This document shows, piece by piece, positions 1 to 64,000 of a DNA stretch of 64,000 bases. Source of the stretch: Brevundimonas sp. Root608 (GTDB lineage: Bacteria > Pseudomonadota > Alphaproteobacteria > Caulobacterales > Caulobacteraceae); contig NZ_LMGT01000006.1 in NCBI RefSeq assembly GCF_001427825.1, positions 124,001-188,000 on the forward strand. The letters are read 5' to 3'. Each line of letters starts with the position of its first letter. Position 1 is the stretch's first letter. The notes beneath the pieces are model-generated. The model saw only the letters and a program-made list of their open reading frames with translations. It did not search any database and was not told the origin of the DNA. A program made the translations under genes and the position numbers.

Positions 1-762
1 GTCGTTGGCCCGCATCAGCACGCGTCGCCCGCTGTCGGCGGGGAGATAGGCTTCATACCCGCCCTCATCGTTCGAGGTCAGGGCGGTGGTTTCGATGTAC
101 GGCACGCCCAGCGCCCGCATCCGCGCCTCGACGACGCCGTTGATCAGCGTCATCCTGGCGTCGAACGACGCCCGCTTCATCCGTGGCAGGCCGACCCAGT
201 AGACGGCCACGTCGCGGCTGCGCAGCAGGCCCACAAGGTCGTCGACCCGCTTGGCGTAGGCGGCCTTCCAGCCGTCCGAGCCGAACGGATGGATCTGCCC
301 GTCCATCTCGATGCCCTGGGCGTCATTGGTGCCGAACAGCATGATCGCGACATCCACCGGCTGCGCGTCCAGCTGGCCCCGGGTCTTCGCCTGGATGTCG
401 ACGTAGTCGTAGCGGCTCAGCCCCGTCGACACCTGCGAGAATTTGCTCACCGTCACATCCGGCGTGTGCTGCAGGTCGCGGTACAGGCCTGCGTACAGGC
501 CGTCGGCCATGGAATCCCCGAACACGCCGATGCGCAGCGGCCCGCGGGCCAGTCGCGCGTCCAGCGGCGTCACCGTCGGCAGGACCGGCGCCGCGACCGG
601 AACGACCGGCGCCACCGGCGCGGGCGGGGCGGACGCCGCGGCCCTGTCGCCCAGCATGATGGTCGGATGGCGCAGCCATGCCCGGCCGTCGGGCGTCAGC
701 ACCAGCCCGGCCAGCACGCCGACCGCGAAGGTCGCCGTCAGAGCGTTGACGCCAGCACGCAA
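1..762 (-). CDS. SGNH/GDSL hydrolase, DUF459-like, membrane-anchored (3' end outside window)
   Basis: This is a partial gene: 254 codons are present and it runs off the left edge. An in-frame stop lies just upstream, and no ATG follows it before the conserved part. I chose the TTG at 762, which has GGGGA about 7 nt ahead; GTG at 717 is the alternative. Residues 1-25 form one hydrophobic anchor and are followed by an Ala/Pro linker. The SGNH nucleophile block GDS is at residues 82-84, and the FGTND block with its catalytic Asn is at 143-147. The C-terminal Asp-x-x-His part of the triad is outside the window. The DUF459 family are predicted periplasmic esterases or acyl hydrolases, often near cell-surface polysaccharide genes. 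The exact substrate is unknown. Confidence 0.8.
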   Translation of the reverse strand, partial: MRAGVNALTATFAVGVLAGLVLTPDGRAWLRHPTIMLGDRAAASAPPAPVAPVVPVAAPVLPTVTPLDARLARGPLRIGVFGDSMADGLYAGLYRDLQHTPDVTVSKFSQVSTGLSRYDYVDIQAKTRGQLDAQPVDVAIMLFGTNDAQGIEMDGQIHPFGSDGWKAAYAKRVDDLVGLLRSRDVAVYWVGLPRMKRASFDARMTLINGVVEARMRALGVPYIETTALTSNDEGGYEAYLPADSGRRVLMRAND

Positions 763-889
763 GACTTTTCCCCGACTGAACCCCGTTCCGTCGGACCTTT
801 TACCTTATCGCCGCCCGACCGCCACCTCGCGCCCGTCTCACGGGAAGAAAAAGGTTAACCGAAGCGGCCTTCGGCCCCCAGGGTCGGCG

Positions 890-1303
890 TCAGCCGAACC
901 GTCCTTCAGCCCAGCGCGCGGCGAAATAGCCCCCCAGCGCCGACAGGGTCGTCAGGGCCGTGCCCCAGCACAGGTCGATGATCGTCAGTCGCGTCGACCA
1001 GACATTCAGCGTCGCCTGATTGGTCAGGTCATAGGTCGCATAGGCCACGAACCCGAGCACCGCCCCGTTGATCGCCGCCCTCTGCCACGCCCCTTCGCGC
1101 AATGCCGGTTCCACGGCCAGGAACACCGTCCCCGCGATCGAGATCAGGTAGAAGGCCACGGCGGCCTTCATGTCAGGCTTGTCGGCCAGGATCGGACCCA
1201 GCACCGGCCTGTACAGCCGGTCGGTCATGGTCGTCAGCCAGACCGCGTCGACCGCGGCGAAGGTCAGCCCGGCGCCCAGATAGGCGGCGACATATTTGAT
1301 CAT
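890..1303 (-). CDS. DUF2177 family membrane protein
   Basis: The protein has 137 residues with four predicted membrane helices, near 1-20, 45-68, 80-97 and 105-130. It includes the family-typical stretch AYATYDLTNQATL and ends in a short basic tail. Length and layout match DUF2177, an integral membrane family of unknown biochemistry. In several proteobacteria this family travels with CFA-synthase-like, FAD oxidoreductase and DUF1365 genes. It starts 13 bp after the CFA-like methyltransferase gene and is probably its cotranscribed partner. I infer a role in membrane lipid modification or quality; nothing in the sequence shows a catalytic site. Confidence 0.82.
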   Translation of the reverse strand: MIKYVAAYLGAGLTFAAVDAVWLTTMTDRLYRPVLGPILADKPDMKAAVAFYLISIAGTVFLAVEPALREGAWQRAAINGAVLGFVAYATYDLTNQATLNVWSTRLTIIDLCWGTALTTLSALGGYFAARWAEGRFG

Positions 1304-1316
1304 CGGTTCTGCTCCG

Positions 1317-2354
1317 TCAGACCGGCTTCAGCAGGTAATGGCTGACCGCCCAGGTGTTTCCGTCGTCATTGCCGAACAGCCCGGCCGTCGCCAGATAGAA
1401 CCGCCGCCAGCGCCTCCGCCACAGGAGCGCGTCGGCGCCGTAGGTCTCCCGCATCAGCTCCATCACCCGGTCGCCGTTGGCGTCCATATTGGCCAGCCAG
1501 TCGTCCGCGGTGCGCCTGTAGTTCACCCCGTTCCAGGTCCATTCCCGCTCGACCTCGAACAGGTCCGGGAACTGCCGCATCAGCCCCCGGCTGGGCATGA
1601 CCCCGCCGGTGAAGAAATGCTGGGCGATGAAGTCGCCGCTGTCGGTGTGGTCGAACCGGTACGGCGCGTCGCGGTGGGTGAAGACATGGATGAACATCCG
1701 CCCGCCCGGCTTCAGCCAGCCGTGCGCCCGTCCCAGCAGCGCCCGCCAGTTGGCCATATGCTCGAACATCTCGACCGAGACGATCCGGTCATAGCCCTCG
1801 CCCATGGGCGTCGGAGCGTGGAAGTCGTTCATGTCGGCGGTGATGACCGTCAGATTGGTCAGGCCCCGGGCGGCGGCCTGGGCCTCGATATGCTGGCGCT
1901 GGCCATGACTGTTCGACACGGCGGTGATTCTCGACCGGGGGTACCGCTCGGCCATCCACAGGCTCAGCGAGCCCCAGCCGCAGCCCAGTTCCAGCACGCG
2001 CTGCCCGTCCGTCAGGGCGGCGTGGGCGCAGGTCTCGTCCAGCGCGGCCTCCTCGGCTTCGTTCAGCGTCGTTTCCGCGGTCGGGTACAGGCAGCACGAG
2101 TATTTCAGCCGTTGCCCCAGACACAGCTGGAAGAATTCCGGCGGCAGTTCGTAGTGCTGCTCATTGGCCGCCGTCGTGTGCTCGGCGATCGCCCGCTTGG
2201 CCATGTCGCGGGCGAAGGCCGCCTCGTCGTGCGGCCCTTCCCGATCCAGCCTCTTGCGCGCCTCCGAGACCAGGCTGTCGATCGCCGGCCGGGCGACGAG
2301 ATCGGGAAACGGCGCATCCTGAAGCCGGCGAATGGCGGCGGTGGCGAGGCTCAT
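1317..2354 (-). CDS. CFA-synthase-like SAM-dependent lipid methyltransferase
   Basis: The protein has 345 residues. HYELPPEFFQL at 67-77 and the following RLKYSCCLY are hallmarks of the cyclopropane fatty acid synthase family. The SAM-binding motif I, LELGCGWGS, is at 121-129, and VSVEMFEHM lies later. It acts on the double bond of unsaturated acyl chains in membrane phospholipids using SAM. The product may be a cyclopropane ring or a methyl branch; the sequence does not settle which. It heads a minus-strand pair with DUF2177 and diverges from an FAD oxidoreductase plus DUF1365 unit across a 117-bp gap. This set resembles the ChrR/sigma-E singlet-oxygen genes of Rhodobacter, some of which make methylated and furan fatty acids. 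Confidence 0.88.
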   Translation of the reverse strand: MSLATAAIRRLQDAPFPDLVARPAIDSLVSEARKRLDREGPHDEAAFARDMAKRAIAEHTTAANEQHYELPPEFFQLCLGQRLKYSCCLYPTAETTLNEAEEAALDETCAHAALTDGQRVLELGCGWGSLSLWMAERYPRSRITAVSNSHGQRQHIEAQAAARGLTNLTVITADMNDFHAPTPMGEGYDRIVSVEMFEHMANWRALLGRAHGWLKPGGRMFIHVFTHRDAPYRFDHTDSGDFIAQHFFTGGVMPSRGLMRQFPDLFEVEREWTWNGVNYRRTADDWLANMDANGDRVMELMRETYGADALLWRRRWRRFYLATAGLFGNDDGNTWAVSHYLLKPV

Positions 2355-2471
2355 GCTTTGGTCCTGACAGGCTGACGACCCATCCAGCTACGGGCCGGCG
2401 TCGCATCCGGATGTACGGCATCCATCACAGCCCCCGGCTCGTAGCTGTTCGCGAGTTTCGCTGGAGCCTGC

Positions 2472-3842
2472 ATGCCCCCCCACCTCGTCGCCACATCCCC
2501 GACGCCTCCCGGCCAGCGCATCGCCGTCGTCGGTTCGGGCATCTCGGGCCTGTCCTGCGCCTGGCTCCTGTCGCAGTCGCACGACGTGACCCTGTTCGAG
2601 GCGGACAGCCGGCTGGGCGGTCACTCCCATACCGTCGACGCCCCCTCGCCCAGAGAACCGGTCGCCGTCGATACCGGCTTCATCGTCTACAACGAGGCCA
2701 ACTATCCCAATCTGACGGCCCTGTTCGAACATCTGAAGGTGCCGACCAAGCCGGCCATGATGTCCTTCGCCGTCTCGATCGACGACGGGGCCTTCGAATA
2801 TTGCAGCCAGGGCATCGGCGCCCTGTTCGCCCAGAAGCGCAACTACGCCAGCCCCAGATTCTGGCGCATGATCGGCGACGTGCTGCGCTTCCAGAAACAG
2901 GCCCCGCGCGACCTGCCCGCGCTCGAGAAGTCGGGCGAAACCCTCGACGCCTACCTGACCCGCGGCGGCTACGGCACCCTGTTCCGTGAGGCCCATCTGC
3001 TGCCCCAGGCCGCCGCCATCTGGTCGTGCACCATGGGGCAGATGGCCGGCTATCCGGCGGCCTCCTTCGTGCGGTTCTACATGAACCACAACCTGCTCAA
3101 GGTGGACCTGAAGCCGACCTGGCGCACCGTGGACGGCGGCAGCCGGTCCTATGTCTCCCGTCTGGTCGAGGCCTTCCGCGGCCGGGTCGTCACGGACGCC
3201 GGGATCACCGGCGTCCTGCGCGGTCTCGACGGCGCGGCCCTGCGCTTCGCCGACGGCCGGATCGAGCGCTTCGACGCCGTCGTCCTGGCCACCCATTCCG
3301 ATCAGGCCCTGGCGCTCCTGGAGTCCTCCTCGGCCGAGGACCGGCGCCTGCTGGGCGCCATCGAATACCGGCCCAACAGGGTGATCCTGCACCGGGACAC
3401 GGCGTTGATGCCCAAACGGCGCAAGGCCTGGGCGGCCTGGACCCACCTCGGCTATTCCGACCGCGCGGGCGAAGGCGGCGTCACCTACTGGATGAACGAA
3501 CTTCAGAGCCTGCCCGGCCCGCCCCTGTTCGTCAGCCTCAATCCCGCCAAGGCCCCCGACCCCGAACTCGTGATCGGCGAATGGGACTACGAACACCCCG
3601 TCTTCGACGCCGCCGCCGTCGCCGCCCAGTCGAAACTGTGGAGCCTCCAGGGCCGCCGCAATGTCTGGTTCGCGGGCGCCTGGTTCGGTTCGGGCTTCCA
3701 CGAGGACGGCCTGCAGGCCGGTCTGGCGGTGGCCGAACAGCTGGGCGGCGTCCGCCGTCCATGGACCGTGGCTCACGAGAGCGGCCGCATCCATGTGCAC
3801 GATCCGTCCGGCGCCCCGGACCGGCTGACCGAGGCGGCGTGA
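2472..3842 (+). CDS. FAD/NAD(P)-binding amine-oxidase-like flavoprotein
   Basis: The protein has 456 residues. The dinucleotide-binding GSGISG is at 21-26, followed by an acidic FEADSRLGGHS region. The C-terminal WFAGAWFGSGFHEDG closes the FAD site. Members next to CFA-like and DUF1365 genes are thought to oxidise or desaturate lipid acyl chains; Rhodobacter UfaD is the experimentally studied example as I recall it. The start at 2472 follows GGAG at a normal distance. Its stop overlaps the GTG of the DUF1365 gene (GTGA), so the two are probably translationally coupled. The specific reaction here is inferred from context. Confidence 0.85.
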   Translation: MPPHLVATSPTPPGQRIAVVGSGISGLSCAWLLSQSHDVTLFEADSRLGGHSHTVDAPSPREPVAVDTGFIVYNEANYPNLTALFEHLKVPTKPAMMSFAVSIDDGAFEYCSQGIGALFAQKRNYASPRFWRMIGDVLRFQKQAPRDLPALEKSGETLDAYLTRGGYGTLFREAHLLPQAAAIWSCTMGQMAGYPAASFVRFYMNHNLLKVDLKPTWRTVDGGSRSYVSRLVEAFRGRVVTDAGITGVLRGLDGAALRFADGRIERFDAVVLATHSDQALALLESSSAEDRRLLGAIEYRPNRVILHRDTALMPKRRKAWAAWTHLGYSDRAGEGGVTYWMNELQSLPGPPLFVSLNPAKAPDPELVIGEWDYEHPVFDAAAVAAQSKLWSLQGRRNVWFAGAWFGSGFHEDGLQAGLAVAEQLGGVRRPWTVAHESGRIHVHDPSGAPDRLTEAA

Positions 3843-4861
3843 CCCTCGCCCATCCCCACGCCCCGTCATCCTCGGGCTTGACCCGAGGATCAGACGATCC
3901 GACCCTCGGTTTCATGGGCCGAAGTCGGGATCAGCGGATCACCACGGCCGGTCTTGGCCGCCCTTCGTCCGATCCTCGGGTCAAGCCCGAGGATGACGGA
4001 AAGGGGGGAGCCGGCCTGTCCTCCGCCCTCTACGTCGGCGAGGTCGTGCACCAGCGCACCCGCACCTTTGACCATCGCCTGCGCTACCGTCTCTGGATGG
4101 TGCTCGCCGACCTCGACGAGCTGGACGGACTGCAGGACCGCCTGCGCCTGCTCCGCCGCCGGTTCGGCCCGATCACCCTCAGGACCGCCGACCATGGCGA
4201 CCGCTCCGGTCGGCCGCTGCGCCTCCAGATCGAGGCTCATCTCGCCGCGGCGGGCATCGACATCGCCGGCGGCCCGATCCGCCTGCTGACCATGCCGCGC
4301 ATTCTCGGCTACGGCTTCAACCCGATCAGCGTCTTCTTCTGCCACACCCCCGACGGCGCCCTCGCCGCCCTGCTGTACGAAGTCACCAACACCTTCCACG
4401 AGCGCCACAGCTATCTGGTGGCGGTTCCGTCTCCTCCCCCCAGGGGGGTGGAGGAAGAAGCGGCGGAGCCGCTTCGACGACCGGACCATGCGGAGCATGG
4501 TGGAGGGGGCGCTCCCGCACTGATCCGCCAGTCCGTCGAAAAGCGGTTCTTCGTCTCTCCCTTCATGGACCGGGACCTGACCTACGACTTCACCGTCCGT
4601 CCGCCGGGAGAAGCCGTCTCCGTCGTGGTCGCCGTCCGTCGCGGCGACACGCCCATCCTGACCGCCAGCTTCGCCGGCCTCCGTCGCCCCCTGACCGACG
4701 GCCAGCTGCTGCGAGCCTTCGTCACCCACCCCTTCCTGACCTGGAAGGTCACCTGGGGCATCCACTGGGAGGCGCTGACGATGATGCTCAAGGGCGCCCG
4801 ATACCGGGTCCGCGGCGCGCCGCCGGGCCAACCGGTGACCCATGGGTCCGTCCGATTCTGA
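3839..4861 (+). CDS. DUF1365 protein carrying two repeat-element insertions
   Basis: The conserved DUF1365 core runs from SSALYVGEVVHQRTR (about residue 60) through PRILGYGFNPISVFF, LLYEVTNTFHERHSY and KRFFVSPFMDRDLTYDF to the end. I chose GTG at 3839: it overlaps the upstream stop and has GAGG 4 nt ahead. ATG at 3914 is the alternative but has no ribosome site. Two things are odd. Residues about 9-54 are encoded by a 137-bp inverted-repeat element. A second, different palindromic element interrupts the protein between YLVAVP and IRQSVEKR, adding roughly 25-30 residues the family lacks. The frame is open throughout. Function is unknown; the family co-occurs with lipid-modifying CFA-like and FAD genes. 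Confidence 0.85.
   Translation: MTLAHPHAPSSSGLTRGSDDPTLGFMGRSRDQRITTAGLGRPSSDPRVKPEDDGKGGAGLSSALYVGEVVHQRTRTFDHRLRYRLWMVLADLDELDGLQDRLRLLRRRFGPITLRTADHGDRSGRPLRLQIEAHLAAAGIDIAGGPIRLLTMPRILGYGFNPISVFFCHTPDGALAALLYEVTNTFHERHSYLVAVPSPPPRGVEEEAAEPLRRPDHAEHGGGGAPALIRQSVEKRFFVSPFMDRDLTYDFTVRPPGEAVSVVVAVRRGDTPILTASFAGLRRPLTDGQLLRAFVTHPFLTWKVTWGIHWEALTMMLKGARYRVRGAPPGQPVTHGSVRF
3863..3999. repeat. 137-bp paired inverted-repeat (REP-like) element, copy 1
   Basis: Two perfect 29-bp arms face each other: 3863-3891 and 3971-3999. Each arm holds an inner hairpin, CCTCGGGCTTGACCCGAGG. The 79-bp middle is unique among the copies seen here. The element lies in the 5' coding part of the DUF1365 gene. A copy with the same arm sequence family is at 48705-48840, and a related pair with different arms is at 41935-42071. 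Confidence 0.85.
4431..4516. repeat. Multi-hairpin palindromic element inserted in frame in the DUF1365 gene
   Basis: It starts with a CTCCTCCCCCC / GGGGGGTGGAG foldback. Two perfect hairpins with the same GGA loop follow: GAAGCGGC-GGA-GCCGCTTC (4457-4475) and ACCATGC-GGA-GCATGGT (4485-4501). The GGAGGGGGCGCTC end can pair with the first arm. It is translated within the host gene without a stop. A shortened relative of the first hairpin is in the ccrM leader at 62581-62607. Confidence 0.75.
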
Positions 4862-4911
4862 CGTAGGGCGCCGCCATAGTGCGGATGGGCGTCGACGGCC
4901 GTCGGACGAAG

Positions 4912-5010
4912 TGGACGTTATGGACGCTTTGGACGGTGTTTTCTTCTCTTCGGCCTGACGCGAGCCGGAGGCATTGGACGGTCTGGACGGTTTGGACGGT
5001 GTTTTTTCCG
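4912..5010. repeat. Two blocks of three 9-bp TGGACG units upstream of scoA
   Basis: TGGACG occurs at 4912, 4921 and 4930, and again at 4975, 4984 and 4993. Each block therefore has exact 9-bp phasing, and the blocks are 63 bp apart (seven units). Both blocks are followed by GTGTTTT and a T-rich run. No hairpin accounts for this. It fills most of the 234-bp gap between the DUF1365 gene and scoA. Confidence 0.8.
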
Positions 5011-5095
5011 GCCCGCCTTGCCCGTCCCGCCTCGCCACGTTACGGACGGACGAGCGCCGCGAATATTCATCAAGCGGTGAAAATATGAGGAAGCG

Positions 5096-5800
5096 ATGCG
5101 GAAGATCTTCCCCGACGCGGCGTCCGCCCTCGAGGGCCTGACCTTCGACGGCATGACCGTCATGTCCGGCGGCTTCGGCCTGTGCGGCATTCCCGAGCAC
5201 CTGATCGCCGCCCTGCGCGACAGCGGCGTCAAGGGCCTGACCGTCATCTCCAACAACGCCGGCGTCGACGGCTTCGGCCTCGGCCAGCTGCTGGAGACCC
5301 GCCAGATCGCCAAGATGATCTCGTCCTACGTCGGCGAGAACAAGGAGTTCGAGCGCCAGTACCTGGCCGGCGAGCTCCAGCTGGAGTTCAACCCCCAGGG
5401 CACCCTGGCCGAACGCATTCGCGCCGGCGGGGCCGGCATCCCGGCCTTCTTCGTCAAGACCGGCGTCGGCACCCTGGTCGCCGAAGGCAAGGAAGAGCGC
5501 ACCTTCAACGGCGAGCGCTACATCATGGAGACGGGGCTCCTGGCCGACCTGTCGATCATCAAGGCCTGGAAGGCCGACGGCCGCGGCAATCTCCAGTTCC
5601 GCAAGACCGCCCGCAACTTCAACCCGATGATGGCCACGGCCGGCAAGGTCACGGTCGTCGAGGTCGAACACATCGTCCCGACCGGCTCCCTGGACCCCGA
5701 CTGCATCCACACCCCCGGCGTCTATGTCGACCGCATCGTCCTGACCGTGCCCGAGAAGCGCATCGAGCAACGCACCGTCCGTACCCGGGAGACCGCATAA
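5096..5800 (+). CDS. scoA: Succinyl-CoA:3-ketoacid CoA transferase subunit A
   Basis: The protein has 234 residues, full length for the alpha subunit. [16 protein letters not shown] near the N-terminus and [14 protein letters not shown] are typical CoA-transferase family I segments. With subunit B it moves CoA between succinyl-CoA and acetoacetate in the cytoplasm, allowing ketone bodies or PHB-derived acetoacetate to enter central metabolism. The ATG at 5096 has GAGGAAG directly upstream. Its stop overlaps the scoB start (TAATG). Function assignment is by strong family resemblance; the true CoA donor could differ. Confidence 0.93.
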
Positions 5801-6453
5801 TGGCCCGCACCCGCGAACAACTGGCCGCCCGCGCCGCGAAAGAGCTGCAGGACGGCTTCTACGTCAACCTCGGCATCGGCATTCCGACCCTGGTGGCCAA
5901 CTACATCCCGCACGGCATGGAGGTCACCCTCCAGTCCGAAAACGGCATGCTGGGCATGGGCCCCTTCCCCTATGAGGACGAGGTCGACGCCGACCTGATC
6001 AACGCCGGCAAGCAGACCATCACCGAGATCCCCGAGAGCAGCTATTTCAGCTCGGCCGACAGCTTCGCCATGATCCGCGGCGGCCACATCAACCTGTCGA
6101 TCCTCGGGGCCATGGAAGTCGCCCAGAACGGCGACATCGCCAACTGGATGATCCCGGGCAAGCTGGTGAAGGGCATGGGCGGCGCGATGGACCTGGTCGC
6201 CGGCGTCAAGCGCGTCGTCGTGGTCATGGATCACGCCAACAAGCACGGCCAGTCCAAGGTCCTGAAGGAATGCACCCTGCCCCTGACCGGCACGGGCGTG
6301 GTCAGCCGCATCATCACCGACCTGTGCGTCTTCGACGTCAAGCCGGACGGCTCGGGCCTCGAACTGATCGAACTGGCCGAGGGCGTCACCCTCGAGGAAG
6401 TCGCGAGCAAGACCGAGGCAAGCTACACCGTTGCGGCTGACCTGAACTCGTAG
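5800..6453 (+). CDS. scoB: Succinyl-CoA:3-ketoacid CoA transferase subunit B
   Basis: The protein has 217 residues. The catalytic glutamate lies in the conserved SENG motif (S46-E47-N48-G49), which forms the enzyme-CoA thioester. [11 protein letters not shown] precedes it, and [14 protein letters not shown] and [12 protein letters not shown] follow as usual for the beta subunit. The ATG at 5800 shares its A with the scoA stop, so translation is coupled. It completes the transferase with scoA. A foldback at 6459-6496 follows the gene. Confidence 0.94.
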
Positions 6454-6458
6454 GCATA

Positions 6459-6496
6459 CTCCCCCGGAACCGGCCGCAGAGCCGGTCTGGTGGGAG
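6459..6496 (+). promoter_or_regulatory. Stem-loop that covers the ribosome site of the next gene
   Basis: Arms 6459-6474 and 6481-6496 pair at 13 of 16 positions around the loop CGCAGA. The 3' arm ends in GGGAG, which is the apparent Shine-Dalgarno sequence for the ATG at 6504. The hairpin follows the scoB stop closely and has no T-run after it. It may act as a weak terminator, a translational brake, or both. Confidence 0.5.
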
Positions 6497-6503
6497 CATC
6501 GAG

Positions 6504-7355
6504 ATGGCGGACGGAGCCTACCGCTGGCAGGGCGCCGCCCCTGCGCCGGACGCGGCGCGGGTCGACGGCATCGACGCGGCCTTTGACGAGGCCGCCGCCC
6601 ACGCCTTCGGCGAACCGGCCCGCATCGCCGCCGTCGAACGCATCGAGCGCGCCCTGACCGCCGCCCGCGCCGAAAGCCTCGAAGCCGCCGCCGCCGCCCT
6701 GGCCCAGCTCCGGTCCCGCATCGACGCCTTGCGGCCCGAGGCTCTCGAACCCCGCCGCGGCCTCGCCGGCCTGTTCGACAGCCGCGGCAAGCGCCTGAAC
6801 CGTTTCCGCGAACAGTTCCGCTACGCGGCGGACCGTCTGACCGACAGCGGCGCCACCCTCGCCGACCCCGTCGAAGCGGCCGCGCGCCGCGCGACCGCGC
6901 TGGACGGCGTCTGGGCCGAGGTCCGCGACGCGGTCGCCGATCTGGACGCCCACCTGGCCGCCGCCGCCCGACGCCTGTCCGGCCTGGCGCCCGCCGACGA
7001 CGGCGCCGCTCATCCGCTGGAGGGCCGCAAGGCGATGCTGGACGCCTGCCGCGCAGCCGCTCTTCAGTCCCTGTCGTTGATCCGGGGCGCCCAGAACGCC
7101 GACGCCCGCACCGCGGAAACGCTCAAATCCTGCACGGACGGGCTCGCCGCCTGGCGCGACGACTGGCGCGAGGCGCTGGGCTTGTCCGGAAAACGTCCCC
7201 GCCGCATTCGCCCTGACAGGGACCGTCTGGCCCGCAGCCGTGATCAGGCGCTGGCCCGGATCGACCGAACCCTCGGCGAAATGACCACCTTGGGCGCCCG
7301 CCGCGGCGATGTCGAGCGCCGGCTGGCCGCCCTGGGAACCAGCCTCGGGATCTAG
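6504..7355 (+). CDS. Hypothetical helical protein
   Basis: The protein has 283 residues, is rich in Ala, Arg, Asp and Leu, and has no signal peptide or membrane helix. Nearly all of it looks alpha-helical, with heptad-like stretches at about 40-75, 95-165 and 225-280. A small conserved-looking block, RGLAGLFDSRGKRLNRF, sits near residue 85. The general look is vaguely like TelA/toxic-anion-resistance helical proteins, but I cannot claim membership. GGGAG ahead of the ATG lies inside a hairpin. Its TAG stop shares the palindrome CTAG with the stop of the convergent lipoprotein gene. Confidence 0.6.
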   Translation: MADGAYRWQGAAPAPDAARVDGIDAAFDEAAAHAFGEPARIAAVERIERALTAARAESLEAAAAALAQLRSRIDALRPEALEPRRGLAGLFDSRGKRLNRFREQFRYAADRLTDSGATLADPVEAAARRATALDGVWAEVRDAVADLDAHLAAAARRLSGLAPADDGAAHPLEGRKAMLDACRAAALQSLSLIRGAQNADARTAETLKSCTDGLAAWRDDWREALGLSGKRPRRIRPDRDRLARSRDQALARIDRTLGEMTTLGARRGDVERRLAALGTSLGI

Positions 7356-7966
7356 CGGGTGTTGGCCTCGGTCCAGGCCACGATCTGGGTGTTCAGGTCG
7401 CGCGTGGCCATGTCGAACGCCTCGACGATGGCTCCCACCCGGTTCTCGGTCGCGGGCTGCTCGACGCTGAACATACGCTCGGCCGAGACGGTCCGTTCCG
7501 GCGAGGTCGTCACCCGGGCCCGGGCCGTGATCACCACGGTCGGAATCGCGCCCGGCGCGTCATAGCGCGCCTCGAAGGCCCGCATGTCGATGTCCAGGCT
7601 GCGACCGCTGCGCACCGGCTCCCGGGGCCCGATCAGGCGAACCCGTGTGGCCTGGCCGGCGAAGGCGTTCTCCAGGCTTTCCATGTACAGGTCCTCGGCC
7701 GGAGACACCCACCGGGCCCCCGCGATATAGGCCGTCTCCGTGCCGGTCACGCCCAGCAGCCGATCGCCCTCGACCGCCTCGGGGAACTCGACCCGTCGCA
7801 GCGCGATCGAGGTCGCGTTCGAGCCCACGGTTTCAGCCACGGCCGGAGCCGACCCGCCGAAGCGATAGGTCTGCACCGGATCGGGAGAGCTCAGCAGGGC
7901 GCAGCCCGCGAGCATGGACGCGGCGGCGCCGATGGCGGTCAGCCGGATGAGGGATGAACGGATCAC
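7352..7966 (-). CDS. ABC-type transport auxiliary lipoprotein (PqiC/LptE-like) of the Mla/MCE system
   Basis: The protein has 204 residues with a lipoprotein signal; lipobox LAGC puts the acylated Cys at 22. The mature part begins with YRFGGSAP and continues through TETAYIAGARWVSPAEDLYMES, as in the ABC_trans_aux family. It is the last gene of a four-gene transporter operon and overlaps the stop of the MCE gene by 4 bp. It probably sits on the inner leaflet of the outer membrane and links the periplasmic MCE assembly to it. Assignment rests on both family features and position. Confidence 0.85.
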   Translation of the reverse strand: MIRSSLIRLTAIGAAASMLAGCALLSSPDPVQTYRFGGSAPAVAETVGSNATSIALRRVEFPEAVEGDRLLGVTGTETAYIAGARWVSPAEDLYMESLENAFAGQATRVRLIGPREPVRSGRSLDIDMRAFEARYDAPGAIPTVVITARARVTTSPERTVSAERMFSVEQPATENRVGAIVEAFDMATRDLNTQIVAWTEANTR

Positions 7967-8901
7967 GGCTGGACCTCCATTTCCTTGGTCGGCGCGCGGC
8001 CGATAAAGTCGCGCGGGCTGGACCGCACCTCTTCCACCAGGCCTTCAAGCGCCCGCGTGGCGTCCTCAAGGCTCTGGATCGACTGCTGCAGCTGCGGCAG
8101 GCCGGTGGTGGCGAAATCGCTGACCGGCCGTTCCAGTCCGCTGATGGTGCGGTTGGCCGACGTCGCGGCTTCCGCGGCCTGCTCGGCCGCCCGGTTGATG
8201 TTGGCGATCGCCTGACGGCCGTCGCCCTCGATCAGCTGACGCGCGCTGACGCCGAGCGCCTGGTATTCGCCGATGGCGGCGTTGGCCTTGGCCAGGGCCT
8301 GCTCGAGTTCGGCGAACATCCCCTTGCGGGCCTCGAGTTCGCTCGACAGGGCCTCGACGTTCTTCACGCTGGTCGAGAACGATCGGATGTTGTCGTCCGA
8401 AAGCACCCGGTTGATCCGGTTCAGAGCATCCACGGCCTGCGCCAGCACCGTCCCCGAGCCGCTGAGCAGCTCGGCGATCGGCGACGGCTGGCTCTGGATC
8501 ACGGGCACGACATTGTCCGGATACTGGGTCTTCAGGATCGCGCTCTGCGGATTGCCGGCGGTGACCTGGATATAGTTCAGGCCGGTGATGCCCTGGGGCT
8601 CCAGCTGGGCCCGCGAGGTCACCCGTATCGGGGTGGTGCCGTCCACGCGGATGCGGGCGATAACCTGGTCGCCCTTCTTCGGGTCGAGGTTCAGGTCGGT
8701 CACCTCGCCGACGCGGATGCCGTTGAAATGGACCTCGCCGCCCTCCGAAAGCCCCCGCACCGGTCCGTAGAAGACGATGTCATAGACGTCGTAGTCGTCG
8801 TTGAATTGCAGGCGGGCCAGCCAGATGCTGAACACCGCCAGCGCCGCCAGAAGGGCGATGGTGGCGATGCCGACGGCGGCATAATGGGCGTCTCGTTCCA
8901 T
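7963..8901 (-). CDS. MlaD/MCE-domain periplasmic lipid-binding protein
   Basis: The protein has 312 residues. One N-terminal membrane anchor is at about 10-30. The MCE domain is at about 38-115, with VRGLSEGGEVHFNGIRVGEV and PQGITGLNYIQV. A long predicted helical region with Ala-rich heptads follows at about 160-290. MCE proteins form hexamers that carry phospholipids between the inner and outer membranes. This one is longer than E. coli MlaD (about 180 residues), resembling the mycobacterial and LetB-type extended forms. It is translated from the same operon as the permease and ATPase. Confidence 0.9.
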   Translation of the reverse strand: MERDAHYAAVGIATIALLAALAVFSIWLARLQFNDDYDVYDIVFYGPVRGLSEGGEVHFNGIRVGEVTDLNLDPKKGDQVIARIRVDGTTPIRVTSRAQLEPQGITGLNYIQVTAGNPQSAILKTQYPDNVVPVIQSQPSPIAELLSGSGTVLAQAVDALNRINRVLSDDNIRSFSTSVKNVEALSSELEARKGMFAELEQALAKANAAIGEYQALGVSARQLIEGDGRQAIANINRAAEQAAEAATSANRTISGLERPVSDFATTGLPQLQQSIQSLEDATRALEGLVEEVRSSPRDFIGRAPTKEMEVQP

Positions 8902-8915
8902 CTGGTCCGCTCTCC

Positions 8916-9707
8916 TCAGGCGGCTCTGTCGGCGGCGCGTCCGCGCGGCCCCAGAAAATATTCCTTGATCCAGGGATGATCAGAACGCTCGAGCTCCTGA
9001 ACCGTCGCCTTGGCCACAATACGTTTGTCGGCGACCACGGCCACCTTGTCCGTGATGGCATAGAGGCTGTCGAGGTCGTGGGTGATCATGAAGACGGTCA
9101 GCCCGAGGTCGTCGGAAAGCCTTCGGATCAGGTCGTCAAAGGCCGCCGCCCCGATGGGGTCGAGGCCGGCGGTCGGTTCGTCGAGGAACAGGAGTTCCGG
9201 GTCCAGCGCCAGCGCGCGGGCGAGGCCGACGCGCTTGCGCATGCCGCCGGACAATTCGGCCGGCTTCAGATGGTGGGAGTCCGGCTTCAGCCCGACCATC
9301 GCGATCTTCATCTCGGCAAGCTCGCGGATCACGTCCTTCGGCAGCCGGGTGTGTTCAACCAGGGGCGACGCGACATTCTCTATGACGCTCAGCGCGGAGA
9401 ACAGGGCGCCTTGCTGGAACAGAATGCCTGTTCGCCGTTCGACGTCGGCTTCCTGGTCCGCTCCCATGGTCGCGCGGTCGTAGCCCAGGATGCTGACGGA
9501 GCCGCCCTCGGGCTCCTTGAGGCCGATGATCGAGTTGAGCAGGACGGTCTTGCCCGAACCGGAGCCGCCGACGACGCCGAGGACTTCGCCGCGCTCGACG
9601 ACGAGGTCGAGGTTTTCGTGGATCACCCGCTCCCCGAACTGGCTCAGCAGGCCGCGCACCTCGATCAGGTGTTCGGGCGCGGTCGGGGTCGCAGCCGGGG
9701 CGGTCAC
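8916..9707 (-). CDS. Mla-type ABC transporter ATP-binding protein
   Basis: The protein has 263 residues. Walker A GGSGSGKT is at 47-54, the Q-loop FQQG near 97-100, signature LSGGM at 152-156, Walker B LLFLDEP at 172-178 and the H-loop in MITHD. Variants near the signature (MRKRVGLARAL) match MlaF/MkL-type ATPases of lipid transporters. I set the start at GTG 9707, which overlaps the permease stop (GTGA); the frame is open further upstream, but that would run into the permease. It powers lipid movement together with the MlaE permease. Confidence 0.93.
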   Translation of the reverse strand: MTAPAATPTAPEHLIEVRGLLSQFGERVIHENLDLVVERGEVLGVVGGSGSGKTVLLNSIIGLKEPEGGSVSILGYDRATMGADQEADVERRTGILFQQGALFSALSVIENVASPLVEHTRLPKDVIRELAEMKIAMVGLKPDSHHLKPAELSGGMRKRVGLARALALDPELLFLDEPTAGLDPIGAAAFDDLIRRLSDDLGLTVFMITHDLDSLYAITDKVAVVADKRIVAKATVQELERSDHPWIKEYFLGPRGRAADRAA

Positions 9708-10819
9708 CAGTTCAGCTCCAGGAAGATCATCGCAAATACGGCGTCCAGGAAGATGATGGCGAAGATCGCCTGCACCACGGCGGCGGTGACCCTGCGGCCA
9801 AGGCTCTCCACATCGCCCGCAACGGCCATGCCCTGACGGCACCCGATGGCCGCGATGACCACCGCGAACACAGGCGCCTTGAGCAGGCCGACGCCGAGGT
9901 GAGTGCTCATCTTGGCGTCCTCGGTCATCCGCTGGATGAAGAAGGCGGGTCCGTATCCCAGTTCCGCCCAGGTCACGATCAAACCGCCGAACAGGCCGGC
10001 GATCATGCCAACGAAGGTCAGCAACGGCAGCATGGCGAGCATCGCGGCAAGCCGTGGGATCACCAGCGCCTGGAACGGATTGACGCCCATCACTCGCATG
10101 GCGTCGACCTCCTGGTTCATCCGCATCGAGCCGATCTCGGCCGCGAACGACGACGATGACCGGCCTGCAAGCAGGACCGACGTGATGACCACGGCGAACT
10201 CGCGAAGCACCGACACGGCGACCAGTTGCACGGTGAAGACGCCGGCGCCGAACTGGGTCAGCAGATTCGCGCCCAGGAAGGCGATGACCGCCCCGATGAA
10301 GAAATTCGTCGTGGCGATGATCGGGATGGCGTCCAGCCCCGACCGTTCGCCCTGGCTGAACCAGGCGGCCCAGCGAATCCGGCCGGGATGGCCCAGGGCC
10401 GTTCCGACCGCCACGATCAGCCGACCGAAGAAGGCCATCGATAGTGTGGCTTCGGCCGCGATATCGCCCACGCCGCGGCCGACCTTGGCGAAGCCGCGCA
10501 CCCATCCGGGCGACCGCTTTGGCGGAACCGCGCTTTCACGCTCCAGCTTCGCCACCAAGGCGTAGGTGCGGCCAGCCTCGGGACGCTGGGTCCAGGTGGA
10601 CTTGGGCAGGACGCCTCCGACGGCCTGGACGATGGCCAGGGCGCCGGCCGTATCGAACCGGCCCAGTTCCGTCAGGTCGACCGCCCCGATCTCCCGGTCG
10701 TGCAGTTCCTCGTTCAGCCGGCGCGAGATCCGGCCAAGCTCGGTCGCGGTCCAGTCGCCGGTCAAGCGCAGGGTCAGACCCGGTTCGCCGTCGTCGATGT
10801 CAAAATCCGCTACGGCCAT
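9704..10819 (-). CDS. STAS-MlaE fusion permease of the lipid ABC transporter
   Basis: The protein has 371 residues. An N-terminal STAS-like domain (about 1-95) includes GAVDLTELGRFDTAGALAIVQ. The MlaE permease domain (about 120-371) has several membrane helices and the family signature around EIGSMRMNQEVDAMRVMGV. In E. coli the STAS protein MlaB is separate; here it is fused, as in a subset of proteobacteria. I chose ATG 10819, preceded by AGGGG, over a longer frame starting at 10918. The gene leads the four-gene operon. Confidence 0.9.
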   Translation of the reverse strand: MAVADFDIDDGEPGLTLRLTGDWTATELGRISRRLNEELHDREIGAVDLTELGRFDTAGALAIVQAVGGVLPKSTWTQRPEAGRTYALVAKLERESAVPPKRSPGWVRGFAKVGRGVGDIAAEATLSMAFFGRLIVAVGTALGHPGRIRWAAWFSQGERSGLDAIPIIATTNFFIGAVIAFLGANLLTQFGAGVFTVQLVAVSVLREFAVVITSVLLAGRSSSSFAAEIGSMRMNQEVDAMRVMGVNPFQALVIPRLAAMLAMLPLLTFVGMIAGLFGGLIVTWAELGYGPAFFIQRMTEDAKMSTHLGVGLLKAPVFAVVIAAIGCRQGMAVAGDVESLGRRVTAAVVQAIFAIIFLDAVFAMIFLELNW

Positions 10820-10930
10820 GCCCCTACCTAGATTGCGCCGTTCGATTTGCCTACGCCGGCCGAACGGCAAAGCTGGGGCAGACCTCACAACGCGGCGCCG
10901 CCGTATTCGTTCAGCCACGGTTTCAGATGT

Positions 10931-12367
10931 TTAAAGGTCAAGCAGCGCCCGCACGCGCGTCAGATCTTCGACGAAGCGGCCGCGTTCGACGGTTTGGCTG
11001 ACCTCGTCCGGCAGACGCAGCAGGTACGAAGGGTGCACGGTCATCAGGACGCGGGACCCATCGGGCTGGGCGATCACTTGACCCCGTTCCTTCGTCACCG
11101 CCGCCCTGCGGCCCAGCACCCCCAGCGCCGCTGTCGCGCCCAGGGTCACAATGACCTTCGGCTTCACCAGCCGCCGTTCCGCTTCCAGCCACCAGCGGCA
11201 GGCGCTGACCTCGCTGGCGAGCGGCGTCCTGTGAATACGACGCTTCCCCCGCGGCTCGTGCTTGAAATGCTTCACGGCGTTGGTGACGAAGAGGTCGTCC
11301 CGGTTGATCCCCGCTTCCTCGAGCGCGGCGTCCAGGACCCCGCCCGCGGGGCCGACGAAAGGACGGCCTGTCAGGTCTTCGTGATCGCCTGGCTGTTCGC
11401 CCACGATCATCAGCCGCGCCTTCCTCGGCCCCTCGCCGCAAACACCCTGGGTCGCGTCCCGCCACAGCGGACAGTGCCGGCACGCCTGAACCGCCTGACC
11501 CAGTTCTTCCAGCGTCGAGGGCACGAACCCTTCATCGAAGGCGTGATCGCGCCCCATGCGCGACAGGGTCTTCGCGAGACGCGGATTGGGCTGGGGTGCG
11601 GGCATGGCGACCATGGCTTCGGTGCGAAGCGCCGCCCGAGCCACCAGTTCCGGGATCAGTGCCGCCTCGGGCAGGTTTTTCCAGTACCGTTTGGGCATTT
11701 CGCCCTGCATGGTCTTGGTCTTCAGCCGCGCCGGATTGAAGGTGGAGGCATAGTAAGTCTTCCAGAATTCCTCGATCTCGTCCTGCGCCGGCGCCATGTC
11801 GCGTGTCGCCGGTGGACCGAACGTCAGCGTCTCCCCGTTCCAGATGGCGCTGCCGTCCGGGGTCAGGATCGACCAGCGCATGGTCGTGAAGCGCCGGACG
11901 AAGAACGGCGCCGTCCTCTCCACCACCCGATGCGCCGGCTCGAACCAGGCGACCCACGCCTCGCCCGTCGAGTCCTCGACCCGCCGGAAGCGGACAAAGG
12001 CCTTCATCTTGTGGCTGGCGCGACTGACGTTTTTCGCCCGCTCCAGGGCGTCGGCCACGTCGGCGTCGGTGACCACCTTCATCAGGTCGGGCTCGTCCTT
12101 CAGCCGCCACAGCAGCCGGTACATGAGGTCGAAACGGTCGTCGGACCGGTGGAGGATCACCGCCCTCGCCAGATCGACGAAGGCCTTGGGCGCGGCGAAC
12201 GCGGGCCCGCCGCCGCTCGGCGGTCCAGCCTCGTCGAACAGCCTGCCCTCATTCGCGCCCATCCTGAAGGCAGCCGCGCCGGGCGGCACCCCGGCTTGCC
12301 GGAACGCACGCGCCGCCTTCCGCCAGCCGTCGAAATCCGTCTGATGCGTCAGCGAGGCGACGCGCAT
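10931..12367 (-). CDS. UdgX-family uracil-DNA binding protein with N-terminal DUF4130 domain
   Basis: The protein has 478 residues in two parts. The N-terminal half (about 1-230) matches the DUF4130/TIGR03915-type putative DNA repair domain. The C-terminal part (about 270-478) is a family 4-like uracil-DNA glycosylase with Cys ligands for an iron-sulfur cluster starting at CRHCPLW. The loop KRRIH is at 375-379. In mycobacterial UdgX the His of this loop links covalently to the DNA abasic site after uracil removal, so His379 is the expected nucleophile. The gene overlaps the radical-SAM gene by one base (TGATG) and is surely cotranscribed with it. Confidence 0.9.
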   Translation of the reverse strand: MRVASLTHQTDFDGWRKAARAFRQAGVPPGAAAFRMGANEGRLFDEAGPPSGGGPAFAAPKAFVDLARAVILHRSDDRFDLMYRLLWRLKDEPDLMKVVTDADVADALERAKNVSRASHKMKAFVRFRRVEDSTGEAWVAWFEPAHRVVERTAPFFVRRFTTMRWSILTPDGSAIWNGETLTFGPPATRDMAPAQDEIEEFWKTYYASTFNPARLKTKTMQGEMPKRYWKNLPEAALIPELVARAALRTEAMVAMPAPQPNPRLAKTLSRMGRDHAFDEGFVPSTLEELGQAVQACRHCPLWRDATQGVCGEGPRKARLMIVGEQPGDHEDLTGRPFVGPAGGVLDAALEEAGINRDDLFVTNAVKHFKHEPRGKRRIHRTPLASEVSACRWWLEAERRLVKPKVIVTLGATAALGVLGRRAAVTKERGQVIAQPDGSRVLMTVHPSYLLRLPDEVSQTVERGRFVEDLTRVRALLDL

Positions 12368-13608
12368 CAGAAAAGGCTCATCTGGACCGGCTTGGGTTCC
12401 GGGACGATCCGGGCGCGAAGGTCAGCCGCGTCTGTCAACCCACCCGGCGTCCAGTCCAGAGCAGTGATGAAGGGCCGCACCTTGTCGATGCCGCGGCACA
12501 GCCGGCCGATGTCCTCCAGCCGCAAGGTCCGCCAGCGTCGGACCTGAACGATCCGGTTGACCGACTTTACGCCGAGGCCCGGCACCCGCAGCAGCATCTC
12601 GCGCGGTCCGGTGTTCACATCGACCGGGAACGAAGCGCGGGAGTTCAGCGCCCAGGCCAGTTTGGGATCGATGGCCAGATCGAGCATCCCGTCCACGGCG
12701 GCCTCGCCGATCTCGGGCGGTGAAAAGCCGTAGAACCGCATCAGCCAGTCGGCCTGGTACAGGCGGTGCTCGCGCATCAACGGGGGCTTCGACAGGGGTA
12801 GCGCGCTGGACGAATCCGGGATCGGGCTGAAGGCCGAGTAGTAGACGCGGCGCAGGCCGTAACCGCCGTACAGCGAGGCCGCCCGGTCGATGATCTCGGT
12901 GTCCGGCGCCCCGTCGGCGCCGACGATCAGCTGGGTCGACTGGCCCGCCGGCGCGAATTTCGGAGGCTGCGCCCGATCTCTCCTGTCCGGCCGCGCCGCA
13001 TCGACCTTCAGTCGCACCTGGCCCATGGCCTTCTTGATGACGCCGACGTCCTTCTGGGGAGCCAGCCGCCGCAAGGCCTCGTCGCGCGGCAGTTCGATGT
13101 TGGCGGACAGACGGTCGGCGTAGCGACCCGCCTCCTCAATCAGTCCCGGATCGGCTTCAGGGATCAGCTTGAGATGGATGTAACCGCGGAAGTCGTGCTC
13201 CTCCCGCAGCGTCTTCGCCACAAGCACCAGCTGCTCCATCGTATAGTCCCCGGAGCGGATGATGCCCGACGACAGGAACAGGCCCTCGATATAGTTCCGC
13301 CTGTAGAAGTTCAGCGTCAGCTGGACGACCTCGTCGACCGTGAAGCGTGCGCGCGGAACGTTGGAGGACGCCCGGTTGATGCAGTAGGCGCAGTCGTAGA
13401 CGCAGAAATTGGTCAGCAGGATCTTGAGCAGCGACACGCACCGGCCGTCCGGGGTGTAGGCGTGACAGATGCCCATGCCCTCCGTCGAGCCGATCCCCTT
13501 GCCGCCTGTCGAGTCGCGTTTCGACGTTCCCGATGACGCGCAACTGGCGTCATACTTGGCCGCGTCCGCGAGGATCGCCAATTTTCTGCGGAGGTCGATC
13601 TGGGTCAT
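12367..13608 (-). CDS. Putative DNA modification/repair radical SAM protein (TIGR03916-like)
   Basis: The protein has 413 residues. The radical-SAM cluster motif C69-x3-C73-x2-C76 lies in LTNFCVYDCAYCINR. A helix-hairpin-helix segment, RVPGLGVKSVNRIVQVRR, is near residue 345 and suggests DNA contact. The family is nearly always next to a UdgX/DUF4130 gene, as here. The chemistry is unknown; it is presumed to act on modified or damaged DNA bases. Start ATG 13608 sits 64 bp from the end of flgL, so this operon begins in a short gap. Confidence 0.88.
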   Translation of the reverse strand: MTQIDLRRKLAILADAAKYDASCASSGTSKRDSTGGKGIGSTEGMGICHAYTPDGRCVSLLKILLTNFCVYDCAYCINRASSNVPRARFTVDEVVQLTLNFYRRNYIEGLFLSSGIIRSGDYTMEQLVLVAKTLREEHDFRGYIHLKLIPEADPGLIEEAGRYADRLSANIELPRDEALRRLAPQKDVGVIKKAMGQVRLKVDAARPDRRDRAQPPKFAPAGQSTQLIVGADGAPDTEIIDRAASLYGGYGLRRVYYSAFSPIPDSSSALPLSKPPLMREHRLYQADWLMRFYGFSPPEIGEAAVDGMLDLAIDPKLAWALNSRASFPVDVNTGPREMLLRVPGLGVKSVNRIVQVRRWRTLRLEDIGRLCRGIDKVRPFITALDWTPGGLTDAADLRARIVPEPKPVQMSLF

Positions 13609-13672
13609 GCGTTCATGGTATGTTCCATGCGCGCACCGCGGTCCAGCGTGGCCATAAAGGCGATTTGTCGCG

Positions 13673-14602
13673 TCAGCTCAGATAGTTGAGCAGGGACACC
13701 TGACGCAGCTGGCTGATCACCTGCGCCGAGGCCTGGATCGCGATCTGAGACAACTGCAGATCGGTCACAGCCTTGGCCATGTCAGCGTCCGTCCGGCTCG
13801 ACACCAGTTCGTCCAGCGCGTTCTTCTGGGCGGTGTGGCCGGCCGAGATGCTCTCCACCTGCTTGGCCAGCGAGCCGGTCTTGGCCACCTTGTCGATAAC
13901 GGCCGAGCCGGCCTGTTCCAGCCGGCTGAGCTGGGTGGTCAGGAAGGTCTTCTGCGCCTCGGTCAGCTTGCCGGTCAGCGGCCCCTGCCCCGCCGTCGCG
14001 TGGAAAATCTGCACGTCGCGCAGAATGCCCAGCACATCCGTCCCCAGTTCGTCGGCCAGGAATCCGGTCTCCAGCGTCGTGCCGTCGGCCACCCGGCTGA
14101 CCGTCTTCAGGGCGTCGTTCCGGAAGACCGAGGCGACGCCGGGCGCGGCCGCGAGCTCGGTCAGGTTCGTTACATCCAGAGGCGCGGTCGTGGTCGAGGC
14201 GCCGGCGAACAGATAGCCCCCCTGGTGCCGCATGTTCAGGCCGCCGCGGATCGACTGGAACTGGCCTTCCATCTCCAGCATGAGGGACCCGGCGGAATCC
14301 GTAGACAGCGCGCTGCCGATGGCCTCGCGCAGACCGCTGATGCCGTCGTTGATCTGGTTCATCGCCAGATCCTGGGTGGTCAGGCGTGACGTCACCGCCT
14401 CGGCCGTGTCGATGAAGCCCTGTATGCGGCTCTGGGCCCCTTTCAACGCCGTGAGCGTCTCGGACTGCCGACCGAAGCCGGTCAGGTCGGTCGCGTTCTT
14501 CTGGGTCGAGACCCGCTCCTGCGCCTCGGCCGACCGCGTTTGCGTGTTCATCAGGTTCAGCAGGGCCGACTGATAATTTCCGTAGGTGGCGACGCGGGTC
14601 AT
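13673..14602 (-). CDS. flgL: Flagellar hook-associated protein 3 (hook-filament junction)
   Basis: The protein has 309 residues. N-terminal MTRVATYGNYQSALLNL and C-terminal DLQLSQIAIQASAQV are flagellin/FlgL-like coiled ends. The centre holds GGYLFAGASTTTAPL, a typical FlgL block. It forms the second junction ring between hook and filament. I set the start at 14602, which shares its A with the flgK stop (TGATG), rather than an upstream ATG at 14641 inside flgK. It is the last gene of the sigma-54-driven flgK-flgL unit. Confidence 0.9.
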   Translation of the reverse strand: MTRVATYGNYQSALLNLMNTQTRSAEAQERVSTQKNATDLTGFGRQSETLTALKGAQSRIQGFIDTAEAVTSRLTTQDLAMNQINDGISGLREAIGSALSTDSAGSLMLEMEGQFQSIRGGLNMRHQGGYLFAGASTTTAPLDVTNLTELAAAPGVASVFRNDALKTVSRVADGTTLETGFLADELGTDVLGILRDVQIFHATAGQGPLTGKLTEAQKTFLTTQLSRLEQAGSAVIDKVAKTGSLAKQVESISAGHTAQKNALDELVSSRTDADMAKAVTDLQLSQIAIQASAQVISQLRQVSLLNYLS

Positions 14603-16716
14603 CAGACAATCCCCATCAGCGTTTCGTACATGTCCTTGCACGCCTGGATCAGGCGGGCGGAAGCGTTGAAGGCCTGTTGGTAGGTGGTCATCAGCACCAG
14701 TTCCTCATCCAGATTGACGCCTTCGTGCGCCGTCTGGCGGGAACTGGCCTCCGAGTAGAGCGCCGCCGCTGTCTCCTGGCGGTTCTTCGCCGCCGCCGCC
14801 CGGCCGCCGATTTCGCCCGACATTTCGGAGGCGTAGCGCGACACCGAGATCGAACCGCCCGTGGATCCGCCGGCCGGCTGGAAATTGGCCGACTGCTCTC
14901 CGGCGTCGGCCAGGACAAGCGCGCCGCGGCCGTCGCCCGTGCTGAGAGCCGTCGTGCCGGCGGCCGCCGCCAGATTGAGCTGCGCCAGCGCCAGTCTCGA
15001 GGGCGTCTGCCGGATGTCCGCGCGCAGGGCGAAGCTGTCGGCCCGGGACGAACGGACGCCGCCGGCGATGCCGAACAACTCAGTGACCGACACGCCCGAG
15101 GGGACTTGGGTCGTCGTGTCCGCGAGGACGCTGAGGATCGGGGCCGGATTGCCGTAACCCGTAAAGCTCAGCGAACCGTCGGAGGCGAGAGAGAAGGCCC
15201 CGAAGCGCCCGATCCCGAGCGCGGGGTCGTTCAGGCGGTTGACGAGGTCGCCCACGGTCCCGCCAGGCGGGACAGCAACCTCAAGATCGCGCAACCGCGA
15301 TCCCGTTTCGCCGGTGAAGCGGAAAGTCAGGGTTTCGCCGGTGGTGAAGCCGTGCGGAGACGCCGCCGTCAGACCGTTGTCGTAAAAGGCGGGGCGGTCG
15401 GCCGAGATCAGGTCGTTGAGACCGAAATAGTGCGAAAAGCCCCTGCCCGCCTTTGCCGAAGGCGTGGTCGCGTCGTCCGCGACGGCGACGCCATTCGGAG
15501 CCGTCGCCGTGATGCTGAGACGGCCGTCGGCGAAGCTGGCCGTGGCGGCCCCGCCCAGCTGGGCGTTCAGGACGGTCAGGAAGTTCGCCGGTGTGGCCGG
15601 AGCGCCGTTGACGGTCATGGTCGCGCCGGAGAAGACGATGTCCGCCCGGCTCTGGACGACGCCCGCCGCATTGGTGATCGCGACGGTGGTCTGCCCGGCG
15701 AAGCCGGCGATGGCGGTTTCGAACGACTGGCCGACGTTCCGTCCTTTCAGGCTGATCGGGGCCGGCACCGAGGAGTTCGCATTGTGCGCGCGGTTCAACT
15801 CGTCCGCGACATGGGAAACCAGTTCCGCCAGGCGCTCGGCCGCCGCTGGCGCCTCGATGTCGCGCAGTTCGACCAGGCCCTTGATCTCGCCCGAGGTGAC
15901 GCTGTCCAGGAGAGAGCGCTTCTGACCGCCCGGCTCGGTGATCCACAGTTCGTTGAAGGCCGTCTCGCCCGTGACGGTGCCCGCGCGGTTGTAGTCCAGC
16001 GTAGCCGCGCCTTGACCGGCCAGCAGGGTGCCCGAACCGGTCCGGATCGACACGCCGCCGACGGGCCGGACCGAGACCCGGATGTCCACCATTTCCGCCA
16101 GTTGGCCGATCAGGGCCGCCTGGGCCGTTTCGGCCCCGGAGGCGTCGCCATCGACGGCGGTGGCGCGGGCGATTTCGAGGTTCAGGCTCTCGATCTGCTT
16201 GAGGAGGCCATTGGTCTTTTCGATCGCGCTCTGGATACGGCCGTCGGCGTCCTCGCGGACCGCCTGGATCTGTTTGCCGATGCGGCCGGCCTCGTCGAAC
16301 AGGGCCTGGGTCTTGAACAGGGCGTCCTGACGGCGCGGCGAGGAGGTCGGATCCTCGGCGCTGGCGGCGAAGGCCGAAAACACGCCATCGACCTGGGAGA
16401 AGAAGCCGCTGTCGCCGCCGGGATCGCCGAAAAGCGACTGGATGCGGTCATACAGTTCGTAACGCACGCTTTCGCGCGCGGCGTTCGCGCCGGCGTTCAG
16501 GCTGGCGGCCTGGAGAAAGCGGTCGGTCGCCAGACGGATGCGGGACACCTCGACGCCGGAGCCCATGCCCTGGCTGGTCAGGGAGGTCTGATCCGCGATC
16601 TTGCGGACATAGCCGGGCGTGTTGACGTTGGAGACGTTGTCCGAGACGACGCGCAACTGGGTCTGGGCGGTGGCCAGTCCCGAAGTCGCCGTGTTCATGA
16701 TGGCGTTCAGCGACAT
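14602..16716 (-). CDS. flgK: Flagellar hook-associated protein 1
   Basis: The protein has 704 residues, longer than the about 550 of E. coli. The N-terminal rod motif includes LRVVSDNVSNVNTPGYVRK. The C-terminus contains NLDEELVLMTTYQQAFNAS and ends in a coiled region, both standard for FlgK. The extra length lies in the central, surface-exposed region at about 300-560. It forms the first hook-filament junction ring. A sigma-54-type promoter on the same strand is at 16862-16876, giving an untranslated leader of about 130 nt. Confidence 0.94.
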   Translation of the reverse strand: MSLNAIMNTATSGLATAQTQLRVVSDNVSNVNTPGYVRKIADQTSLTSQGMGSGVEVSRIRLATDRFLQAASLNAGANAARESVRYELYDRIQSLFGDPGGDSGFFSQVDGVFSAFAASAEDPTSSPRRQDALFKTQALFDEAGRIGKQIQAVREDADGRIQSAIEKTNGLLKQIESLNLEIARATAVDGDASGAETAQAALIGQLAEMVDIRVSVRPVGGVSIRTGSGTLLAGQGAATLDYNRAGTVTGETAFNELWITEPGGQKRSLLDSVTSGEIKGLVELRDIEAPAAAERLAELVSHVADELNRAHNANSSVPAPISLKGRNVGQSFETAIAGFAGQTTVAITNAAGVVQSRADIVFSGATMTVNGAPATPANFLTVLNAQLGGAATASFADGRLSITATAPNGVAVADDATTPSAKAGRGFSHYFGLNDLISADRPAFYDNGLTAASPHGFTTGETLTFRFTGETGSRLRDLEVAVPPGGTVGDLVNRLNDPALGIGRFGAFSLASDGSLSFTGYGNPAPILSVLADTTTQVPSGVSVTELFGIAGGVRSSRADSFALRADIRQTPSRLALAQLNLAAAAGTTALSTGDGRGALVLADAGEQSANFQPAGGSTGGSISVSRYASEMSGEIGGRAAAAKNRQETAAALYSEASSRQTAHEGVNLDEELVLMTTYQQAFNASARLIQACKDMYETLMGIV

Positions 16717-16861
16717 CCGGCGGTCTCCATACGAGCGGCGCCCGGCAAGCCCTGCCAGCCGACGAGCGATTTTTGCCCGGCGTCCCGCGCAGGGATGGCC
16801 GGCAAGTCCTTGATTTTACGCGCTACCGCGTTTCGCGCCTGGGTCATGACCGTTGATGAGC

Positions 16862-16876
16862 GCAAGGGGCGGGCCA
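16862..16876 (-). promoter_or_regulatory. Sigma-54 promoter for flgK-flgL
   Basis: Read on the minus strand the sequence is TGGCCCGCCCCTTGC, with GG and GC separated by exactly 10 nt. This matches the -24/-12 consensus TGGCACG-N4-TTGC. Transcription would begin near 16850. Caulobacter hook genes use sigma-54 with the activator FlbD, so this fits the gene it faces. Confidence 0.75.
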
Positions 16877-17025
16877 GCCGCGACGACCGCACCGGTCGAT
16901 CGTCGCCGGCGCCGGGCAAGAATCGTCGGCACGCGGCAAGTTTCGACCGGACGCGAGGCGATGACGCCTCTCGGTGCATTTCCTTTTCTTACGCTTTTTC
17001 AGTCGCTTCCGGCCCCGGGCCGAGT

Positions 17026-17040
17026 TGGCCCGCGACTTGC
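17026..17040 (+). promoter_or_regulatory. Sigma-54 promoter for fliK-flgD-flgE
   Basis: TGGCCCGCGACTTGC has the GG-N10-GC spacing of a sigma-54 promoter and nearly the same -24 and -12 bases as the flgK promoter. Transcription would begin near 17052, about 60 nt before the fliK ATG at 17114. Confidence 0.8.
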
Positions 17041-17113
17041 GCCATGGGGTCTGAATGTTCGGCGCAGCAAGCGCCCAAGCCACCATCGCCTTCGCGACCA
17101 TCCCCCCGGGACA

Positions 17114-18484
17114 ATGTCCGCCCTCGCTCTGCCGTCCTTCATCGCGCCCGCCCCGGCCAGCGCCCCGCAAGGGTCGACCGGCGCAGACAACGCGACCGGA
17201 TTCATGAGCCTGCTGGCGACCTGCCTCGAGAACGACGCAGAAGGCGGCAAGACCGATGATCCGATGATCGTCGCGCCCGCCAACGACGGGGGCGAGCCGG
17301 CCCCGGCGACGGCCCTGCCGCCCGCCCCGGTTCCGGTCCTGGTCATTGCACCGGTCCCGTCGACGCCGGCGCCTGAAGACCAGGCCGCAGCCTCTGGCGA
17401 AATTCTTCCCGTCGCGTCGGCCGCTCCGGAACCCGACCTTTCTTCCCTTCTGCAGAACACCGGCGCCCAGCCTGCCCCGCCTGTGATGCCGGGAGCTGCG
17501 GCCCCGTCCGAACCGGCCCGGCAGGCGCCGCCGCCCGTCGCTTCAGCCGCTCCGCATTCCGACGCCGCGGCCGAGGTCGACGCGCCGGCGGCGACCGCCG
17601 ACGCGAAAGCGGCGAACGCCGCCGCCAATGCCCCCTCCACTGCCACCGCCGCCGCCGCCTCCACCTCCGCCGCCGCCGCCGCCGCCATGACCGCCGCGGT
17701 TGGCGTCGCCCCGGCGCGGGCAGTCCTCCAGCCCACGCCGCCGCCGCTGCGCGCCCTGGCCGAGCGGACTTCGCGGCCGCTGGATGCGCCGGTCGACAAG
17801 ACCGCCGCCCCTTCGGTTTCCGGTGCGGACGCCAGCGAAGCGAAGGACGGCGCTGCGCTCAGCCCCGTCGCCCGCTCCGGCCCGGAACGGACCTCCGGGC
17901 CGGCGGATACTGCGCCGAAGCCCACGACCGACGTTGTCGCAGGATCGGACGACCCCTCAATCGACGCCGCGCCTGCGGGCGAGAGCGCGGCCACCTCGAA
18001 CACCTCGACGGGCCAGACCCGTGAAACCAGCCTGTCCGGCCTGTCGCGCGCCACCATCGACGCCACGGCGCAGATCGCCGCCCAGATCCTGCGCAAGCTG
18101 GAAGGCCGCTCGACGCGGTTCGAAATGGCCCTGACCCCCGACGACCTGGGTCGGGTGGATGTGAGGCTGGATATCGACTCGGAGGGCCGGCTGGCCGCCC
18201 GGCTCGCCTTCGACAACCCCGCGGCGGCCACCGACCTGCGCGGCCGGGTCGACGATCTGCGGCGCCAGTTGGAGGACGCAGGCTTCCACCTCGCCGACGA
18301 CGCCCTCGAATTCACCGAACGCGATAGCGGATCCAGCGGCTTCGACCGGGGGCAGGACGCCCGTGACGGCCAGAACCGGGCCTTCACCGCCGCCTCGCGC
18401 CTGAACGCCGAAATCGACGTCGCCCAGCCTCCCCGCTGGATGGCGCTCTCCCTCTCGCCTGCGGGCGTGGACTTGAAGGTCTGA
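17114..18484 (+). CDS. fliK: Flagellar hook-length control protein
   Basis: The protein has 456 residues. The first 320 or so are low-complexity and rich in Ala, Pro and Ser, as in other FliK molecular rulers. The globular Flg_hook domain at about 325-410 includes FEMALTPDDLGRVDVRLDI and RGRVDDLRRQLEDAGF. It is secreted during hook growth and switches the export gate to filament substrates. ATG 17114 is the first start after the sigma-54 promoter. It is the first gene of fliK-flgD-flgE, with only 3 bp to flgD. Confidence 0.88.
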   Translation: MSALALPSFIAPAPASAPQGSTGADNATGFMSLLATCLENDAEGGKTDDPMIVAPANDGGEPAPATALPPAPVPVLVIAPVPSTPAPEDQAAASGEILPVASAAPEPDLSSLLQNTGAQPAPPVMPGAAAPSEPARQAPPPVASAAPHSDAAAEVDAPAATADAKAANAAANAPSTATAAAASTSAAAAAAMTAAVGVAPARAVLQPTPPPLRALAERTSRPLDAPVDKTAAPSVSGADASEAKDGAALSPVARSGPERTSGPADTAPKPTTDVVAGSDDPSIDAAPAGESAATSNTSTGQTRETSLSGLSRATIDATAQIAAQILRKLEGRSTRFEMALTPDDLGRVDVRLDIDSEGRLAARLAFDNPAAATDLRGRVDDLRRQLEDAGFHLADDALEFTERDSGSSGFDRGQDARDGQNRAFTAASRLNAEIDVAQPPRWMALSLSPAGVDLKV

Positions 18485-18487
18485 TCG

Positions 18488-19177
18488 ATGGTCGACGCCG
18501 TCACCACCACCACCAACGCCACGAACCGGATCGCCGCCGGCAGCGGCATGCTGGCCTCGAATTTCGAGACCTTCCTGGCCCTGCTGACGTCCCAGCTGAA
18601 GAATCAGGATCCGCTGTCGCCCGTCGATTCCAACCAGTTCACCGCCCAGCTGACCCAGATGGCCGGCGTCGAGCAGCAATTGCTGACCAACGACCTGCTC
18701 AAGAGCCTGGTTTCCGCCCAGGCCGGCGGCGGTCTGGCCGGCGCGGCCACCTATATCGGCAAGGAAGCGACCGCGGCCTGGTCGGCCACCAAGATGGCCG
18801 GCGGCGAGGCGACCTGGAGCTACGAGCTCGGCGCCAACGCTTCGTCGGCCACGCTTCAGGTGCTGGACGGATCCGGCAAGGTGGTGTGGTCCGGCGACGC
18901 GCCCTCGAAGACGACCGGCCTGCACGATTTCACCTGGGACGGCGCTGCGACAAGCGGCAACAACGGCCAGGACGGCCAGGTCTACACGTTGAAGGTCACG
19001 GCCAAGGACGCCGCGGGCGGCGCCGTCGACAGCCAGGTCCTGACCCGGGGACGCATCACCGGCGTCGAGATGTACGACGGCGAGCCGTTCCTGACCGTCG
19101 GCAACTCGATCCTGCCGCTCTCCACAGTCATCGCCCTGGAAGAAACCAGGGCCCCTTCCGACGACGGGGCGGCCTGA
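18488..19177 (+). CDS. flgD: Flagellar hook assembly protein (hook cap)
   Basis: The protein has 229 residues. The N-terminal FLALLTSQLKNQDPLSPVDS followed by FTAQLTQMAGVEQQL is diagnostic of FlgD. The C-terminal half has the FlgD Ig-like/tudor fold, with VLDGSGKVVWSGDAP and TWDGAATSGNNGQDG. It caps the growing hook and allows FlgE subunits to polymerise, then is discarded. It lies 3 bp behind fliK and 56 bp before flgE, in one transcription unit. Confidence 0.95.
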   Translation: MVDAVTTTTNATNRIAAGSGMLASNFETFLALLTSQLKNQDPLSPVDSNQFTAQLTQMAGVEQQLLTNDLLKSLVSAQAGGGLAGAATYIGKEATAAWSATKMAGGEATWSYELGANASSATLQVLDGSGKVVWSGDAPSKTTGLHDFTWDGAATSGNNGQDGQVYTLKVTAKDAAGGAVDSQVLTRGRITGVEMYDGEPFLTVGNSILPLSTVIALEETRAPSDDGAA

Positions 19178-19233
19178 TGCGCTCGCCTGCCTCGCTCACC
19201 CCCTCGAACCTGTTCTCGTAAGGAGACTGCGCC

Positions 19234-20688
19234 ATGAGTATCAACAGCGCCCTGCTTGCCGGCGTGTCCGGCCTGACCGCAAACTCCGCCGCCCTGGCGG
19301 CCATCTCGCAGAACATCGCGAACGTGAACACCGTCGGCTACAAGCGGACCGCCGGCGAGTTCCAGACGGTGATCAACAGCCAGTCGCAAGGCGCCGGCTA
19401 TTCCGCCGGCGGCGTCATGGCTTCGGCGCGCCATTACACCAGCCAGGCCGGGCAGCTGCAGCGGACGACCTCGGCCACCGACCTTGGCATCGCGGGACAG
19501 GGCTTTTTCGTCGTCACGGAGAAGCCCGAGGACCTGCAGGTCACGGACAGCCGCCTGTTCACCCGGGCCGGCGCCTTCACCGTCGATAACCTGGGCTATC
19601 TGAAGAACACCGCCGGCCTCTATCTGCAGGGCTGGCCGGTCGATGCGGAAGGCAATATCGCCACCGATCCCTCAGATCTGAACCGCCTGCGCACCGTCAA
19701 CGTCGGCTCCGTCGGCGGCACGGCCGAGGCCACCACCCGCATCCAGCTGAACGCCAACATCAAGTCCAGCCAGCTGGTTTCGGCCGAAGCGGCCGACGCC
19801 TCGGCCGTGCCGGTCGGCGCCAACGCCTACGATCCCACGACCAACTCCATGGCCATGTGGGATCCGGAAACCGGCGCGGGCGTCAAACCCGACTTCGAGC
19901 TGACCATCCCCGTGTCTGACTCCAAGGGCGGACAGCGCACCATCGCGATCGCCTTCCTGAAAAGCACGGTGCCGAACCAGTGGTATTCCGAGATCCGCGC
20001 GATCCCGGCTTCCGATGTCGTCACCGGCGCGGGCCTGACCAGCGGCCAGCTGAAAACCGGTCTGGTGGCCTTTACCCAGGACGGCCGTCTGGACGTGGAC
20101 GCCATGGCGGCGCTCGGCGCCCAGGCCCTGTTCCCCGACCCGGCCTCCGCGAGCCTGACGTTCGGGTCCTCGGACACCGCCGCACCCGGGGCCGGCGCCT
20201 TCAACTGGGCCCCGGGCCTGGGCATCGACAATCAGACCCTGGCCTTCGACCTGTCGGCTTCGGCCGGCGGCCTGACCCAGTACGACAGCGCCTCGGTGGT
20301 CCAGGCCGTGCTGACCAACGGCACCGCCTTCGGCAACCTGTCCGAGGTCAAGATCGACGACAGCGGCTTCGTGACCGCCATCTTCGACAACGGCGTCACG
20401 CGCCAGATCGCCCAGATCGCCCTGGCCACCTTCCCCAGCCCGGACAGCCTGTCCCAGACCTCGGGCAACGCCTACCGCGTCAGCCAGGGATCCGGCACCT
20501 ACAACCTCAAGGCCGCGGGCACCGGCGGCGCGGGGCTGATCGGGGCGTCCCAGCTGGAAGCCTCCACCGTCGACCTCTCCGCCGAGTTCACCGGTCTGAT
20601 CACCACCCAGCGCGCCTATTCGGCATCGTCCAAGATCATCACCACGGCCGACGAAATGCTGGCCGAGCTGATCAGCATCAAACGCTGA
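19234..20688 (+). CDS. flgE: Flagellar hook protein
   Basis: The protein has 484 residues. The N-terminal LAAISQNIANVNTVGYKR is the rod/hook family signature. ATDLGIAGQGFFVVTE and C-terminal STVDLSAEFTGLITTQRAYS are standard FlgE segments. It polymerises into the curved hook outside the cell. GTAAGGAGACTGCGCC ahead of ATG 19234 is a strong ribosome site, fitting the high output needed for a structural subunit. It is the last gene of the hook operon; a small foldback follows before sciP. Confidence 0.95.
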   Translation: MSINSALLAGVSGLTANSAALAAISQNIANVNTVGYKRTAGEFQTVINSQSQGAGYSAGGVMASARHYTSQAGQLQRTTSATDLGIAGQGFFVVTEKPEDLQVTDSRLFTRAGAFTVDNLGYLKNTAGLYLQGWPVDAEGNIATDPSDLNRLRTVNVGSVGGTAEATTRIQLNANIKSSQLVSAEAADASAVPVGANAYDPTTNSMAMWDPETGAGVKPDFELTIPVSDSKGGQRTIAIAFLKSTVPNQWYSEIRAIPASDVVTGAGLTSGQLKTGLVAFTQDGRLDVDAMAALGAQALFPDPASASLTFGSSDTAAPGAGAFNWAPGLGIDNQTLAFDLSASAGGLTQYDSASVVQAVLTNGTAFGNLSEVKIDDSGFVTAIFDNGVTRQIAQIALATFPSPDSLSQTSGNAYRVSQGSGTYNLKAAGTGGAGLIGASQLEASTVDLSAEFTGLITTQRAYSASSKIITTADEMLAELISIKR

Positions 20689-20748
20689 TACCTCAGTAAC
20701 GGGCCGTAAACCTCAATGAATCCTTTGTTGAATATTGAGAGGGTGGAC

Positions 20749-20769
20749 GGAAGGCATTTTAGCCTTTCC
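20749..20769 (+). terminator. Weak candidate terminator after flgE
   Basis: GGAAGGC (20749-20755) and GCCTTTCC (20762-20769) form a short stem with one bulge around ATTTTA. There is no strong T-run after it, so read-through toward sciP is possible. A GAATC methylation site (GANTC) is at 20718-20722 in the same gap. Confidence 0.35.
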
Positions 20770-20782
20770 TTCACCACGACGC

Positions 20783-20797
20783 TTAAACGGCCCTTAG
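20783..20797. promoter_or_regulatory. CtrA-type box in the sciP promoter
   Basis: TTAAACGGCCCTTAG has the TTAA-N7-TTAA form with one mismatch in the second half-site. It lies 41 bp before the sciP ATG. CtrA activates sciP in Caulobacter and SciP in turn blocks CtrA-dependent transcription. The ccrM box at 62620-62635 has almost the same core. Confidence 0.75.
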
Positions 20798-20837
20798 CCG
20801 CCGCCCGCTATGGTCATGAGCTTAGTGGTGGTGGTCA

Positions 20838-21140
20838 ATGAGGCATAAGCCCATGTTGCAAGAGCGACGTCTTAATAGCCGAGGCGAACAATATGTGGTC
20901 GGTCCGACGGGCACGCCCCTGACGATGCACGACCTTCCCCCGGCCAATACGGACCGCTGGGTGATCCGTCGCAAGGCCGAGGTCGTGGCCGCCGTGCGTG
21001 GCGGTCTGATCAGCCTGGATGACGCCCTGGCGCGTTATCGCCTGACAGCCGAGGAATTCCTGGCCTGGCAGAAGGCCATCGACAAATGGGGCATGCAGGG
21101 CCTGCGCACGACGCGGATCCAGCACTACGGCCGCCCGTAA
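20838..21140 (+). CDS. sciP: CtrA inhibitor SciP (DUF1153 family)
   Basis: The protein has 100 residues. The block NTDRWVIRRKAEVVAAVRGG and the following TAEEFLAWQKAIDKWGMQGL form the helix-turn-helix core of SciP. It is a small cell-cycle regulator that binds CtrA at promoters and prevents RNA polymerase recruitment, including at ccrM in Caulobacter. Start ATG 20838 is used here; ATG at 20853 would shorten it by five residues and cannot be excluded. Its place directly after flgE matches the Caulobacter chromosome. A CtrA box precedes it and a clear hairpin follows. Confidence 0.93.
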   Translation: MRHKPMLQERRLNSRGEQYVVGPTGTPLTMHDLPPANTDRWVIRRKAEVVAAVRGGLISLDDALARYRLTAEEFLAWQKAIDKWGMQGLRTTRIQHYGRP

Positions 21141-21160
21141 ATCTTCTCCCCGAGCCGACT

Positions 21161-21200
21161 GCGGCCGCTCCCGGAAACGGGGGCGGCCGTTGTCGTTTCG
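21161..21200 (+). terminator. Terminator after sciP
   Basis: CGGCCGCTCCCG and CGGGGGCGGCCG form a 12-bp stem with one G-T pair and a GAAA tetraloop. A moderately T-rich tail (TTGTCGTTT) follows. It ends sciP before mnmA, which starts at 21257. Confidence 0.65.
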
Positions 21201-21256
21201 GGCTCCGTTTTCGTCCGGCCTCGAAATCGCACGGGTTTCGCACTAGATAGCGCGCC

Positions 21257-22468
21257 ATGACCCTCGCCGAGGACATCTGCCCGATCCCGACCATCGCTCC
21301 CATGACCGGCAAGGCCGACATGGACGCGGCGATCGAGTCCGCGCGCGCGGCGGTCGGCCTGCCGGTCGGATCGCGCGTGGTGGCGGCCATGTCGGGCGGG
21401 GTGGACTCCACCGTCGTCGCCGCCCTGCTGCACAAGGCGGGCTATGACGTCGTCGGCGTGACCCTGCAGCTCTACGACCACGGCGCGGCGCTGAAGAAGA
21501 AGGGCGCCTGCTGCGCCGGCCAGGACATCCACGACGCCCGGCTGGCGGCCGAGATGCTGGGCATCCCCCATTACGTTCTTGACTACGAAAGCCGGTTCCG
21601 CGACGCGGTCATCGACCAGTTCGCCGACAGCTATCTGGCCGGGCAGACGCCGGTGCCCTGCATCCGCTGCAACCAGACGGTCAAGTTCCGCGACCTTCTG
21701 GACGTGGCTCGCGACCTGGGCGCCGAAGCGATGGCGACGGGCCACTATGTCCGGCGCTCGGTGGTCAACGACCGGGCCCAGATGCGCAAGGCGATCGATC
21801 ACTCGCGCGACCAGTCCTACTTCCTGTTCGCCACCACGGCGCGGCAGCTGGACTATCTGCGCTTCCCCCTCGCCGATCTGGAGAAGCCCCAGGTGCGGGG
21901 GGTGGCGCTGGAGCTGGGCCTGCGCATCGCCGCCAAGCCGGACAGCCAGGACATCTGCTTCGTCCCCAACGGCGACTATCGCACCCTGATCGACAAGCTG
22001 AGGCCGCAGGGCCGGGAAGCCGGCGATATCGTCCACATGGACGGCCGGGTGCTGGGCGGCCATTCGGGCATCACCGACTACACCATCGGCCAGCGCCGCG
22101 GCCTGAACGTCGCCGTGGGCGAGCCGCTGTTCGTGACCCGGCTGGATCCGGCGAAGCGCCACGTCATCGTCGGCCCGCGCGAAGCCCTGCTGACCGCCTC
22201 CCTGACGCTGGACGAGACCAACTGGCTGGGCGACGAACCGGACATCGAGGCGGCGGCGCGGGCCGGCGCCCCGGTGCTGGCGCGCGTGCGCTCGACGCGT
22301 CCGCCCTCACCGGCCCGGCTGGCGCTGGTCGACGGCGCCGTCGCGATCCTCTTCGAGACCGGCGAGGAAGGCGTGGCCCCCGGTCAGGCCTGCGCCCTCT
22401 ACGATCCGGCCGATCCCGACCGTCTGCTGGGCGGCGGCTTCATCAAGACGACCACCGCCGTTGTCTGA
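21257..22468 (+). CDS. mnmA: tRNA-specific 2-thiouridylase
   Basis: The protein has 403 residues. The PP-loop SGGVDS is at 46-51. The catalytic Cys pair is C138 (in PCIRCNQ) and C234 (in [11 protein letters not shown]), the latter carrying the persulfide. GHYVRR and [11 protein letters not shown] are other family marks. It puts sulfur on U34 of the tRNAs for Lys, Glu and Gln in the cytoplasm. The annotated ATG adds about 35 residues before the PP-loop; internal ATG 21302 and 21320 are possible alternatives. Confidence 0.95.
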
Positions 22469-23030
22469 GACCGGCGGCTTGCCGGCGCTCGCCTCGCGGA
22501 CCGGCCTGCCGCCGGAGTTCCTTTACCTGCGGGAGGCTTATCCCCGGGATCGCTGGACCTCGAAGCTCGACGAGACCGCCGCCTTCTGGCTGCAGATGCA
22601 CGCCAGCTTCCGCGGCCATCAGGCGCATATGGACGGGCTGGTAAGCCAGTGGCGGGCCAGCGGGGACGCGGCCGCCCTGCATCGTCGGCTGATCCCGGCG
22701 CTCCAGTCCTTCCTGCAGCACCTCGACGGCCACCACCGCGTCGAAAGCGGCCAGTATTTTCCCATGATGCGCCAGATCGAGCCCAGGATCAGCGCGGGAA
22801 TCGATCTGCTGGACCGCGACCACGACGCCATCCACGAGACGCTGGAGGCGCTGTTCCACGGCGGGATGGCCTTCCATCAGGCCGTAGCCGCCAAGGCGCC
22901 CGACGCGGCCGACACGGCCAACCGGCTATCGGACCTGATCGACGCAAACGGCCGCCCCCTGCTGCGCCATCTGGAGGACGAGGAGGATATCGTCATCCCC
23001 CTGATCCATCTGCGGGGGCTGCACGGCTGA
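22461..23030 (+). CDS. Hemerythrin-domain protein
   Basis: The protein has 189 residues. Histidines and acids spaced as in hemerythrin-like domains are visible: [37 protein letters not shown] and [13 protein letters not shown]. These could hold a di-iron centre that binds oxygen, nitric oxide or iron. The start is a TTG at 22461 that overlaps the last codons of mnmA, suggesting coupling; there is no ATG before residue 46. The first 35 residues are outside the usual domain. The physiological role is unknown. Confidence 0.78.
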
Positions 23031-23052
23031 GACCGGTCCGGCCCAAAAACAC

Positions 23053-23079
23053 AGTCTCATGAGTCTCATGAGTCTCAGG
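23053..23079. repeat. Three tandem 9-bp units containing two GANTC sites
   Basis: The 9-bp unit AGTCTCATG occurs twice and is followed by AGTCTCAGG. Two CcrM target sites (GAGTC at 23061 and 23070) and repeated TCATGA palindromes result. It sits just after the hemerythrin gene in a 230-bp gap. No other element is evident there. Confidence 0.7.
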
Positions 23080-23260
23080 GCGGACCGAAAATACCGCGCG
23101 AAGCGTCCGCTCCGTCCACAGAGCGCACTCCCCAAAACGCATGCGTTGCGTGCAGGGAGCGCCGCGTGTCGCCGCCGTTTAGACATTAGTTGTCAAAAAC
23201 CGAACCCGACAAGCCTGGAGCAGGAAAACATACGCCTGCGTCAAATCCGGACGTAGGGGG

Positions 23261-24097
23261 TCATCGGCTCGGCATCAGCTTCCGGCGCTGCCGGACCAGG
23301 GCCAGCGGTCGACCGTCGGGAGCCCAGGCGACGCCGTCCTCGACCGCCCAGCCGCTTCCGACATCCTGACTGGTGAAGTGGAAATACGCCCACCCTTCCG
23401 GGGACGTGTCCGGCGTCAGCGCCGTCAGCAGGTCGGCGCGCAGGTCGACGCTGGCGGAGATGACCGGCGGCGCGGGGAAGGCCGTGAAATAGGTCGGATA
23501 CAGGCCGTCCAGCAGAAACAGCAGCCGCGCCTCGTCCAGCGGCGCGGCGTCGGTCGTCCGCATCCAGCAGCCGAGTTCGGGCTTTTTGCCGGCGTTTTCG
23601 CCGAACTGCTTCGGTCCCGCGACGAAGCGGTAGTCGATGTGTCGCGTGAACCACGGACCGAACATGGGGTCGAGCGGCGTCGGCTCCAGTTCGTCGACGG
23701 GCGGGGGCGAGGCGATCAGGGGCGTCAGCACCGGTCCGGCGACATCGCGACCGTAGGTGCCCAGCGCCTGAACGGCGAGACGGTCGCCCTGGCCGCCGAT
23801 GACCGAGGCGTAGGCGACGTTGCGGCCGCCGCGGTTCATCACCGGCGAGAAGGTGGCGTCCTCGAAGCGGGCGGCGGCGAGGTACTGAACGGTCAGCGAC
23901 TGGAGCGGCGTCTGGACGCCGAGGCCCTGACGCATGGCGCCGGCGGCCAGCGCCGCCATCAGGCCGCCGAAGGGCGCGCCGCGTTCCTGGGGCGCGGACT
24001 GCGGCGCGTTCGAAAAGCCGCCGTCCAGCCGCGCCGTCAGCCCGCCCGCGCTGTCGTCGTTCAGGGTCAGGGCTTCGGCCAGGGTCTGCTGGGTCAT
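23261..24097 (-). CDS. Thioesterase-superfamily (TesB-like double hot-dog) protein
   Basis: The protein has 278 residues. PFGGLMAALAAGAMRQGL and LTVQYLAAARFEDATF in the first half, and SASVDLRADLLTAL with GWAYFHFTSQDVGSGWAVED in the second, fit the double hot-dog acyl-CoA thioesterase family. It would release free acid from acyl-CoA in the cytoplasm. I set the start at 24097; the frame is open upstream, but that part covers the divergent gap. It faces away from an HxlR-type regulator 170 bp away, which may control it. Confidence 0.8.
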   Translation of the reverse strand: MTQQTLAEALTLNDDSAGGLTARLDGGFSNAPQSAPQERGAPFGGLMAALAAGAMRQGLGVQTPLQSLTVQYLAAARFEDATFSPVMNRGGRNVAYASVIGGQGDRLAVQALGTYGRDVAGPVLTPLIASPPPVDELEPTPLDPMFGPWFTRHIDYRFVAGPKQFGENAGKKPELGCWMRTTDAAPLDEARLLFLLDGLYPTYFTAFPAPPVISASVDLRADLLTALTPDTSPEGWAYFHFTSQDVGSGWAVEDGVAWAPDGRPLALVRQRRKLMPSR

Positions 24098-24267
24098 GCG
24101 CTGTCGATATCGTGGAGAAAGGGCGGGCGGAAGACGGGGAGGCCTTCCGCCCGAGTCGAGGGGATCGGGAGTCGCTGTCGCGACTCCGTAGCCAAACAAG
24201 ACTGACGTAGTCCGTCCAGATTGGCAACCCTCTTGCCAAACGGGTGACGCAGGGTCACTTTCGCATC

Positions 24268-24765
24268 ATGGGACGCACCGCAGACTATTCTCGCCAGAGC
24301 TGTTCGATCGCCGCGACGCTGGAAATCATCGGCGATCCGTGGACGCTGCTGGTCATCCGCGACGCCTTCAACGGCGTCAGCCGGTTCGAACAGTGGCAGG
24401 AGCGGCTGGGCGTGGCCCGCAACGTTCTGGCCGCGCGGCTGAAGACCCTGGTCCAGCACGGGGTGCTGGAGCCGCATCTGTATTCAGAACGCCCGCCCCG
24501 CAATGAGTACCGGCTGACGGCCAAGGGCAAGGACCTGTACGGGGTGCTGGTCACCCTGCACGCCTGGGGCGCCCGCCATGTCTATGGCGAGACCGATTCC
24601 GGCTTCGCCATGATCCACAAGGAATGCGGCCAGAATCTCGCCCCGCGCATCGCCTGCGGTCACTGCAACGAGATCGTCAAGCCGCGCGACATCCAGCTGG
24701 TCCACGCCAAGGACTGCCCGACGGTCGGGGACATGATGCCCCGGGTCGACGAAAAGGTGGCCTGA
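24268..24765 (+). CDS. HxlR-family winged-helix transcriptional regulator
   Basis: The protein has 165 residues. CSIAATLEIIGDPWTLLVIRD is the HxlR signature, followed by the recognition-helix region RNVLAARLKTLVQHGVLE. The C-terminal part has CGHC and further Cys residues that may bind metal or sense redox. I chose ATG 24268; GTG 24244 is possible. It diverges from the thioesterase gene and lies 3 bp from a GST gene on the same strand, so both neighbours are likely targets. The ligand is unknown. Confidence 0.88.
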   Translation: MGRTADYSRQSCSIAATLEIIGDPWTLLVIRDAFNGVSRFEQWQERLGVARNVLAARLKTLVQHGVLEPHLYSERPPRNEYRLTAKGKDLYGVLVTLHAWGARHVYGETDSGFAMIHKECGQNLAPRIACGHCNEIVKPRDIQLVHAKDCPTVGDMMPRVDEKVA

Positions 24766-24768
24766 TCG

Positions 24769-25518
24769 GTGGCCGCCGTCACCCTGATCGGCAGTCCGGT
24801 CTCGCCCTATGTGCGCAAGGTGCTGGCCGCCTGCGCCATCAAGGGGCTCGAGGTCGAGCTGGACCCCATCTCGCCCATGTACGGCAATGACGATTTCGAG
24901 CGGATCAGCCCGCTGCGCCGCGTGCCGGTGTGGATCGAGGGCGATCTGGTGCTGTGCGATTCCAGCGTCATCGTCCAGTACATCGAGGAAACCCGGCCCG
25001 GCCCGTCGCTGTGGCCGGCCGATCCGGCCCGGCGGGCCAAGGCGCGCTGGCTGGAGGAGTTCGCCGACACCCGCCTGTTCGACGTGCTGGGCTGGCGGCT
25101 GTTCTTCCAGATCGCCCTGAAGCCGCGTTTCTTCGGGACCGAGGCGGACCCGGAAGTGGTGGAGAAGGCCCGCGACGTCGAACTGCCCCAGATCCTCGAC
25201 TATCTGGAGAGCCAGATGCCCGAGACCGGCTTCCTGTTCGGCGAGCTGTCGATGGCGGATCTCAGCGTCGCCCCGGCCTTTCTCAACGCCCGCGCCGTGC
25301 AGATCAACGTCGACCCCGAACGCTGGCCCCGTCTTGCGGCCTGGCTGGAGCGGATGAACGAGCAGACGCCGCTGGGGCCGCTGAACAAGCTGGCGCGCAA
25401 CCTGATGCGCACGCCGCTGGCCGCCCATCGCGACCGCCTGACCGAGTTCGGCCTGGCCCCGGCCAGCCGCAGCTGGATGGGCGAAGCCGCCCGCCGCGGC
25501 CCGATGACGCCGCAGTAG
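24769..25518 (+). CDS. Glutathione S-transferase family protein
   Basis: The protein has 249 residues from GTG 24769, 3 bp after the regulator's stop. The N-terminal thioredoxin-like domain (1-80) begins LIGSPVSPYVRKVLAAC, with a Ser-Pro at the active-site position. The domain's cis-Pro is in RRVPVWIEGDLVLCDSSVI. The all-helical C-terminal domain follows. It probably conjugates glutathione or acts as a thiol-dependent isomerase; the substrate cannot be told. The gene likely shares a transcript with the HxlR regulator. Confidence 0.87.
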   Translation: MAAVTLIGSPVSPYVRKVLAACAIKGLEVELDPISPMYGNDDFERISPLRRVPVWIEGDLVLCDSSVIVQYIEETRPGPSLWPADPARRAKARWLEEFADTRLFDVLGWRLFFQIALKPRFFGTEADPEVVEKARDVELPQILDYLESQMPETGFLFGELSMADLSVAPAFLNARAVQINVDPERWPRLAAWLERMNEQTPLGPLNKLARNLMRTPLAAHRDRLTEFGLAPASRSWMGEAARRGPMTPQ

Positions 25519-25601
25519 CCGCGGCGCTTGCCGAGGGCGCGCAACCGGTCCATTCACCCGTCGAAATTTCCTCCCGAACTCCTCCCCCAAGGTTTTCCGC
25601 C

Positions 25602-26783
25602 ATGTCCGATCCCGTCGTCATCGTCTCCTTCGCCCGCACCCCGATGGGCGGATTCCAGGGCGCCCTGTCCGGCGTCAAGGCGACCGAGCTGGGCGCGATC
25701 GCGGTGCGGGCCGCGGTGGAGCGGGCGGGCGTTCCGCCGGCGAAGGTCGAGCAGATCTACATGGGCTGCGTCCTGCCGGCCGGCCTGGGCCAGGCTCCGG
25801 CGCGCCAGGCCGCGATCGGCGCGGGCCTCGGCCAGCATGTCGAGGCGACCACGGTCAACAAGATGTGCGGCTCGGGTCTGCAGGCGGTGATGATGGCCTC
25901 GGACTCGCTGGCCGCCGGCAGCGCCGACGTCATCGTGGCGGGCGGCATGGAGTCGATGTCCGGCGCCCCCTATCTGATGACCAAGCACCGCGGCGGCGCC
26001 CGGATCGGCCACGATGTCATCGTCGACAGCATGTATATGGACGGGCTGGAGGACGCCTACACCCCCGGCAAGCTGATGGGGGCGTTCGCCGAGGACTCGG
26101 CCCGGACCTATCAGTTCACCCGCGAGGCCCAGGACGAATACGCGCTGGAGAGCCTGAGCCGCGCGCTGGAGGCCATCGCCTCGGGCGCGTTCAAGGCCGA
26201 GATCACGCCCGTCGAGGTCACCTCGCGCAAGGGCGTCGTCACGGTCGCCGAGGACGAACAGCCGGGCAAGGCCATGCCGGAGAAGATTCCGAACCTGAAA
26301 CCCGCCTTCTCGAAGGACGGCACCATCACCGCCGCCAACGCCAGCTCGATCTCGGACGGCGCCGCCGCCCTGGTGATGACGCGCGAGAGCGTGGCGCGCG
26401 CGCTGGGCCTGCCGGTCATCGCCCGCATCGTCAGCCACGCGGCCCACGCCCATGAGCCGGGCCTGTTCACCACCGCCCCCGTTCCGGCCATGCAGAAGGC
26501 GCTGAAGAAGGCCGGCTGGTCGGTCGAGGACGTCGACCTGTGGGAGATCAACGAAGCCTTCGCCGTGGTGGCCATGATCGCCATGCGCGACCTGGGCATC
26601 GACCGGGCGAAGCTGAACGTCAACGGCGGCGCCACGGCCCTGGGCCATCCGATCGGCGCGTCCGGCGCGCGCGTCCTGACCACCCTGCTGGCGGCGCTTC
26701 AGGCGCGCGGCGGGAAAAAGGGCATGGCCAGCCTGTGCATCGGCGGCGGCGAGGCCGTGGCCGTGGCGGTGGAGCTGGTCTGA
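25602..26783 (+). CDS. Acetyl-CoA C-acyltransferase (thiolase)
   Basis: The protein has 393 residues, full length. The acyl-accepting Cys is C89 in NKMCGSGLQAV. The HPIGASGAR block provides the active-site His, and SLCIGGGEAVAVA the second Cys. In most thiolases the last block reads GGG(M/Q)G; here Glu-Ala replaces it, a small variation. It condenses two acetyl-CoA or cleaves acetoacetyl-CoA, fitting scoAB at 5 kb though far from it. The ATG at 25602 has AAGG upstream. Confidence 0.93.
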   Translation: MSDPVVIVSFARTPMGGFQGALSGVKATELGAIAVRAAVERAGVPPAKVEQIYMGCVLPAGLGQAPARQAAIGAGLGQHVEATTVNKMCGSGLQAVMMASDSLAAGSADVIVAGGMESMSGAPYLMTKHRGGARIGHDVIVDSMYMDGLEDAYTPGKLMGAFAEDSARTYQFTREAQDEYALESLSRALEAIASGAFKAEITPVEVTSRKGVVTVAEDEQPGKAMPEKIPNLKPAFSKDGTITAANASSISDGAAALVMTRESVARALGLPVIARIVSHAAHAHEPGLFTTAPVPAMQKALKKAGWSVEDVDLWEINEAFAVVAMIAMRDLGIDRAKLNVNGGATALGHPIGASGARVLTTLLAALQARGGKKGMASLCIGGGEAVAVAVELV

Positions 26784-26905
26784 CCGGCGGCCTTCGGGCG
26801 CGCGTCACGGCTGGATTACGCAGACTTAATCTTCGTCGCCTTGTTCCCCCGCCCTCGCCCGTTAAGGTTCGCGCGGGCTTTTCAGACAGCGGGCGGGTGT
26901 TTCGT

Positions 26906-29302
26906 ATGCGGATCGGTTTGTTGCTGGCGTCAGCCGCCGGCGTTTCCCTGATGGCCTCGGCCGCCCTGGCCCAGCAGAGCATCGGGCCGATCGACCAGTC
27001 GAGGGGAACGTTCGAGGACAAGTTCCGCCAGTTCGAGGGCGAGGACTGGCCGACCCCCACCGACTACCGCAGCGCCTCCGGGGCGCCGGGCCACCGCTAC
27101 TGGCAGCAGCAGGTCGACTACGACATCGACGTGTCGCTTGACGAGGCGCGCCGGACGCTGACGGGCCGCGAGGCGGTGACCTACACCAACCATTCGCCGG
27201 ACGCGCTCGGCTATCTGTGGCTGCTGCTGGACCAGCAGAACTATCGCCGCAACTCGCTGGCCGAGCGCAGCCGCACCTATTCGGCGTCCGAGACCGTCAG
27301 CGTGAACGAGATCCTCCGGGTCCAGCGCATGCAGGGCTGGGAGGGCGGCTTCAACGACCTGAAGGTCACCGGCCCGGACGGCGGGGCCCTGCCCTTCACC
27401 ATCGTCGATTCGATGATGCGGATCGAACTGCCGCGTCCGCTGGCGACGGGCCAGAGCTTCGCCTTCAGCATCGACTTCAGCCTGCCCCTGCCCGAGACGA
27501 ACGTGGTCGGCGGCCGGAGCGGCTACGAGTGTTTCACCAAGCCGGGCGAGGACGGCAACTGCCTGTTCCTGGCCGCCCAGTGGTTCCCGCGCCTGGCGGT
27601 CTATTCCGACTATGAAGGCTGGCACAACGCCCAGTTCCTGGGCGCCGGCGAGTTCACGCTGGAGTTCGGCGACTACGACGTCTCGATCACCGCGCCGTCC
27701 GACCACGTCGTCGCCGCGACGGGCGAGCTGCAGAACCCGGACATCCTGAGCGCCGCCCAGCGGGCGCGACTGGCCGAGGCCCGCACGGCCGACGCGCCGG
27801 TCTATATCGTCACCCCCGCCGAGGCCGCCGCCGCCGAGGCCAGCCCCGCCCGGTCCGGCGTCCGCACCTGGAATTTCAGCGCCGACAACGTCCGCGACTT
27901 CGGCTGGGCCTCGAGCCGCAAATTCATCTGGGACGCCATGGGCGTCGAACAGCAGAGCGCCGAGCATCCGGTGGTAATGGCCATGTCCTTCTTCCCCAAG
28001 GAGGCCCGGCCGCTGTGGGACGCCTATTCGACCCGGTCGATCGCCCACACCCTCGACGTCTACAACCAGTTCGCCTTCACCTACCCCTATCCGACCGCCC
28101 AGTCGGTCAACGGCCCGGTCGGCGGGATGGAATATCCGATGATCACCTTCAACGGGCCGCGCCCGGTGCGGGGCGACGACGGCCGCCTGACCTATTCCGA
28201 AAGGGCCAAGAACGGCCTGATCGGCGTGGTCATCCACGAGGTCGGCCACACCTATTTCCCGATGATCGTCAACTCGGACGAGCGCCAGTGGACGTGGATG
28301 GACGAGGGGCTGAACAGCTTCCTGCAGTTCGAGGCCGAAAAGCTGTGGGACCACGAATTCCCGGCCCGGGGGGAGCCGAAGGACATCGTCGAATACATGG
28401 TCAGCCAGGACCAGGTGCCGGTGATGACCAACTCGGATTCGCTGCTGCAGTTCGGCAACAACGCCTACGCCAAGCCGGCCACCGCCCTGGTGATCCTGCG
28501 TGAGACGGTGCTGGGCCGCGAGCTGTTCGACCGCGCCTTCCGCGAATACGCACAGCGCTGGGCCTTCAAGCGGCCGACGCCCTATGACTTCTTCCGCACC
28601 ATGGAGGAGAGCTCGGGCGTCGATCTGGACTGGTTCTGGCGCGGCTGGTTCTACTCGACCGACCACGTCGACATCTCGCTGGAGGGCGTGACCGCCGCGA
28701 CGCTGGAATCGACCGATCCGGAAGCGCGCGCCCGCGCCGCCCGCGAGCGCTTCGAGGCCGAGCCGGGGTCGCTCACCGCGGCCCGGAACCAGGACATCGA
28801 GACGATGGTCGAGCGCGATCCCGCCACGCGCGACTTCTACAACCAGACCGACCGGTTCACCGTCACGGCCCAGCAGCGCCGCGACGCCGAAAGCGCCGCC
28901 CGCCGCGCCGACGCCGACCGCCGCGCGGCGCAGGGTTTCGACGACAACATCTATCGCTTCACCTTCAAGAACGTCGGCGGTCTGGTCATGCCGGTGATCC
29001 TGAAGCTGACCTGGGCCGATGGCTCGGACGAGACGGTGCGCATCCCGGCCGAGGTCTGGCGCCGCAACAGCCAGCAGGTCGTCTGGCAGTGGGTGTCGCC
29101 GAAGACGCTGGTCTCGGCCGAGATCGATCCGCTGCTGGAGACGGCCGACGCCAACCGCGGCAACAACGTCTTCCCGCGCCGCATCGACGAGCGGACCCTG
29201 CGCCTCTCGCCCGCCCCGCCGCCCGGAGAGAACCGGATGCGAGATTCCGACGTGGAGGTCAGCCCGGACTCGACCGCCGCCCGGGTGCGCCGTCCTTCCT
29301 GA
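26906..29302 (+). CDS. Secreted M1-family metallopeptidase
   Basis: The protein has 798 residues. A signal peptide (1-22) ends ALAQ. The zinc site HEVGH is at 444-448, with the third ligand E467 in WMDEGLNSF, giving the HExxH-x18-E spacing of the gluzincin M1 clan. GGMEYPMI just before is the usual exopeptidase substrate loop (GxMEN in classical members). The C-terminal 250 residues are less conserved. It likely trims peptides in the periplasm. The start at 26906 is the first ATG before the signal peptide. Confidence 0.92.
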   Translation: MRIGLLLASAAGVSLMASAALAQQSIGPIDQSRGTFEDKFRQFEGEDWPTPTDYRSASGAPGHRYWQQQVDYDIDVSLDEARRTLTGREAVTYTNHSPDALGYLWLLLDQQNYRRNSLAERSRTYSASETVSVNEILRVQRMQGWEGGFNDLKVTGPDGGALPFTIVDSMMRIELPRPLATGQSFAFSIDFSLPLPETNVVGGRSGYECFTKPGEDGNCLFLAAQWFPRLAVYSDYEGWHNAQFLGAGEFTLEFGDYDVSITAPSDHVVAATGELQNPDILSAAQRARLAEARTADAPVYIVTPAEAAAAEASPARSGVRTWNFSADNVRDFGWASSRKFIWDAMGVEQQSAEHPVVMAMSFFPKEARPLWDAYSTRSIAHTLDVYNQFAFTYPYPTAQSVNGPVGGMEYPMITFNGPRPVRGDDGRLTYSERAKNGLIGVVIHEVGHTYFPMIVNSDERQWTWMDEGLNSFLQFEAEKLWDHEFPARGEPKDIVEYMVSQDQVPVMTNSDSLLQFGNNAYAKPATALVILRETVLGRELFDRAFREYAQRWAFKRPTPYDFFRTMEESSGVDLDWFWRGWFYSTDHVDISLEGVTAATLESTDPEARARAARERFEAEPGSLTAARNQDIETMVERDPATRDFYNQTDRFTVTAQQRRDAESAARRADADRRAAQGFDDNIYRFTFKNVGGLVMPVILKLTWADGSDETVRIPAEVWRRNSQQVVWQWVSPKTLVSAEIDPLLETADANRGNNVFPRRIDERTLRLSPAPPPGENRMRDSDVEVSPDSTAARVRRPS

Positions 29303-29312
29303 GGAACCGACC

Positions 29313-29837
29313 GTGTTCAAGCACGCCCTGTTGACCGCCGCCCTCATCGCCGGCCTGGCCTCGCCGGCCGCGGCTCACCGCGGCCATTCGGGGCTGACAG
29401 TGATCGAGATCGATCCGGCCTCGGGCGCCGTCGCGGTGACGCACCGGTTCGCGGCCCATGACGTGGAGCCGGCCCTCGTTTCAATCGCGCCGGACGCCCA
29501 GCCGTCGCTGGACGATCCGCGCGCCGTCGCCCGTCTGGAGGCGCATCTGGGACGGCGGTTCCGCCTGTCCGTGGACGGCGCGGCGGTTCCGGTGAGTCAT
29601 ACGGGCACCCGCCTCGCCGGCGACAACGTCCGGGTCGAATTCAGCGGCGCCACCAGCGACCGCGACATCGCCCGGGTCACCGTCGACCTGGACTTCTTCC
29701 CGGGCGTGCACGACGACCAGGAACAGCAGGTCAATGTCCGTCTCAACGGCGTGACGCGGACGGTGGTGTTCCGGCCGGGGTCGCGGGCGCAGACGCTGAC
29801 GTTCGGACCGGCCCCGGACGGCGCTCGCCAGCCATAA
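29313..29837 (+). CDS. DUF6702-like exported protein
   Basis: The protein has 174 residues from GTG 29313, with GAGGAA ahead, which overlaps the stop of the M1 peptidase gene. A signal peptide (about 1-19) ends PAAA. A His-rich start (HRGHSG) and the pattern VTHRFAAHDVEPAL match DUF6702 proteins, which commonly sit directly behind an M1 peptidase gene. It probably works in the periplasm with the peptidase. Biochemical role is unknown. Confidence 0.75.
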   Translation: MFKHALLTAALIAGLASPAAAHRGHSGLTVIEIDPASGAVAVTHRFAAHDVEPALVSIAPDAQPSLDDPRAVARLEAHLGRRFRLSVDGAAVPVSHTGTRLAGDNVRVEFSGATSDRDIARVTVDLDFFPGVHDDQEQQVNVRLNGVTRTVVFRPGSRAQTLTFGPAPDGARQP

Positions 29838-29973
29838 GGCGGACCAAGCCGGTGCGGCCGAGGCCGATCACGATCATTGCATCGCTCCGGTTTTGCGAAC
29901 GATTCTCAGGTTTGCGCGGATGACCCGCCCATGGCAAGCCCCGAACCGGATGGCGGCTGAGCGGAGCACCACA

Positions 29974-30312
29974 ATGCGTGAAGACGGAAAGCTGGATTAT
30001 CTCGAACTGCCCGGCGGCGCCCTGGGCGCGGTGAAGGCCTTCTACGGCGCGGCCTTCGGCTGGACCTTCCAGGACTATGGGCCCTCCTATGCGGCCTTCG
30101 ACCAGGGGTTGGAGGGCGGTTTCGACGCGGACGCCGAGGCCGGTCGCCCGCCCCTGCCCGTCCTGTTCACCCATGACCTCGAGGCGATGGCCGCCCGGGT
30201 CGAGGCGGCGGGCGGCGTGATCGTCAAGCCGATCTTCGCCTTCCCGGGCGGCCGCCGGTTCCATTTCCGCGATCCGGCCGGCAACGAACTGGCCGTGTGG
30301 TCGGAGAGCTGA
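29974..30312 (+). CDS. VOC/glyoxalase-family protein
   Basis: The protein has 112 residues, one VOC domain. LDYLELPGGALGAVKAFYG at the start and RFHFRDPAGNELAVWSE at the end give the usual paired beta-alpha-beta-beta-beta repeats and the C-terminal Glu metal ligand. I placed the start at ATG 29974, with GGAG ahead; the open frame before it has no ribosome site. The substrate cannot be predicted. Confidence 0.88.
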   Translation: MREDGKLDYLELPGGALGAVKAFYGAAFGWTFQDYGPSYAAFDQGLEGGFDADAEAGRPPLPVLFTHDLEAMAARVEAAGGVIVKPIFAFPGGRRFHFRDPAGNELAVWSES

Positions 30313-30319
30313 CGCCTGC

Positions 30320-31129
30320 CTAGCGCAGGTCGACCGACTGGGCGATCTGCTCGGCCAGGGCGCGGTCGGCGCCGTCCAGGCTCATGGTCCAGACGTGGAT
30401 TTCACGCGGGGCGTCGGGGCGCTGGAACAGGTGCTCCAGGGCGTGACGCACGCCGTCCTCGGTCGAGACCACCGAGGCGCGGCCGCCCGCCTCGACCATC
30501 TGGCCGCTGTAGATCGGGAACTGCGACGCGGGCCCGGCATAGATCATGACGAAGGACTGGCCGCCGCGACGGATCGTGTAGATGCGGAAGTCCGGCCCCG
30601 GCCGGCCCGTCACCATCTCGAACCCCGCCGGCAGGGTCACGGAAAACGGCAGGGCCGCGCGGGCGCCGGCGTCGAGGACGGCGACGGTGGATACGCCGGG
30701 CGACGGAGGCGGCGATGCGGGCTCCGGCGTCGCGACCGGACTGGCGGCGGGCGGAGTCGCGGCGGGGGCGGACGCCGGGGGGGCGGCGGCATGGGCGGGG
30801 GCCGGCGTGAGGGCGGCCGGAGCCGCAACAGGTCGGGGCGTGGCCGCCGACGGGGTTGCGACGGGCGGCGAAGCCATGGCGGGCGCGGCGACGGGGCGCG
30901 TGATGACCGGGGCAGGCGTCGGCGTCGGCGTTGTCGCGGGAACAGCGGCGGGCGGCGGGCTTGCGGGGGCCGTCGCCGGGACCGGGGCGATGTAGGCGGC
31001 GGGAACGGGCGGGCCGCTGTTCAGGTCGCGGGTCAGGTCGCTGCCGGGCGCCGGCGTCGGAGGGGTCTGGGCATGGGCGGCGCCGGCGAGCGAGAGCAGG
31101 ACGGCGGTGGTAAGCAGCTGGACTTTCAT
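30320..31129 (-). CDS. Exported Pro/Ala-rich protein of unknown function
   Basis: The protein has 269 residues. A signal peptide ends near residue 20 (AHA-QT). Residues 22-150 are an almost pure Ala/Pro/Thr linker, of the kind that spans the periplasm. The globular C-terminus (about 150-269) includes FSVTLPAGFEMVTGRPGPDF and is of no family I recognise. It follows the oxidase operon 18 bp after the DUF2474 gene on the same strand, so it might be part of the same transcript. No function is claimed. Confidence 0.6.
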   Translation of the reverse strand: MKVQLLTTAVLLSLAGAAHAQTPPTPAPGSDLTRDLNSGPPVPAAYIAPVPATAPASPPPAAVPATTPTPTPAPVITRPVAAPAMASPPVATPSAATPRPVAAPAALTPAPAHAAAPPASAPAATPPAASPVATPEPASPPPSPGVSTVAVLDAGARAALPFSVTLPAGFEMVTGRPGPDFRIYTIRRGGQSFVMIYAGPASQFPIYSGQMVEAGGRASVVSTEDGVRHALEHLFQRPDAPREIHVWTMSLDGADRALAEQIAQSVDLR

Positions 31130-31147
31130 GAGCCCGACCTTCGCGCC

Positions 31148-31315
31148 TCAGCCCGCGAACGGCAAGGCCCTGAGCGCATAGGCGACGACGGCCGTCACCC
31201 CCGAGCCCGCCACGGCCAGGCCGACGAACCAGGCCAGCCGCCGCCACAGGGGACCACTGTCCTCGCCCGGCTCAGGGGGTGGTTCGGGCCTAATGATGAT
31301 AGCCGGCGTCCGCAT
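31148..31315 (-). CDS. DUF2474-like small membrane protein of the bd/CIO oxidase
   Basis: The protein has 55 residues. It has one membrane helix at about 27-50 preceded by PLWRRLAWFVGL, the typical DUF2474 opening. Its ATG at 31315 lies inside the last codons of cydB, read in another frame, so the two genes overlap by 26 bp. DUF2474 proteins accompany cyanide-insensitive bd-type oxidases and may be CydX-like assembly subunits. The gene is short and easily missed. Confidence 0.7.
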   Translation of the reverse strand: MRTPAIIIRPEPPPEPGEDSGPLWRRLAWFVGLAVAGSGVTAVVAYALRALPFAG

Positions 31316-32324
31316 CCATCTTGCCGCGGAAGACCCAGTAGACCCAGCCGGTGTAGCCGAGGATCAGCGGCAGGATGGCCGCCGTGCCCACCAGCATCAG
31401 GGCCAGGGCGTTGTCGGGGGCCGCGGCCTGCCGGAAGTCGATGTCATAGGGGACGATCGACGGCATGAAGCTGGCCGCCAGGCCCAGATAGCCCGACAGA
31501 AAGACCACCATGGCGCCTACGAACGGCCAGCGGTGCGAGCCCTTGCGGGCCATGGCGAAAACCACGGCGAGGCCGGCGAGGCCGAGGACCGGAATGGCCA
31601 GCAGGGGGGCCAAGGTCGCCCAGTCGACGGCCAGGCCGGCGGAGGCGTCGAAGCCCCAACGGTCGGCGATGCGCGGATGGACGAACAGGGTGGCGACACT
31701 GACGGCCGCCAGCAGCACGGCCACGCCCGCGGCGCTGATCAGGGTCCAGCGCTTCGCGTCCCCGTGCAGGTTGTCGGAGGTCTTCATCATCAGCCAGGTC
31801 CCGCCCAGAAGGGCGTAGCCGACGACGATGCCCGCCGCGACCAGCAGGGTGTAGGGGGTCAGCCAGTCGAACGGGCCGCCGGCGAAGCGGTTGTCCGCGA
31901 CGGTCACGCCCTGGATGAAGCCGCCCAGGATCAGTCCTTGGGCGAGGGCCGTCAGGATCGAGCCCCCGGCGAACATCTGGGTCCAGAATTTGCGACCCCG
32001 GTTGCGGGCCCGAAAGCGGAATTCGAAGGCCACGCCGCGCAGGATCAGTCCGGCCAGCATCAGCAGCACCGGCAGGTATAGCGCCGGCATCAGCACCGAA
32101 TAGGCCAGCGGAAACGCCGCCAGCAGGCCGCCCCCGCCCAGCACCAGCCAGGTCTCGTTGCCGTCCCAGACCGGGGCGATGGTGTTCATCATCACGTCCC
32201 GCTCCTCCTTCGACTTCGCGAAGGGGAACAGAATGCCGACGCCGAGGTCGAAGCCGTCGAGGGTGACGTAGAGGAGGACGGCCGTGGCGATCAGCCCGGC
32301 CCAGATCAGTTGCAGGTCCAGCAT
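31290..32324 (-). CDS. cydB: Cytochrome bd-type (CIO) quinol oxidase subunit II
   Basis: The protein has 344 residues. About eight or nine membrane helices are visible. TLDGFDLGVGILFPF and WDGNETWLVLGGGGLLAAFP are the classical subunit II blocks. It pairs with CydA in the inner membrane and supports quinol oxidation with oxygen reduction. The ATG at 32324 shares its A with the cydA stop (TGATG). cioB is an equally fair name, given the short-loop CydA and DUF2474 partner. Confidence 0.93.
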   Translation of the reverse strand: MLDLQLIWAGLIATAVLLYVTLDGFDLGVGILFPFAKSKEERDVMMNTIAPVWDGNETWLVLGGGGLLAAFPLAYSVLMPALYLPVLLMLAGLILRGVAFEFRFRARNRGRKFWTQMFAGGSILTALAQGLILGGFIQGVTVADNRFAGGPFDWLTPYTLLVAAGIVVGYALLGGTWLMMKTSDNLHGDAKRWTLISAAGVAVLLAAVSVATLFVHPRIADRWGFDASAGLAVDWATLAPLLAIPVLGLAGLAVVFAMARKGSHRWPFVGAMVVFLSGYLGLAASFMPSIVPYDIDFRQAAAPDNALALMLVGTAAILPLILGYTGWVYWVFRGKMDADAGYHH

Positions 32325-33760
32325 CAGGCGCCCTCCCCCCCGTTCGAGTCTCCGGGTGTCGTGTCCTCGGGCGCCTTGGCCAGCGGCGAGCCGGGGGCGC
32401 GATCCTGCCGCGGCGCGGGCTCGGCGAGAGCGGCGACCGGACCCTCGGCCATCAGCCTGAGGATGAAGACGGCGCCCGCGGTGAAGACGATGGCGTAGAC
32501 GACCATGTAGGCGATCAGGCTGAAGGCCACCTCGCCGGCGGTCACCGGCGAGACGGCGTCGCGGGTGCGGAGGACGCCGTAGACGACCCAGGGCTGGCGG
32601 CCGACCTCGGTGACCATCCATCCGGCAAGCACGGCGATGAAGCCTGACGGTCCCATGGCCACGCACCAGCGCAGGAACCAGCGGCTGTCGAACAGCCGGC
32701 GTCGCCAGATCAGCAAGGCTCCGACCCCGCCTAGGGCGATCATCAACAGGCCCAGCCCGACCATGATGCGGAAGCCGAAGAAGGGTATGAAGGGCGGCGG
32801 CTGGTCCTCGCGCGACCAGGCGTCGAGGCCCTGGATGACCTCGTCCTTCGGCACGTTCTGGATCCAGTTGCCCACGCCCGGGACGGAGACCTGGAAATGG
32901 TTCTTTTGCGCGTCGCGGTCGGGGATGCCGAACAGGTGCAGCGGCTGGTCGGCGCGGGTCTGCCAGTAGCCTTCGATGGCGGCGGTCTTGGCCGGCTGGT
33001 GCTCATGGGCGACCACGCCCGACCAGTGGCCGGCGACGAGTTGAAGCGGGGCGACGACGGCGATCATTCCGATGGCCATGACCAGGGCTATGCGGCTTTC
33101 GGTCCAGCCTGTCGCCAGCGGTCCGTTCCGCTCCTTGAGCACGCGCCAGGCCGAGGCGCCGCCGACGACGGCGGCGGTGGTCAGAAAGGCGGCGAGCAGC
33201 ATGTGGGTCAGCCGCGACGGGAAGCTGGGATTGAAGATGACCTGCATGAAGTCGGTGGCCTGGAACCGCCCGTCGGCCATGATCTCGAAGCCTTGCGGCG
33301 TCTGCATCCAGCTGTTGGCCGACAGGATCCAGAAGGCCGAGATGGTCGTGCCGACGGCGACGAGACAGGTGGCCGTGAAATGCAGCTTCGGCCCCACCTT
33401 CTTCCAGCCGAACAGCATGACGCCCAGGAACGACGCCTCGAGGAAGAAGGCGGTCAGAACCTCATAGGCAAGCAGGGGGCCGATGACGCCGCCCGTCAGG
33501 CGGATGAATTCGGACCAGTTGGTGCCGAACTGATAGCTCAGCACCACGCCCGAGACGACGCCCATGCCGAAGCTGAGAGCGAAGATCTTGACCCAGAAAA
33601 GGTAGAGGACCTTGAAGGCGTCCCGCTTCGTCCACAGCCACAGGCCTTCGAGCACGGCCAGGAACGCCGCCAGGCCGATGGTGAAGGCCGGGAACAGGAT
33701 ATGGAAGGCGATGGTGAAGGCGAACTGCAATCGCGACAGCAGCAACGCGTCGAGTTCCAC
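32324..33760 (-). CDS. cydA: Cytochrome bd-type (CIO) quinol oxidase subunit I
   Basis: The protein has 478 residues. H20 in FAFTIAFHILFPAF is the expected high-spin heme ligand, and RLTHMLLAAF carries the low-spin heme His. VVAHEHQPAKTAAIEGYW begins the quinol-binding loop, and VTEVGRQPW follows. The Q-loop is the short type, as in cyanide-insensitive CIO oxidases. The C-terminal 40 residues are a Pro/Ala tail. The oxidase reduces oxygen with little proton pumping and works at low oxygen or under cyanide, nitric oxide or sulfide stress. No dedicated regulator is next to it. Confidence 0.94.
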   Translation of the reverse strand: MELDALLLSRLQFAFTIAFHILFPAFTIGLAAFLAVLEGLWLWTKRDAFKVLYLFWVKIFALSFGMGVVSGVVLSYQFGTNWSEFIRLTGGVIGPLLAYEVLTAFFLEASFLGVMLFGWKKVGPKLHFTATCLVAVGTTISAFWILSANSWMQTPQGFEIMADGRFQATDFMQVIFNPSFPSRLTHMLLAAFLTTAAVVGGASAWRVLKERNGPLATGWTESRIALVMAIGMIAVVAPLQLVAGHWSGVVAHEHQPAKTAAIEGYWQTRADQPLHLFGIPDRDAQKNHFQVSVPGVGNWIQNVPKDEVIQGLDAWSREDQPPPFIPFFGFRIMVGLGLLMIALGGVGALLIWRRRLFDSRWFLRWCVAMGPSGFIAVLAGWMVTEVGRQPWVVYGVLRTRDAVSPVTAGEVAFSLIAYMVVYAIVFTAGAVFILRLMAEGPVAALAEPAPRQDRAPGSPLAKAPEDTTPGDSNGGEGA

Positions 33761-33852
33761 GGCTCCATGTCCTCACTGACCTAGGGGATCACAAATGACC
33801 CTCCCCGGCCGCGGTGTCCACATCCGAAGCGCCGCGCGGCGCTTCGCCGCGA

Positions 33853-35535
33853 TCAGGCGGCGGGAAGCTCGACCCAGAAGACCGCGCCTTCGCCGGGGGT
33901 TGAGGTGACGCCGATGGACCCGCCCTGCAATTCGACCAGGCGCTTGGCCAGGGCCAGGCCGATGCCATGCCCCTCGACCGTCGACCGTTCGAGGCCCAGG
34001 CGGTTGAAGGGTTCGAACAGCTGGGCCTGCTTCTCCGGCGAAAGGCCGGGGCCGCGGTCGCTGACCTCGATCCGGACGCCATCGTAGACCTTGCTGGCGC
34101 GGAACACGACGAGGCCGCCCGCCCCCCCGTATTTGACGGCGTTGGACGCCAGGTTGGCGATCACCTGGGTCAGGCGCTGGGAATCGGCCAAGGCCACCAG
34201 GCCGTCGCCTTCGCTGATCACCTCGAGCCGCACGCCGTTGGCTTCCGGGCGCAGGGCCACCGCCCGCTTCACATCCTCAAGCACACCGGGCACGTCGGTG
34301 GGGCGGAGTTCGACCTTGACCGCGCCGGACTCGGCGCGGGCCACGTCCAGCAGGTCGTGAGCCAGGGTTTCGACCTGGCGCGCCGTCTTGACCAGCATCT
34401 CGGCCATCTCGGCCTGGGTGGCCGTGACCGGTCCCAGTTGCCCGGACTTCCACAGTTCACCGATCCCGATCACGCCGCCGACGGGGCTCTTGATCTCGTG
34501 GGCGACGTTGGCCAGCAGGCGTGACTTGGCCTCCGAGGCCCGCTCGGCGCGAACCTGGCCGGCCTTGGCGCGATCCGACAGCCGGTCGCGCTCCTCCAGC
34601 AGGGCGGCCACGAGCATGATGGGCATGTAGCCGAACAGGATCAGCAACTGGGCCATCATGGCGCGATCGGCGCCTTCGAAGGCGCGGCCGTAGGGACCGA
34701 GGCCGCGCATGGCCGCGCCCACGGCCAGGATCGAGACGATGATCAGCGCCGCCGTGACGCCCAGCATCCGCATGCGGACGGCGATCAGCAACAGAAGCGG
34801 CATGGTGACGAAGCCGATCGGCATCACCTGCGAGAAAACGGTGACGCACAGGGCCGTGAACAGGCCAAGGAGAACGACGGCCTCGATGGCGCGGGCCGGC
34901 GCGCGGAAGCGGACGACCTCGCGCTTCGTGAGGGCCAGGCCGAAGCTCGACAGCACGGCCACGCCGAGCGCGTGGCCGAACCACCAGGTCTGGGCGGAAT
35001 CAAGGAAGCTCGCCCCGTTCATCCACCATAGCATGGCGCTCGCAAACAGCGCGGCCGGCAGCGGCCCCACGACGGCCGCGCTGAGGAGGAATCGGCAGGC
35101 CCCCTCGACGGACGCCAGATTCAGGGTCGGCGCGAACCGGCGGGCCAGCAGGACGGGGATGTAGATGTCCAGCATGTTGGCGACGGTGAACATCGCCGTC
35201 AGCTCGGCCGAATTCCCGGCCAGCAGTTCGCCGGCCGCTATGCCCATGGCGATCAGCGCGCCGAAGGACAGATCGTACAACGGCCCCCGCGAGGTGCGGA
35301 GCCAGACCGCGACGGCCAGACCGCCCGCGCCCCAGAGGGCGGCGACGACGCCCGCCGAGCGGGCGAAGGTGAGAGCCAGGACGACCAGCACCATGACCGC
35401 CATCGCCGTGAACACCGGCGCAAGAGGCTGGCCGATCCCGCTCGCGGGCCGCGGTATGGCCCGGGCGCGCGGCGCCGGCGACGCGGTGACGCCGACGGCG
35501 GGCTCCAAGGGGTCGAGCGCGCGGCTCATCGGCAT
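33853..35535 (-). CDS. Membrane sensor histidine kinase (MASE1-like input)
   Basis: The protein has 560 residues from ATG 35535, where AGGA is well placed; ATG 35571 would add 12 residues. About eight membrane helices (roughly residues 35-320) look like the MASE1 type of integral sensor. HisKA follows, with the phospho-acceptor in ANVAHEIKSPVGG. HATPase has the N-box NLASNAVKYGG and G-boxes GPGLSP and GHGIGLALAK. No response regulator is adjacent, so its partner is encoded elsewhere. The signal is unknown. Confidence 0.87.
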   Translation of the reverse strand: MPMSRALDPLEPAVGVTASPAPRARAIPRPASGIGQPLAPVFTAMAVMVLVVLALTFARSAGVVAALWGAGGLAVAVWLRTSRGPLYDLSFGALIAMGIAAGELLAGNSAELTAMFTVANMLDIYIPVLLARRFAPTLNLASVEGACRFLLSAAVVGPLPAALFASAMLWWMNGASFLDSAQTWWFGHALGVAVLSSFGLALTKREVVRFRAPARAIEAVVLLGLFTALCVTVFSQVMPIGFVTMPLLLLIAVRMRMLGVTAALIIVSILAVGAAMRGLGPYGRAFEGADRAMMAQLLILFGYMPIMLVAALLEERDRLSDRAKAGQVRAERASEAKSRLLANVAHEIKSPVGGVIGIGELWKSGQLGPVTATQAEMAEMLVKTARQVETLAHDLLDVARAESGAVKVELRPTDVPGVLEDVKRAVALRPEANGVRLEVISEGDGLVALADSQRLTQVIANLASNAVKYGGAGGLVVFRASKVYDGVRIEVSDRGPGLSPEKQAQLFEPFNRLGLERSTVEGHGIGLALAKRLVELQGGSIGVTSTPGEGAVFWVELPAA

Positions 35536-35601
35536 GTTGGGTCCTGGAACGAAGGCGTGGTCTCGTTCCATAGGCCCGCGCTTCCTAATATCCCCTGAAG
35601 G

Positions 35602-36261
35602 TCAGGCGTGTGACGCCAACGCCGCCGTCAGTTCGGATACGGCGGCCGCCGGGCCGTCCGGATGAGTCCAGACCGCCGAACTGACCGCCACGAAGTCGGC
35701 GCCGGCGCTGGCCAGTTGACCCGCGGTCGCCGCGGTGATTCCGCCGATGGCGACGCAGGGAATCTCGACCGTCTCCTGCCAGATGGTCAGGATTTCGGGG
35801 TCGGGGCGATGGACCGTCTCCTTTGTGGTCGTCGGGAAGAAGGCGCCGAAGGCGACATAGTCCGCCCCCGCCTCGGCCGCGTCCATCGCCATCTCGCGGC
35901 TGTCATGGCAGGTCACGCCGATCATGGCGTCGCGACCCATGATCCGCCGCGCCTCGGCCACGGAGGCGTCGTCCTGGCCCACATGGACGCCATCGCAACC
36001 AGAGCGGGCCGCGAGGTCGGGCCGGTCGTTCAGGATCACGGCGACCCCGCGCGCCTGGGCGATCGGCCTGAGCGCGGCCACGGCCGCGAGGACGGCGGCG
36101 TCGTCCGCGTCCTTGAGCCGGATCTGCAGCGCCGCGACGCCCCCGGCGTCCAGCGCCGCCTCAAGCGCGCGGGCGAAGGCGCCGAGGTCGGGCAAGGCGG
36201 GCGGGGTGATCAAATAGAGCTGACACGGCGGAGGGCTGGGAACGACGGGGATCCTGGACAT
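35602..36261 (-). CDS. thiE: Thiamine phosphate synthase
   Basis: The protein has 219 residues from ATG 36261. [30 protein letters not shown] and [16 protein letters not shown] line the TIM-barrel active site, and [14 protein letters not shown] ends it. The enzyme joins the pyrimidine and thiazole units to give thiamine phosphate in the cytoplasm. It stands alone, without other thi genes. No thiamine riboswitch was recognised upstream. Confidence 0.92.
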
Positions 36262-36343
36262 GGGCGCGAAGTGCGACGGGCGCGCGCCTGCGTCAACTCC
36301 GCCCCTGCGAACGACTTGCATTCGCCATGATTGGTCTGTTAAG

Positions 36344-36358
36344 AAGAACCATTCGCAA
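36344..36358. promoter_or_regulatory. Candidate iron-responsive operator upstream of bfd
   Basis: AAGAACCATTCGCAA lies 22 bp before the bfd GTG. It matches 12 of 15 bases of AAGATTCATTCGCAT found upstream of bfr. I suggest a Fur- or Irr-type site; the resemblance to a known consensus is only partial. Confidence 0.4.
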
Positions 36359-36379
36359 CAAGCCTTTCAGGTTCGGTTC

Positions 36380-36565
36380 GTGTACGTCTGCAACTGCAAC
36401 GGCCTTCGCAAACGGGATGTCGCCGCCGCCATTGAGGCCGGCGCCACGCGGCCGCGCGATGTCTTCGCCCGCAACCAGTGCGCGGTCCAGTGCGCTCGAT
36501 GCGTCTGCGAAATGCGCGAAATGATCCAGGACAGCCGCGAAACCTTCGCCATGGCGGCCGAATAG
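36380..36565 (+). CDS. bfd: Bacterioferritin-associated ferredoxin
   Basis: The protein has 61 residues from GTG 36380. Cysteines in VYVCNCNGLR and in QCARCVCEM supply the Cys-x-Cys and Cys-x2-Cys ligands of the [2Fe-2S] cluster. Bfd docks on bacterioferritin and passes electrons to its heme, so that stored iron is released as ferrous ion. The gene precedes bfr, with a matching motif upstream of each. The longer open frame to the left is unlikely to be translated. Confidence 0.9.
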   Translation: MYVCNCNGLRKRDVAAAIEAGATRPRDVFARNQCAVQCARCVCEMREMIQDSRETFAMAAE

Positions 36566-36583
36566 GCCCCGCCTCCTCCAAGG

Positions 36584-36598
36584 AAGATTCATTCGCAT
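36584..36598. promoter_or_regulatory. Candidate iron-responsive operator upstream of bfr
   Basis: AAGATTCATTCGCAT is the partner of the motif ahead of bfd. It lies 126 bp before the bfr start, so bfr may have its own promoter. Downstream in the same gap, TGTTC and GAACA form a short inverted repeat near 36617-36632. Confidence 0.4.
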
Positions 36599-36723
36599 TT
36601 TCAATGTCGTGAAAAGTGTTCGCAGGTGAACACAGGGCGTGTTTGCGTGTTAAAACAGGCGCTCGCAGCCGGTGATTCACGACGGTCGGGCTGACCGACG
36701 CGCCGCTGTCAGGAATGACGACA

Positions 36724-37224
36724 ATGAAGGGCGATCCCGCGATCATCCGCACGCTCAACGCGGTTCTCACCAACGAGCTGACGGCGGTGAACCAGTATTT
36801 CCTGCACGCGCGGATGTTCGAGAGCTGGGGCCTGAAGCATCTCGGCCAGGTCATCTACGACGAGTCGATCGGCGAGATGAAACACGCCGACAAGCTGATC
36901 AAGCGGGTGCTGTTCCTCGACGGCCTGCCGAACCTGCAGGACCTGCACAAACTGAAGATCGGCGAGAACGTCTTCGAATGCCTCGGCGCCGACCTGTCGC
37001 TGGAGCTGGGCGGGCGGGACACGCTGCTGGCGGGCATCGCCCAGTGCGAGGCGGCGTCGGACTACATCAGCCGCCAGATCCTGACCGAAATCCTCGCCGA
37101 CACCGAGGAGCACATCGACTTCCTCGAGGCGCAGCACAAGCTGATCGAACAGCTGGGCGAGCAGAACTATCTGCAGTCGGCCATGACCGAGATCGCGCCG
37201 GACCGCTCGGCGACCGGCAATTGA
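36724..37224 (+). CDS. bfr: Bacterioferritin
   Basis: The protein has 166 residues. NELTAVNQYFLHARMFESWG and YDESIGEMKHADKLI hold the ferroxidase glutamates and histidine, and the Met in EMKHAD is the intersubunit heme ligand. AQ-type NYLQSAM near the end is as in E. coli Bfr. The protein forms a 24-subunit iron-storage shell. I chose ATG 36724 (MKGDP start as in E. coli), because AGGA is 9 nt ahead; ATG 36715 is too close to it. Confidence 0.95.
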   Translation: MKGDPAIIRTLNAVLTNELTAVNQYFLHARMFESWGLKHLGQVIYDESIGEMKHADKLIKRVLFLDGLPNLQDLHKLKIGENVFECLGADLSLELGGRDTLLAGIAQCEAASDYISRQILTEILADTEEHIDFLEAQHKLIEQLGEQNYLQSAMTEIAPDRSATGN

Positions 37225-37225
37225 T

Positions 37226-37954
37226 CTAGAGCACCTCGCGCCGGGCCAGATGGGCGACGGCGAGGGCCAGCACGATCAGACCCAGACCGCAGCCGAGACC
37301 CAGGGCCGTGTTCACACGCCAGGCCTGGGTCGAGACCAGCATGTTGACCGGCATCTGCCAGGGGAAGAAGACGCCCGCCTTCGCCGAGGTGGCGACGACG
37401 GAGAAGAAGGTCCCGCCGATGCCGACCACCAGGGCCGGCACGAAGCTGGAGAACCGCAGGGCGATCCACAGCTGGATGGCGACCATCAGGATGGCGGCCA
37501 GGAAGACCTTGCCCATGGTCGAGGCGTAGAGGGCGATGTCCAGCGTCCCGCTCGGCGTCAGGTTCGGCTTGATCGCCGTCGCCAGCATCACCGCACCCCA
37601 GGTCATCATCAGAGTGGCGGCGCTCATGAAGGCGACCACCGCCAGCACCATCACCGCCTTGGCCGCATAGAGCCTCCAGCGCGGCAGCGGAAGGCTGCGC
37701 AGATGATCCCACGACTTCGGCCCGTGCTCCATGTGGGCGACGAGCGCCGTCAGGGCCGTCACGCTCATGGGCAGCATGAAATAGGACCAGATGCCGATCC
37801 CGCTGACCATCCACATCTCCCACGGCATGGGCGTCTTGCCGCGCAGCAGGTTGAAGAAGGTGAAGATGGCGATCAGCGACGGCGCGGCCACGGCCAGCAG
37901 GGCGGCCAGCGACCGGTTCAGCTTGCGGATTTCCACGGACAGGACGGCGAGCAT
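37226..37954 (-). CDS. ABC-2-type transporter permease
   Basis: The protein has 242 residues with six predicted membrane helices. It starts MLAVLSVEIRKLNRSLAALL and contains MVSGIGIWSYFMLPM, which is typical of the small permeases linked to lantibiotic-immunity-type ABC exporters. It overlaps the ATPase stop by one base and must work with it. Substrate unknown. The gene ends one base from the bfr stop, convergent. Confidence 0.8.
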   Translation of the reverse strand: MLAVLSVEIRKLNRSLAALLAVAAPSLIAIFTFFNLLRGKTPMPWEMWMVSGIGIWSYFMLPMSVTALTALVAHMEHGPKSWDHLRSLPLPRWRLYAAKAVMVLAVVAFMSAATLMMTWGAVMLATAIKPNLTPSGTLDIALYASTMGKVFLAAILMVAIQLWIALRFSSFVPALVVGIGGTFFSVVATSAKAGVFFPWQMPVNMLVSTQAWRVNTALGLGCGLGLIVLALAVAHLARREVL

Positions 37955-38898
37955 CAGACGAACTCCGGCTGGGGTGCGGGGATGACGGTGGAGGCGGACG
38001 CCTGGCGATAGATGCCCTCCAGCGACCGGGCCCGGGCGCCGATGGCGAAGACGGCGACCCCGGCCTCCACGAGGGCGCGGTTCATGGCTGAAACCGCGCC
38101 GTCCGGATCGTCTCCGGGATTGAGCCGCGCGGTCAGGCCGTCGTCGGCCAAGGACAGCGCCAGGTCGAACGGCCTGAGCACGGCCGAGGCGCGACCCGCA
38201 TCATCCACCCGCAACGCGATCTCCGTCGCGAGGTCCGCCTTGATCCGCGCCAGCTCTCCCTCCAGCACCAGCCGGCCTTCATGGACGATGCCGACATGGG
38301 TGGCGATCTGCTCGATCTCGCCGAGCAGATGGCTGGACAACAGGACGGTGGCGCCGGTCCGCGCGGGCAGGTCCTTGAGGAAGCGGCGCATGTCGGCGAT
38401 GCCGTCGGGGTCCAGGCCGTTGGTCGGTTCGTCGAGGACCAGCACCGGCGGCGCGCCCAGCATGGCGCGGGCCAGACCCAGCCGCTGGCGCATGCCCAGC
38501 GAATAGTCCGACACCCGGCGGCGGCCGTGCTCCGACATCTCGACCACCTCGAGCACGCGCTCGATCTCGGCTGCGGGCAGCCCCAGCAGGGTGCGGGTCA
38601 GGTCGAGGTTCTGACGTCCCGTCAGATTGGCGTAGAAACCGTGCGCCTCCAGCAGGGCCCCGACCTTGCGCGCTGCGCCGATGCGGTCGCGGGCGACGTC
38701 GATCCCGGCGATCCGCGCCGAGCCCGAGCTCGGGCGGATCAGGCCCAGCAGCATCTTCAGCGTCGTCGTCTTGCCCGCGCCATTGCGCCCGAGAAAGCCG
38801 TAGACGGCGCGGTCCGGCACGGTCATCGACACCGCGTCGACGGCTCGATGCGAACCGAAGCAGCGGCTCAGGGCTTCGGTTTCGATGGCGGCTGTCAT
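37954..38898 (-). CDS. ABC transporter ATP-binding protein
   Basis: The protein has 314 residues. Walker A GRNGAGKTT is at 37-45. The signature is SLGMRQRLGLARAM, with Walker B and D-loop VLVLDEPTNGLDPDG. A C-terminal 90-residue domain, as in drug and bacteriocin exporters (CcmA/DrrA type), follows. The start region faces a DUF2975/XRE pair across a 104-bp gap holding two copies of a 19-bp motif, so both sides may be co-regulated. Confidence 0.88.
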   Translation of the reverse strand: MTAAIETEALSRCFGSHRAVDAVSMTVPDRAVYGFLGRNGAGKTTTLKMLLGLIRPSSGSARIAGIDVARDRIGAARKVGALLEAHGFYANLTGRQNLDLTRTLLGLPAAEIERVLEVVEMSEHGRRRVSDYSLGMRQRLGLARAMLGAPPVLVLDEPTNGLDPDGIADMRRFLKDLPARTGATVLLSSHLLGEIEQIATHVGIVHEGRLVLEGELARIKADLATEIALRVDDAGRASAVLRPFDLALSLADDGLTARLNPGDDPDGAVSAMNRALVEAGVAVFAIGARARSLEGIYRQASASTVIPAPQPEFV

Positions 38899-38917
38899 GA
38901 CGGCGGCGCTCGCGTTC

Positions 38918-38970
38918 GTTTAAGTGCGATATAAAGTTGCGAACCTTGCGTCTTTAAGTCAAGATTAAAG
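38918..38970. promoter_or_regulatory. Two 19-bp motif copies between the ABC and DUF2975/XRE units
   Basis: GTTTAAGTGCGATATAAAG (38918-38936) and CTTTAAGTCAAGATTAAAG (38952-38970) share the frame TTTAAGT...TAAAG. They start 34 bp apart. The second is a perfect 6-bp inverted repeat with a 7-nt centre, and also fits TTAA-N7-TTAA. I favour operators for the small XRE protein; CtrA is an alternative for the second copy. Confidence 0.5.
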
Positions 38971-39002
38971 AGCAGACATGATTCCACGCCCGGGAGCGCC
39001 GC

Positions 39003-39503
39003 GTGAGCCAGACCGATCTCGTCCGTTTTCGTCGTATGTGCGGCCAGTTCCGCTGGCTGGCTGTCTTCATGGTCGTCACCGTGGGAGGCGGGCTGCTGCT
39101 GACCTGGGTCGGCGCGCCGCTGATCTTCTGGCTGCGCGAGGGCCGCGCGCCTCTGCAGGCCAGCACGATCGCCGGCCTGATCTGGTTCAGCCCGACGGCC
39201 TTCTATCTGTTCGGCGTCTGGTCGATCGGATCGGCCATGGGCCAGCTGGCGAGGGGACGGCTGATCCAGCCGACCCTGTCCTCGGCCCTGCGGCGGGTGG
39301 GACTGTCGCTGGGACTGGGCGGCGTGCTGAGCGTATTCGTGGTGTCCAACCTCGTCCGGCTGGTCGAAAACGGGCGCGGCGGCTTCCTGCACTTTGACGT
39401 GGCGGGGATGACGCTGGGGATGATCGGCGGGGCGTTGTTCCTGCTGGGCCGGGTGGTCGATCAGGCCGGCCGGATGCAGGCCGAGCTGGACGAGATGATC
39501 TGA
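39003..39503 (+). CDS. DUF2975 family membrane protein
   Basis: The protein has 166 residues from GTG 39003, with GGGAG ahead. Four membrane helices are seen, near 18-40, 53-75, 93-117 and 130-150. A DUF2975 protein directly followed by a short XRE regulator is a common pair in many phyla. The last base of the stop is the first base of the XRE start. Biochemical role unknown; perhaps a membrane partner of the regulator. Confidence 0.78.
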   Translation: MSQTDLVRFRRMCGQFRWLAVFMVVTVGGGLLLTWVGAPLIFWLREGRAPLQASTIAGLIWFSPTAFYLFGVWSIGSAMGQLARGRLIQPTLSSALRRVGLSLGLGGVLSVFVVSNLVRLVENGRGGFLHFDVAGMTLGMIGGALFLLGRVVDQAGRMQAELDEMI

Positions 39504-39745
39504 TGCCCGTCCGCGTGACCCTCGACGCCCTGATCGTGAAGAAGGGCCTGAAGGCGCGCGACCTCGCGGCCGAGGTCGGCCTGAGCGAGACCCAGCTGTC
39601 ACTGTTCCGATCGGGCAAGGTGAAGGGCATCCGCTTCCGCACCCTGGCGCGGCTGTGCGCGGCGCTGGACTGCAGGCCGGGCGACCTGCTGGACTACGGC
39701 TTCGATCCCGCCGATCTGGCCCCGGTCGAGGACGACGAGGTCTGA
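39503..39745 (+). CDS. Small XRE/Cro-family regulator (YozG-like)
   Basis: The protein has 80 residues, a single helix-turn-helix: VKKGLKARDLAAEVGLSETQ, then SGKVKGIRFRTLARLCAALD. CRPGDLLDYG is the usual ending of this class. It is coupled to DUF2975 through overlapping stop and start. Likely targets are its own operon and the divergent ABC genes, where the paired motif lies. Confidence 0.88.
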   Translation: MPVRVTLDALIVKKGLKARDLAAEVGLSETQLSLFRSGKVKGIRFRTLARLCAALDCRPGDLLDYGFDPADLAPVEDDEV

Positions 39746-39799
39746 CGGAACCGCCGCCCTCGCCCGCCATTGTCTGTCCGCAGACCGGGAGAGCCACGC

Positions 39800-40348
39800 G
39801 TGAACGACATCGACGACATCCTTGACGACGCGCGCGACGCCGCCGGCGACTTCCTCAACGCCAACGAGCGCGACATCGGCCATGTCATCCTGGGCGTGGC
39901 TGTGACCGTCGGCTTCGCCCTCGGCGCCACCCTGCTGGCGCGGACCACGATCCGGCCCCGGCCGATACATCTGGCGGACGACGACGCGCCGATCACCGAG
40001 CGTCCGCGCGGGCCGCTGAGCCTGATCCTGCCCGCCGTCTTCTCGGTCACCACCTTGTCGGCGGTGCGCGTCTGGAACGCCCCTGCCCGGCCCGAGCGCA
40101 CCACGGCCATGGGCCTGTGGGCCGCGGCACAGGCGCTGAACGCGGTGTGGATCGCCATGCGGCCCGCCAGCCGCGGCCTGCAGATCGCCGCCGCCATGTC
40201 GTCCGCCGGCCTCGCCGCCGCCTTCGCCCACGAGGCGCGCAAGCTGGACAATCGCGCCGGCAAGCTGGCCGCCCCCAGCGGCGGCTCGGTGCATCTTGCC
40301 AATCTGGTTCAGGGAAAGTCGCGGGACCAGGCGCCGACGGTTCACTGA
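39800..40348 (+). CDS. TspO/MBR-related membrane protein (divergent)
   Basis: The protein has 182 residues from GTG 39800, with GGAGAG ahead; TTG 39770 would add ten residues. The stretch RVWNAPARPERTTAMGLWAA followed by ALNAVW matches the TspO core. About five hydrophobic segments are present. Usual TspO is about 150-160 residues; here there is an acidic N-terminal extension of roughly 30 residues. TspO binds tetrapyrroles and cholesterol-like ligands. Similarity is limited, so treat as family-level only. Confidence 0.55.
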   Translation: MNDIDDILDDARDAAGDFLNANERDIGHVILGVAVTVGFALGATLLARTTIRPRPIHLADDDAPITERPRGPLSLILPAVFSVTTLSAVRVWNAPARPERTTAMGLWAAAQALNAVWIAMRPASRGLQIAAAMSSAGLAAAFAHEARKLDNRAGKLAAPSGGSVHLANLVQGKSRDQAPTVH

Positions 40349-40439
40349 CCCGCGCCTTGCCGGATCACGCCGCATCCTCTAGGGACTGCGCCCGTTCGCG
40401 CGCGCCACGGGGCTGCGCCCAATCCCTTCCGAGAACCCG

Positions 40440-41006
40440 ATGAAGATCAACGGCAACAACATCAAGCCCGGCATGGTCCTTGAGCACAACAAGGGCCTGT
40501 GGGTCGTGACCAAGGCCAGCCACGTCAAACCGGGCAAGGGCGGCGCCTTCGCCAACATCGAGGCCAAGAACCTCGAAACCGGCAACAAGCTGAGCGAACG
40601 CTTCCGGTCGGAAGACAAGGTCGAGCGCGTCACGCTGGAACAGAAGGACTTCTCGTTCCTGTACGAGCAGGGCGACGCCCTGGTCTTCATGGACGACGCC
40701 ACCTACGAGCAGACCGAACTCCAGAAGGACTGGGTCGGCGAGGACCGCGTCGCCTATCTGCAGGACGGCATGAAGGTCGTCATCGAAATGCACGAGGAAC
40801 GGCCCATCGGCCTGACCCTGCCCGACCAGGTCACTCTGGAAGTCGTCGAGACCGAGCCCACCGTGAAGGGCCAGACCGCCTCCTCCTCCTACAAGCCCGC
40901 CATCGCCAACAACGGCGTGCGCATCATGATCCCGCCGTACATGGGCGTCGGCGAACGCATCGTCGTCGACACCACGACCGGCGAATACGTCCGCCGCGCC
41001 GAATAG
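40440..41006 (+). CDS. efp: Elongation factor P
   Basis: The protein has 188 residues. It has three beta-barrel domains. The conserved loop KPGKGGAF near residues 30-38 holds the position that is lysylated, rhamnosylated or otherwise modified in different bacteria. C-terminal [20 protein letters not shown] is standard. It relieves ribosome stalling at polyproline. I see no epmA, epmB or earP in the window. Several proteins here have proline runs that would need it. Confidence 0.97.
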
Positions 41007-41110
41007 GCCCGACCGACGCCGCGACCCGGAGGCGCGATCCTGCGCCTCCATGACCTTCTCCGACTGTCCGGGCTGTCGCCTTTGAAGGACCTTCGGACCA
41101 GGAGATCCCC

Positions 41111-41914
41111 ATGGCCCTCGCCTCAGCCCTCGTTTCCGTGATGATCGACGCGGTCCGCAAGACCGCCCGGCCGATGCTGCGCGACTTCGGCGAGGTCGCC
41201 CAGTTGCAGGTGTCGCGCAAGGGACCCGGCGACTTCGTCACCGCCGCCGACATCCGCGCCGAGGACACCCTGTACGAACTGCTGATGAAGGCCCGCCCGG
41301 GTTACGGCTTCCTGGGCGAGGAGCGCGGCATGATGGAGGGGACCGACAAGTCCCACATGTGGATCGTCGACCCGATCGACGGCACGACCAACTTCATGCA
41401 CGCCATGCCCCATTTCGCCATCACCGTGGGGCTGCAGCGCACCGCGCCGGACGGAGCGTCCGAGATCGTCGCGGGCGTGACCTACAATCCGGTGATGAAC
41501 GAGCTGTTCTGGGCCGAGAAGGGCAAGGGCTGCTATCTCAATGACACGCGCATCCGCGTCGCCGGACGCCGCGACCTGTCGGAAAGCCTGATCGCCACCG
41601 GCCTGCCCTTCATCGGCAAGACGGGCCATGCCCAGGCCATCAAGGACATCCACGCCATTGGCCAGCGCGTCGCCGGCATCCGCCGTCTGGGCTCGGCGGC
41701 GCTGGACTTCGCCTGGGTCGCGGCGGGACGGTACGACGCCTATTATGAGCGCAACCTGCAGCCATGGGACGTGGCGGCGGGCATATTGTTCGTCACCGAG
41801 GCGGGGGGGATTGTGACCACCATCGACGGCGAGGGCCGGCCGGAAACGGGCGGGCAGATCCTGGCCACGAACTCGGAGCTGCATCCGCAGTTGCTGAAGG
41901 TGTTGCGGGGGTAG
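41111..41914 (+). CDS. suhB: Inositol monophosphatase family protein (SuhB-like)
   Basis: The protein has 267 residues. E70 in FLGEER, WIVDPIDGTTNF at 84-95 and the C-terminal PWDVAAGILFVTEAGG supply the metal and substrate ligands of the family. It would hydrolyse inositol phosphates or related sugar phosphates in the cytoplasm. Some alphaproteobacterial members act on CysQ- or histidinol-phosphate-type substrates, so the name is by family. Confidence 0.88.
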   Translation: MALASALVSVMIDAVRKTARPMLRDFGEVAQLQVSRKGPGDFVTAADIRAEDTLYELLMKARPGYGFLGEERGMMEGTDKSHMWIVDPIDGTTNFMHAMPHFAITVGLQRTAPDGASEIVAGVTYNPVMNELFWAEKGKGCYLNDTRIRVAGRRDLSESLIATGLPFIGKTGHAQAIKDIHAIGQRVAGIRRLGSAALDFAWVAAGRYDAYYERNLQPWDVAAGILFVTEAGGIVTTIDGEGRPETGGQILATNSELHPQLLKVLRG

Positions 41915-41934
41915 CCCCCCTTCGCGCGCCCCCA

Positions 41935-42071
41935 ATCCGCTCATCCCCGCGAAAGCGGGGCCCCCGTTCTTTGGGCGGTTCAGCGGTTCCAGTGAGCCGG
42001 GAACGCTCGTCCACGAACGCCGGCGTAGCTGGAAAGGACCGGGTCCCCGCTTTCGCGGGGATGAGCGGAAT
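41935..42071. repeat. 137-bp paired inverted-repeat element with different arms, copy 3
   Basis: Left arm 41935-41966 and right arm 42036-42071 are inverted copies containing CGCTCATCCCCGCGAAAGC. Each arm has its own hairpin, CCCCGC-GAAA-GCGGGG. Total length equals copy 1 at 3863-3999, though the arm sequence belongs to another family. It follows the stop of the phosphatase gene by 20 bp. Confidence 0.8.
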
Positions 42072-42466
42072 TTTGAAATTCTGGACCGCCGTCCAAGGGC
42101 AGAGAGTCCCGGAGTCCCGCGAAAAAATGCGGGACGGCGATTCCTGTGGATCAGGCCGTGCCTGCGAAGGACGGTTGACCCGCCCCTGGGCAGCGGAGCC
42201 GACGTGTTCAACACTGTCAAAGACCAGGCCCGGCGGGCATTTGGCTATTATGCACGGGCCTGCGTCAGAAACGGTCGCAGGCCGGTTTTCGGCGAGCCGG
42301 CGTCTGTCAGACGGGGCGGAAGTCGCGGATTCCTGTCCCCGAAAGGGCGGGTCGGAGGGGGCGAGAGTCTCCATGTCGAGAGGCGCTGTGGTTCCCCTAA
42401 AAGGGGCGGCGCGCGATTCACAATATCTCAAGTTGCCTCGGACATTGCTTCATCCTGGGAGGCCTG
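42072..42466. other. 395-bp gap before the hybrid kinase, no gene recognised
   Basis: I see no convincing coding sequence. It holds a CCCC-TAAA-AGGGG-type small hairpin near 42396-42408 and C/G-rich runs that look like worn-down repeat sequence. GGGAGG just before 42467 serves the next gene. Short open frames here lack start signals and family resemblance. Confidence 0.5.
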
Positions 42467-44212
42467 ATGCGCAATATTTTGAATTGGCTTTGCTTCGATG
42501 AGCGGCTCGATCGCAGCGCGCGTCTAAGCCGCAAGAAGTTCTGGGTGAGAACGGCGCTCTTCATCGTAATTTCGGGCGTCCTTTTTCAGTTTCTGAGCCC
42601 GCTTCAGGTCGGAGCCTGGCTTCTCCTGATGTTGGCGGCGGAGGCCGCGCTGACGATCGCCTGCCTCCCGAAATTCATGGCGAGTCATCCCAACACCTCG
42701 CGCGCGCTGCGAATGGGGGCTTCGGCCGTCACCGCGATCGGCTGGTGCGCCGGTTCCCTGCTGCTCGTGGGCACCCATCAGCCGGCCCCGAGCATGGTGG
42801 GCGTGGCCCTGGTCGCCGGGGTCGCGGTCTATGCGATCGGCTCCTGCTTCAGAACCCCCATCCACATGCTCGCCTGTGGTCTCCCCCCGGCCGTGGCGCT
42901 CCTGGCGACGCCCTGGGTCATTCCCCTCACCCCGGCGGAGTTGATCGCAAGCCAGGTCGCCATGGTGGTCGTCGTCGGATTTGGCGCAGCAACCGCGGTC
43001 AGCGCCGTCATCACACACCAGCGCCTGTTCATGACCTCGGCGGCCGTCAAGTACCAGAAGCGTCAGGCGGATGCCGCGAACAAGGCCAAGAGCGTCTTCC
43101 TCGCGAACATGTCGCACGAAATTCGCACGCCCCTGAACGGCGTCGTGGCGATGGCCGATGCTCTCTCCCGTCGGTCGCTCGACCCGGAGGCGGCGTACAT
43201 GGTGCAGACCATCCGTTCGTCGGGGGAAAGCCTGGAAAGGCTGTTGTCCGATATCCTCGACGCGGCCCGGATTGATTCAGGCAAGCTCGCTGTCGAGCAG
43301 ATTCCCTTCCATGTCGGCGACACGGTCCGTTCCGCCGTCGCCCTCCATCAGGCGCAGGCGTCCGACAAGGGGACCCTGCTGACGGTCGATATCGTCCCGG
43401 AAGCGGATGAGCACTTCCTCGGCGATCCCGTCCGCATTCGCCAGATCATCAGCAATTTCGTATCGAACGCGATCAAATTCACGGCCCGCGGGGAGGTGCG
43501 CGTGACCGTGAGCCTGAGCGAGAACCTGCTCACCCTTGCGGTTGAGGACACGGGAATCGGGTTCGACGCCACGCATACCGACATCTTCGGCCGCTTCCAG
43601 CAGGCGGACGGCACCATCACCCGGCGCTATGGCGGCACGGGCCTCGGATTGGCCATTTGTGCGGAACTCGCCAGCCTGATGGGAGGAACGGTCGACTGCT
43701 CCAGCACGCTCGGGGCGGGTTCGCGCTTCTGGACCACATTGCCTCTCGCGCGAGCAGAGGCCCCGTCCCAGCCAGAGGAGAGTCCGGCAAACCCCGTCGA
43801 GGCGCCCGGGTTGAGGATCCTCATCGCGGACGATCACCCGGTGAACCGCAAGGTCCTCGAAATGATGCTGGCCCCCTCGGGCTGCGAACTGGTCCAGGTC
43901 GAGGACGGCGCCGAGGCTGTCGCCGCCTGCCTCGCCGAAAACTTCGACGTGATCCTGATGGATATGCAGATGCCGGTCATGGACGGCGTTTCGGCGGTCA
44001 GGGAAATCCGCCGGCTCGAAAAAACCCGCGGGTCCGCCCGGACGCCGATTATCATGGTGACCGCGAACGCTCTCCCGGAGCACGTCGCCGCGAGCGCAGC
44101 GGCCGGCGCCGACAGCCACATCTCCAAGCCCGTGCGGATTGATGCGCTTCACCGGGCGATAGAGAGCGCCCTTGCCGGCCCTGTCGCGGCAGCGGAGTCA
44201 GCGGCGGCCTAG
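42467..44212 (+). CDS. Hybrid sensor histidine kinase with receiver domain
   Basis: The protein has 581 residues. About six membrane helices cover residues 28-185 and form an unclassified input module. HisKA follows with H217 in [11 protein letters not shown]. HATPase has [12 protein letters not shown] and GTGLGLAI. A receiver domain spans about 450-570, with phospho-acceptor D499 in [12 protein letters not shown]. No Hpt protein or output regulator is next to it. Its C-terminal receiver implies a phosphorelay to a distant partner. Confidence 0.9.
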
Positions 44213-44276
44213 AGCACCCGATCGGCTCTCACAGCCCGGCCTACATCTTCTCCATCGTATGGCTTAGGCTCGCCAC

Positions 44277-44330
44277 ACGTCCGCTTTCCAGCCTTAGGCG
44301 ACGGTCGGCTTCCGACCCATTGCGGACGTT
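44277..44330 (+). repeat. 54-bp repeat, copy A
   Basis: It begins ACGTCCGCTTTCCAGCC and ends TTGCGGACGTT; the ends form a 7-bp terminal inverted repeat (CGTCCGC/GCGGACG). It is 46/54 identical to copy B at 44837. It lies between the 3' ends of the hybrid kinase and the convergent lipoprotein gene. Confidence 0.8.
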
Positions 44331-44338
44331 AGCGGGTC

Positions 44339-44815
44339 CTAGCTCTCCGGGGGGAAGTCCCGGAACCGCCAACCGCCTTCTCCGTCCGGGACCAGAATGG
44401 CCTGTTCTCTCGAAACGCATCTGTTGATGGGCTGGCCCATGTTCACATTGATGCTGTTTACCGGTCGCATCTCGACCCCCTCGTCGTAGAGGAACGCGAA
44501 AGCGGAACTCGGCCCTGATCTGTAAGCCGCCGCATCAAACAAGCTCTCAAACGCCTCCTCGCCGGGGAGCGCGGCTTGGCCGGGCAACATGTCCGCTGGT
44601 CGTTGCTCACCAACGACGCAAACCATAGTCCAGCCACCCGGCTCCATTGAGGTGACCGCAATAGGTTGGCCATCCGCCAAAGCTGCTGAAATCGCTTTGT
44701 CGAATGAGTGATCCGCGACTGACATCGGCGGTGGTGCGCCGCAGGCGGACACTCCGGCCACCGCAAACACCGTGGCGAAAAGAGAAATGGTAGGAGAGCG
44801 TCGGCGAATAGTCAT
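44339..44815 (-). CDS. Small putative lipoprotein, unknown
   Basis: The protein has 158 residues from ATG 44815. A basic start and hydrophobic core are followed by VSAC, a fair lipobox. The mature part has four Cys in all and no family I recognise. Segments such as AVTSMEPGGWTMVCVVGEQR and INRCVSREQAILVPDGEGG look folded. It is flanked by copies A and B of the 54-bp repeat. Base use is less GC-rich than in neighbouring core genes. Confidence 0.6.
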   Translation of the reverse strand: MTIRRRSPTISLFATVFAVAGVSACGAPPPMSVADHSFDKAISAALADGQPIAVTSMEPGGWTMVCVVGEQRPADMLPGQAALPGEEAFESLFDAAAYRSGPSSAFAFLYDEGVEMRPVNSINVNMGQPINRCVSREQAILVPDGEGGWRFRDFPPES

Positions 44816-44836
44816 GGCGGTAGCTTCCACCAATCG

Positions 44837-44890
44837 ACGTCCGCTTACCACCCTTAGGCAACAGTCGGCTCCCGACCCGTTGCAGACATT
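44837..44890 (+). repeat. 54-bp repeat, copy B
   Basis: It begins ACGTCCGCTTACCACCC and ends GTTGCAGACATT. It lies in the divergent gap between two lipoprotein genes. It differs from copy A at 8 of 54 positions and is in the same orientation. Confidence 0.8.
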
Positions 44891-44937
44891 GCTCCACCCG
44901 CTATGGTCATGCCTTGGGCTCGCGGAGGTTGAGGGTG

Positions 44938-45231
44938 ATGAAGTTATTCAAGGTGGCGTTGGCGGCGCTGGCTCTGGTCGGATGCTCGTCACCGTCCTCG
45001 ACCCACACGCTCGAAGTGGAAGGAGCGCCCGGCGAGGTGGCGCGCTTCGTCGCTGCCGAAGAAGCCCGAAACGCCAGCACGGAAGTCCGATATCAGGCGG
45101 GGGCAAACAAAGCTGTCTTCTCCGTCCCGACAGTCCAAGCACAGTCCGAGATGAGGCTAAGGGCAACTGCCGCCAAGCTGGCGGTTGGAACCCGGAGCGC
45201 AACCAGTTGGGGCTTCAATCCCGACTCCTAA
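44938..45231 (+). CDS. Small putative lipoprotein, unknown
   Basis: The protein has 97 residues from ATG 44938, with GAGGGTG ahead. MKLFKVALAALALVGCSS is a clear lipoprotein signal with the acylated Cys at 16. The short mature domain (about 80 residues) matches no family known to me. It diverges from the lipoprotein gene at 44339-44815 and precedes repeat copy C. It was probably gained with this block. Confidence 0.65.
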   Translation: MKLFKVALAALALVGCSSPSSTHTLEVEGAPGEVARFVAAEEARNASTEVRYQAGANKAVFSVPTVQAQSEMRLRATAAKLAVGTRSATSWGFNPDS

Positions 45232-45233
45232 GC

Positions 45234-45287
45234 AGGTCCGCTTCCCACCCTTAGGCGACAACCCGCTCCTGACCCAAAGCGGACTAG
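45234..45287 (+). repeat. 54-bp repeat, copy C
   Basis: It begins AGGTCCGCTTCCCACCC and ends near AGCGGACTA. It is more diverged than A and B but aligns over the whole length in the same orientation. It sits upstream of the HWE kinase. Confidence 0.7.
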
Positions 45288-45346
45288 GCTCTTTGCCTTG
45301 GGATCGTTCTTTGCCAAACTCAGCGCCAATCTAGGGCGTAATCTTC

Positions 45347-46831
45347 TTGGTACCGACTGATACTCTCGAGCTCGTGCTCGCCACGTCCATGGATGCGGTT
45401 GTAGTGATGCGTTCCGATGGGACCGTCGCTGAGTGGAGCGACGAGGCTGCCCGAGTGTTCGGCTGGGACCGTGCCGATGTCTTAGATCAGGAAATGGCGC
45501 AGTTCATCGTGCCCGCCCATTTTCGGGAGCGGCACCACGCCGGCCTGAGGCACTATCTGACATCTGGTGAAGGGCCGGTGCTTCGGACCAGAATCGAGAT
45601 CACGGCGTTGCGGCGGTCTGGCGAGGAGTTCCCGATAGAGCTTTCCATCTCCCCTGTGCGTCTCGGGAGCGAAGAGGTGTTCCTAGCCTTCATCAGGGAC
45701 GTGTCCTCGTCGAAGGCCACCATGGAGGCGTTGGAACGAAGGGCCCACGAAGCGGCTCTGTTGCACCGGGTCGCCAGCGTTGCAGCGGAGTCCGGTTCGT
45801 TGGATGACGTGATCCAGCTTTGCCTAGAATCTATCTGTGACCTTCTCGGTTGGCCTATTGGTCATGCGTTTCTCGCACGTCCGGAATCCGAACATCTGTC
45901 GGATCATTTTTGGACCGGGGACGTCTTGGACTACGGAAACCTAAGAGAGGCGACTAAACGCACCCGGTTCCCACGCGGCTACGGCCTTCCCGGGAGGGTC
46001 TGGGCGGGAACGAAAAGCGAGTGGATCGATGACGCGGACATGGCGCAGAAGTTCGTTCGCGGAGATAGCCGTGATCTCGGCATCGGGGCTGCCTTCGCCA
46101 TACCAATCACTGCGCGAGGGCAAGTGGTGGCGGTACTCGAGTTCTTCTCGCCTGTTCCTATGCGAAAGGAGCCTGATCGCGTCCTGGTCGCCGAAACCAT
46201 AGCGGCCCAAGCCGGGCGGGCGCTGGAGCGTGAGAGGGACCGGCAGCATCAGCTGCTCCTTCTCGGGGAACTGGATCACCGGACGAAGAACCTGTTGGCG
46301 GTCGTGTCCAGTATGGCGGCGCTAACCGCCAGAGACGCAGTGAGCGTCAAATCCTATACTCAGGATTTCACCCAAAGGCTGACAAGCCTGTCTGCTTCGC
46401 ACAGCCTTCTGACGAAATCCCAATGGGGCGCGACGGACATACGCGAGTTGATCAACGACGTGGTGGGGGTGCACCTCTCACGGCAGAGCCCCCAGCTCCA
46501 GATCGAGGGTTGCGAGCTGTACGTAGAGGCGAAGACCGCGTTGAGCTTGGGGCTCATCTTCCACGAGTTGGCCACCAACGCAGTCAAATATGGTGCTCTC
46601 GGAAAGCCAAACGGCACGATCACCATCACCTGCGAAGCTCTGTCGGAGCCGTCATCACTGACCCGCATTGCGTGGCGCGAAATGGGCGTCGGCCCCTGTC
46701 GGAAGCCTGAGCGAACGGGCTTCGGTACAAAGCTCATCCAAACGAGTGCCCGGCACGACCTCGGCGGCAATGTGGAGGTTACCTATTCCGACGACGGGAT
46801 GATCTATGAGATCGTGTTCCCGGCGGCCTGA
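45347..46831 (+). CDS. PAS-GAF HWE-type sensor histidine kinase
   Basis: The protein has 494 residues, cytoplasmic. A PAS domain (about 5-125) and GAF domain (about 140-290) precede the kinase core. ELDHRTKNLLAVVSSMAA contains the phospho-acceptor H311, and FHELATNAVKYGAL at about 406-419 is the HWE/HisKA_2 ATP-binding block. The start is a TTG at 45347, placed so that the PAS domain is whole; ATG 45389 would cut it. This class often senses light or stress and feeds the PhyR pathway. Less GC-biased codon use than neighbouring core genes suggests acquisition. Confidence 0.88.
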   Translation: MVPTDTLELVLATSMDAVVVMRSDGTVAEWSDEAARVFGWDRADVLDQEMAQFIVPAHFRERHHAGLRHYLTSGEGPVLRTRIEITALRRSGEEFPIELSISPVRLGSEEVFLAFIRDVSSSKATMEALERRAHEAALLHRVASVAAESGSLDDVIQLCLESICDLLGWPIGHAFLARPESEHLSDHFWTGDVLDYGNLREATKRTRFPRGYGLPGRVWAGTKSEWIDDADMAQKFVRGDSRDLGIGAAFAIPITARGQVVAVLEFFSPVPMRKEPDRVLVAETIAAQAGRALERERDRQHQLLLLGELDHRTKNLLAVVSSMAALTARDAVSVKSYTQDFTQRLTSLSASHSLLTKSQWGATDIRELINDVVGVHLSRQSPQLQIEGCELYVEAKTALSLGLIFHELATNAVKYGALGKPNGTITITCEALSEPSSLTRIAWREMGVGPCRKPERTGFGTKLIQTSARHDLGGNVEVTYSDDGMIYEIVFPAA

Positions 46832-46921
46832 TGGCCGTTGAGGCCGGTGAAGGCACCGCACACTCGAGGTGCCTGTTACACCCTAAGAGTGACCGGCATG
46901 GCACGACTGCTCGGGGGGTCA

Positions 46922-46964
46922 GCGTCCGCTTTCCACCCAAAGGCGACCTCCGGAACGTCCGCTT
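46922..46964 (+). repeat. 54-bp repeat, partial copy D
   Basis: It begins GCGTCCGCTTTCCACCC and matches copies A-C for about 28 bp, then diverges; ACGTCCGCTT recurs at its end. It lies between the HWE kinase and recN, closing the block. Confidence 0.6.
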
Positions 46965-46988
46965 GAAGAGGCGCGCCCCGTCGTCCCC

Positions 46989-48689
46989 TTACCCGATCAG
47001 CGACCGCGCCGCCGCCCGCGCCTCGTCGGTGACCACCGCCCCCGACAGCATGCGGGCGATCTCCTCGCGGCGGGCGTCGTCGTCCAGCGTGTCGACGGTC
47101 GTCGTGGTCATGCCGCCCGCGTCGGCCTTGCGGACCTTCCAGTGGGCGTGGCCGCGAGCGGCGACCTGGGGGCTGTGGGTCACGACCAGGACCTGGGCGC
47201 CATGCGACAGCCGTTGCAGGCGCGCCCCGACGGCCGAGGCGACGGCGCCGCCCACGCCCTGGTCGACCTCGTCGAAGATCATCACCGGCTGGCGCTGGTC
47301 CTCGCGCCCGGCCAGCGCCGCCTTCATGGCCAGGGCGAAGCGGGCCAGCTCGCCGCCCGAGGCGATGGCGTCCAGCGGGCCGAAGGCGGTTCCGGCGTTG
47401 GTGGCGATCTCGAAGCGGACGGTCTCGACGCCCAGCGGTCCCCGGCGGCCTTCGGTCACGGGCTCGAAGGCGACGCGGAAGCGGGCGCGGTCCAGTTTCA
47501 GCGGCCCCAGTTCGGTCATCACCGAGGCGGTCAGACGGTCGGCGGCGGCCTCGCGCGCCGAGGTCAGCAGCATCGCCGCCACATCATAGGCCTCGCGCGC
47601 GGCCGAGGCGGCGCGTTCGGCGGCGGTGATGGCCTCGGCGCCGTCCTCGATCAGGCGCAGCTTCTCGCGGAAGCGGACGCGCAGCACGGGCAGACTCTCG
47701 ACCGACGTATTCAGCTTGCGGGCGGCGGCGCGCAGGGCGAACAGCCGCTCCTCGGCCTTGTCGAGCCGACCCGGCTCGAAGTCGAAGGCGTTGGCGGCGG
47801 CGTCGACGCAGGCGATGGCCTCCTCGGCCTCGACCATGGTCCGGTCGATGGCTTCCGCCGCGGCGGACAGTTTCTGCAGCAGCGGGTGCTCGGGATCCGT
47901 CCCCGCCTGGCCGGCCCGCTGGCGCGCGTGCTCGACGGCGCGCAGGGCCGCCGACAGCTTCTGGGACAGCTTGTCGCCGCCCAGCTGGGTGCGGGCGTCC
48001 GCCAGGTCGCCGATGGCCTTTTCCGCCGCGCCGAGGATGGCGCGTTCGCCGGCCAGTTCGGTCTCCTCGTCGGGGCGGGGGTCGAGTTCGTCGAGCTCGG
48101 CGAGGTTCTGCGTCAGCTCCTCGGCGTGGGCGGCGGCGTCGGCCGCGGCGGCCCTGAGGTCCGAGACGGCGCGTTCGGCGGTCTTCAGCCGGTCGGCGGC
48201 GCCGGCCACGCCGTCCAGCTGGGGCTGCAGGCCGCCGTAGTTGTCGAGCAGGGCGCGGTGGGTCTTCCAGTCCAGCAGGCCGACGGTCTCGTGCTGGCCG
48301 TGGACCTCGACCAGGGCCTGACCGATCTCGCGCAGGGCGGTCACGCCCGCCGGCTGGTCGTTGACGAAGGCGCGGCTGCGGCCGTCGGCGGCCACGGTGC
48401 GACGCAGGATCAGCTCCTCGCCCGGGGCGACGTCGAAGCCGCGCTCGACGATCATGGCGATCAGGGCGGGGTCGTCAGGGGCGGTGAAGACGGCGGTGGC
48501 CGAGGCCTGTTTGGCCCCCGCCCGCACCAGTCCGGCGTCCGCGCGCGCCCCCAGCGCCAGGCCGAGGGCGTCGAGAATGATCGACTTGCCGGCCCCGGTC
48601 TCGCCGGTCAGCACGGTCAGGCCGCCGTCGACCTCGAGGTCGAGCGCGTCGACCAGCACGATGTCGCGGATGGAGAGGGCGGTCAGCAT
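46989..48689 (-). CDS. recN: DNA repair protein RecN
   Basis: The protein has 566 residues. Walker A GETGAGKS is at 29-36. Long coiled-coil arms fill the middle, and the C-terminal ATPase half has SGGELARFALAMKAAL and VMIFDEVDQGVGG. It is an SMC-like protein that tethers broken DNA ends during recombinational repair. I chose ATG 48689 with GGAGG 8 nt ahead over a slightly longer frame at 48704. A repeat element separates it from bamD. Confidence 0.95.
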   Translation of the reverse strand: MLTALSIRDIVLVDALDLEVDGGLTVLTGETGAGKSIILDALGLALGARADAGLVRAGAKQASATAVFTAPDDPALIAMIVERGFDVAPGEELILRRTVAADGRSRAFVNDQPAGVTALREIGQALVEVHGQHETVGLLDWKTHRALLDNYGGLQPQLDGVAGAADRLKTAERAVSDLRAAAADAAAHAEELTQNLAELDELDPRPDEETELAGERAILGAAEKAIGDLADARTQLGGDKLSQKLSAALRAVEHARQRAGQAGTDPEHPLLQKLSAAAEAIDRTMVEAEEAIACVDAAANAFDFEPGRLDKAEERLFALRAAARKLNTSVESLPVLRVRFREKLRLIEDGAEAITAAERAASAAREAYDVAAMLLTSAREAAADRLTASVMTELGPLKLDRARFRVAFEPVTEGRRGPLGVETVRFEIATNAGTAFGPLDAIASGGELARFALAMKAALAGREDQRQPVMIFDEVDQGVGGAVASAVGARLQRLSHGAQVLVVTHSPQVAARGHAHWKVRKADAGGMTTTTVDTLDDDARREEIARMLSGAVVTDEARAAARSLIG

Positions 48690-48704
48690 GCGAACACCCT
48701 CCAT

Positions 48705-48840
48705 CCGTCACCCTCGGGCTTGTCCCGAGGGCCCATTTGTCCGGGGCAGGAGAGATGGGCGTGGGACAAAGCGAATCGTTTCACCGGCGACGCCGGAGAA
48801 TGCTGACCAATGGGTCCTCGGGACAAGCCCGAGATGACGG
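48705..48840. repeat. 136-bp paired inverted-repeat (REP-like) element, copy 2
   Basis: Left arm 48705-48737 contains CCTCGGGCTTGTCCCGAGG. The right arm near 48809-48840 is its inverted copy, with a few differences. The arms belong to the same family as those of copy 1 at 3863-3999. It separates recN from bamD and may form terminator-like hairpins. Confidence 0.8.
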
Positions 48841-48851
48841 GTCGTTGAAGA

Positions 48852-49697
48852 TCAGCCCGGGATGATCCGGCGCAGCCAGCTTTCACGCTGGCCGGTCGGG
48901 GCGACGTCGGGCTGGCGGCCGTCCTCGGTCAGCAGGGCGTAGGCCTCGGCGTACCAGGGGCTGCCGGGATAGTTGAAGCCGAGCACGGCGCCGTTGCGGG
49001 TCGCCTCTTCCTTCAGGCCCAGCGTCAGATTGACCTCGACCAGACGGTACAGGGCCTCGGGGGTGTGCGAGGTGCGCTGGTAGGCTTCGTTGTCGATCAC
49101 GGTCTTGTAGCGGTTGAGCGCCGCCAGCGGCTGGCCGGCGCGCTGGTAGTAGCGGCCGATGGCCATTTCCTTGCCGGCCAGCTGGTCGTTGACCATGTCG
49201 ATCTTGACCGTGGCGTCGATGGCGTAGGACGTGCCGGGATAGCGGCGCTGCACATCCTTCAGCCCGTCGAGGGCCGCCTGGGCATAGCCCTGGTCGCGGC
49301 CGACGTCGGTGATCTGTTCGAAATTGCACAGGGCCTTCATGTAGAAGGCGTAGGGCGCGCTGGGATTGCCTGGGAAGAGCTGGATGAACCGGTCCGACGC
49401 GGCGATGGCGTCGGCGTAGTTGTTGTTCTGGTAGTAGGCGTAGATCTGCATCAGGATCGCGCGGCGCGACCATTCCGAATACGGATGCTGGCGCTCGACC
49501 TCCTGGAAATAGTCGATCGCGTCGGCCCAGCGCTGGCTCTGCAGGCGCTGGTAGCCGGTGTTGTAGAGCGCCTCGACCGGGCGCTCCTCATAGGCCAGAC
49601 GCGGACGATTGGTGCGGCCGCTACAGGCCGAGATCGTCAGGGCCGAAACAGCCACGGTGGCCAGGATCAGGCCGGCGCGGAAATTGTAAGCAGGCAA
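48852..49697 (-). CDS. bamD: Outer membrane assembly factor BamD
   Basis: The protein has 281 residues. The lipobox ISAC gives an acylated Cys near residue 25. Tetratricopeptide repeats follow: LYNTGYQRLQSQRWADAIDY, FQEVERQHPYSEWSRRA and later copies. It is an essential partner of BamA in inserting barrel proteins into the outer membrane. There is no ATG; I prefer TTG 49697 with GAGG 6 nt ahead over TTG 49709. Either way the signal peptide is intact. Confidence 0.9.
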   Translation of the reverse strand: MPAYNFRAGLILATVAVSALTISACSGRTNRPRLAYEERPVEALYNTGYQRLQSQRWADAIDYFQEVERQHPYSEWSRRAILMQIYAYYQNNNYADAIAASDRFIQLFPGNPSAPYAFYMKALCNFEQITDVGRDQGYAQAALDGLKDVQRRYPGTSYAIDATVKIDMVNDQLAGKEMAIGRYYQRAGQPLAALNRYKTVIDNEAYQRTSHTPEALYRLVEVNLTLGLKEEATRNGAVLGFNYPGSPWYAEAYALLTEDGRQPDVAPTGQRESWLRRIIPG

Positions 49698-49915
49698 GGA
49701 CGACCTCAAAATTCAAGCCGGCGAGCGCGAACCCGTCGGCGCCCCCGGAAACGAGACGCGATCTCTACACCAGCGGACTTGTCCGCGCCAATGCGCGAAG
49801 AAGACCTGCAAAAAGACGCGTCGCGCCTTGTGGCCGGCCCATCCGCTGGTATGTAGCGCGCCAGCGCCACGGCGGCATTCTCAGCCCGGCGATGACGGCG
49901 AAAGGATGACCGGAC

Positions 49916-50851
<936 letters not shown>

Positions 50852-50921
50852 CCGATTCGCCTGCCTCAAATTGGCCGGGAGCGCGTTCTCTGCTCCACGA
50901 CGGACAGTTCGAGGAGACTCC

Positions 50922-52061
50922 ATGCATTCGGCAATGATGCGACGCGGCCTATCGCTGGCCGCCCTGTGCGCGGCCGCGGTTCTGGCGGGCTGCGCCTCGG
51001 GCAAGGCCGAAGCCGAGGCCGAGGCCGCGCGCGTCGCCGAGGCCGCCGCCCTGGCCGCGCGGACGCCGCCGGCGATCAACCTGTCGCAAGGCGTCGCCGA
51101 GGACGCGGCGGTCTATCTCGCCTTCGCCCGCGACATCGCCACCATCCGCGGCGGCTTTGAAAACCCCGAAGCGATCCAGGCCGCCCTGCGCAAGGGTTCG
51201 GCCTATGATCCCGGCCAGATTTCGCGCGGCATGGTGGCCTACGCCTCCATCGTCGCCCTGCAATCGCCGGCGTTCGTCGCCGGCGTCAACCAGTACGGCG
51301 TCAACCCGACGGGCCGGCAGAAGATGATCGCCGACATCGTCGCCGACCCGCGCACCGCCTCATACATGCCGGGCGCGGACGAGGCGGCCGGCCTGATCAT
51401 GGCGGCCCTGGACGCCGACATCGACGCCCTGACCGCGGCGGCCAACTCGGTGGAGAACGACGCCTATGCGGTCCAGGCCGACGGCCGGCGGTCGTGGGCG
51501 ATCGCCCATATCACCGACCGCGAAACCCGGTTGGCCGGCGCCAAGGCCCTTTCGGGCCAGACCATGCTGCCCTCGGCCACGGAGTCGGCCCGCCTGTTCG
51601 CCGCGGGCAACAGCGGCGCCGGCGTGACCATCGCGGGGTCGCGGCGTCGCGAGGCCCCCTATCCGCCGGTGGTGGCGAACGCCCTCGCCCTCGCCGCCCT
51701 GGCGGCCCTCGGCGCCGCCGGCGAGGATGCGCGGGCCAATACCGCCGCCCTGCAGTCCGAGCCGGTCAGCAACAACTGCCTGAACGAGTCCAAACTGAAC
51801 CTCTACCAGTGCCTGGCGGCGTCCCGGCCCAGCTACGAGGACATGTTCTGCGTCGGGCGGCATATCGTGCGCGATCTGGCGACCTGCACCCGCAGCGCGG
51901 CCCTGCCGGCGGCGACCGTCACGGTGTCGGACATCGTTCCCGCCGGGCCTCCCCGACCGGCGATCGTCACCGCGCCGCTGGACCCGCCCGAGCGCACGCC
52001 CGTCTCGCCGACCCAGCAGCTGAATATCGGGACCGGCGCGCCGATCCCGCTGGCGGATTAG
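50922..52061 (+). CDS. Four-cysteine lipoprotein, first of a tandem pair
   Basis: The protein has 379 residues from ATG 50922, with GAGGAG ahead. Lipobox LAGC follows a basic, hydrophobic start. An Ala/Glu helix (about 27-50) leads to a helical domain with AVYLAFARDIATIRGGFENP. C286, C297, C310 and C322 have the same spacing as in its neighbour, and CLAASRPSYEDMFCVGRH is nearly identical in both. The C-terminus is a Pro/Thr tail. Family and function are unknown to me. Its position between prs and rplY suggests it was inserted into a conserved housekeeping run. Confidence 0.72.
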   Translation: MHSAMMRRGLSLAALCAAAVLAGCASGKAEAEAEAARVAEAAALAARTPPAINLSQGVAEDAAVYLAFARDIATIRGGFENPEAIQAALRKGSAYDPGQISRGMVAYASIVALQSPAFVAGVNQYGVNPTGRQKMIADIVADPRTASYMPGADEAAGLIMAALDADIDALTAAANSVENDAYAVQADGRRSWAIAHITDRETRLAGAKALSGQTMLPSATESARLFAAGNSGAGVTIAGSRRREAPYPPVVANALALAALAALGAAGEDARANTAALQSEPVSNNCLNESKLNLYQCLAASRPSYEDMFCVGRHIVRDLATCTRSAALPAATVTVSDIVPAGPPRPAIVTAPLDPPERTPVSPTQQLNIGTGAPIPLAD

Positions 52062-52082
52062 TGATCGGCAAACGATTCGCGG

Positions 52083-52126
52083 CGCCTTATAAGGCGTCTT
52101 GAGTTTCGGCGTCCCGCGAAGACGCC
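52083..52126 (+). promoter_or_regulatory. Two mutually exclusive hairpins between the tandem lipoprotein genes
   Basis: CGCCTTATAAGGCG (52083-52096) is a perfect palindrome. GGCGTCTT (52093-52100) pairs perfectly with AAGACGCC (52119-52126). The two structures share bases, so only one can form. The first has a T-rich tail, TCTTGAGTTT. The arrangement resembles an attenuator or a weak terminator before the second gene. Confidence 0.5.
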
Positions 52127-52149
52127 GTGAGTGAGCTGGGGAATCTCGG

Positions 52150-53238
52150 ATGTTCATGGCCTATCCGCGTCGCGGCCTCTCGGTCGCCGCCGCCGTCACC
52201 GCCCTTGTCCTGGCCAGTTGCGCCACGCCTGAGCCGGAACCCGCCCCCGCCCCGCCGCCGCCGCCGTCGCCGCCGCCCGCCGTCAACCTGAACGAGGGGG
52301 TGGCCCAGGCCGCCTCGATCTACGTCGCCTTCATGCGCGAGGTCGGCACGATCCGCGCCGGTTTCGACAGCGCCGAGGCCATCCAGGCCGCGATCCGCAA
52401 GGGCGCGTCCTATGAACCGGCCCAGCTCTCGCGGGGCATGATCGCCTATGGCTCGATCCTGGCGCTGCAATCGCCGGAGTTCGTGCAGGGCGTGCGCACC
52501 TATGCCGCCGATCCGGTCCAGCGCCAGCAGATGATCGCCCGCATCCTCGCCGACCCCGCCGCCGCCGCCACCTTCCCCGGGGCGGACGCCGCCGCCGGCC
52601 TGATCGTCGACACCATCGGCCGCGACTCGGCGGCCATGATGCTGATCGCCGAAGCCGTCGAGGAAGACGCCTATACGATCCAGGGGCGCGGCGATCCGCG
52701 CCGCCGCTGGGCCACGGTGCACATTTCCGACCGCGTCACCCGGCTGGAGGGCGCCAAGTCGCTGTCGGCCGTGCAGATGCTGCCGTCCGCCGAGGAGTCG
52801 GCCCGGCTGTTCGCCGCCGCCAACAACGGCTCGGGACTGGGCGTGGGCCCCGCCCGTTCAGGCCCGCCCTACACGCCCGCCGTGATCCGTTCCCTCGCCG
52901 TGGCCGCCCTGGCGGCCCTGGGCGCGGGGGGCGACGACGCCCGGGCCAGCACCGAAGCCCTGACGGTCGAGCAGAACAGCGAATTCTGCCTCAACATGTC
53001 CAAACTGATGCTGTTCCAGTGCCTGGCCGCCTCCCGGCCCAGCTATGAGGACATGTTCTGCGTCGGCCGCCACGTGGCCCGCGATCTGGCCACCTGCACG
53101 GCCCAGAACATCACCCCCGCGCCGCCGGAGCTTCCCCTGACCGCCGTGGCGGGCGGGGCGCCGGAGCAGACTCCCGTGGCCGCGGAAGCCGCCGCGGCCT
53201 CCACCGCCGCGACGGCGTCGCTGAACAACGGCGGCTGA
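52150..53238 (+). CDS. Four-cysteine lipoprotein, second of a tandem pair
   Basis: The protein has 362 residues. Lipobox LASC is followed by an all Pro/Ala/Glu linker of about 20 residues. The domain is colinear with the upstream paralogue: IYVAFMREVGTIRAGFDSAE, RGMIAYGSILALQSPEF, VHISDRVTRLEGAKSLS. C280, C291, C304 and C316 repeat the first protein's spacing exactly. Divergence is greatest in the linker and C-terminal tail, so duplication was not recent. It is probably anchored to the outer membrane; function unknown. Confidence 0.72.
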   Translation: MFMAYPRRGLSVAAAVTALVLASCATPEPEPAPAPPPPPSPPPAVNLNEGVAQAASIYVAFMREVGTIRAGFDSAEAIQAAIRKGASYEPAQLSRGMIAYGSILALQSPEFVQGVRTYAADPVQRQQMIARILADPAAAATFPGADAAAGLIVDTIGRDSAAMMLIAEAVEEDAYTIQGRGDPRRRWATVHISDRVTRLEGAKSLSAVQMLPSAEESARLFAAANNGSGLGVGPARSGPPYTPAVIRSLAVAALAALGAGGDDARASTEALTVEQNSEFCLNMSKLMLFQCLAASRPSYEDMFCVGRHVARDLATCTAQNITPAPPELPLTAVAGGAPEQTPVAAEAAAASTAATASLNNGG

Positions 53239-53326
53239 ACCGGCGTACAAGCGACGCCCGGCCTGTTGCGTCCGGGGGTTCTTGCGTGTAATGACCCGCG
53301 CTCTTGAATTCAGGGTCCCTAGACCC

Positions 53327-53368
53327 CGCCGCGAGGGCTGACTGGTCAGCGCGGCGTTTGTGTTGTTG
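53327..53368 (+). terminator. Hairpin before rplY
   Basis: GCTGAC-TG-GTCAGC (53337-53350) is extended by GCCGC and GCGGC on either side, and GTTTGTGTTGTTG follows. It could end the lipoprotein transcript or belong to an rplY leader. It ends about 10 bp before the rplY ribosome site. Confidence 0.5.
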
Positions 53369-53378
53369 AGGCGAGGCG

Positions 53379-54086
53379 ATGGCCGAGATCATTCTGAACG
53401 TGGACGTCCGTGATGGCGTTGGCACCGGCGGCGCCCGCGCCGCGCGTCGTGCGGGCATGGTCCCGGGCGTGCTGTACGGCGGCGACAAGGCCCCCGTCGC
53501 CATCTCGGTGAACGAGCGCGACTTCCGCAAGTCGCTCTATACCGGCAAGCTGCTGGGCCACCTGGTGACCCTGAAGTACGGCAAGGAATCGCAGCCGGTC
53601 ATCGCCCGCGATGTCCAGTTCGACCCGGTGTCGGACCGTCCGCTGCACTTCGACCTGATGCGGGTCGACGAAAAGCAGACCATCAAGATCGAAGTGCCGG
53701 TTCACTTCATCAACCAGGACCAGTGCGAAGCCTTCCGTCAGGGCGGTTCGCTGGAAATCGTCCGTCACTCGGTTGAAGTGAAGGTCCGCGCGGATCACAT
53801 CCCGGAAGACCTGATCGTCGACCTGGCCGGCCACAAGATGGGCGACACCATCCGCTGGACCGACCTGAAGGGCACGGAAGACGTCGAGCCGACCATCACC
53901 GACCGCGATTTCGTGATCGCCTCCATCAAGACCTCTTCGGCCGCCAAGGCTGCTGACGAGATCGAGGAAGCCATCGCCGAGGAAGTCGCCGCCGCCGCCG
54001 AAGAAGCTGCCGCGGACGAAGTCCCCGCCACCGAACAGGCCGATGGCGAAGAAGCCGCCGCCGAGGGCGAATCGACCGAGGGCTGA
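53379..54086 (+). CDS. rplY: 50S ribosomal protein L25 (Ctc form)
   Basis: The protein has 235 residues. The N-terminal 5S-rRNA-binding domain (1-95) has ARAARRAGMVPGVLYGGDK. The TL5/Ctc C-terminal domain follows to about residue 190. A strongly acidic, Ala-rich tail (about 193-235) ends the protein, as in many alphaproteobacterial Ctc proteins. It binds 5S rRNA at the central protuberance. A hairpin follows before pth. Confidence 0.96.
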   Translation: MAEIILNVDVRDGVGTGGARAARRAGMVPGVLYGGDKAPVAISVNERDFRKSLYTGKLLGHLVTLKYGKESQPVIARDVQFDPVSDRPLHFDLMRVDEKQTIKIEVPVHFINQDQCEAFRQGGSLEIVRHSVEVKVRADHIPEDLIVDLAGHKMGDTIRWTDLKGTEDVEPTITDRDFVIASIKTSSAAKAADEIEEAIAEEVAAAAEEAAADEVPATEQADGEEAAAEGESTEG

Positions 54087-54113
54087 TCGCCTTCTTTCGA
54101 CTGTTTTGCGAAG

Positions 54114-54149
54114 CGGCCCCTTCCGGCTACGGATGGGGCCGTTTCCTTG
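54114..54149 (+). terminator. Terminator between rplY and pth
   Basis: CGGCCCC and GGGGCCG form a perfect 7-bp stem around TTCCGGCTACGGAT. GTTTCCTTGT follows. The tail is moderate, so partial read-through into pth is likely. Confidence 0.6.
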
Positions 54150-54163
54150 TCTGGACCTGAGCC

Positions 54164-54784
54164 ATGATCATCATCGCCGGCCTGGGCAATCCGGGTCCCA
54201 AATACCAGGGCAACCGCCACAACATCGGCTTCATGGCCGCCGACGAAATCGCCTCGCGCTGGAAGTTCGGGCCCGAACGAGCCAAATTCCAGTCGGTGAT
54301 CCGCGAGGGCGAGGTGGCGACGGCCAACGGCGCCGTCCGCGTCCTGCTGATGAAGCCCCAGACATACATGAACGAGAGCGGCCGCGCCGTCGGCGAGGCC
54401 GCGCGCTTCTACAAGGTCCAACCGTCCGGGGTCATCGTCTTCCACGACGAGATCGATCTGGCGCCCGGCCGCTTCCGCATGAAGACCGGCGGGGGCGCGG
54501 CGGGCCAGAACGGCGTCCGCTCGATGATCAGCCATCTGGGCGCGGATTTCCGCCGCGGGCGGATGGGCGTGGGCCACCCCGGCGAGAGCCATCTGGTCAT
54601 GCCGCACGTACTCGGGGACTTTCACAAGGCCGACCGGGTCTGGCTGGACCCCATGCTGGCCGCCGTCGCGGAGGCCCTGCCCTTCGCCCTGGCCGGTGAC
54701 GACGAGCGGTATCAGGCGGAGGTGATGCGTCTGGCCCCGGCGCCGAAATTCAGCCCGCGCCAGGCGGCGCGGGGCGACGACTAG
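54164..54784 (+). CDS. pth: Peptidyl-tRNA hydrolase
   Basis: The protein has 206 residues. GLGNPGPKYQGNRHNIGF holds N9 and the catalytic H19. KPQTYMNESG has N70, and VFHDEIDL has D95. It frees tRNA from peptidyl-tRNA that drops off the ribosome. The C-terminus has an extra 15 residues beyond the usual end. The rplY-pth order is conserved in many bacteria. Confidence 0.96.
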   Translation: MIIIAGLGNPGPKYQGNRHNIGFMAADEIASRWKFGPERAKFQSVIREGEVATANGAVRVLLMKPQTYMNESGRAVGEAARFYKVQPSGVIVFHDEIDLAPGRFRMKTGGGAAGQNGVRSMISHLGADFRRGRMGVGHPGESHLVMPHVLGDFHKADRVWLDPMLAAVAEALPFALAGDDERYQAEVMRLAPAPKFSPRQAARGDD

Positions 54785-54847
54785 ACGCACCGTCTTGTCC
54801 GTCGGGGCCGGCGCGGATAGACCGCGCCGAGCCCTGAAGGAACTCCC

Positions 54848-55330
54848 ATGAACCGCGCCCTGATCTCCGTCGCCTTGCTGACCCTGGCCGCCTGCGGTTC
54901 CGGCGAGCGCGCGCCCGAGCCCGGCGCGCCGACGGTTCAGGTCGCCGACGCCCTGTGCCGGCCCACGCCGAAGGGCCGCCAGATGACCGGCTGCTACATG
55001 ACGCTGACCGCCAGCGGCCCGGACCGGCTGATCTCGGTCGAAAGCCCTGACGCCAACATCGTCCAGATCCATGAGAGCCGCATGGAGAGCAATATGATGA
55101 TGATGCAGCAGCTGCGGGACGGCCTGCCCCTGGCCGCGGGTCAGGCCACGGCGCTGGAGCCCGGCGGCCATCACCTGATGCTGCTGGGCGTCAAGGAGCC
55201 CCTGGTCGCGGGCGACACCGTCGCCCTGAAGCTGATCTTCGGGAGCGCCGCCCCGGTCGAGGTCACGGCGACCGTCGGCCAGCCCTCCACGTCGGAATAC
55301 GATCACGCGGCCGCGAAGAGCGGTTCCTGA
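54848..55330 (+). CDS. PCu(A)C copper chaperone, lipoprotein
   Basis: The protein has 160 residues. The lipobox LAAC gives an acylated Cys at 16. The copper motif is visible as H75 and M79 in IHESRMESNMMMM, then H109-x-M111 in LEPGGHHLMLLG, fitting H(M)x10Mx21HxM. It would bind Cu(I) in the periplasm and help load cytochrome oxidases or SOD. It is 7 kb from copCD. A typical member of the family is not lipidated, so this form is anchored. It lies 63 bp after pth. Confidence 0.85.
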   Translation: MNRALISVALLTLAACGSGERAPEPGAPTVQVADALCRPTPKGRQMTGCYMTLTASGPDRLISVESPDANIVQIHESRMESNMMMMQQLRDGLPLAAGQATALEPGGHHLMLLGVKEPLVAGDTVALKLIFGSAAPVEVTATVGQPSTSEYDHAAAKSGS

Positions 55331-55454
55331 CGCCGAACCTGACAAACAGGACGCGACCGGCTAAAGGCTCGCGCTCACCACTTCGCTTTGCCGCCTCTCG
55401 CGGACGGGACCGCGCGTCCCCCCGCCGACGAGGCTTCAGGAACCGCCCAAGCCC

Positions 55455-56549
55455 ATGGCTCTCAAAGTCGCGATCGTCGGCCTGCCCAACGTCGGCAAGT
55501 CCACCCTGTTCAACGCCCTGACCAAGACGGCGGCGGCCCAGGCCGCCAACTATCCGTTCTGCACCATCGAGCCGAACACCGGCGACGTGGCGGTGCCGGA
55601 GCCGCGTCTGGAAGTCCTGGCCGGGATCGCGGGCTCGAAGGAAATCATCCCGTCGCGGATCACCTTCGTCGACATCGCCGGCCTGGTGCGCGGCGCGTCC
55701 AAGGGCGAGGGCCTGGGCAACCAGTTCCTGGCCAATATCCGCGACTGCGACGCTGTGGCCTTCGTGGCCCGCTGCTTCGTCGACGACGACATCACCCATG
55801 TCGAAAACCGCATCGACCCGATCAGCGATCTGGAGATCATCGAGACCGAGTTGATGCTCGCCGACCTCGAAAGCCTCGAAAAGCGGGTCGTCAACGTCGA
55901 GAAGAAGGCCAAGGGCGGCGACAAGGAGGCCCAGACGACGCTGCGCCTGATCAACCTGGCCCTGACACCCCTGCGCGCCGGCAAGCCTGCCCGCGTGGTC
56001 AAGGTCGACAAGGAGGACGAGAAGGCGTGGCACATGCTGCAGCTGCTGACCTCCCTGCCCGCGCTCTATGTCTCCAACGTCGACGAGAACTCGGCCGACA
56101 AGGGCAATGAGCTGTCCGACCTGGTCGCGGCCCGCGCCGCCGAGGACGACGCCAAGGCGGTCGTCATCTCGGCCAAGATCGATTCCGAGCTGGCCGTGCT
56201 GGATGCCGAGGAACAGGCCGAATTCCTCGAGAGCCTGGGCCTGGCCGAGCCCGGCCTGAACCGCCTGATCCGCGAAGCCTATGCCCTGCTGGGCCTGCAA
56301 TCCTATTTCACGGTGGGACCCAAGGAGGCGCGCGCCTGGACCATTCCGATCGGCGCCACCGCGCCCCAGGCCGCCGGCGTCATCCACACCGACTTCGAAA
56401 AGGGCTTCATCCGCGCCGAAACGATCGCCTTCGAGGACTTCGTGGCGCTCAAGGGCGAAGCGAGGGCGCGGGAGGCGGGCAAGCTGCGCGCGGAGGGCAA
56501 GTCCTACGTCGTCAAGGACGGCGACGTGATGAACTTCCTGTTCAACTAG
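55455..56549 (+). CDS. ychF: Redox-regulated ATPase YchF
   Basis: The protein has 364 residues. G1 GLPNVGKST is at 9-17 and G3 is DIAGLVRGASKG. The G4 position reads NVDE instead of the GTPase NKxD, as in ATP-hydrolysing YchF/Ola1. The C-terminal TGS domain has IGATAPQAAGVIHTDF. It binds ribosomes and dampens the oxidative-stress response. Its end overlaps the convergent lipoprotein gene by 8 bp. Confidence 0.96.
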   Translation: MALKVAIVGLPNVGKSTLFNALTKTAAAQAANYPFCTIEPNTGDVAVPEPRLEVLAGIAGSKEIIPSRITFVDIAGLVRGASKGEGLGNQFLANIRDCDAVAFVARCFVDDDITHVENRIDPISDLEIIETELMLADLESLEKRVVNVEKKAKGGDKEAQTTLRLINLALTPLRAGKPARVVKVDKEDEKAWHMLQLLTSLPALYVSNVDENSADKGNELSDLVAARAAEDDAKAVVISAKIDSELAVLDAEEQAEFLESLGLAEPGLNRLIREAYALLGLQSYFTVGPKEARAWTIPIGATAPQAAGVIHTDFEKGFIRAETIAFEDFVALKGEARAREAGKLRAEGKSYVVKDGDVMNFLFN

Positions 56550-57024
56550 GCGGCTTCACCGCCCCGGGCGTCGGGCATCGCACCAGACTGACGGCGGCGT
56601 CGTTCCGGTTCAGCCAGGTCAGGCGCATGGCGTCGCCCTGGACGGCCATGCGGACACGCTCGGCCGACGTCCGGCCCTCGGCCGCGCACGCCAGCGCGGC
56701 TTCATAGCCGTCCGACACCTGGCTGATCGACAGGATGCCGCAACTGTTTTCGTAGCCCTCGAACCGCGTCGTGCTGATCTCGATCGGCCGTTCCGCGCCG
56801 CGCGGATTGGCGCACCAGCGCCCGTTTGCGGCCCAGAGGCCGACGAAGGTCTGGGGCCCGGACCCCGGCATGATGGCGCCGACGCCCGGCGGCGGGGTCG
56901 GTGCCGGGGCCTCCGCCTCGGGGGTGTCGATGGGCGCGGCGGGATCCGTCGGCGGATTGGTTTCGGACGGGCCGCAGGCGGCCAGGACGAGGACGGCGAA
57001 GGGAGCGAGTCGGTGCAGGGGCAT
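56542..57024 (-). CDS. Putative lipoprotein, unknown
   Basis: The protein has 160 residues from ATG 57024. LAPFAVLVLAACGPSETN is a lipoprotein signal with the acylated Cys at about 17. A Pro/Ala linker (20-50) leads to a domain beginning PQTFVGLWAANGRWCANP, with four Cys spread through it. I know no family for it. The long frame upstream of 57024 has no signal peptide at its start and is rejected. Confidence 0.65.
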   Translation of the reverse strand: MPLHRLAPFAVLVLAACGPSETNPPTDPAAPIDTPEAEAPAPTPPPGVGAIMPGSGPQTFVGLWAANGRWCANPRGAERPIEISTTRFEGYENSCGILSISQVSDGYEAALACAAEGRTSAERVRMAVQGDAMRLTWLNRNDAAVSLVRCPTPGAVKPPS

Positions 57025-57153
57025 GGCTTCGGAACGCGGTTCGGCCTCGACGGCTCCCGATCTCGCCTCGATCACGAATTCGCGGCCACGCTTGCATCCA
57101 CCGGAAGATTTTGCGACCGGTTCGCCAGTGTCGAGAACAAGGGGGCGTCCCGC

Positions 57154-57417
57154 ATGACTCAGAACACCAATCCATGGGCCGCGCAGGTCGATCCGCTGGC
57201 GCAGGATATCGCCGCGGTGCTCAAACGAATGGGCGGCTCGGCCCACCAGCGCGACGTGGTCCAGTGCGTGGCGGCGATGAAGCGCCAGCGCGGCGAGACC
57301 GTGGCCCAGGACCTGGCCAACCGCATCGTCGAGGTGTTCGAGAAATACCGCGACCTGTTCTTCAAGCCGTTCGGCGAAGGCTCGATGCGCTGGGCGCTGC
57401 AGCCGGGCGTCGTGTAG
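57154..57417 (+). CDS. Hypothetical small protein with winged-helix look
   Basis: The protein has 87 residues from ATG 57154, with GGGGG ahead. LAQDIAAVLKRMGGSAHQRD followed by VVQCVAAMKRQRGETVA resembles a helix-turn-helix. The rest ends WALQPGVV. Members of this size are known in alphaproteobacteria without assigned function. It diverges from the lipoprotein gene at 57024 and is closed by a strong terminator. Confidence 0.6.
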   Translation: MTQNTNPWAAQVDPLAQDIAAVLKRMGGSAHQRDVVQCVAAMKRQRGETVAQDLANRIVEVFEKYRDLFFKPFGEGSMRWALQPGVV

Positions 57418-57440
57418 GAGCGTCTCGCTTCAGGATTACA

Positions 57441-57475
57441 AAAGGCCCGCAACGGGATCGTTGCGGGCCTCCTTG
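57441..57475. terminator. Strong terminator, possibly bidirectional
   Basis: GGCCCGCAAC (57444-57453) and GTTGCGGGCC (57460-57469) form a perfect 10-bp stem around GGGATC. AAA precedes it and TCCTTGT follows. It separates the small gene at 57154 from the leftward outer membrane protein gene. Confidence 0.8.
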
Positions 57476-57573
57476 TATGGGATCACCCCTGTCGCGGTTA
57501 TCCCGTTTGTCGCGGATGTCTCCGCCGCGATGTCTTGCTTGTCGCGGCGGAAATGTATCGGCCCTTCCCGCGC

Positions 57574-58104
57574 TTAGAAGCGGCGGACGTAGCTCAGGCC
57601 GTAGGTGTCCAGTTCGCCGCCGTTGTCGTCGGTGAAGTCGCGGCGGGTCCAGTCGGCGCGGACGCCGTTGCGGCCGTCGAAGAAGTAGTTGGCGCCGGCG
57701 CCGTAGTTGACGCTCTCGCCGTCCGAGGTCGAGGTGAAGCCCGCGACGTCGGCCTTGATCGAGGTGGTGCCGTAGCCGACGCGGCCGAACAGTTCGAAAT
57801 TCGGGCTGATCGGCAGGGTGCCGACGACATAGGCCGCGGCGTCGTACTCATGGGACAGGTCGCCCGTGACGCCGCCAACGGTGATCTCGTCGTCCTTGAC
57901 GCCGAACGAGGCTTCACCCTCGACGCCGACGTAGCGGTTGAACTTCGCGTTCAGGCGGCCGGTGACGGCGCCCAGGTCGGCGTTGTCGCCGTCCAGCTGG
58001 GTGTAGCCGATCGAGCCGGTGACCTGCGGGTTGGAGATGGTCTGCGCCATGGCAGGCGCGGCGAGCAAAGTAAGAGCGGCAGTGGCGAGAAGAATGTTAC
58101 GCAT
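57574..58104 (-). CDS. Outer membrane beta-barrel protein (opacity/porin type)
   Basis: The protein has 176 residues. The signal peptide ends APAMAQ at about 21. Alternating hydrophobic strands (SIGYTQLDG, YVGVEGEASFGV, FELFGRVGYGTTSI) point to an eight-strand barrel. The final residue is Phe (YVRRF), as needed for Bam insertion. It belongs to the OmpA-like/outer membrane beta-barrel group; no peptidoglycan-binding domain is present. Confidence 0.85.
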   Translation of the reverse strand: MRNILLATAALTLLAAPAMAQTISNPQVTGSIGYTQLDGDNADLGAVTGRLNAKFNRYVGVEGEASFGVKDDEITVGGVTGDLSHEYDAAAYVVGTLPISPNFELFGRVGYGTTSIKADVAGFTSTSDGESVNYGAGANYFFDGRNGVRADWTRRDFTDDNGGELDTYGLSYVRRF

Positions 58105-58288
58105 TGTTTCTTGTATCCTCTAGATGCGGCAACCGTCGGCTGCCAGCCCCATCCAGCGAGGACACAAATGGGCGACCGAAGGCGGCGTTCCAGTGGCGCT
58201 CGAATACATAACGACAACTGTGTGACGCGAGGCACAGACCGCGTTACCCCAAGCTGGACAGATTCATGGCGACGCGAACATTGCTCGC

Positions 58289-60979
58289 TCAGCGGTCCTT
58301 CTCGCGCTCCGTCCCGGCGCGGGCGTGCAGGGCGGCCTGGGCGGCGGCCAGTCGGGCGATCGGCACGCGGTAGGGCGAGCAGCTGACGTAGTCGAGGCCG
58401 ACCTCCTCGCAGAAGGCGATCGAGGACGGATCGCCGCCGTGTTCGCCGCAGATGCCCATCTTGACGCCCGGACGCGCGGCCTTGCCGCGCTCGGCGGCGA
58501 TGCGGATCAGGTCGCCGACGCCGTCCTGATCGAGGCGGACGAACGGGTCGGTCTCGAAGATGCCCTTGTCCATATAGGCCTGCAGGAATCGGCCGGAGTC
58601 GTCGCGGCTGATGCCGAAGGTGGTCTGGGTCAGGTCATTGGTGCCGAAGCTGAAGAACTCGGCGTATTCGGCCAGGTCCCCGGCGCGCAGGGCGGCGCGG
58701 GGCAGTTCGATCATGGTCCCGACGAGGTAGTCGACGCGATCCCCTGCCTCGGCGAAGACGGCCTCGGCGGTGCGGTCGGTCAGTTCGCGCAGGTATTTCA
58801 TCTCCAGTCCGAGGGCGACCAGCGGGTGCATGATCTCGGGGATGGGGGCCTCGGCCGCGGTCTGCTTCACCTCCAGCGCCGCCTCGAGGATGGCGCGGAC
58901 CTGCATCTCGTAGATCTCGGGATAGGCGACGCCGAGGCGGCAGCCGCGGTGGCCGAGCATGGGGTTGGTCTCGTGCAGCTCCCTGGCCCGACGCTTCAGC
59001 TTGGCGGCGTCCAACCCTTGCGTGACCGCGAGGGCGTCGATCTCGGCGTCGGTGTGGGGGATGAATTCGTGCAGGGGCGGGTCGAGCAGGCGCACCGTCA
59101 CCGGCAGGCCGGCCATGATGGTGAAGAGCTCGACGAAGTCCGCCTTCTGGAACGGCGCGATCTTGGCCAGGGCCAGACGCCGGCCGGCCTCGTCGTCGGC
59201 GAGGATCATCTCGCGCACGGCGGCGATGCGGGCGTCGTCGAAGAACATGTGCTCGGTCCGGCACAGGCCGATGCCCTCGGCCCCGAAGCCGCGCGCGGTG
59301 CGGGCGTCCAGCGGGGTCTCGGCGTTGGCGCGGACTCTGAGGCGGCGGACCTTGTCGGCCCAGGCCATCAGGGTCTGGAAATCGCCGGTCAGCTCGGGCT
59401 CGATCATGGCCACGGCGCCGTCCAGCACCTCGCCCTTCGACCCGTCGATGGTGATGATCTCGCCGGCCTTGAAGACGCGGCCGCGGGCGGTGAAGGTCCC
59501 GGCCTTGTCGTCGATCGACAGCTCGTTGATGCCGCAGACGCAGGGGCGGCCCATGCCGCGCGCCACCACGGCGGCGTGGCTGGTCATGCCGCCGCGGGCA
59601 GTGACGATGCCACGCGCCGCGTGCATGCCGTGGATGTCCTCGGGCGAGGTCTCCTCGCGCACCAGGATGACGGCGTCGCCCAGCTGGTTCAGCCGCTCGG
59701 CCTCATCGGCGTCGAAGACGATCCTGCCGGTGGCCGCGCCCGGCGAGGCGGGCAGGCCGGCGGCGACCACATGACGGGCCGCGTTCGGGTCGAGCGTGGG
59801 GTGCAGAAGCTGATCCAGCGCCGACGGCTCGACGCGCGACACCGCCTCTTCCTCCGAGATCACGCCCTCGGCGGCCAGATCGACGGCGATCTTGAGCGCC
59901 GACTTGGCGGTGCGCTTGCCGTTGCGGGTCTGCAGCATCCACAGCCGGCCCTGTTCGACCGTGAACTCGATGTCCTGCATGTCGCGATAGTGAGTCTCCA
60001 GCCGGCCGACGACCTCGACGAACTGGCCGAAGACCTCGGGCATGGCCTCTTCCATCGAGGGGGCGGTCTCGCCCATCTCCTCGCGGCCCGCCCGGGTCAG
60101 GGATTGGGGCGTGCGGATGCCGGCGACGACGTCCTCGCCCTGGGCGTTGATCAGGAACTCGCCGTAGAGTTTGGCCTCGCCCGTCGAGGGATTGCGGGTG
60201 AAGGCGACGCCGGTGGCGGAGGTGTCGCCCATATTGCCGAACACCATCGACTGGACGTTGACCGCCGTGCCCCAGCTTTCGGGAATGTCGTGCATGCGGC
60301 GATAGAATTTGGCCCGGTCGTTCATCCAGCTGGCGAAGACGGCCGAGACGGCGCCCCACAGCTGGTCGTTGGGGTCCTGAGGGAAGGGTTGGCCCAGCCG
60401 GTCCTCGACCACGGCCTTGTAGTCGGCGACGACCTTCTCCCAGTCCTTCGCGGTCAGGTCGGTGTCGATGGTGACGCCCAGACGGTCCTTGTGGTCGTCC
60501 AGCACCTCCTCGAAGTCGTCGTGGCTGAGGCCTAGCACGACGCTGGAATACATGGTGATGAAGCGGCGGTAGCTGTCAAAGGCGAAGCGGCGGTCGCCGG
60601 ACAGGGCGGCGAGGCCTTCCACCGTCCGGTCGTTGAGGCCGAGGTTGAGGACCGTGTCCATCATGCCCGGCATGGAGGCGCGGGCGCCCGAGCGGACCGA
60701 GACCAGCAGCGGGTTGTTCGCGTCGCCGAAGGTCTTGCCGACGACCTGCTCGACCTTCTTGAGGCCGGCGGCGACCTGGTCGGCGAGGGCGTCGGGGTAG
60801 GTCTGGCCGTTGGAATAGTAGTGGACGCAGGCCTCGGTGGTGATGGTGAAGCCGGGGGGCACGGGCAGGCCGAGCGAGGACATCTCGGCCAGGTTGGCGC
60901 CCTTGCCGCCGAGCAGGTTCTTCATCGACGCATCGCCGTCAGCGGAACCGCCGCCGAAGCCGTACACCCACTGAGTCAT
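58289..60979 (-). CDS. ppdK: Pyruvate, phosphate dikinase
   Basis: The protein has 896 residues, full length. GGKGANLAEMSSLGLPVPPG opens the ATP-grasp domain. The swivelling His domain has H468 in GGMTSHAAVVARGMGRPCV. The C-terminal barrel has GICGEHGGDPSS with the catalytic Cys. It interconverts pyruvate, ATP and phosphate with PEP, AMP and pyrophosphate, feeding gluconeogenesis. It stands alone between unrelated genes. Confidence 0.96.
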   Translation of the reverse strand: MTQWVYGFGGGSADGDASMKNLLGGKGANLAEMSSLGLPVPPGFTITTEACVHYYSNGQTYPDALADQVAAGLKKVEQVVGKTFGDANNPLLVSVRSGARASMPGMMDTVLNLGLNDRTVEGLAALSGDRRFAFDSYRRFITMYSSVVLGLSHDDFEEVLDDHKDRLGVTIDTDLTAKDWEKVVADYKAVVEDRLGQPFPQDPNDQLWGAVSAVFASWMNDRAKFYRRMHDIPESWGTAVNVQSMVFGNMGDTSATGVAFTRNPSTGEAKLYGEFLINAQGEDVVAGIRTPQSLTRAGREEMGETAPSMEEAMPEVFGQFVEVVGRLETHYRDMQDIEFTVEQGRLWMLQTRNGKRTAKSALKIAVDLAAEGVISEEEAVSRVEPSALDQLLHPTLDPNAARHVVAAGLPASPGAATGRIVFDADEAERLNQLGDAVILVREETSPEDIHGMHAARGIVTARGGMTSHAAVVARGMGRPCVCGINELSIDDKAGTFTARGRVFKAGEIITIDGSKGEVLDGAVAMIEPELTGDFQTLMAWADKVRRLRVRANAETPLDARTARGFGAEGIGLCRTEHMFFDDARIAAVREMILADDEAGRRLALAKIAPFQKADFVELFTIMAGLPVTVRLLDPPLHEFIPHTDAEIDALAVTQGLDAAKLKRRARELHETNPMLGHRGCRLGVAYPEIYEMQVRAILEAALEVKQTAAEAPIPEIMHPLVALGLEMKYLRELTDRTAEAVFAEAGDRVDYLVGTMIELPRAALRAGDLAEYAEFFSFGTNDLTQTTFGISRDDSGRFLQAYMDKGIFETDPFVRLDQDGVGDLIRIAAERGKAARPGVKMGICGEHGGDPSSIAFCEEVGLDYVSCSPYRVPIARLAAAQAALHARAGTEREKDR

Positions 60980-61176
60980 CGCATGGTCCCTGAGCCCTGG
61001 TCGTATCCCGCCTGACTAACGTGCTGCGCCCGCGAAGGCGAGGCCGGGGCTGTAACAAACCGTGAGCGGATGTGGCGGGTCTGGATCAGCGGGGCGGGAG
61101 TGGTGACCTGAACCCTCAGTGAGGTCTCCGGCCGAAACGCGCCGCCGCGTGCGGCCGGTCAGGCGCATTCGACGCT

Positions 61177-62091
61177 TCACATGGATGACGGCGGGGCGAG
61201 CGTGCCCAGGACGGCGACCACGGCGAGCAGCACGGCTCCGACCCCGGTCTCCGCGATGATGTTGAGCCGGAGCCGGCGGAGCGCCTGTCGCGGATTCTCG
61301 CCCCGCCCCAGAACCACACCCAGGGCCGGGGTCAGGCGGAAGCGGTTTGTCGCTGCAATGGCGAGCATCAGCGCGAACAGGGCGAGCTTGGCGATCAGGA
61401 GTTGGCCGTAGAGGCTGGTTCCCAGGCCCGTGACGCGCTCAGGTCCGATCATGAACCAGCTGTTCCCCAGCCCACTCAGCACCAGCAGGGCGACGGCCAG
61501 GGTCCCCCAGCCAGAGAACCCGCGCAGGGCGTGATGGATCTCCGGGTCGTCCGTGGCCGTTCGGCGCAGCAGGAGGATGGTCAAGGCCATCAAGGCGCCC
61601 AGCCACAGAGCAGCGGAGACGGCATGGATTACGGCGGCGGTCAGGTGCAGCAGCGCGCCCGGCCCCTCCGTCCCGGCGGCATGACCCGTCCAGGCGAAAC
61701 TGGCGGATGCGACCACTCCAACCGTAGACAGCACTGTCCAGAGCGCCCGTCCCGGCTTGAGAACGATGATCGCGAGCAGTGCGAACGCGGCGACAACGGC
61801 CCGGGCGACCATGGCCATGCCCAAGGCCATGCCCGTGACCATAAAGGACAGCGAAGCGAGTTTGAGCCCTTCGCTCAACGACCCCGCCATGACCGCTGTC
61901 TGGGCCACGAGGGCGGCGAGCGATCCCAGGACCACGACGCTCGCCGCGACGATCAGCGTGGGGCGCGCCCAGACGAGGCTCGGCCCGTTGGAATCCCTGA
62001 AGCTGTAGAGCAGGAACAGCGGCGCGCCGAGAAGGACGACCGCGCCGCTGTATTGAAGCCAGCGAAGCGCGATGACCGCGACTTCCAGCAC
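61177..62091 (-). CDS. copD: Copper resistance protein CopD
   Basis: The protein has 304 residues with about eight membrane helices. FAWTGHAAGTEGPGALLHLT and AVIHAVSAALWLGALMALT hold the His residues of the family. It is thought to carry copper across the inner membrane after CopC binds it. It lies 4 bp behind copC and ends the operon. Confidence 0.9.
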   Translation of the reverse strand: MLEVAVIALRWLQYSGAVVLLGAPLFLLYSFRDSNGPSLVWARPTLIVAASVVVLGSLAALVAQTAVMAGSLSEGLKLASLSFMVTGMALGMAMVARAVVAAFALLAIIVLKPGRALWTVLSTVGVVASASFAWTGHAAGTEGPGALLHLTAAVIHAVSAALWLGALMALTILLLRRTATDDPEIHHALRGFSGWGTLAVALLVLSGLGNSWFMIGPERVTGLGTSLYGQLLIAKLALFALMLAIAATNRFRLTPALGVVLGRGENPRQALRRLRLNIIAETGVGAVLLAVVAVLGTLAPPSSM

Positions 62092-62095
62092 AGCG

Positions 62096-62458
62096 TCAGC
62101 GCACGGTGAAGGTATAGGAGCCCGTCATGCGGTGCCCGTCACGCGACGCGATGCGCCAATCGACGCGGTAGGCCCCGGCGGCCAGCGGGCGCGTCAGGAC
62201 CCCCGTCAGAGTCTTGCCGTCCTCGGCGACTGCGGTCCGGACCGCGACCTTGTCACCCGCTGCATTGACGACATCAAAGCCGGAAAAGGCGGGAACCGTG
62301 CGCTCGCTGAACGTCAGGCTCAGCGTCCGGGTCGCGGACACAGTCGTGTTGGGCGCCGGTGTCCCGCTGACCAGCCGGGCGTGGGCCGCGGCCGGTCCGG
62401 CGGCGAACGCGACGATCGTCGCGACGGCGATAAGGGGCGCGGGATTGAAGTTGCGCAT
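62096..62458 (-). CDS. copC: Periplasmic copper-binding protein CopC
   Basis: The protein has 120 residues. The signal peptide ends GPAAA, leaving AHARLV as the mature N-terminus; that first His and the His in DGHRMTGSY are the expected Cu(II) ligands. FSERTVPAFSGFDVV and AAGAYRVDWRIAS are typical. I chose ATG 62458 with AGGAG ahead. It diverges from ccrM across 225 bp. Confidence 0.92.
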   Translation of the reverse strand: MRNFNPAPLIAVATIVAFAAGPAAAHARLVSGTPAPNTTVSATRTLSLTFSERTVPAFSGFDVVNAAGDKVAVRTAVAEDGKTLTGVLTRPLAAGAYRVDWRIASRDGHRMTGSYTFTVR

Positions 62459-62580
62459 GCCTGGTCTCCTGACGTCCGGCCGCTTCCGGCCCTGTGTTTC
62501 TCTACGCGCCACGAGCGCGCTTTCCTCATGAAGGACGATCGCGGCCAATCCAAGGACCGACCGCGGCCCCCTTATGCAAA

Positions 62581-62607
62581 CTCCCTCCCCCGAAGTGGGG
62601 AGGAAGA
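62581..62607. repeat. Short relative of the multi-hairpin element
   Basis: CTCCCTCCCC-CGAAG-TGGGGAGG forms one hairpin followed by AAGAACG. It resembles the first part of the element inserted in the DUF1365 gene at 4431. It lies 13 bp before the CtrA box of ccrM. Confidence 0.5.
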
Positions 62608-62619
62608 ACGATGGGTCGC

Positions 62620-63763
<1,144 letters not shown>

Positions 63764-63901
63764 GCTGCGACCGATCGTCTGGGTGCGGTAACCGACAGAG
63801 AAGACACGCGAAATTCGCTTCTTTCGGACGGAACCCGTCCACCTGACCGATGGTTGATACAGGAGCGCCCCCGGCCCCGGGGCGCCGACGGAACCATCGA
63901 G

Positions 63902-64000
63902 ATGAAGATCGCCCAGGTCACCCCCCTGTATGAGGCCGTGCCTCCGAAGCTGTACGGCGGCACCGAGCGCGTCGTGGCGCACCTGACCGACGCCCTGGTC
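63902..64000 (+). CDS. Glycosyltransferase family 4-like protein, 5' end only
   Basis: Only 33 codons are inside the window. MKIAQVTPLYEAVPPKLYGG followed by TERVVAHLTDALV is the standard N-terminal loop of family 4 glycosyltransferases. It would transfer a sugar from a nucleotide donor. Nothing more can be said of its acceptor. The gene lies 138 bp after ccrM. Confidence 0.7.
   Translation, partial: MKIAQVTPLYEAVPPKLYGGTERVVAHLTDALV

Follow-up and report, generated by a model that had tools for sequence, protein, structure and literature searches.

A DUF1365 gene of Brevundimonas sp. Root608 (genome G000), situated in the 64,000-nucleotide stretch of DNA analysed here (the window), carries a block of palindromic sequence in the middle of its reading frame, and raises the question of where such a block comes from and how a conserved protein gene accommodates it. 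The original prediction held that the block is an in-frame palindromic element comparable to those of Rickettsia, and that it may be a mobile element tuned to be tolerated inside proteins. Here, we describe the structure of the block, its relatives across the genus, the state of the same site in orthologous genes, and the occurrence of related repeats within other reading frames.

Results

The palindromic block and its host gene

The window gene matches Pfam family PF07103 (DUF1365) with E = 4.7e-71, and its translation from 3839 to 4861 contains no internal stops, the block included, in agreement with the claim that the block lies in frame within a conserved gene. Translation most likely starts at the GTG at 3839, which overlaps the upstream stop as GTGA, an arrangement shared with the majority of DUF1365 orthologues examined. 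Named relatives retrieved with the DUF1365 protein belong mostly to Brevundimonas. The features are as follows.

2472 to 3842, plus strand: FAD-dependent oxidoreductase-like gene, taken from the list of open reading frames and annotated from sequence only; its stop overlaps the DUF1365 start
3839 to 4861, plus strand: DUF1365 gene, GTG start, 340 aa, placed by the Pfam match, the stop-free translation and the GTGA overlap
4431 to 4510, plus strand: three-hairpin palindromic element, in frame, encoding with its flanks SPPPRGVEEEAAEPLRRPDHAEHGGGGAPALI
4432 to 4455, plus strand: hairpin 1, TCCTCCCCCC / GGGG-T-GGAGGA, 10 bp with one bulge and a 3-nt loop, in both RNA and DNA folds
4457 to 4475, plus strand: hairpin 2, GAAGCGGC-GGA-GCCGCTTC, a perfect 8-bp stem with the loop GGA
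4485 to 4501, plus strand: hairpin 3, ACCATGC-GGA-GCATGGT, a perfect 7-bp stem with the loop GGA

The limits of the element, approximately 4431-4510, were set by alignment to family members, and the coordinates first proposed (4431-4516) were essentially right; the three foldbacks then described, two of them with perfect stems and a GGA loop, are the hairpins listed above. Hairpin 3 and the trailing GGAGGGGGC together form the diagnostic 3' hairpin of the family. The fold of the block beats 200 of 200 dinucleotide shuffles both as RNA (z = -2.7) and as DNA (z = -4.0). An Rfam scan of the region returned two sub-threshold microRNA matches alone, which were judged to be chance.

The block belongs to a dispersed repeat family

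The block belongs to a REP-like palindromic repeat family that is scattered through the genus, with most copies intergenic. Of the 131 congeneric genomes, 75 contain relatives of the 90-bp block at E <= 1e-3, several of these relatives being close to full length; the best relatives elsewhere in the genus are 75-87% identical to the window element, and one dispersed copy is homologous across the entire 90 bp (E = 5e-20). The diagnostic 3' hairpin, searched for as GGGACC-N4..20-GGTGGAGGGG, is present in 128 of the 131 genomes at 0-94 copies each, against approximately none for the reversed pattern used as control. Among 387 genomes sampled evenly across the class, 19 contain it. It is abundant in this genus, in a second genus of the same family and in a small number of additional genera; several of the other single hits appear to be chance matches. 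Hairpin 3 is conserved as a structure: across 24 distinct copies 97.6% of cells are paired, all four variable pairs are altered on both sides, and the covariation score was reached by 0 of 500 shuffles. At least two copies occur together in 23 of 71 blocks in G033 and in 9 of 47 in G106, and most of the listed pairs have opposite orientation. The nearest full-length copy (in G108) was considered as possibly lying in a DUF1365 remnant, an idea that was dropped because the copy lies between genes and the part that aligns with DUF1365 is nothing but the insert.

These observations bear on an alternative in which the block has no repeat or mobile origin, a flexible loop having simply grown longer or hairpins having arisen by chance in a GC-rich gene. 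The turn does tolerate small length changes even in orthologues that lack the element, but the 90-bp homology to a dispersed copy, the match between the DUF1365 insert of a second species (G119) and the genus-wide two-hairpin repeat, and the fold z-scores all stand against such an origin, which the dispersed copies refute. The repeat interpretation could also have failed had the block occurred nowhere else in its genome. G000 has a single full-length copy plus about five shorter or partial ones, and the family is genus-wide, so the interpretation survives, with the single full-length copy in G000 counted against our main reading.

Movement, as the term mobile element supposed, is implied by the occupied and empty sites described below, and is drawn from these; a mobilising enzyme was not found. 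A RAYT-type Y1 transposase (Y1_Tnp) is absent from G000 and was found in 4 of 131 genomes, and it was rejected as the mobiliser on these grounds. The GTAG tag is absent from the element consensus, and the CGTC tag does not lie at the element ends, adjoining instead the middle hairpin on the minus strand. We found no account of the family in Brevundimonas in a literature search that left most subscription journals outside its reach.

Filled, empty and decayed sites in DUF1365 orthologues

In alignments, the spacing between YLVAVP and (I/V)RQ(S/T)VEK is about 7 residues in most orthologues and 32 in the window protein. The YLVAVP and IRQSVEKR segments are therefore normally close together, as had been proposed, and the objection that all orthologues might carry an equally long loop falls away. 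Long loops at this turn measure 11-32 aa, every one in frame, and are clearly longer than usual in six species (window 32, G098 22, G117 22, G087 22, G119 21 and G090 14), in all of which the insert is stop-free and keeps the frame. The window insert is of the three-hairpin form; the insert of G119, a distant lineage, is a textbook, near-consensus two-hairpin copy (CCTCCCCCTTTGGGGGAGGGGGACCGCGAAGCGGTGGAGGGGG); those of G098 and G117 are variant two-hairpin members; and those of G087 and G090 look like decayed remnants.

Occupied sites recur in lineages outside any single clade. In trees of the DUF1365 flanks, with the insert left out, forcing G000, G098 and G117 together cost 50 log units (AU test, p = 4.8e-6) and forcing the six occupied species together cost 153 log units (p = 7.9e-5), so that one clade is rejected in both cases. 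This leaves two histories, repeated insertion at the site or the exchange of short tracts among species. The inserts of G000 and of G098/G117 share bases that are missing from empty alleles, TCTCC before the insert and CCCGCACTGATCCGCCAG after it, and this shared flanking sequence favours a common origin for these inserts. Of the occupied lineages, G119/G090 makes the strongest case for a separate insertion. No target-site duplication at the DUF1365 site was defensible.

A single old insertion, with filled and empty alleles swapped between species by homologous recombination and with further losses and conversion between repeat subtypes, has to be weighed against several independent insertions, and we place its chances at somewhat under even. 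The flanks common to G000 and G098/G117 speak for it, as does the HMG-CoA lyase insert described below, which is near-identical in two species and missing in the sister of one. Against it, G119 lies in a distant lineage and carries an almost consensus two-hairpin copy, and the flank gene trees reject one clade, a test that transfer of very short tracts would evade. Recombination and loss could likewise have produced the patchy distribution, a point that counts against our main reading.

In-frame copies within other conserved genes

Copies from G000, G119, G098, G033 and G106 were classed by codon usage on either side. A strict flank-scoring scan missed copies whose insert also holds other repeat sequence, and a scan that skips 90 nt on each side of the copy was added. 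Because classification relied on a home-made codon score rather than a gene caller, the counts are approximate: among some 200 copy blocks in the five genomes, the majority are intergenic and about 5-6% lie in frame within conserved genes, about a dozen cases together, the systematic intragenic count being one of in-frame copies. Besides DUF1365, the following genes contain in-frame copies.

HMG-CoA lyase: in-frame copy in G098 and G106
Pyruvate dehydrogenase (PDH) E1-beta: in-frame copy in G098
PDH E2: in-frame copy in G098
Two-lipoyl 2-oxoacid dehydrogenase E2: in-frame copy in G119, and in a similar G106 gene at another site
RsmE: in-frame head-to-head pair in G098
Lhr-type helicase: in-frame copy in G119
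Terminase-like gene: in-frame copy in G119
A further gene: in-frame copy in G106

Pfam confirmed the identities of five host genes, and the HMG-CoA lyase and RsmE inserts appear as unaligned gaps in alignments to PDB entries. HMG-CoA lyase provides the cleanest empty site. A 48-nt in-frame insert, nearly identical in G098 and G106, is missing from the sister species G117 (96% identical to G098) and from the other orthologues read; filled and empty sites are 48 nt apart, with no clear target-site duplication.

Several further observations were made in these genomes. The neighbouring PDH E1-beta and E2 genes of G098 (G098:C9, L174/L175 and L176) both contain in-frame palindromic inserts, in interdomain linkers. 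G033 has 94 hairpin copies with zero intragenic in-frame cases detected, unlike G098, G106 and G119. In G000, a terminase-like gene (L139, G000:C4, about 150379) contains a seemingly in-frame repeat-derived insert (AARFPSPSWGGTARPQAEPGWGQKG...LRADIPPHKGEGEG), and a copy of the element lies at the end of the gene that precedes it.

A second palindromic repeat in the N-terminal leader

The window gene contains a further repeat, unrelated to the three-hairpin element, at its start; like the GTG start at 3839, it is absent from the original prediction.

About 3864 to 3998, plus strand: CGTC-type head-to-head dimer, CGTC-ATCCTCGGGCTTGACCCGAGGAT ... ATCCTCGGGTCAAGCCCGAGGAT-GACG, in frame, in the N-terminal leader of DUF1365

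Its exact inverted copies lie at 3871-3887 and 3975-3991, with 0.03 expected by chance. The leader, from the start codon to the conserved SALYVG, is usually 2-13 residues long, and at 10 of the 48 loci with a placeable upstream stop it reaches 55-77 residues (counted to LY). These long leaders are built from several different palindromic repeat types, and all ten are in frame with the overlapping start; some share ancestry, so they are not ten independent events. The CGTC-type dimer is also in frame in the G103 DUF1365 leader. The frame is thus kept at both repeat-bearing sites of the gene. An internal start could bypass N-terminal repeats, a caution raised previously (PMC3733652); retention of the frame argues against an internal start that spares the window leader repeat.

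The DUF1365 leader of G012 contains an apparently decayed CGTC-type dimer, and a third repeat type (PHPSRxASHLLPxGGK peptide) extends the leader in frame at L084 and L081 (G106 and G051). Elsewhere in the window, a second CGTC-type dimer copy (a CTCGGGCTTGTCCCGAG pair) lies at 48704-48840, within which the pair related to that of the leader lies at 48713-48833.

The insert in the protein and in the transcript

An AlphaFold2 model of a 281-aa query has a mean pLDDT of 78, and the sole segment with pLDDT below 50 is the insert, residues 141-164, between strands 130-136 and 170-175. The natural reading of this model is that the insert would form a disordered surface linker. The alignment-invariant residues are all present in the window protein, by definition. 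A Foldseek comparison of the DUF1365 model with the PDB gave zero matches at E <= 0.001.

Two alternatives would make the added peptide incidental or absent. In known cases, ribosomal bypassing can be promoted by strong hairpins within a coding region, and ribosomes might skip the block, or the block might be removed from the mRNA, leaving a protein without it. We consider this very improbable; the inserts are stop-free and multiples of three at two DUF1365 sites, a constraint that bypassing would not impose. The insert might also be an RNA element retained for a function in mRNA stability, attenuation or operon pausing. Its hairpins are stable, their pairing is conserved, and REPs are often transcribed and possibly act as RNA (PMC3733652), but the element is absent at the DUF1365 site from most species with the gene, and three-hairpin, two-hairpin and decayed forms all occur there, so structure is not conserved at the site. 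An RNA function is unlikely to be what keeps the insert.

Open frames in the repeat family

Of 233 copies, 127 (54%) are open in all six frames, compared with 54 of 233 segments of adjacent DNA and 22% of shuffles. Sense insertions have the GGACC motif in a common frame (GEGDREAVEG-like) in 6 of 7 cases, and antisense insertions in another (PSTASRSPSP-like) in 5 of 6; these frames were read by eye, in small numbers and from cases not picked blind. The excess of open frames is compatible with adaptation to coding sequence, and may also arise from GC-rich hairpins without selection. The suggestion that the element is tuned to be tolerated goes beyond the evidence, retaining the six-frame-open excess (54% against 22-23% in controls) and the small-number frame bias as its basis. 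The stronger proposal, that Brevundimonas palindromic elements are adapted to spread through coding sequence, with both strands mostly stop-free, the hydrophilic frames (GEGDREAVEG in sense, PSTASRSPSP in antisense) preferred and the same turn hit repeatedly, is one we regard as doubtful; if true, this free-living genus would have a protein-coding repeat system like that of Rickettsia, together with a putative mobiliser.

Discussion

We assign a probability of about 0.87 to the explanation that a dispersed REP/MITE-like element entered a turn of the DUF1365 protein and is read through as a disordered linker, frame-breaking insertions having been purged. The element would have been inserted, by a putative mobilising activity, between two beta strands, in a turn that is probably exposed. 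The frame stays open because of the length and composition of the element, and ribosomes therefore most likely read through the insert, which would add about 25 residues as a disordered linker, presumably neutral for the protein. Purifying selection would purge insertions that break frames or strike structured parts, and subsequent turnover may occur via recombination between copies or alleles.

Rickettsia has raised the question of whether palindromic repeats can supply raw material for new protein segments, and Brevundimonas offers a tractable free-living system in which to address it, since close relatives provide naturally occurring alleles of one site with the insert present, absent or decayed, together with a second in-frame repeat at the gene start. 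For annotators, the peptides PPPLGEGDREAVEG, PSTASRSPSP and DPRVKPEDD in such proteins indicate repeat-derived inserts.

Among known systems, Rickettsia palindromic elements occur both between genes and in frame in conserved protein genes, whose products are apparently functional (PMC2229807). The family described here resembles them in the size of its palindromic repeats and in occurring both in intergenic DNA and in frame within conserved genes, and the parallel drawn in the original prediction holds because other members lie in frame within HMG-CoA lyase, PDH subunits, RsmE and a helicase. The likeness is one of behaviour alone, and we claim no membership. The Brevundimonas repeats are very GC-rich, belong to a free-living genus, form two or three hairpins where the Rickettsia elements form a single long stem, and lie within genes in only a small fraction of cases. 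A free-living host is less unexpected than had been supposed, since REPs within genes of several free-living bacteria were published in 2013, among them distinct REPs at nearly the same position of recB in two Xanthomonas species (PMC3733652). The CGTC-tagged REPs of Alphaproteobacteria are likewise short palindromes, found as monomers or dimers, mostly intergenic, without a dedicated transposase, and in some cases intragenic in free-living species (PMC3733652). The N-terminal repeat at 3864-3998 fits this type, whereas the three-hairpin element differs in its two or three hairpins, its GGACC..GGT-GGAGGGG 3' unit and the lack of a terminal CGTC tag. The methyltransferase-associated intergenic repeats (CIR) of Caulobacter and Brucella are also dispersed, hairpin-forming repeats of the same order, but contain GANTC, and are reported to carry stops in every frame and to be absent from genes (PMC2229807); none of our 233 copies contains GANTC, and 54% are open in six frames. 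Enterobacterial MITEs of the ERIC/RU type are small repeats that can be fused in frame to reading frames, and have terminal inverted repeats and target duplications (PMC2229807), neither of which was identified for the window family. In-frame palindromic repeats are thus already known from Rickettsia and several free-living bacteria; Brevundimonas adds a well-documented family, in which the DUF1365 case is unusually complete in having filled, empty and decayed sites for comparison.
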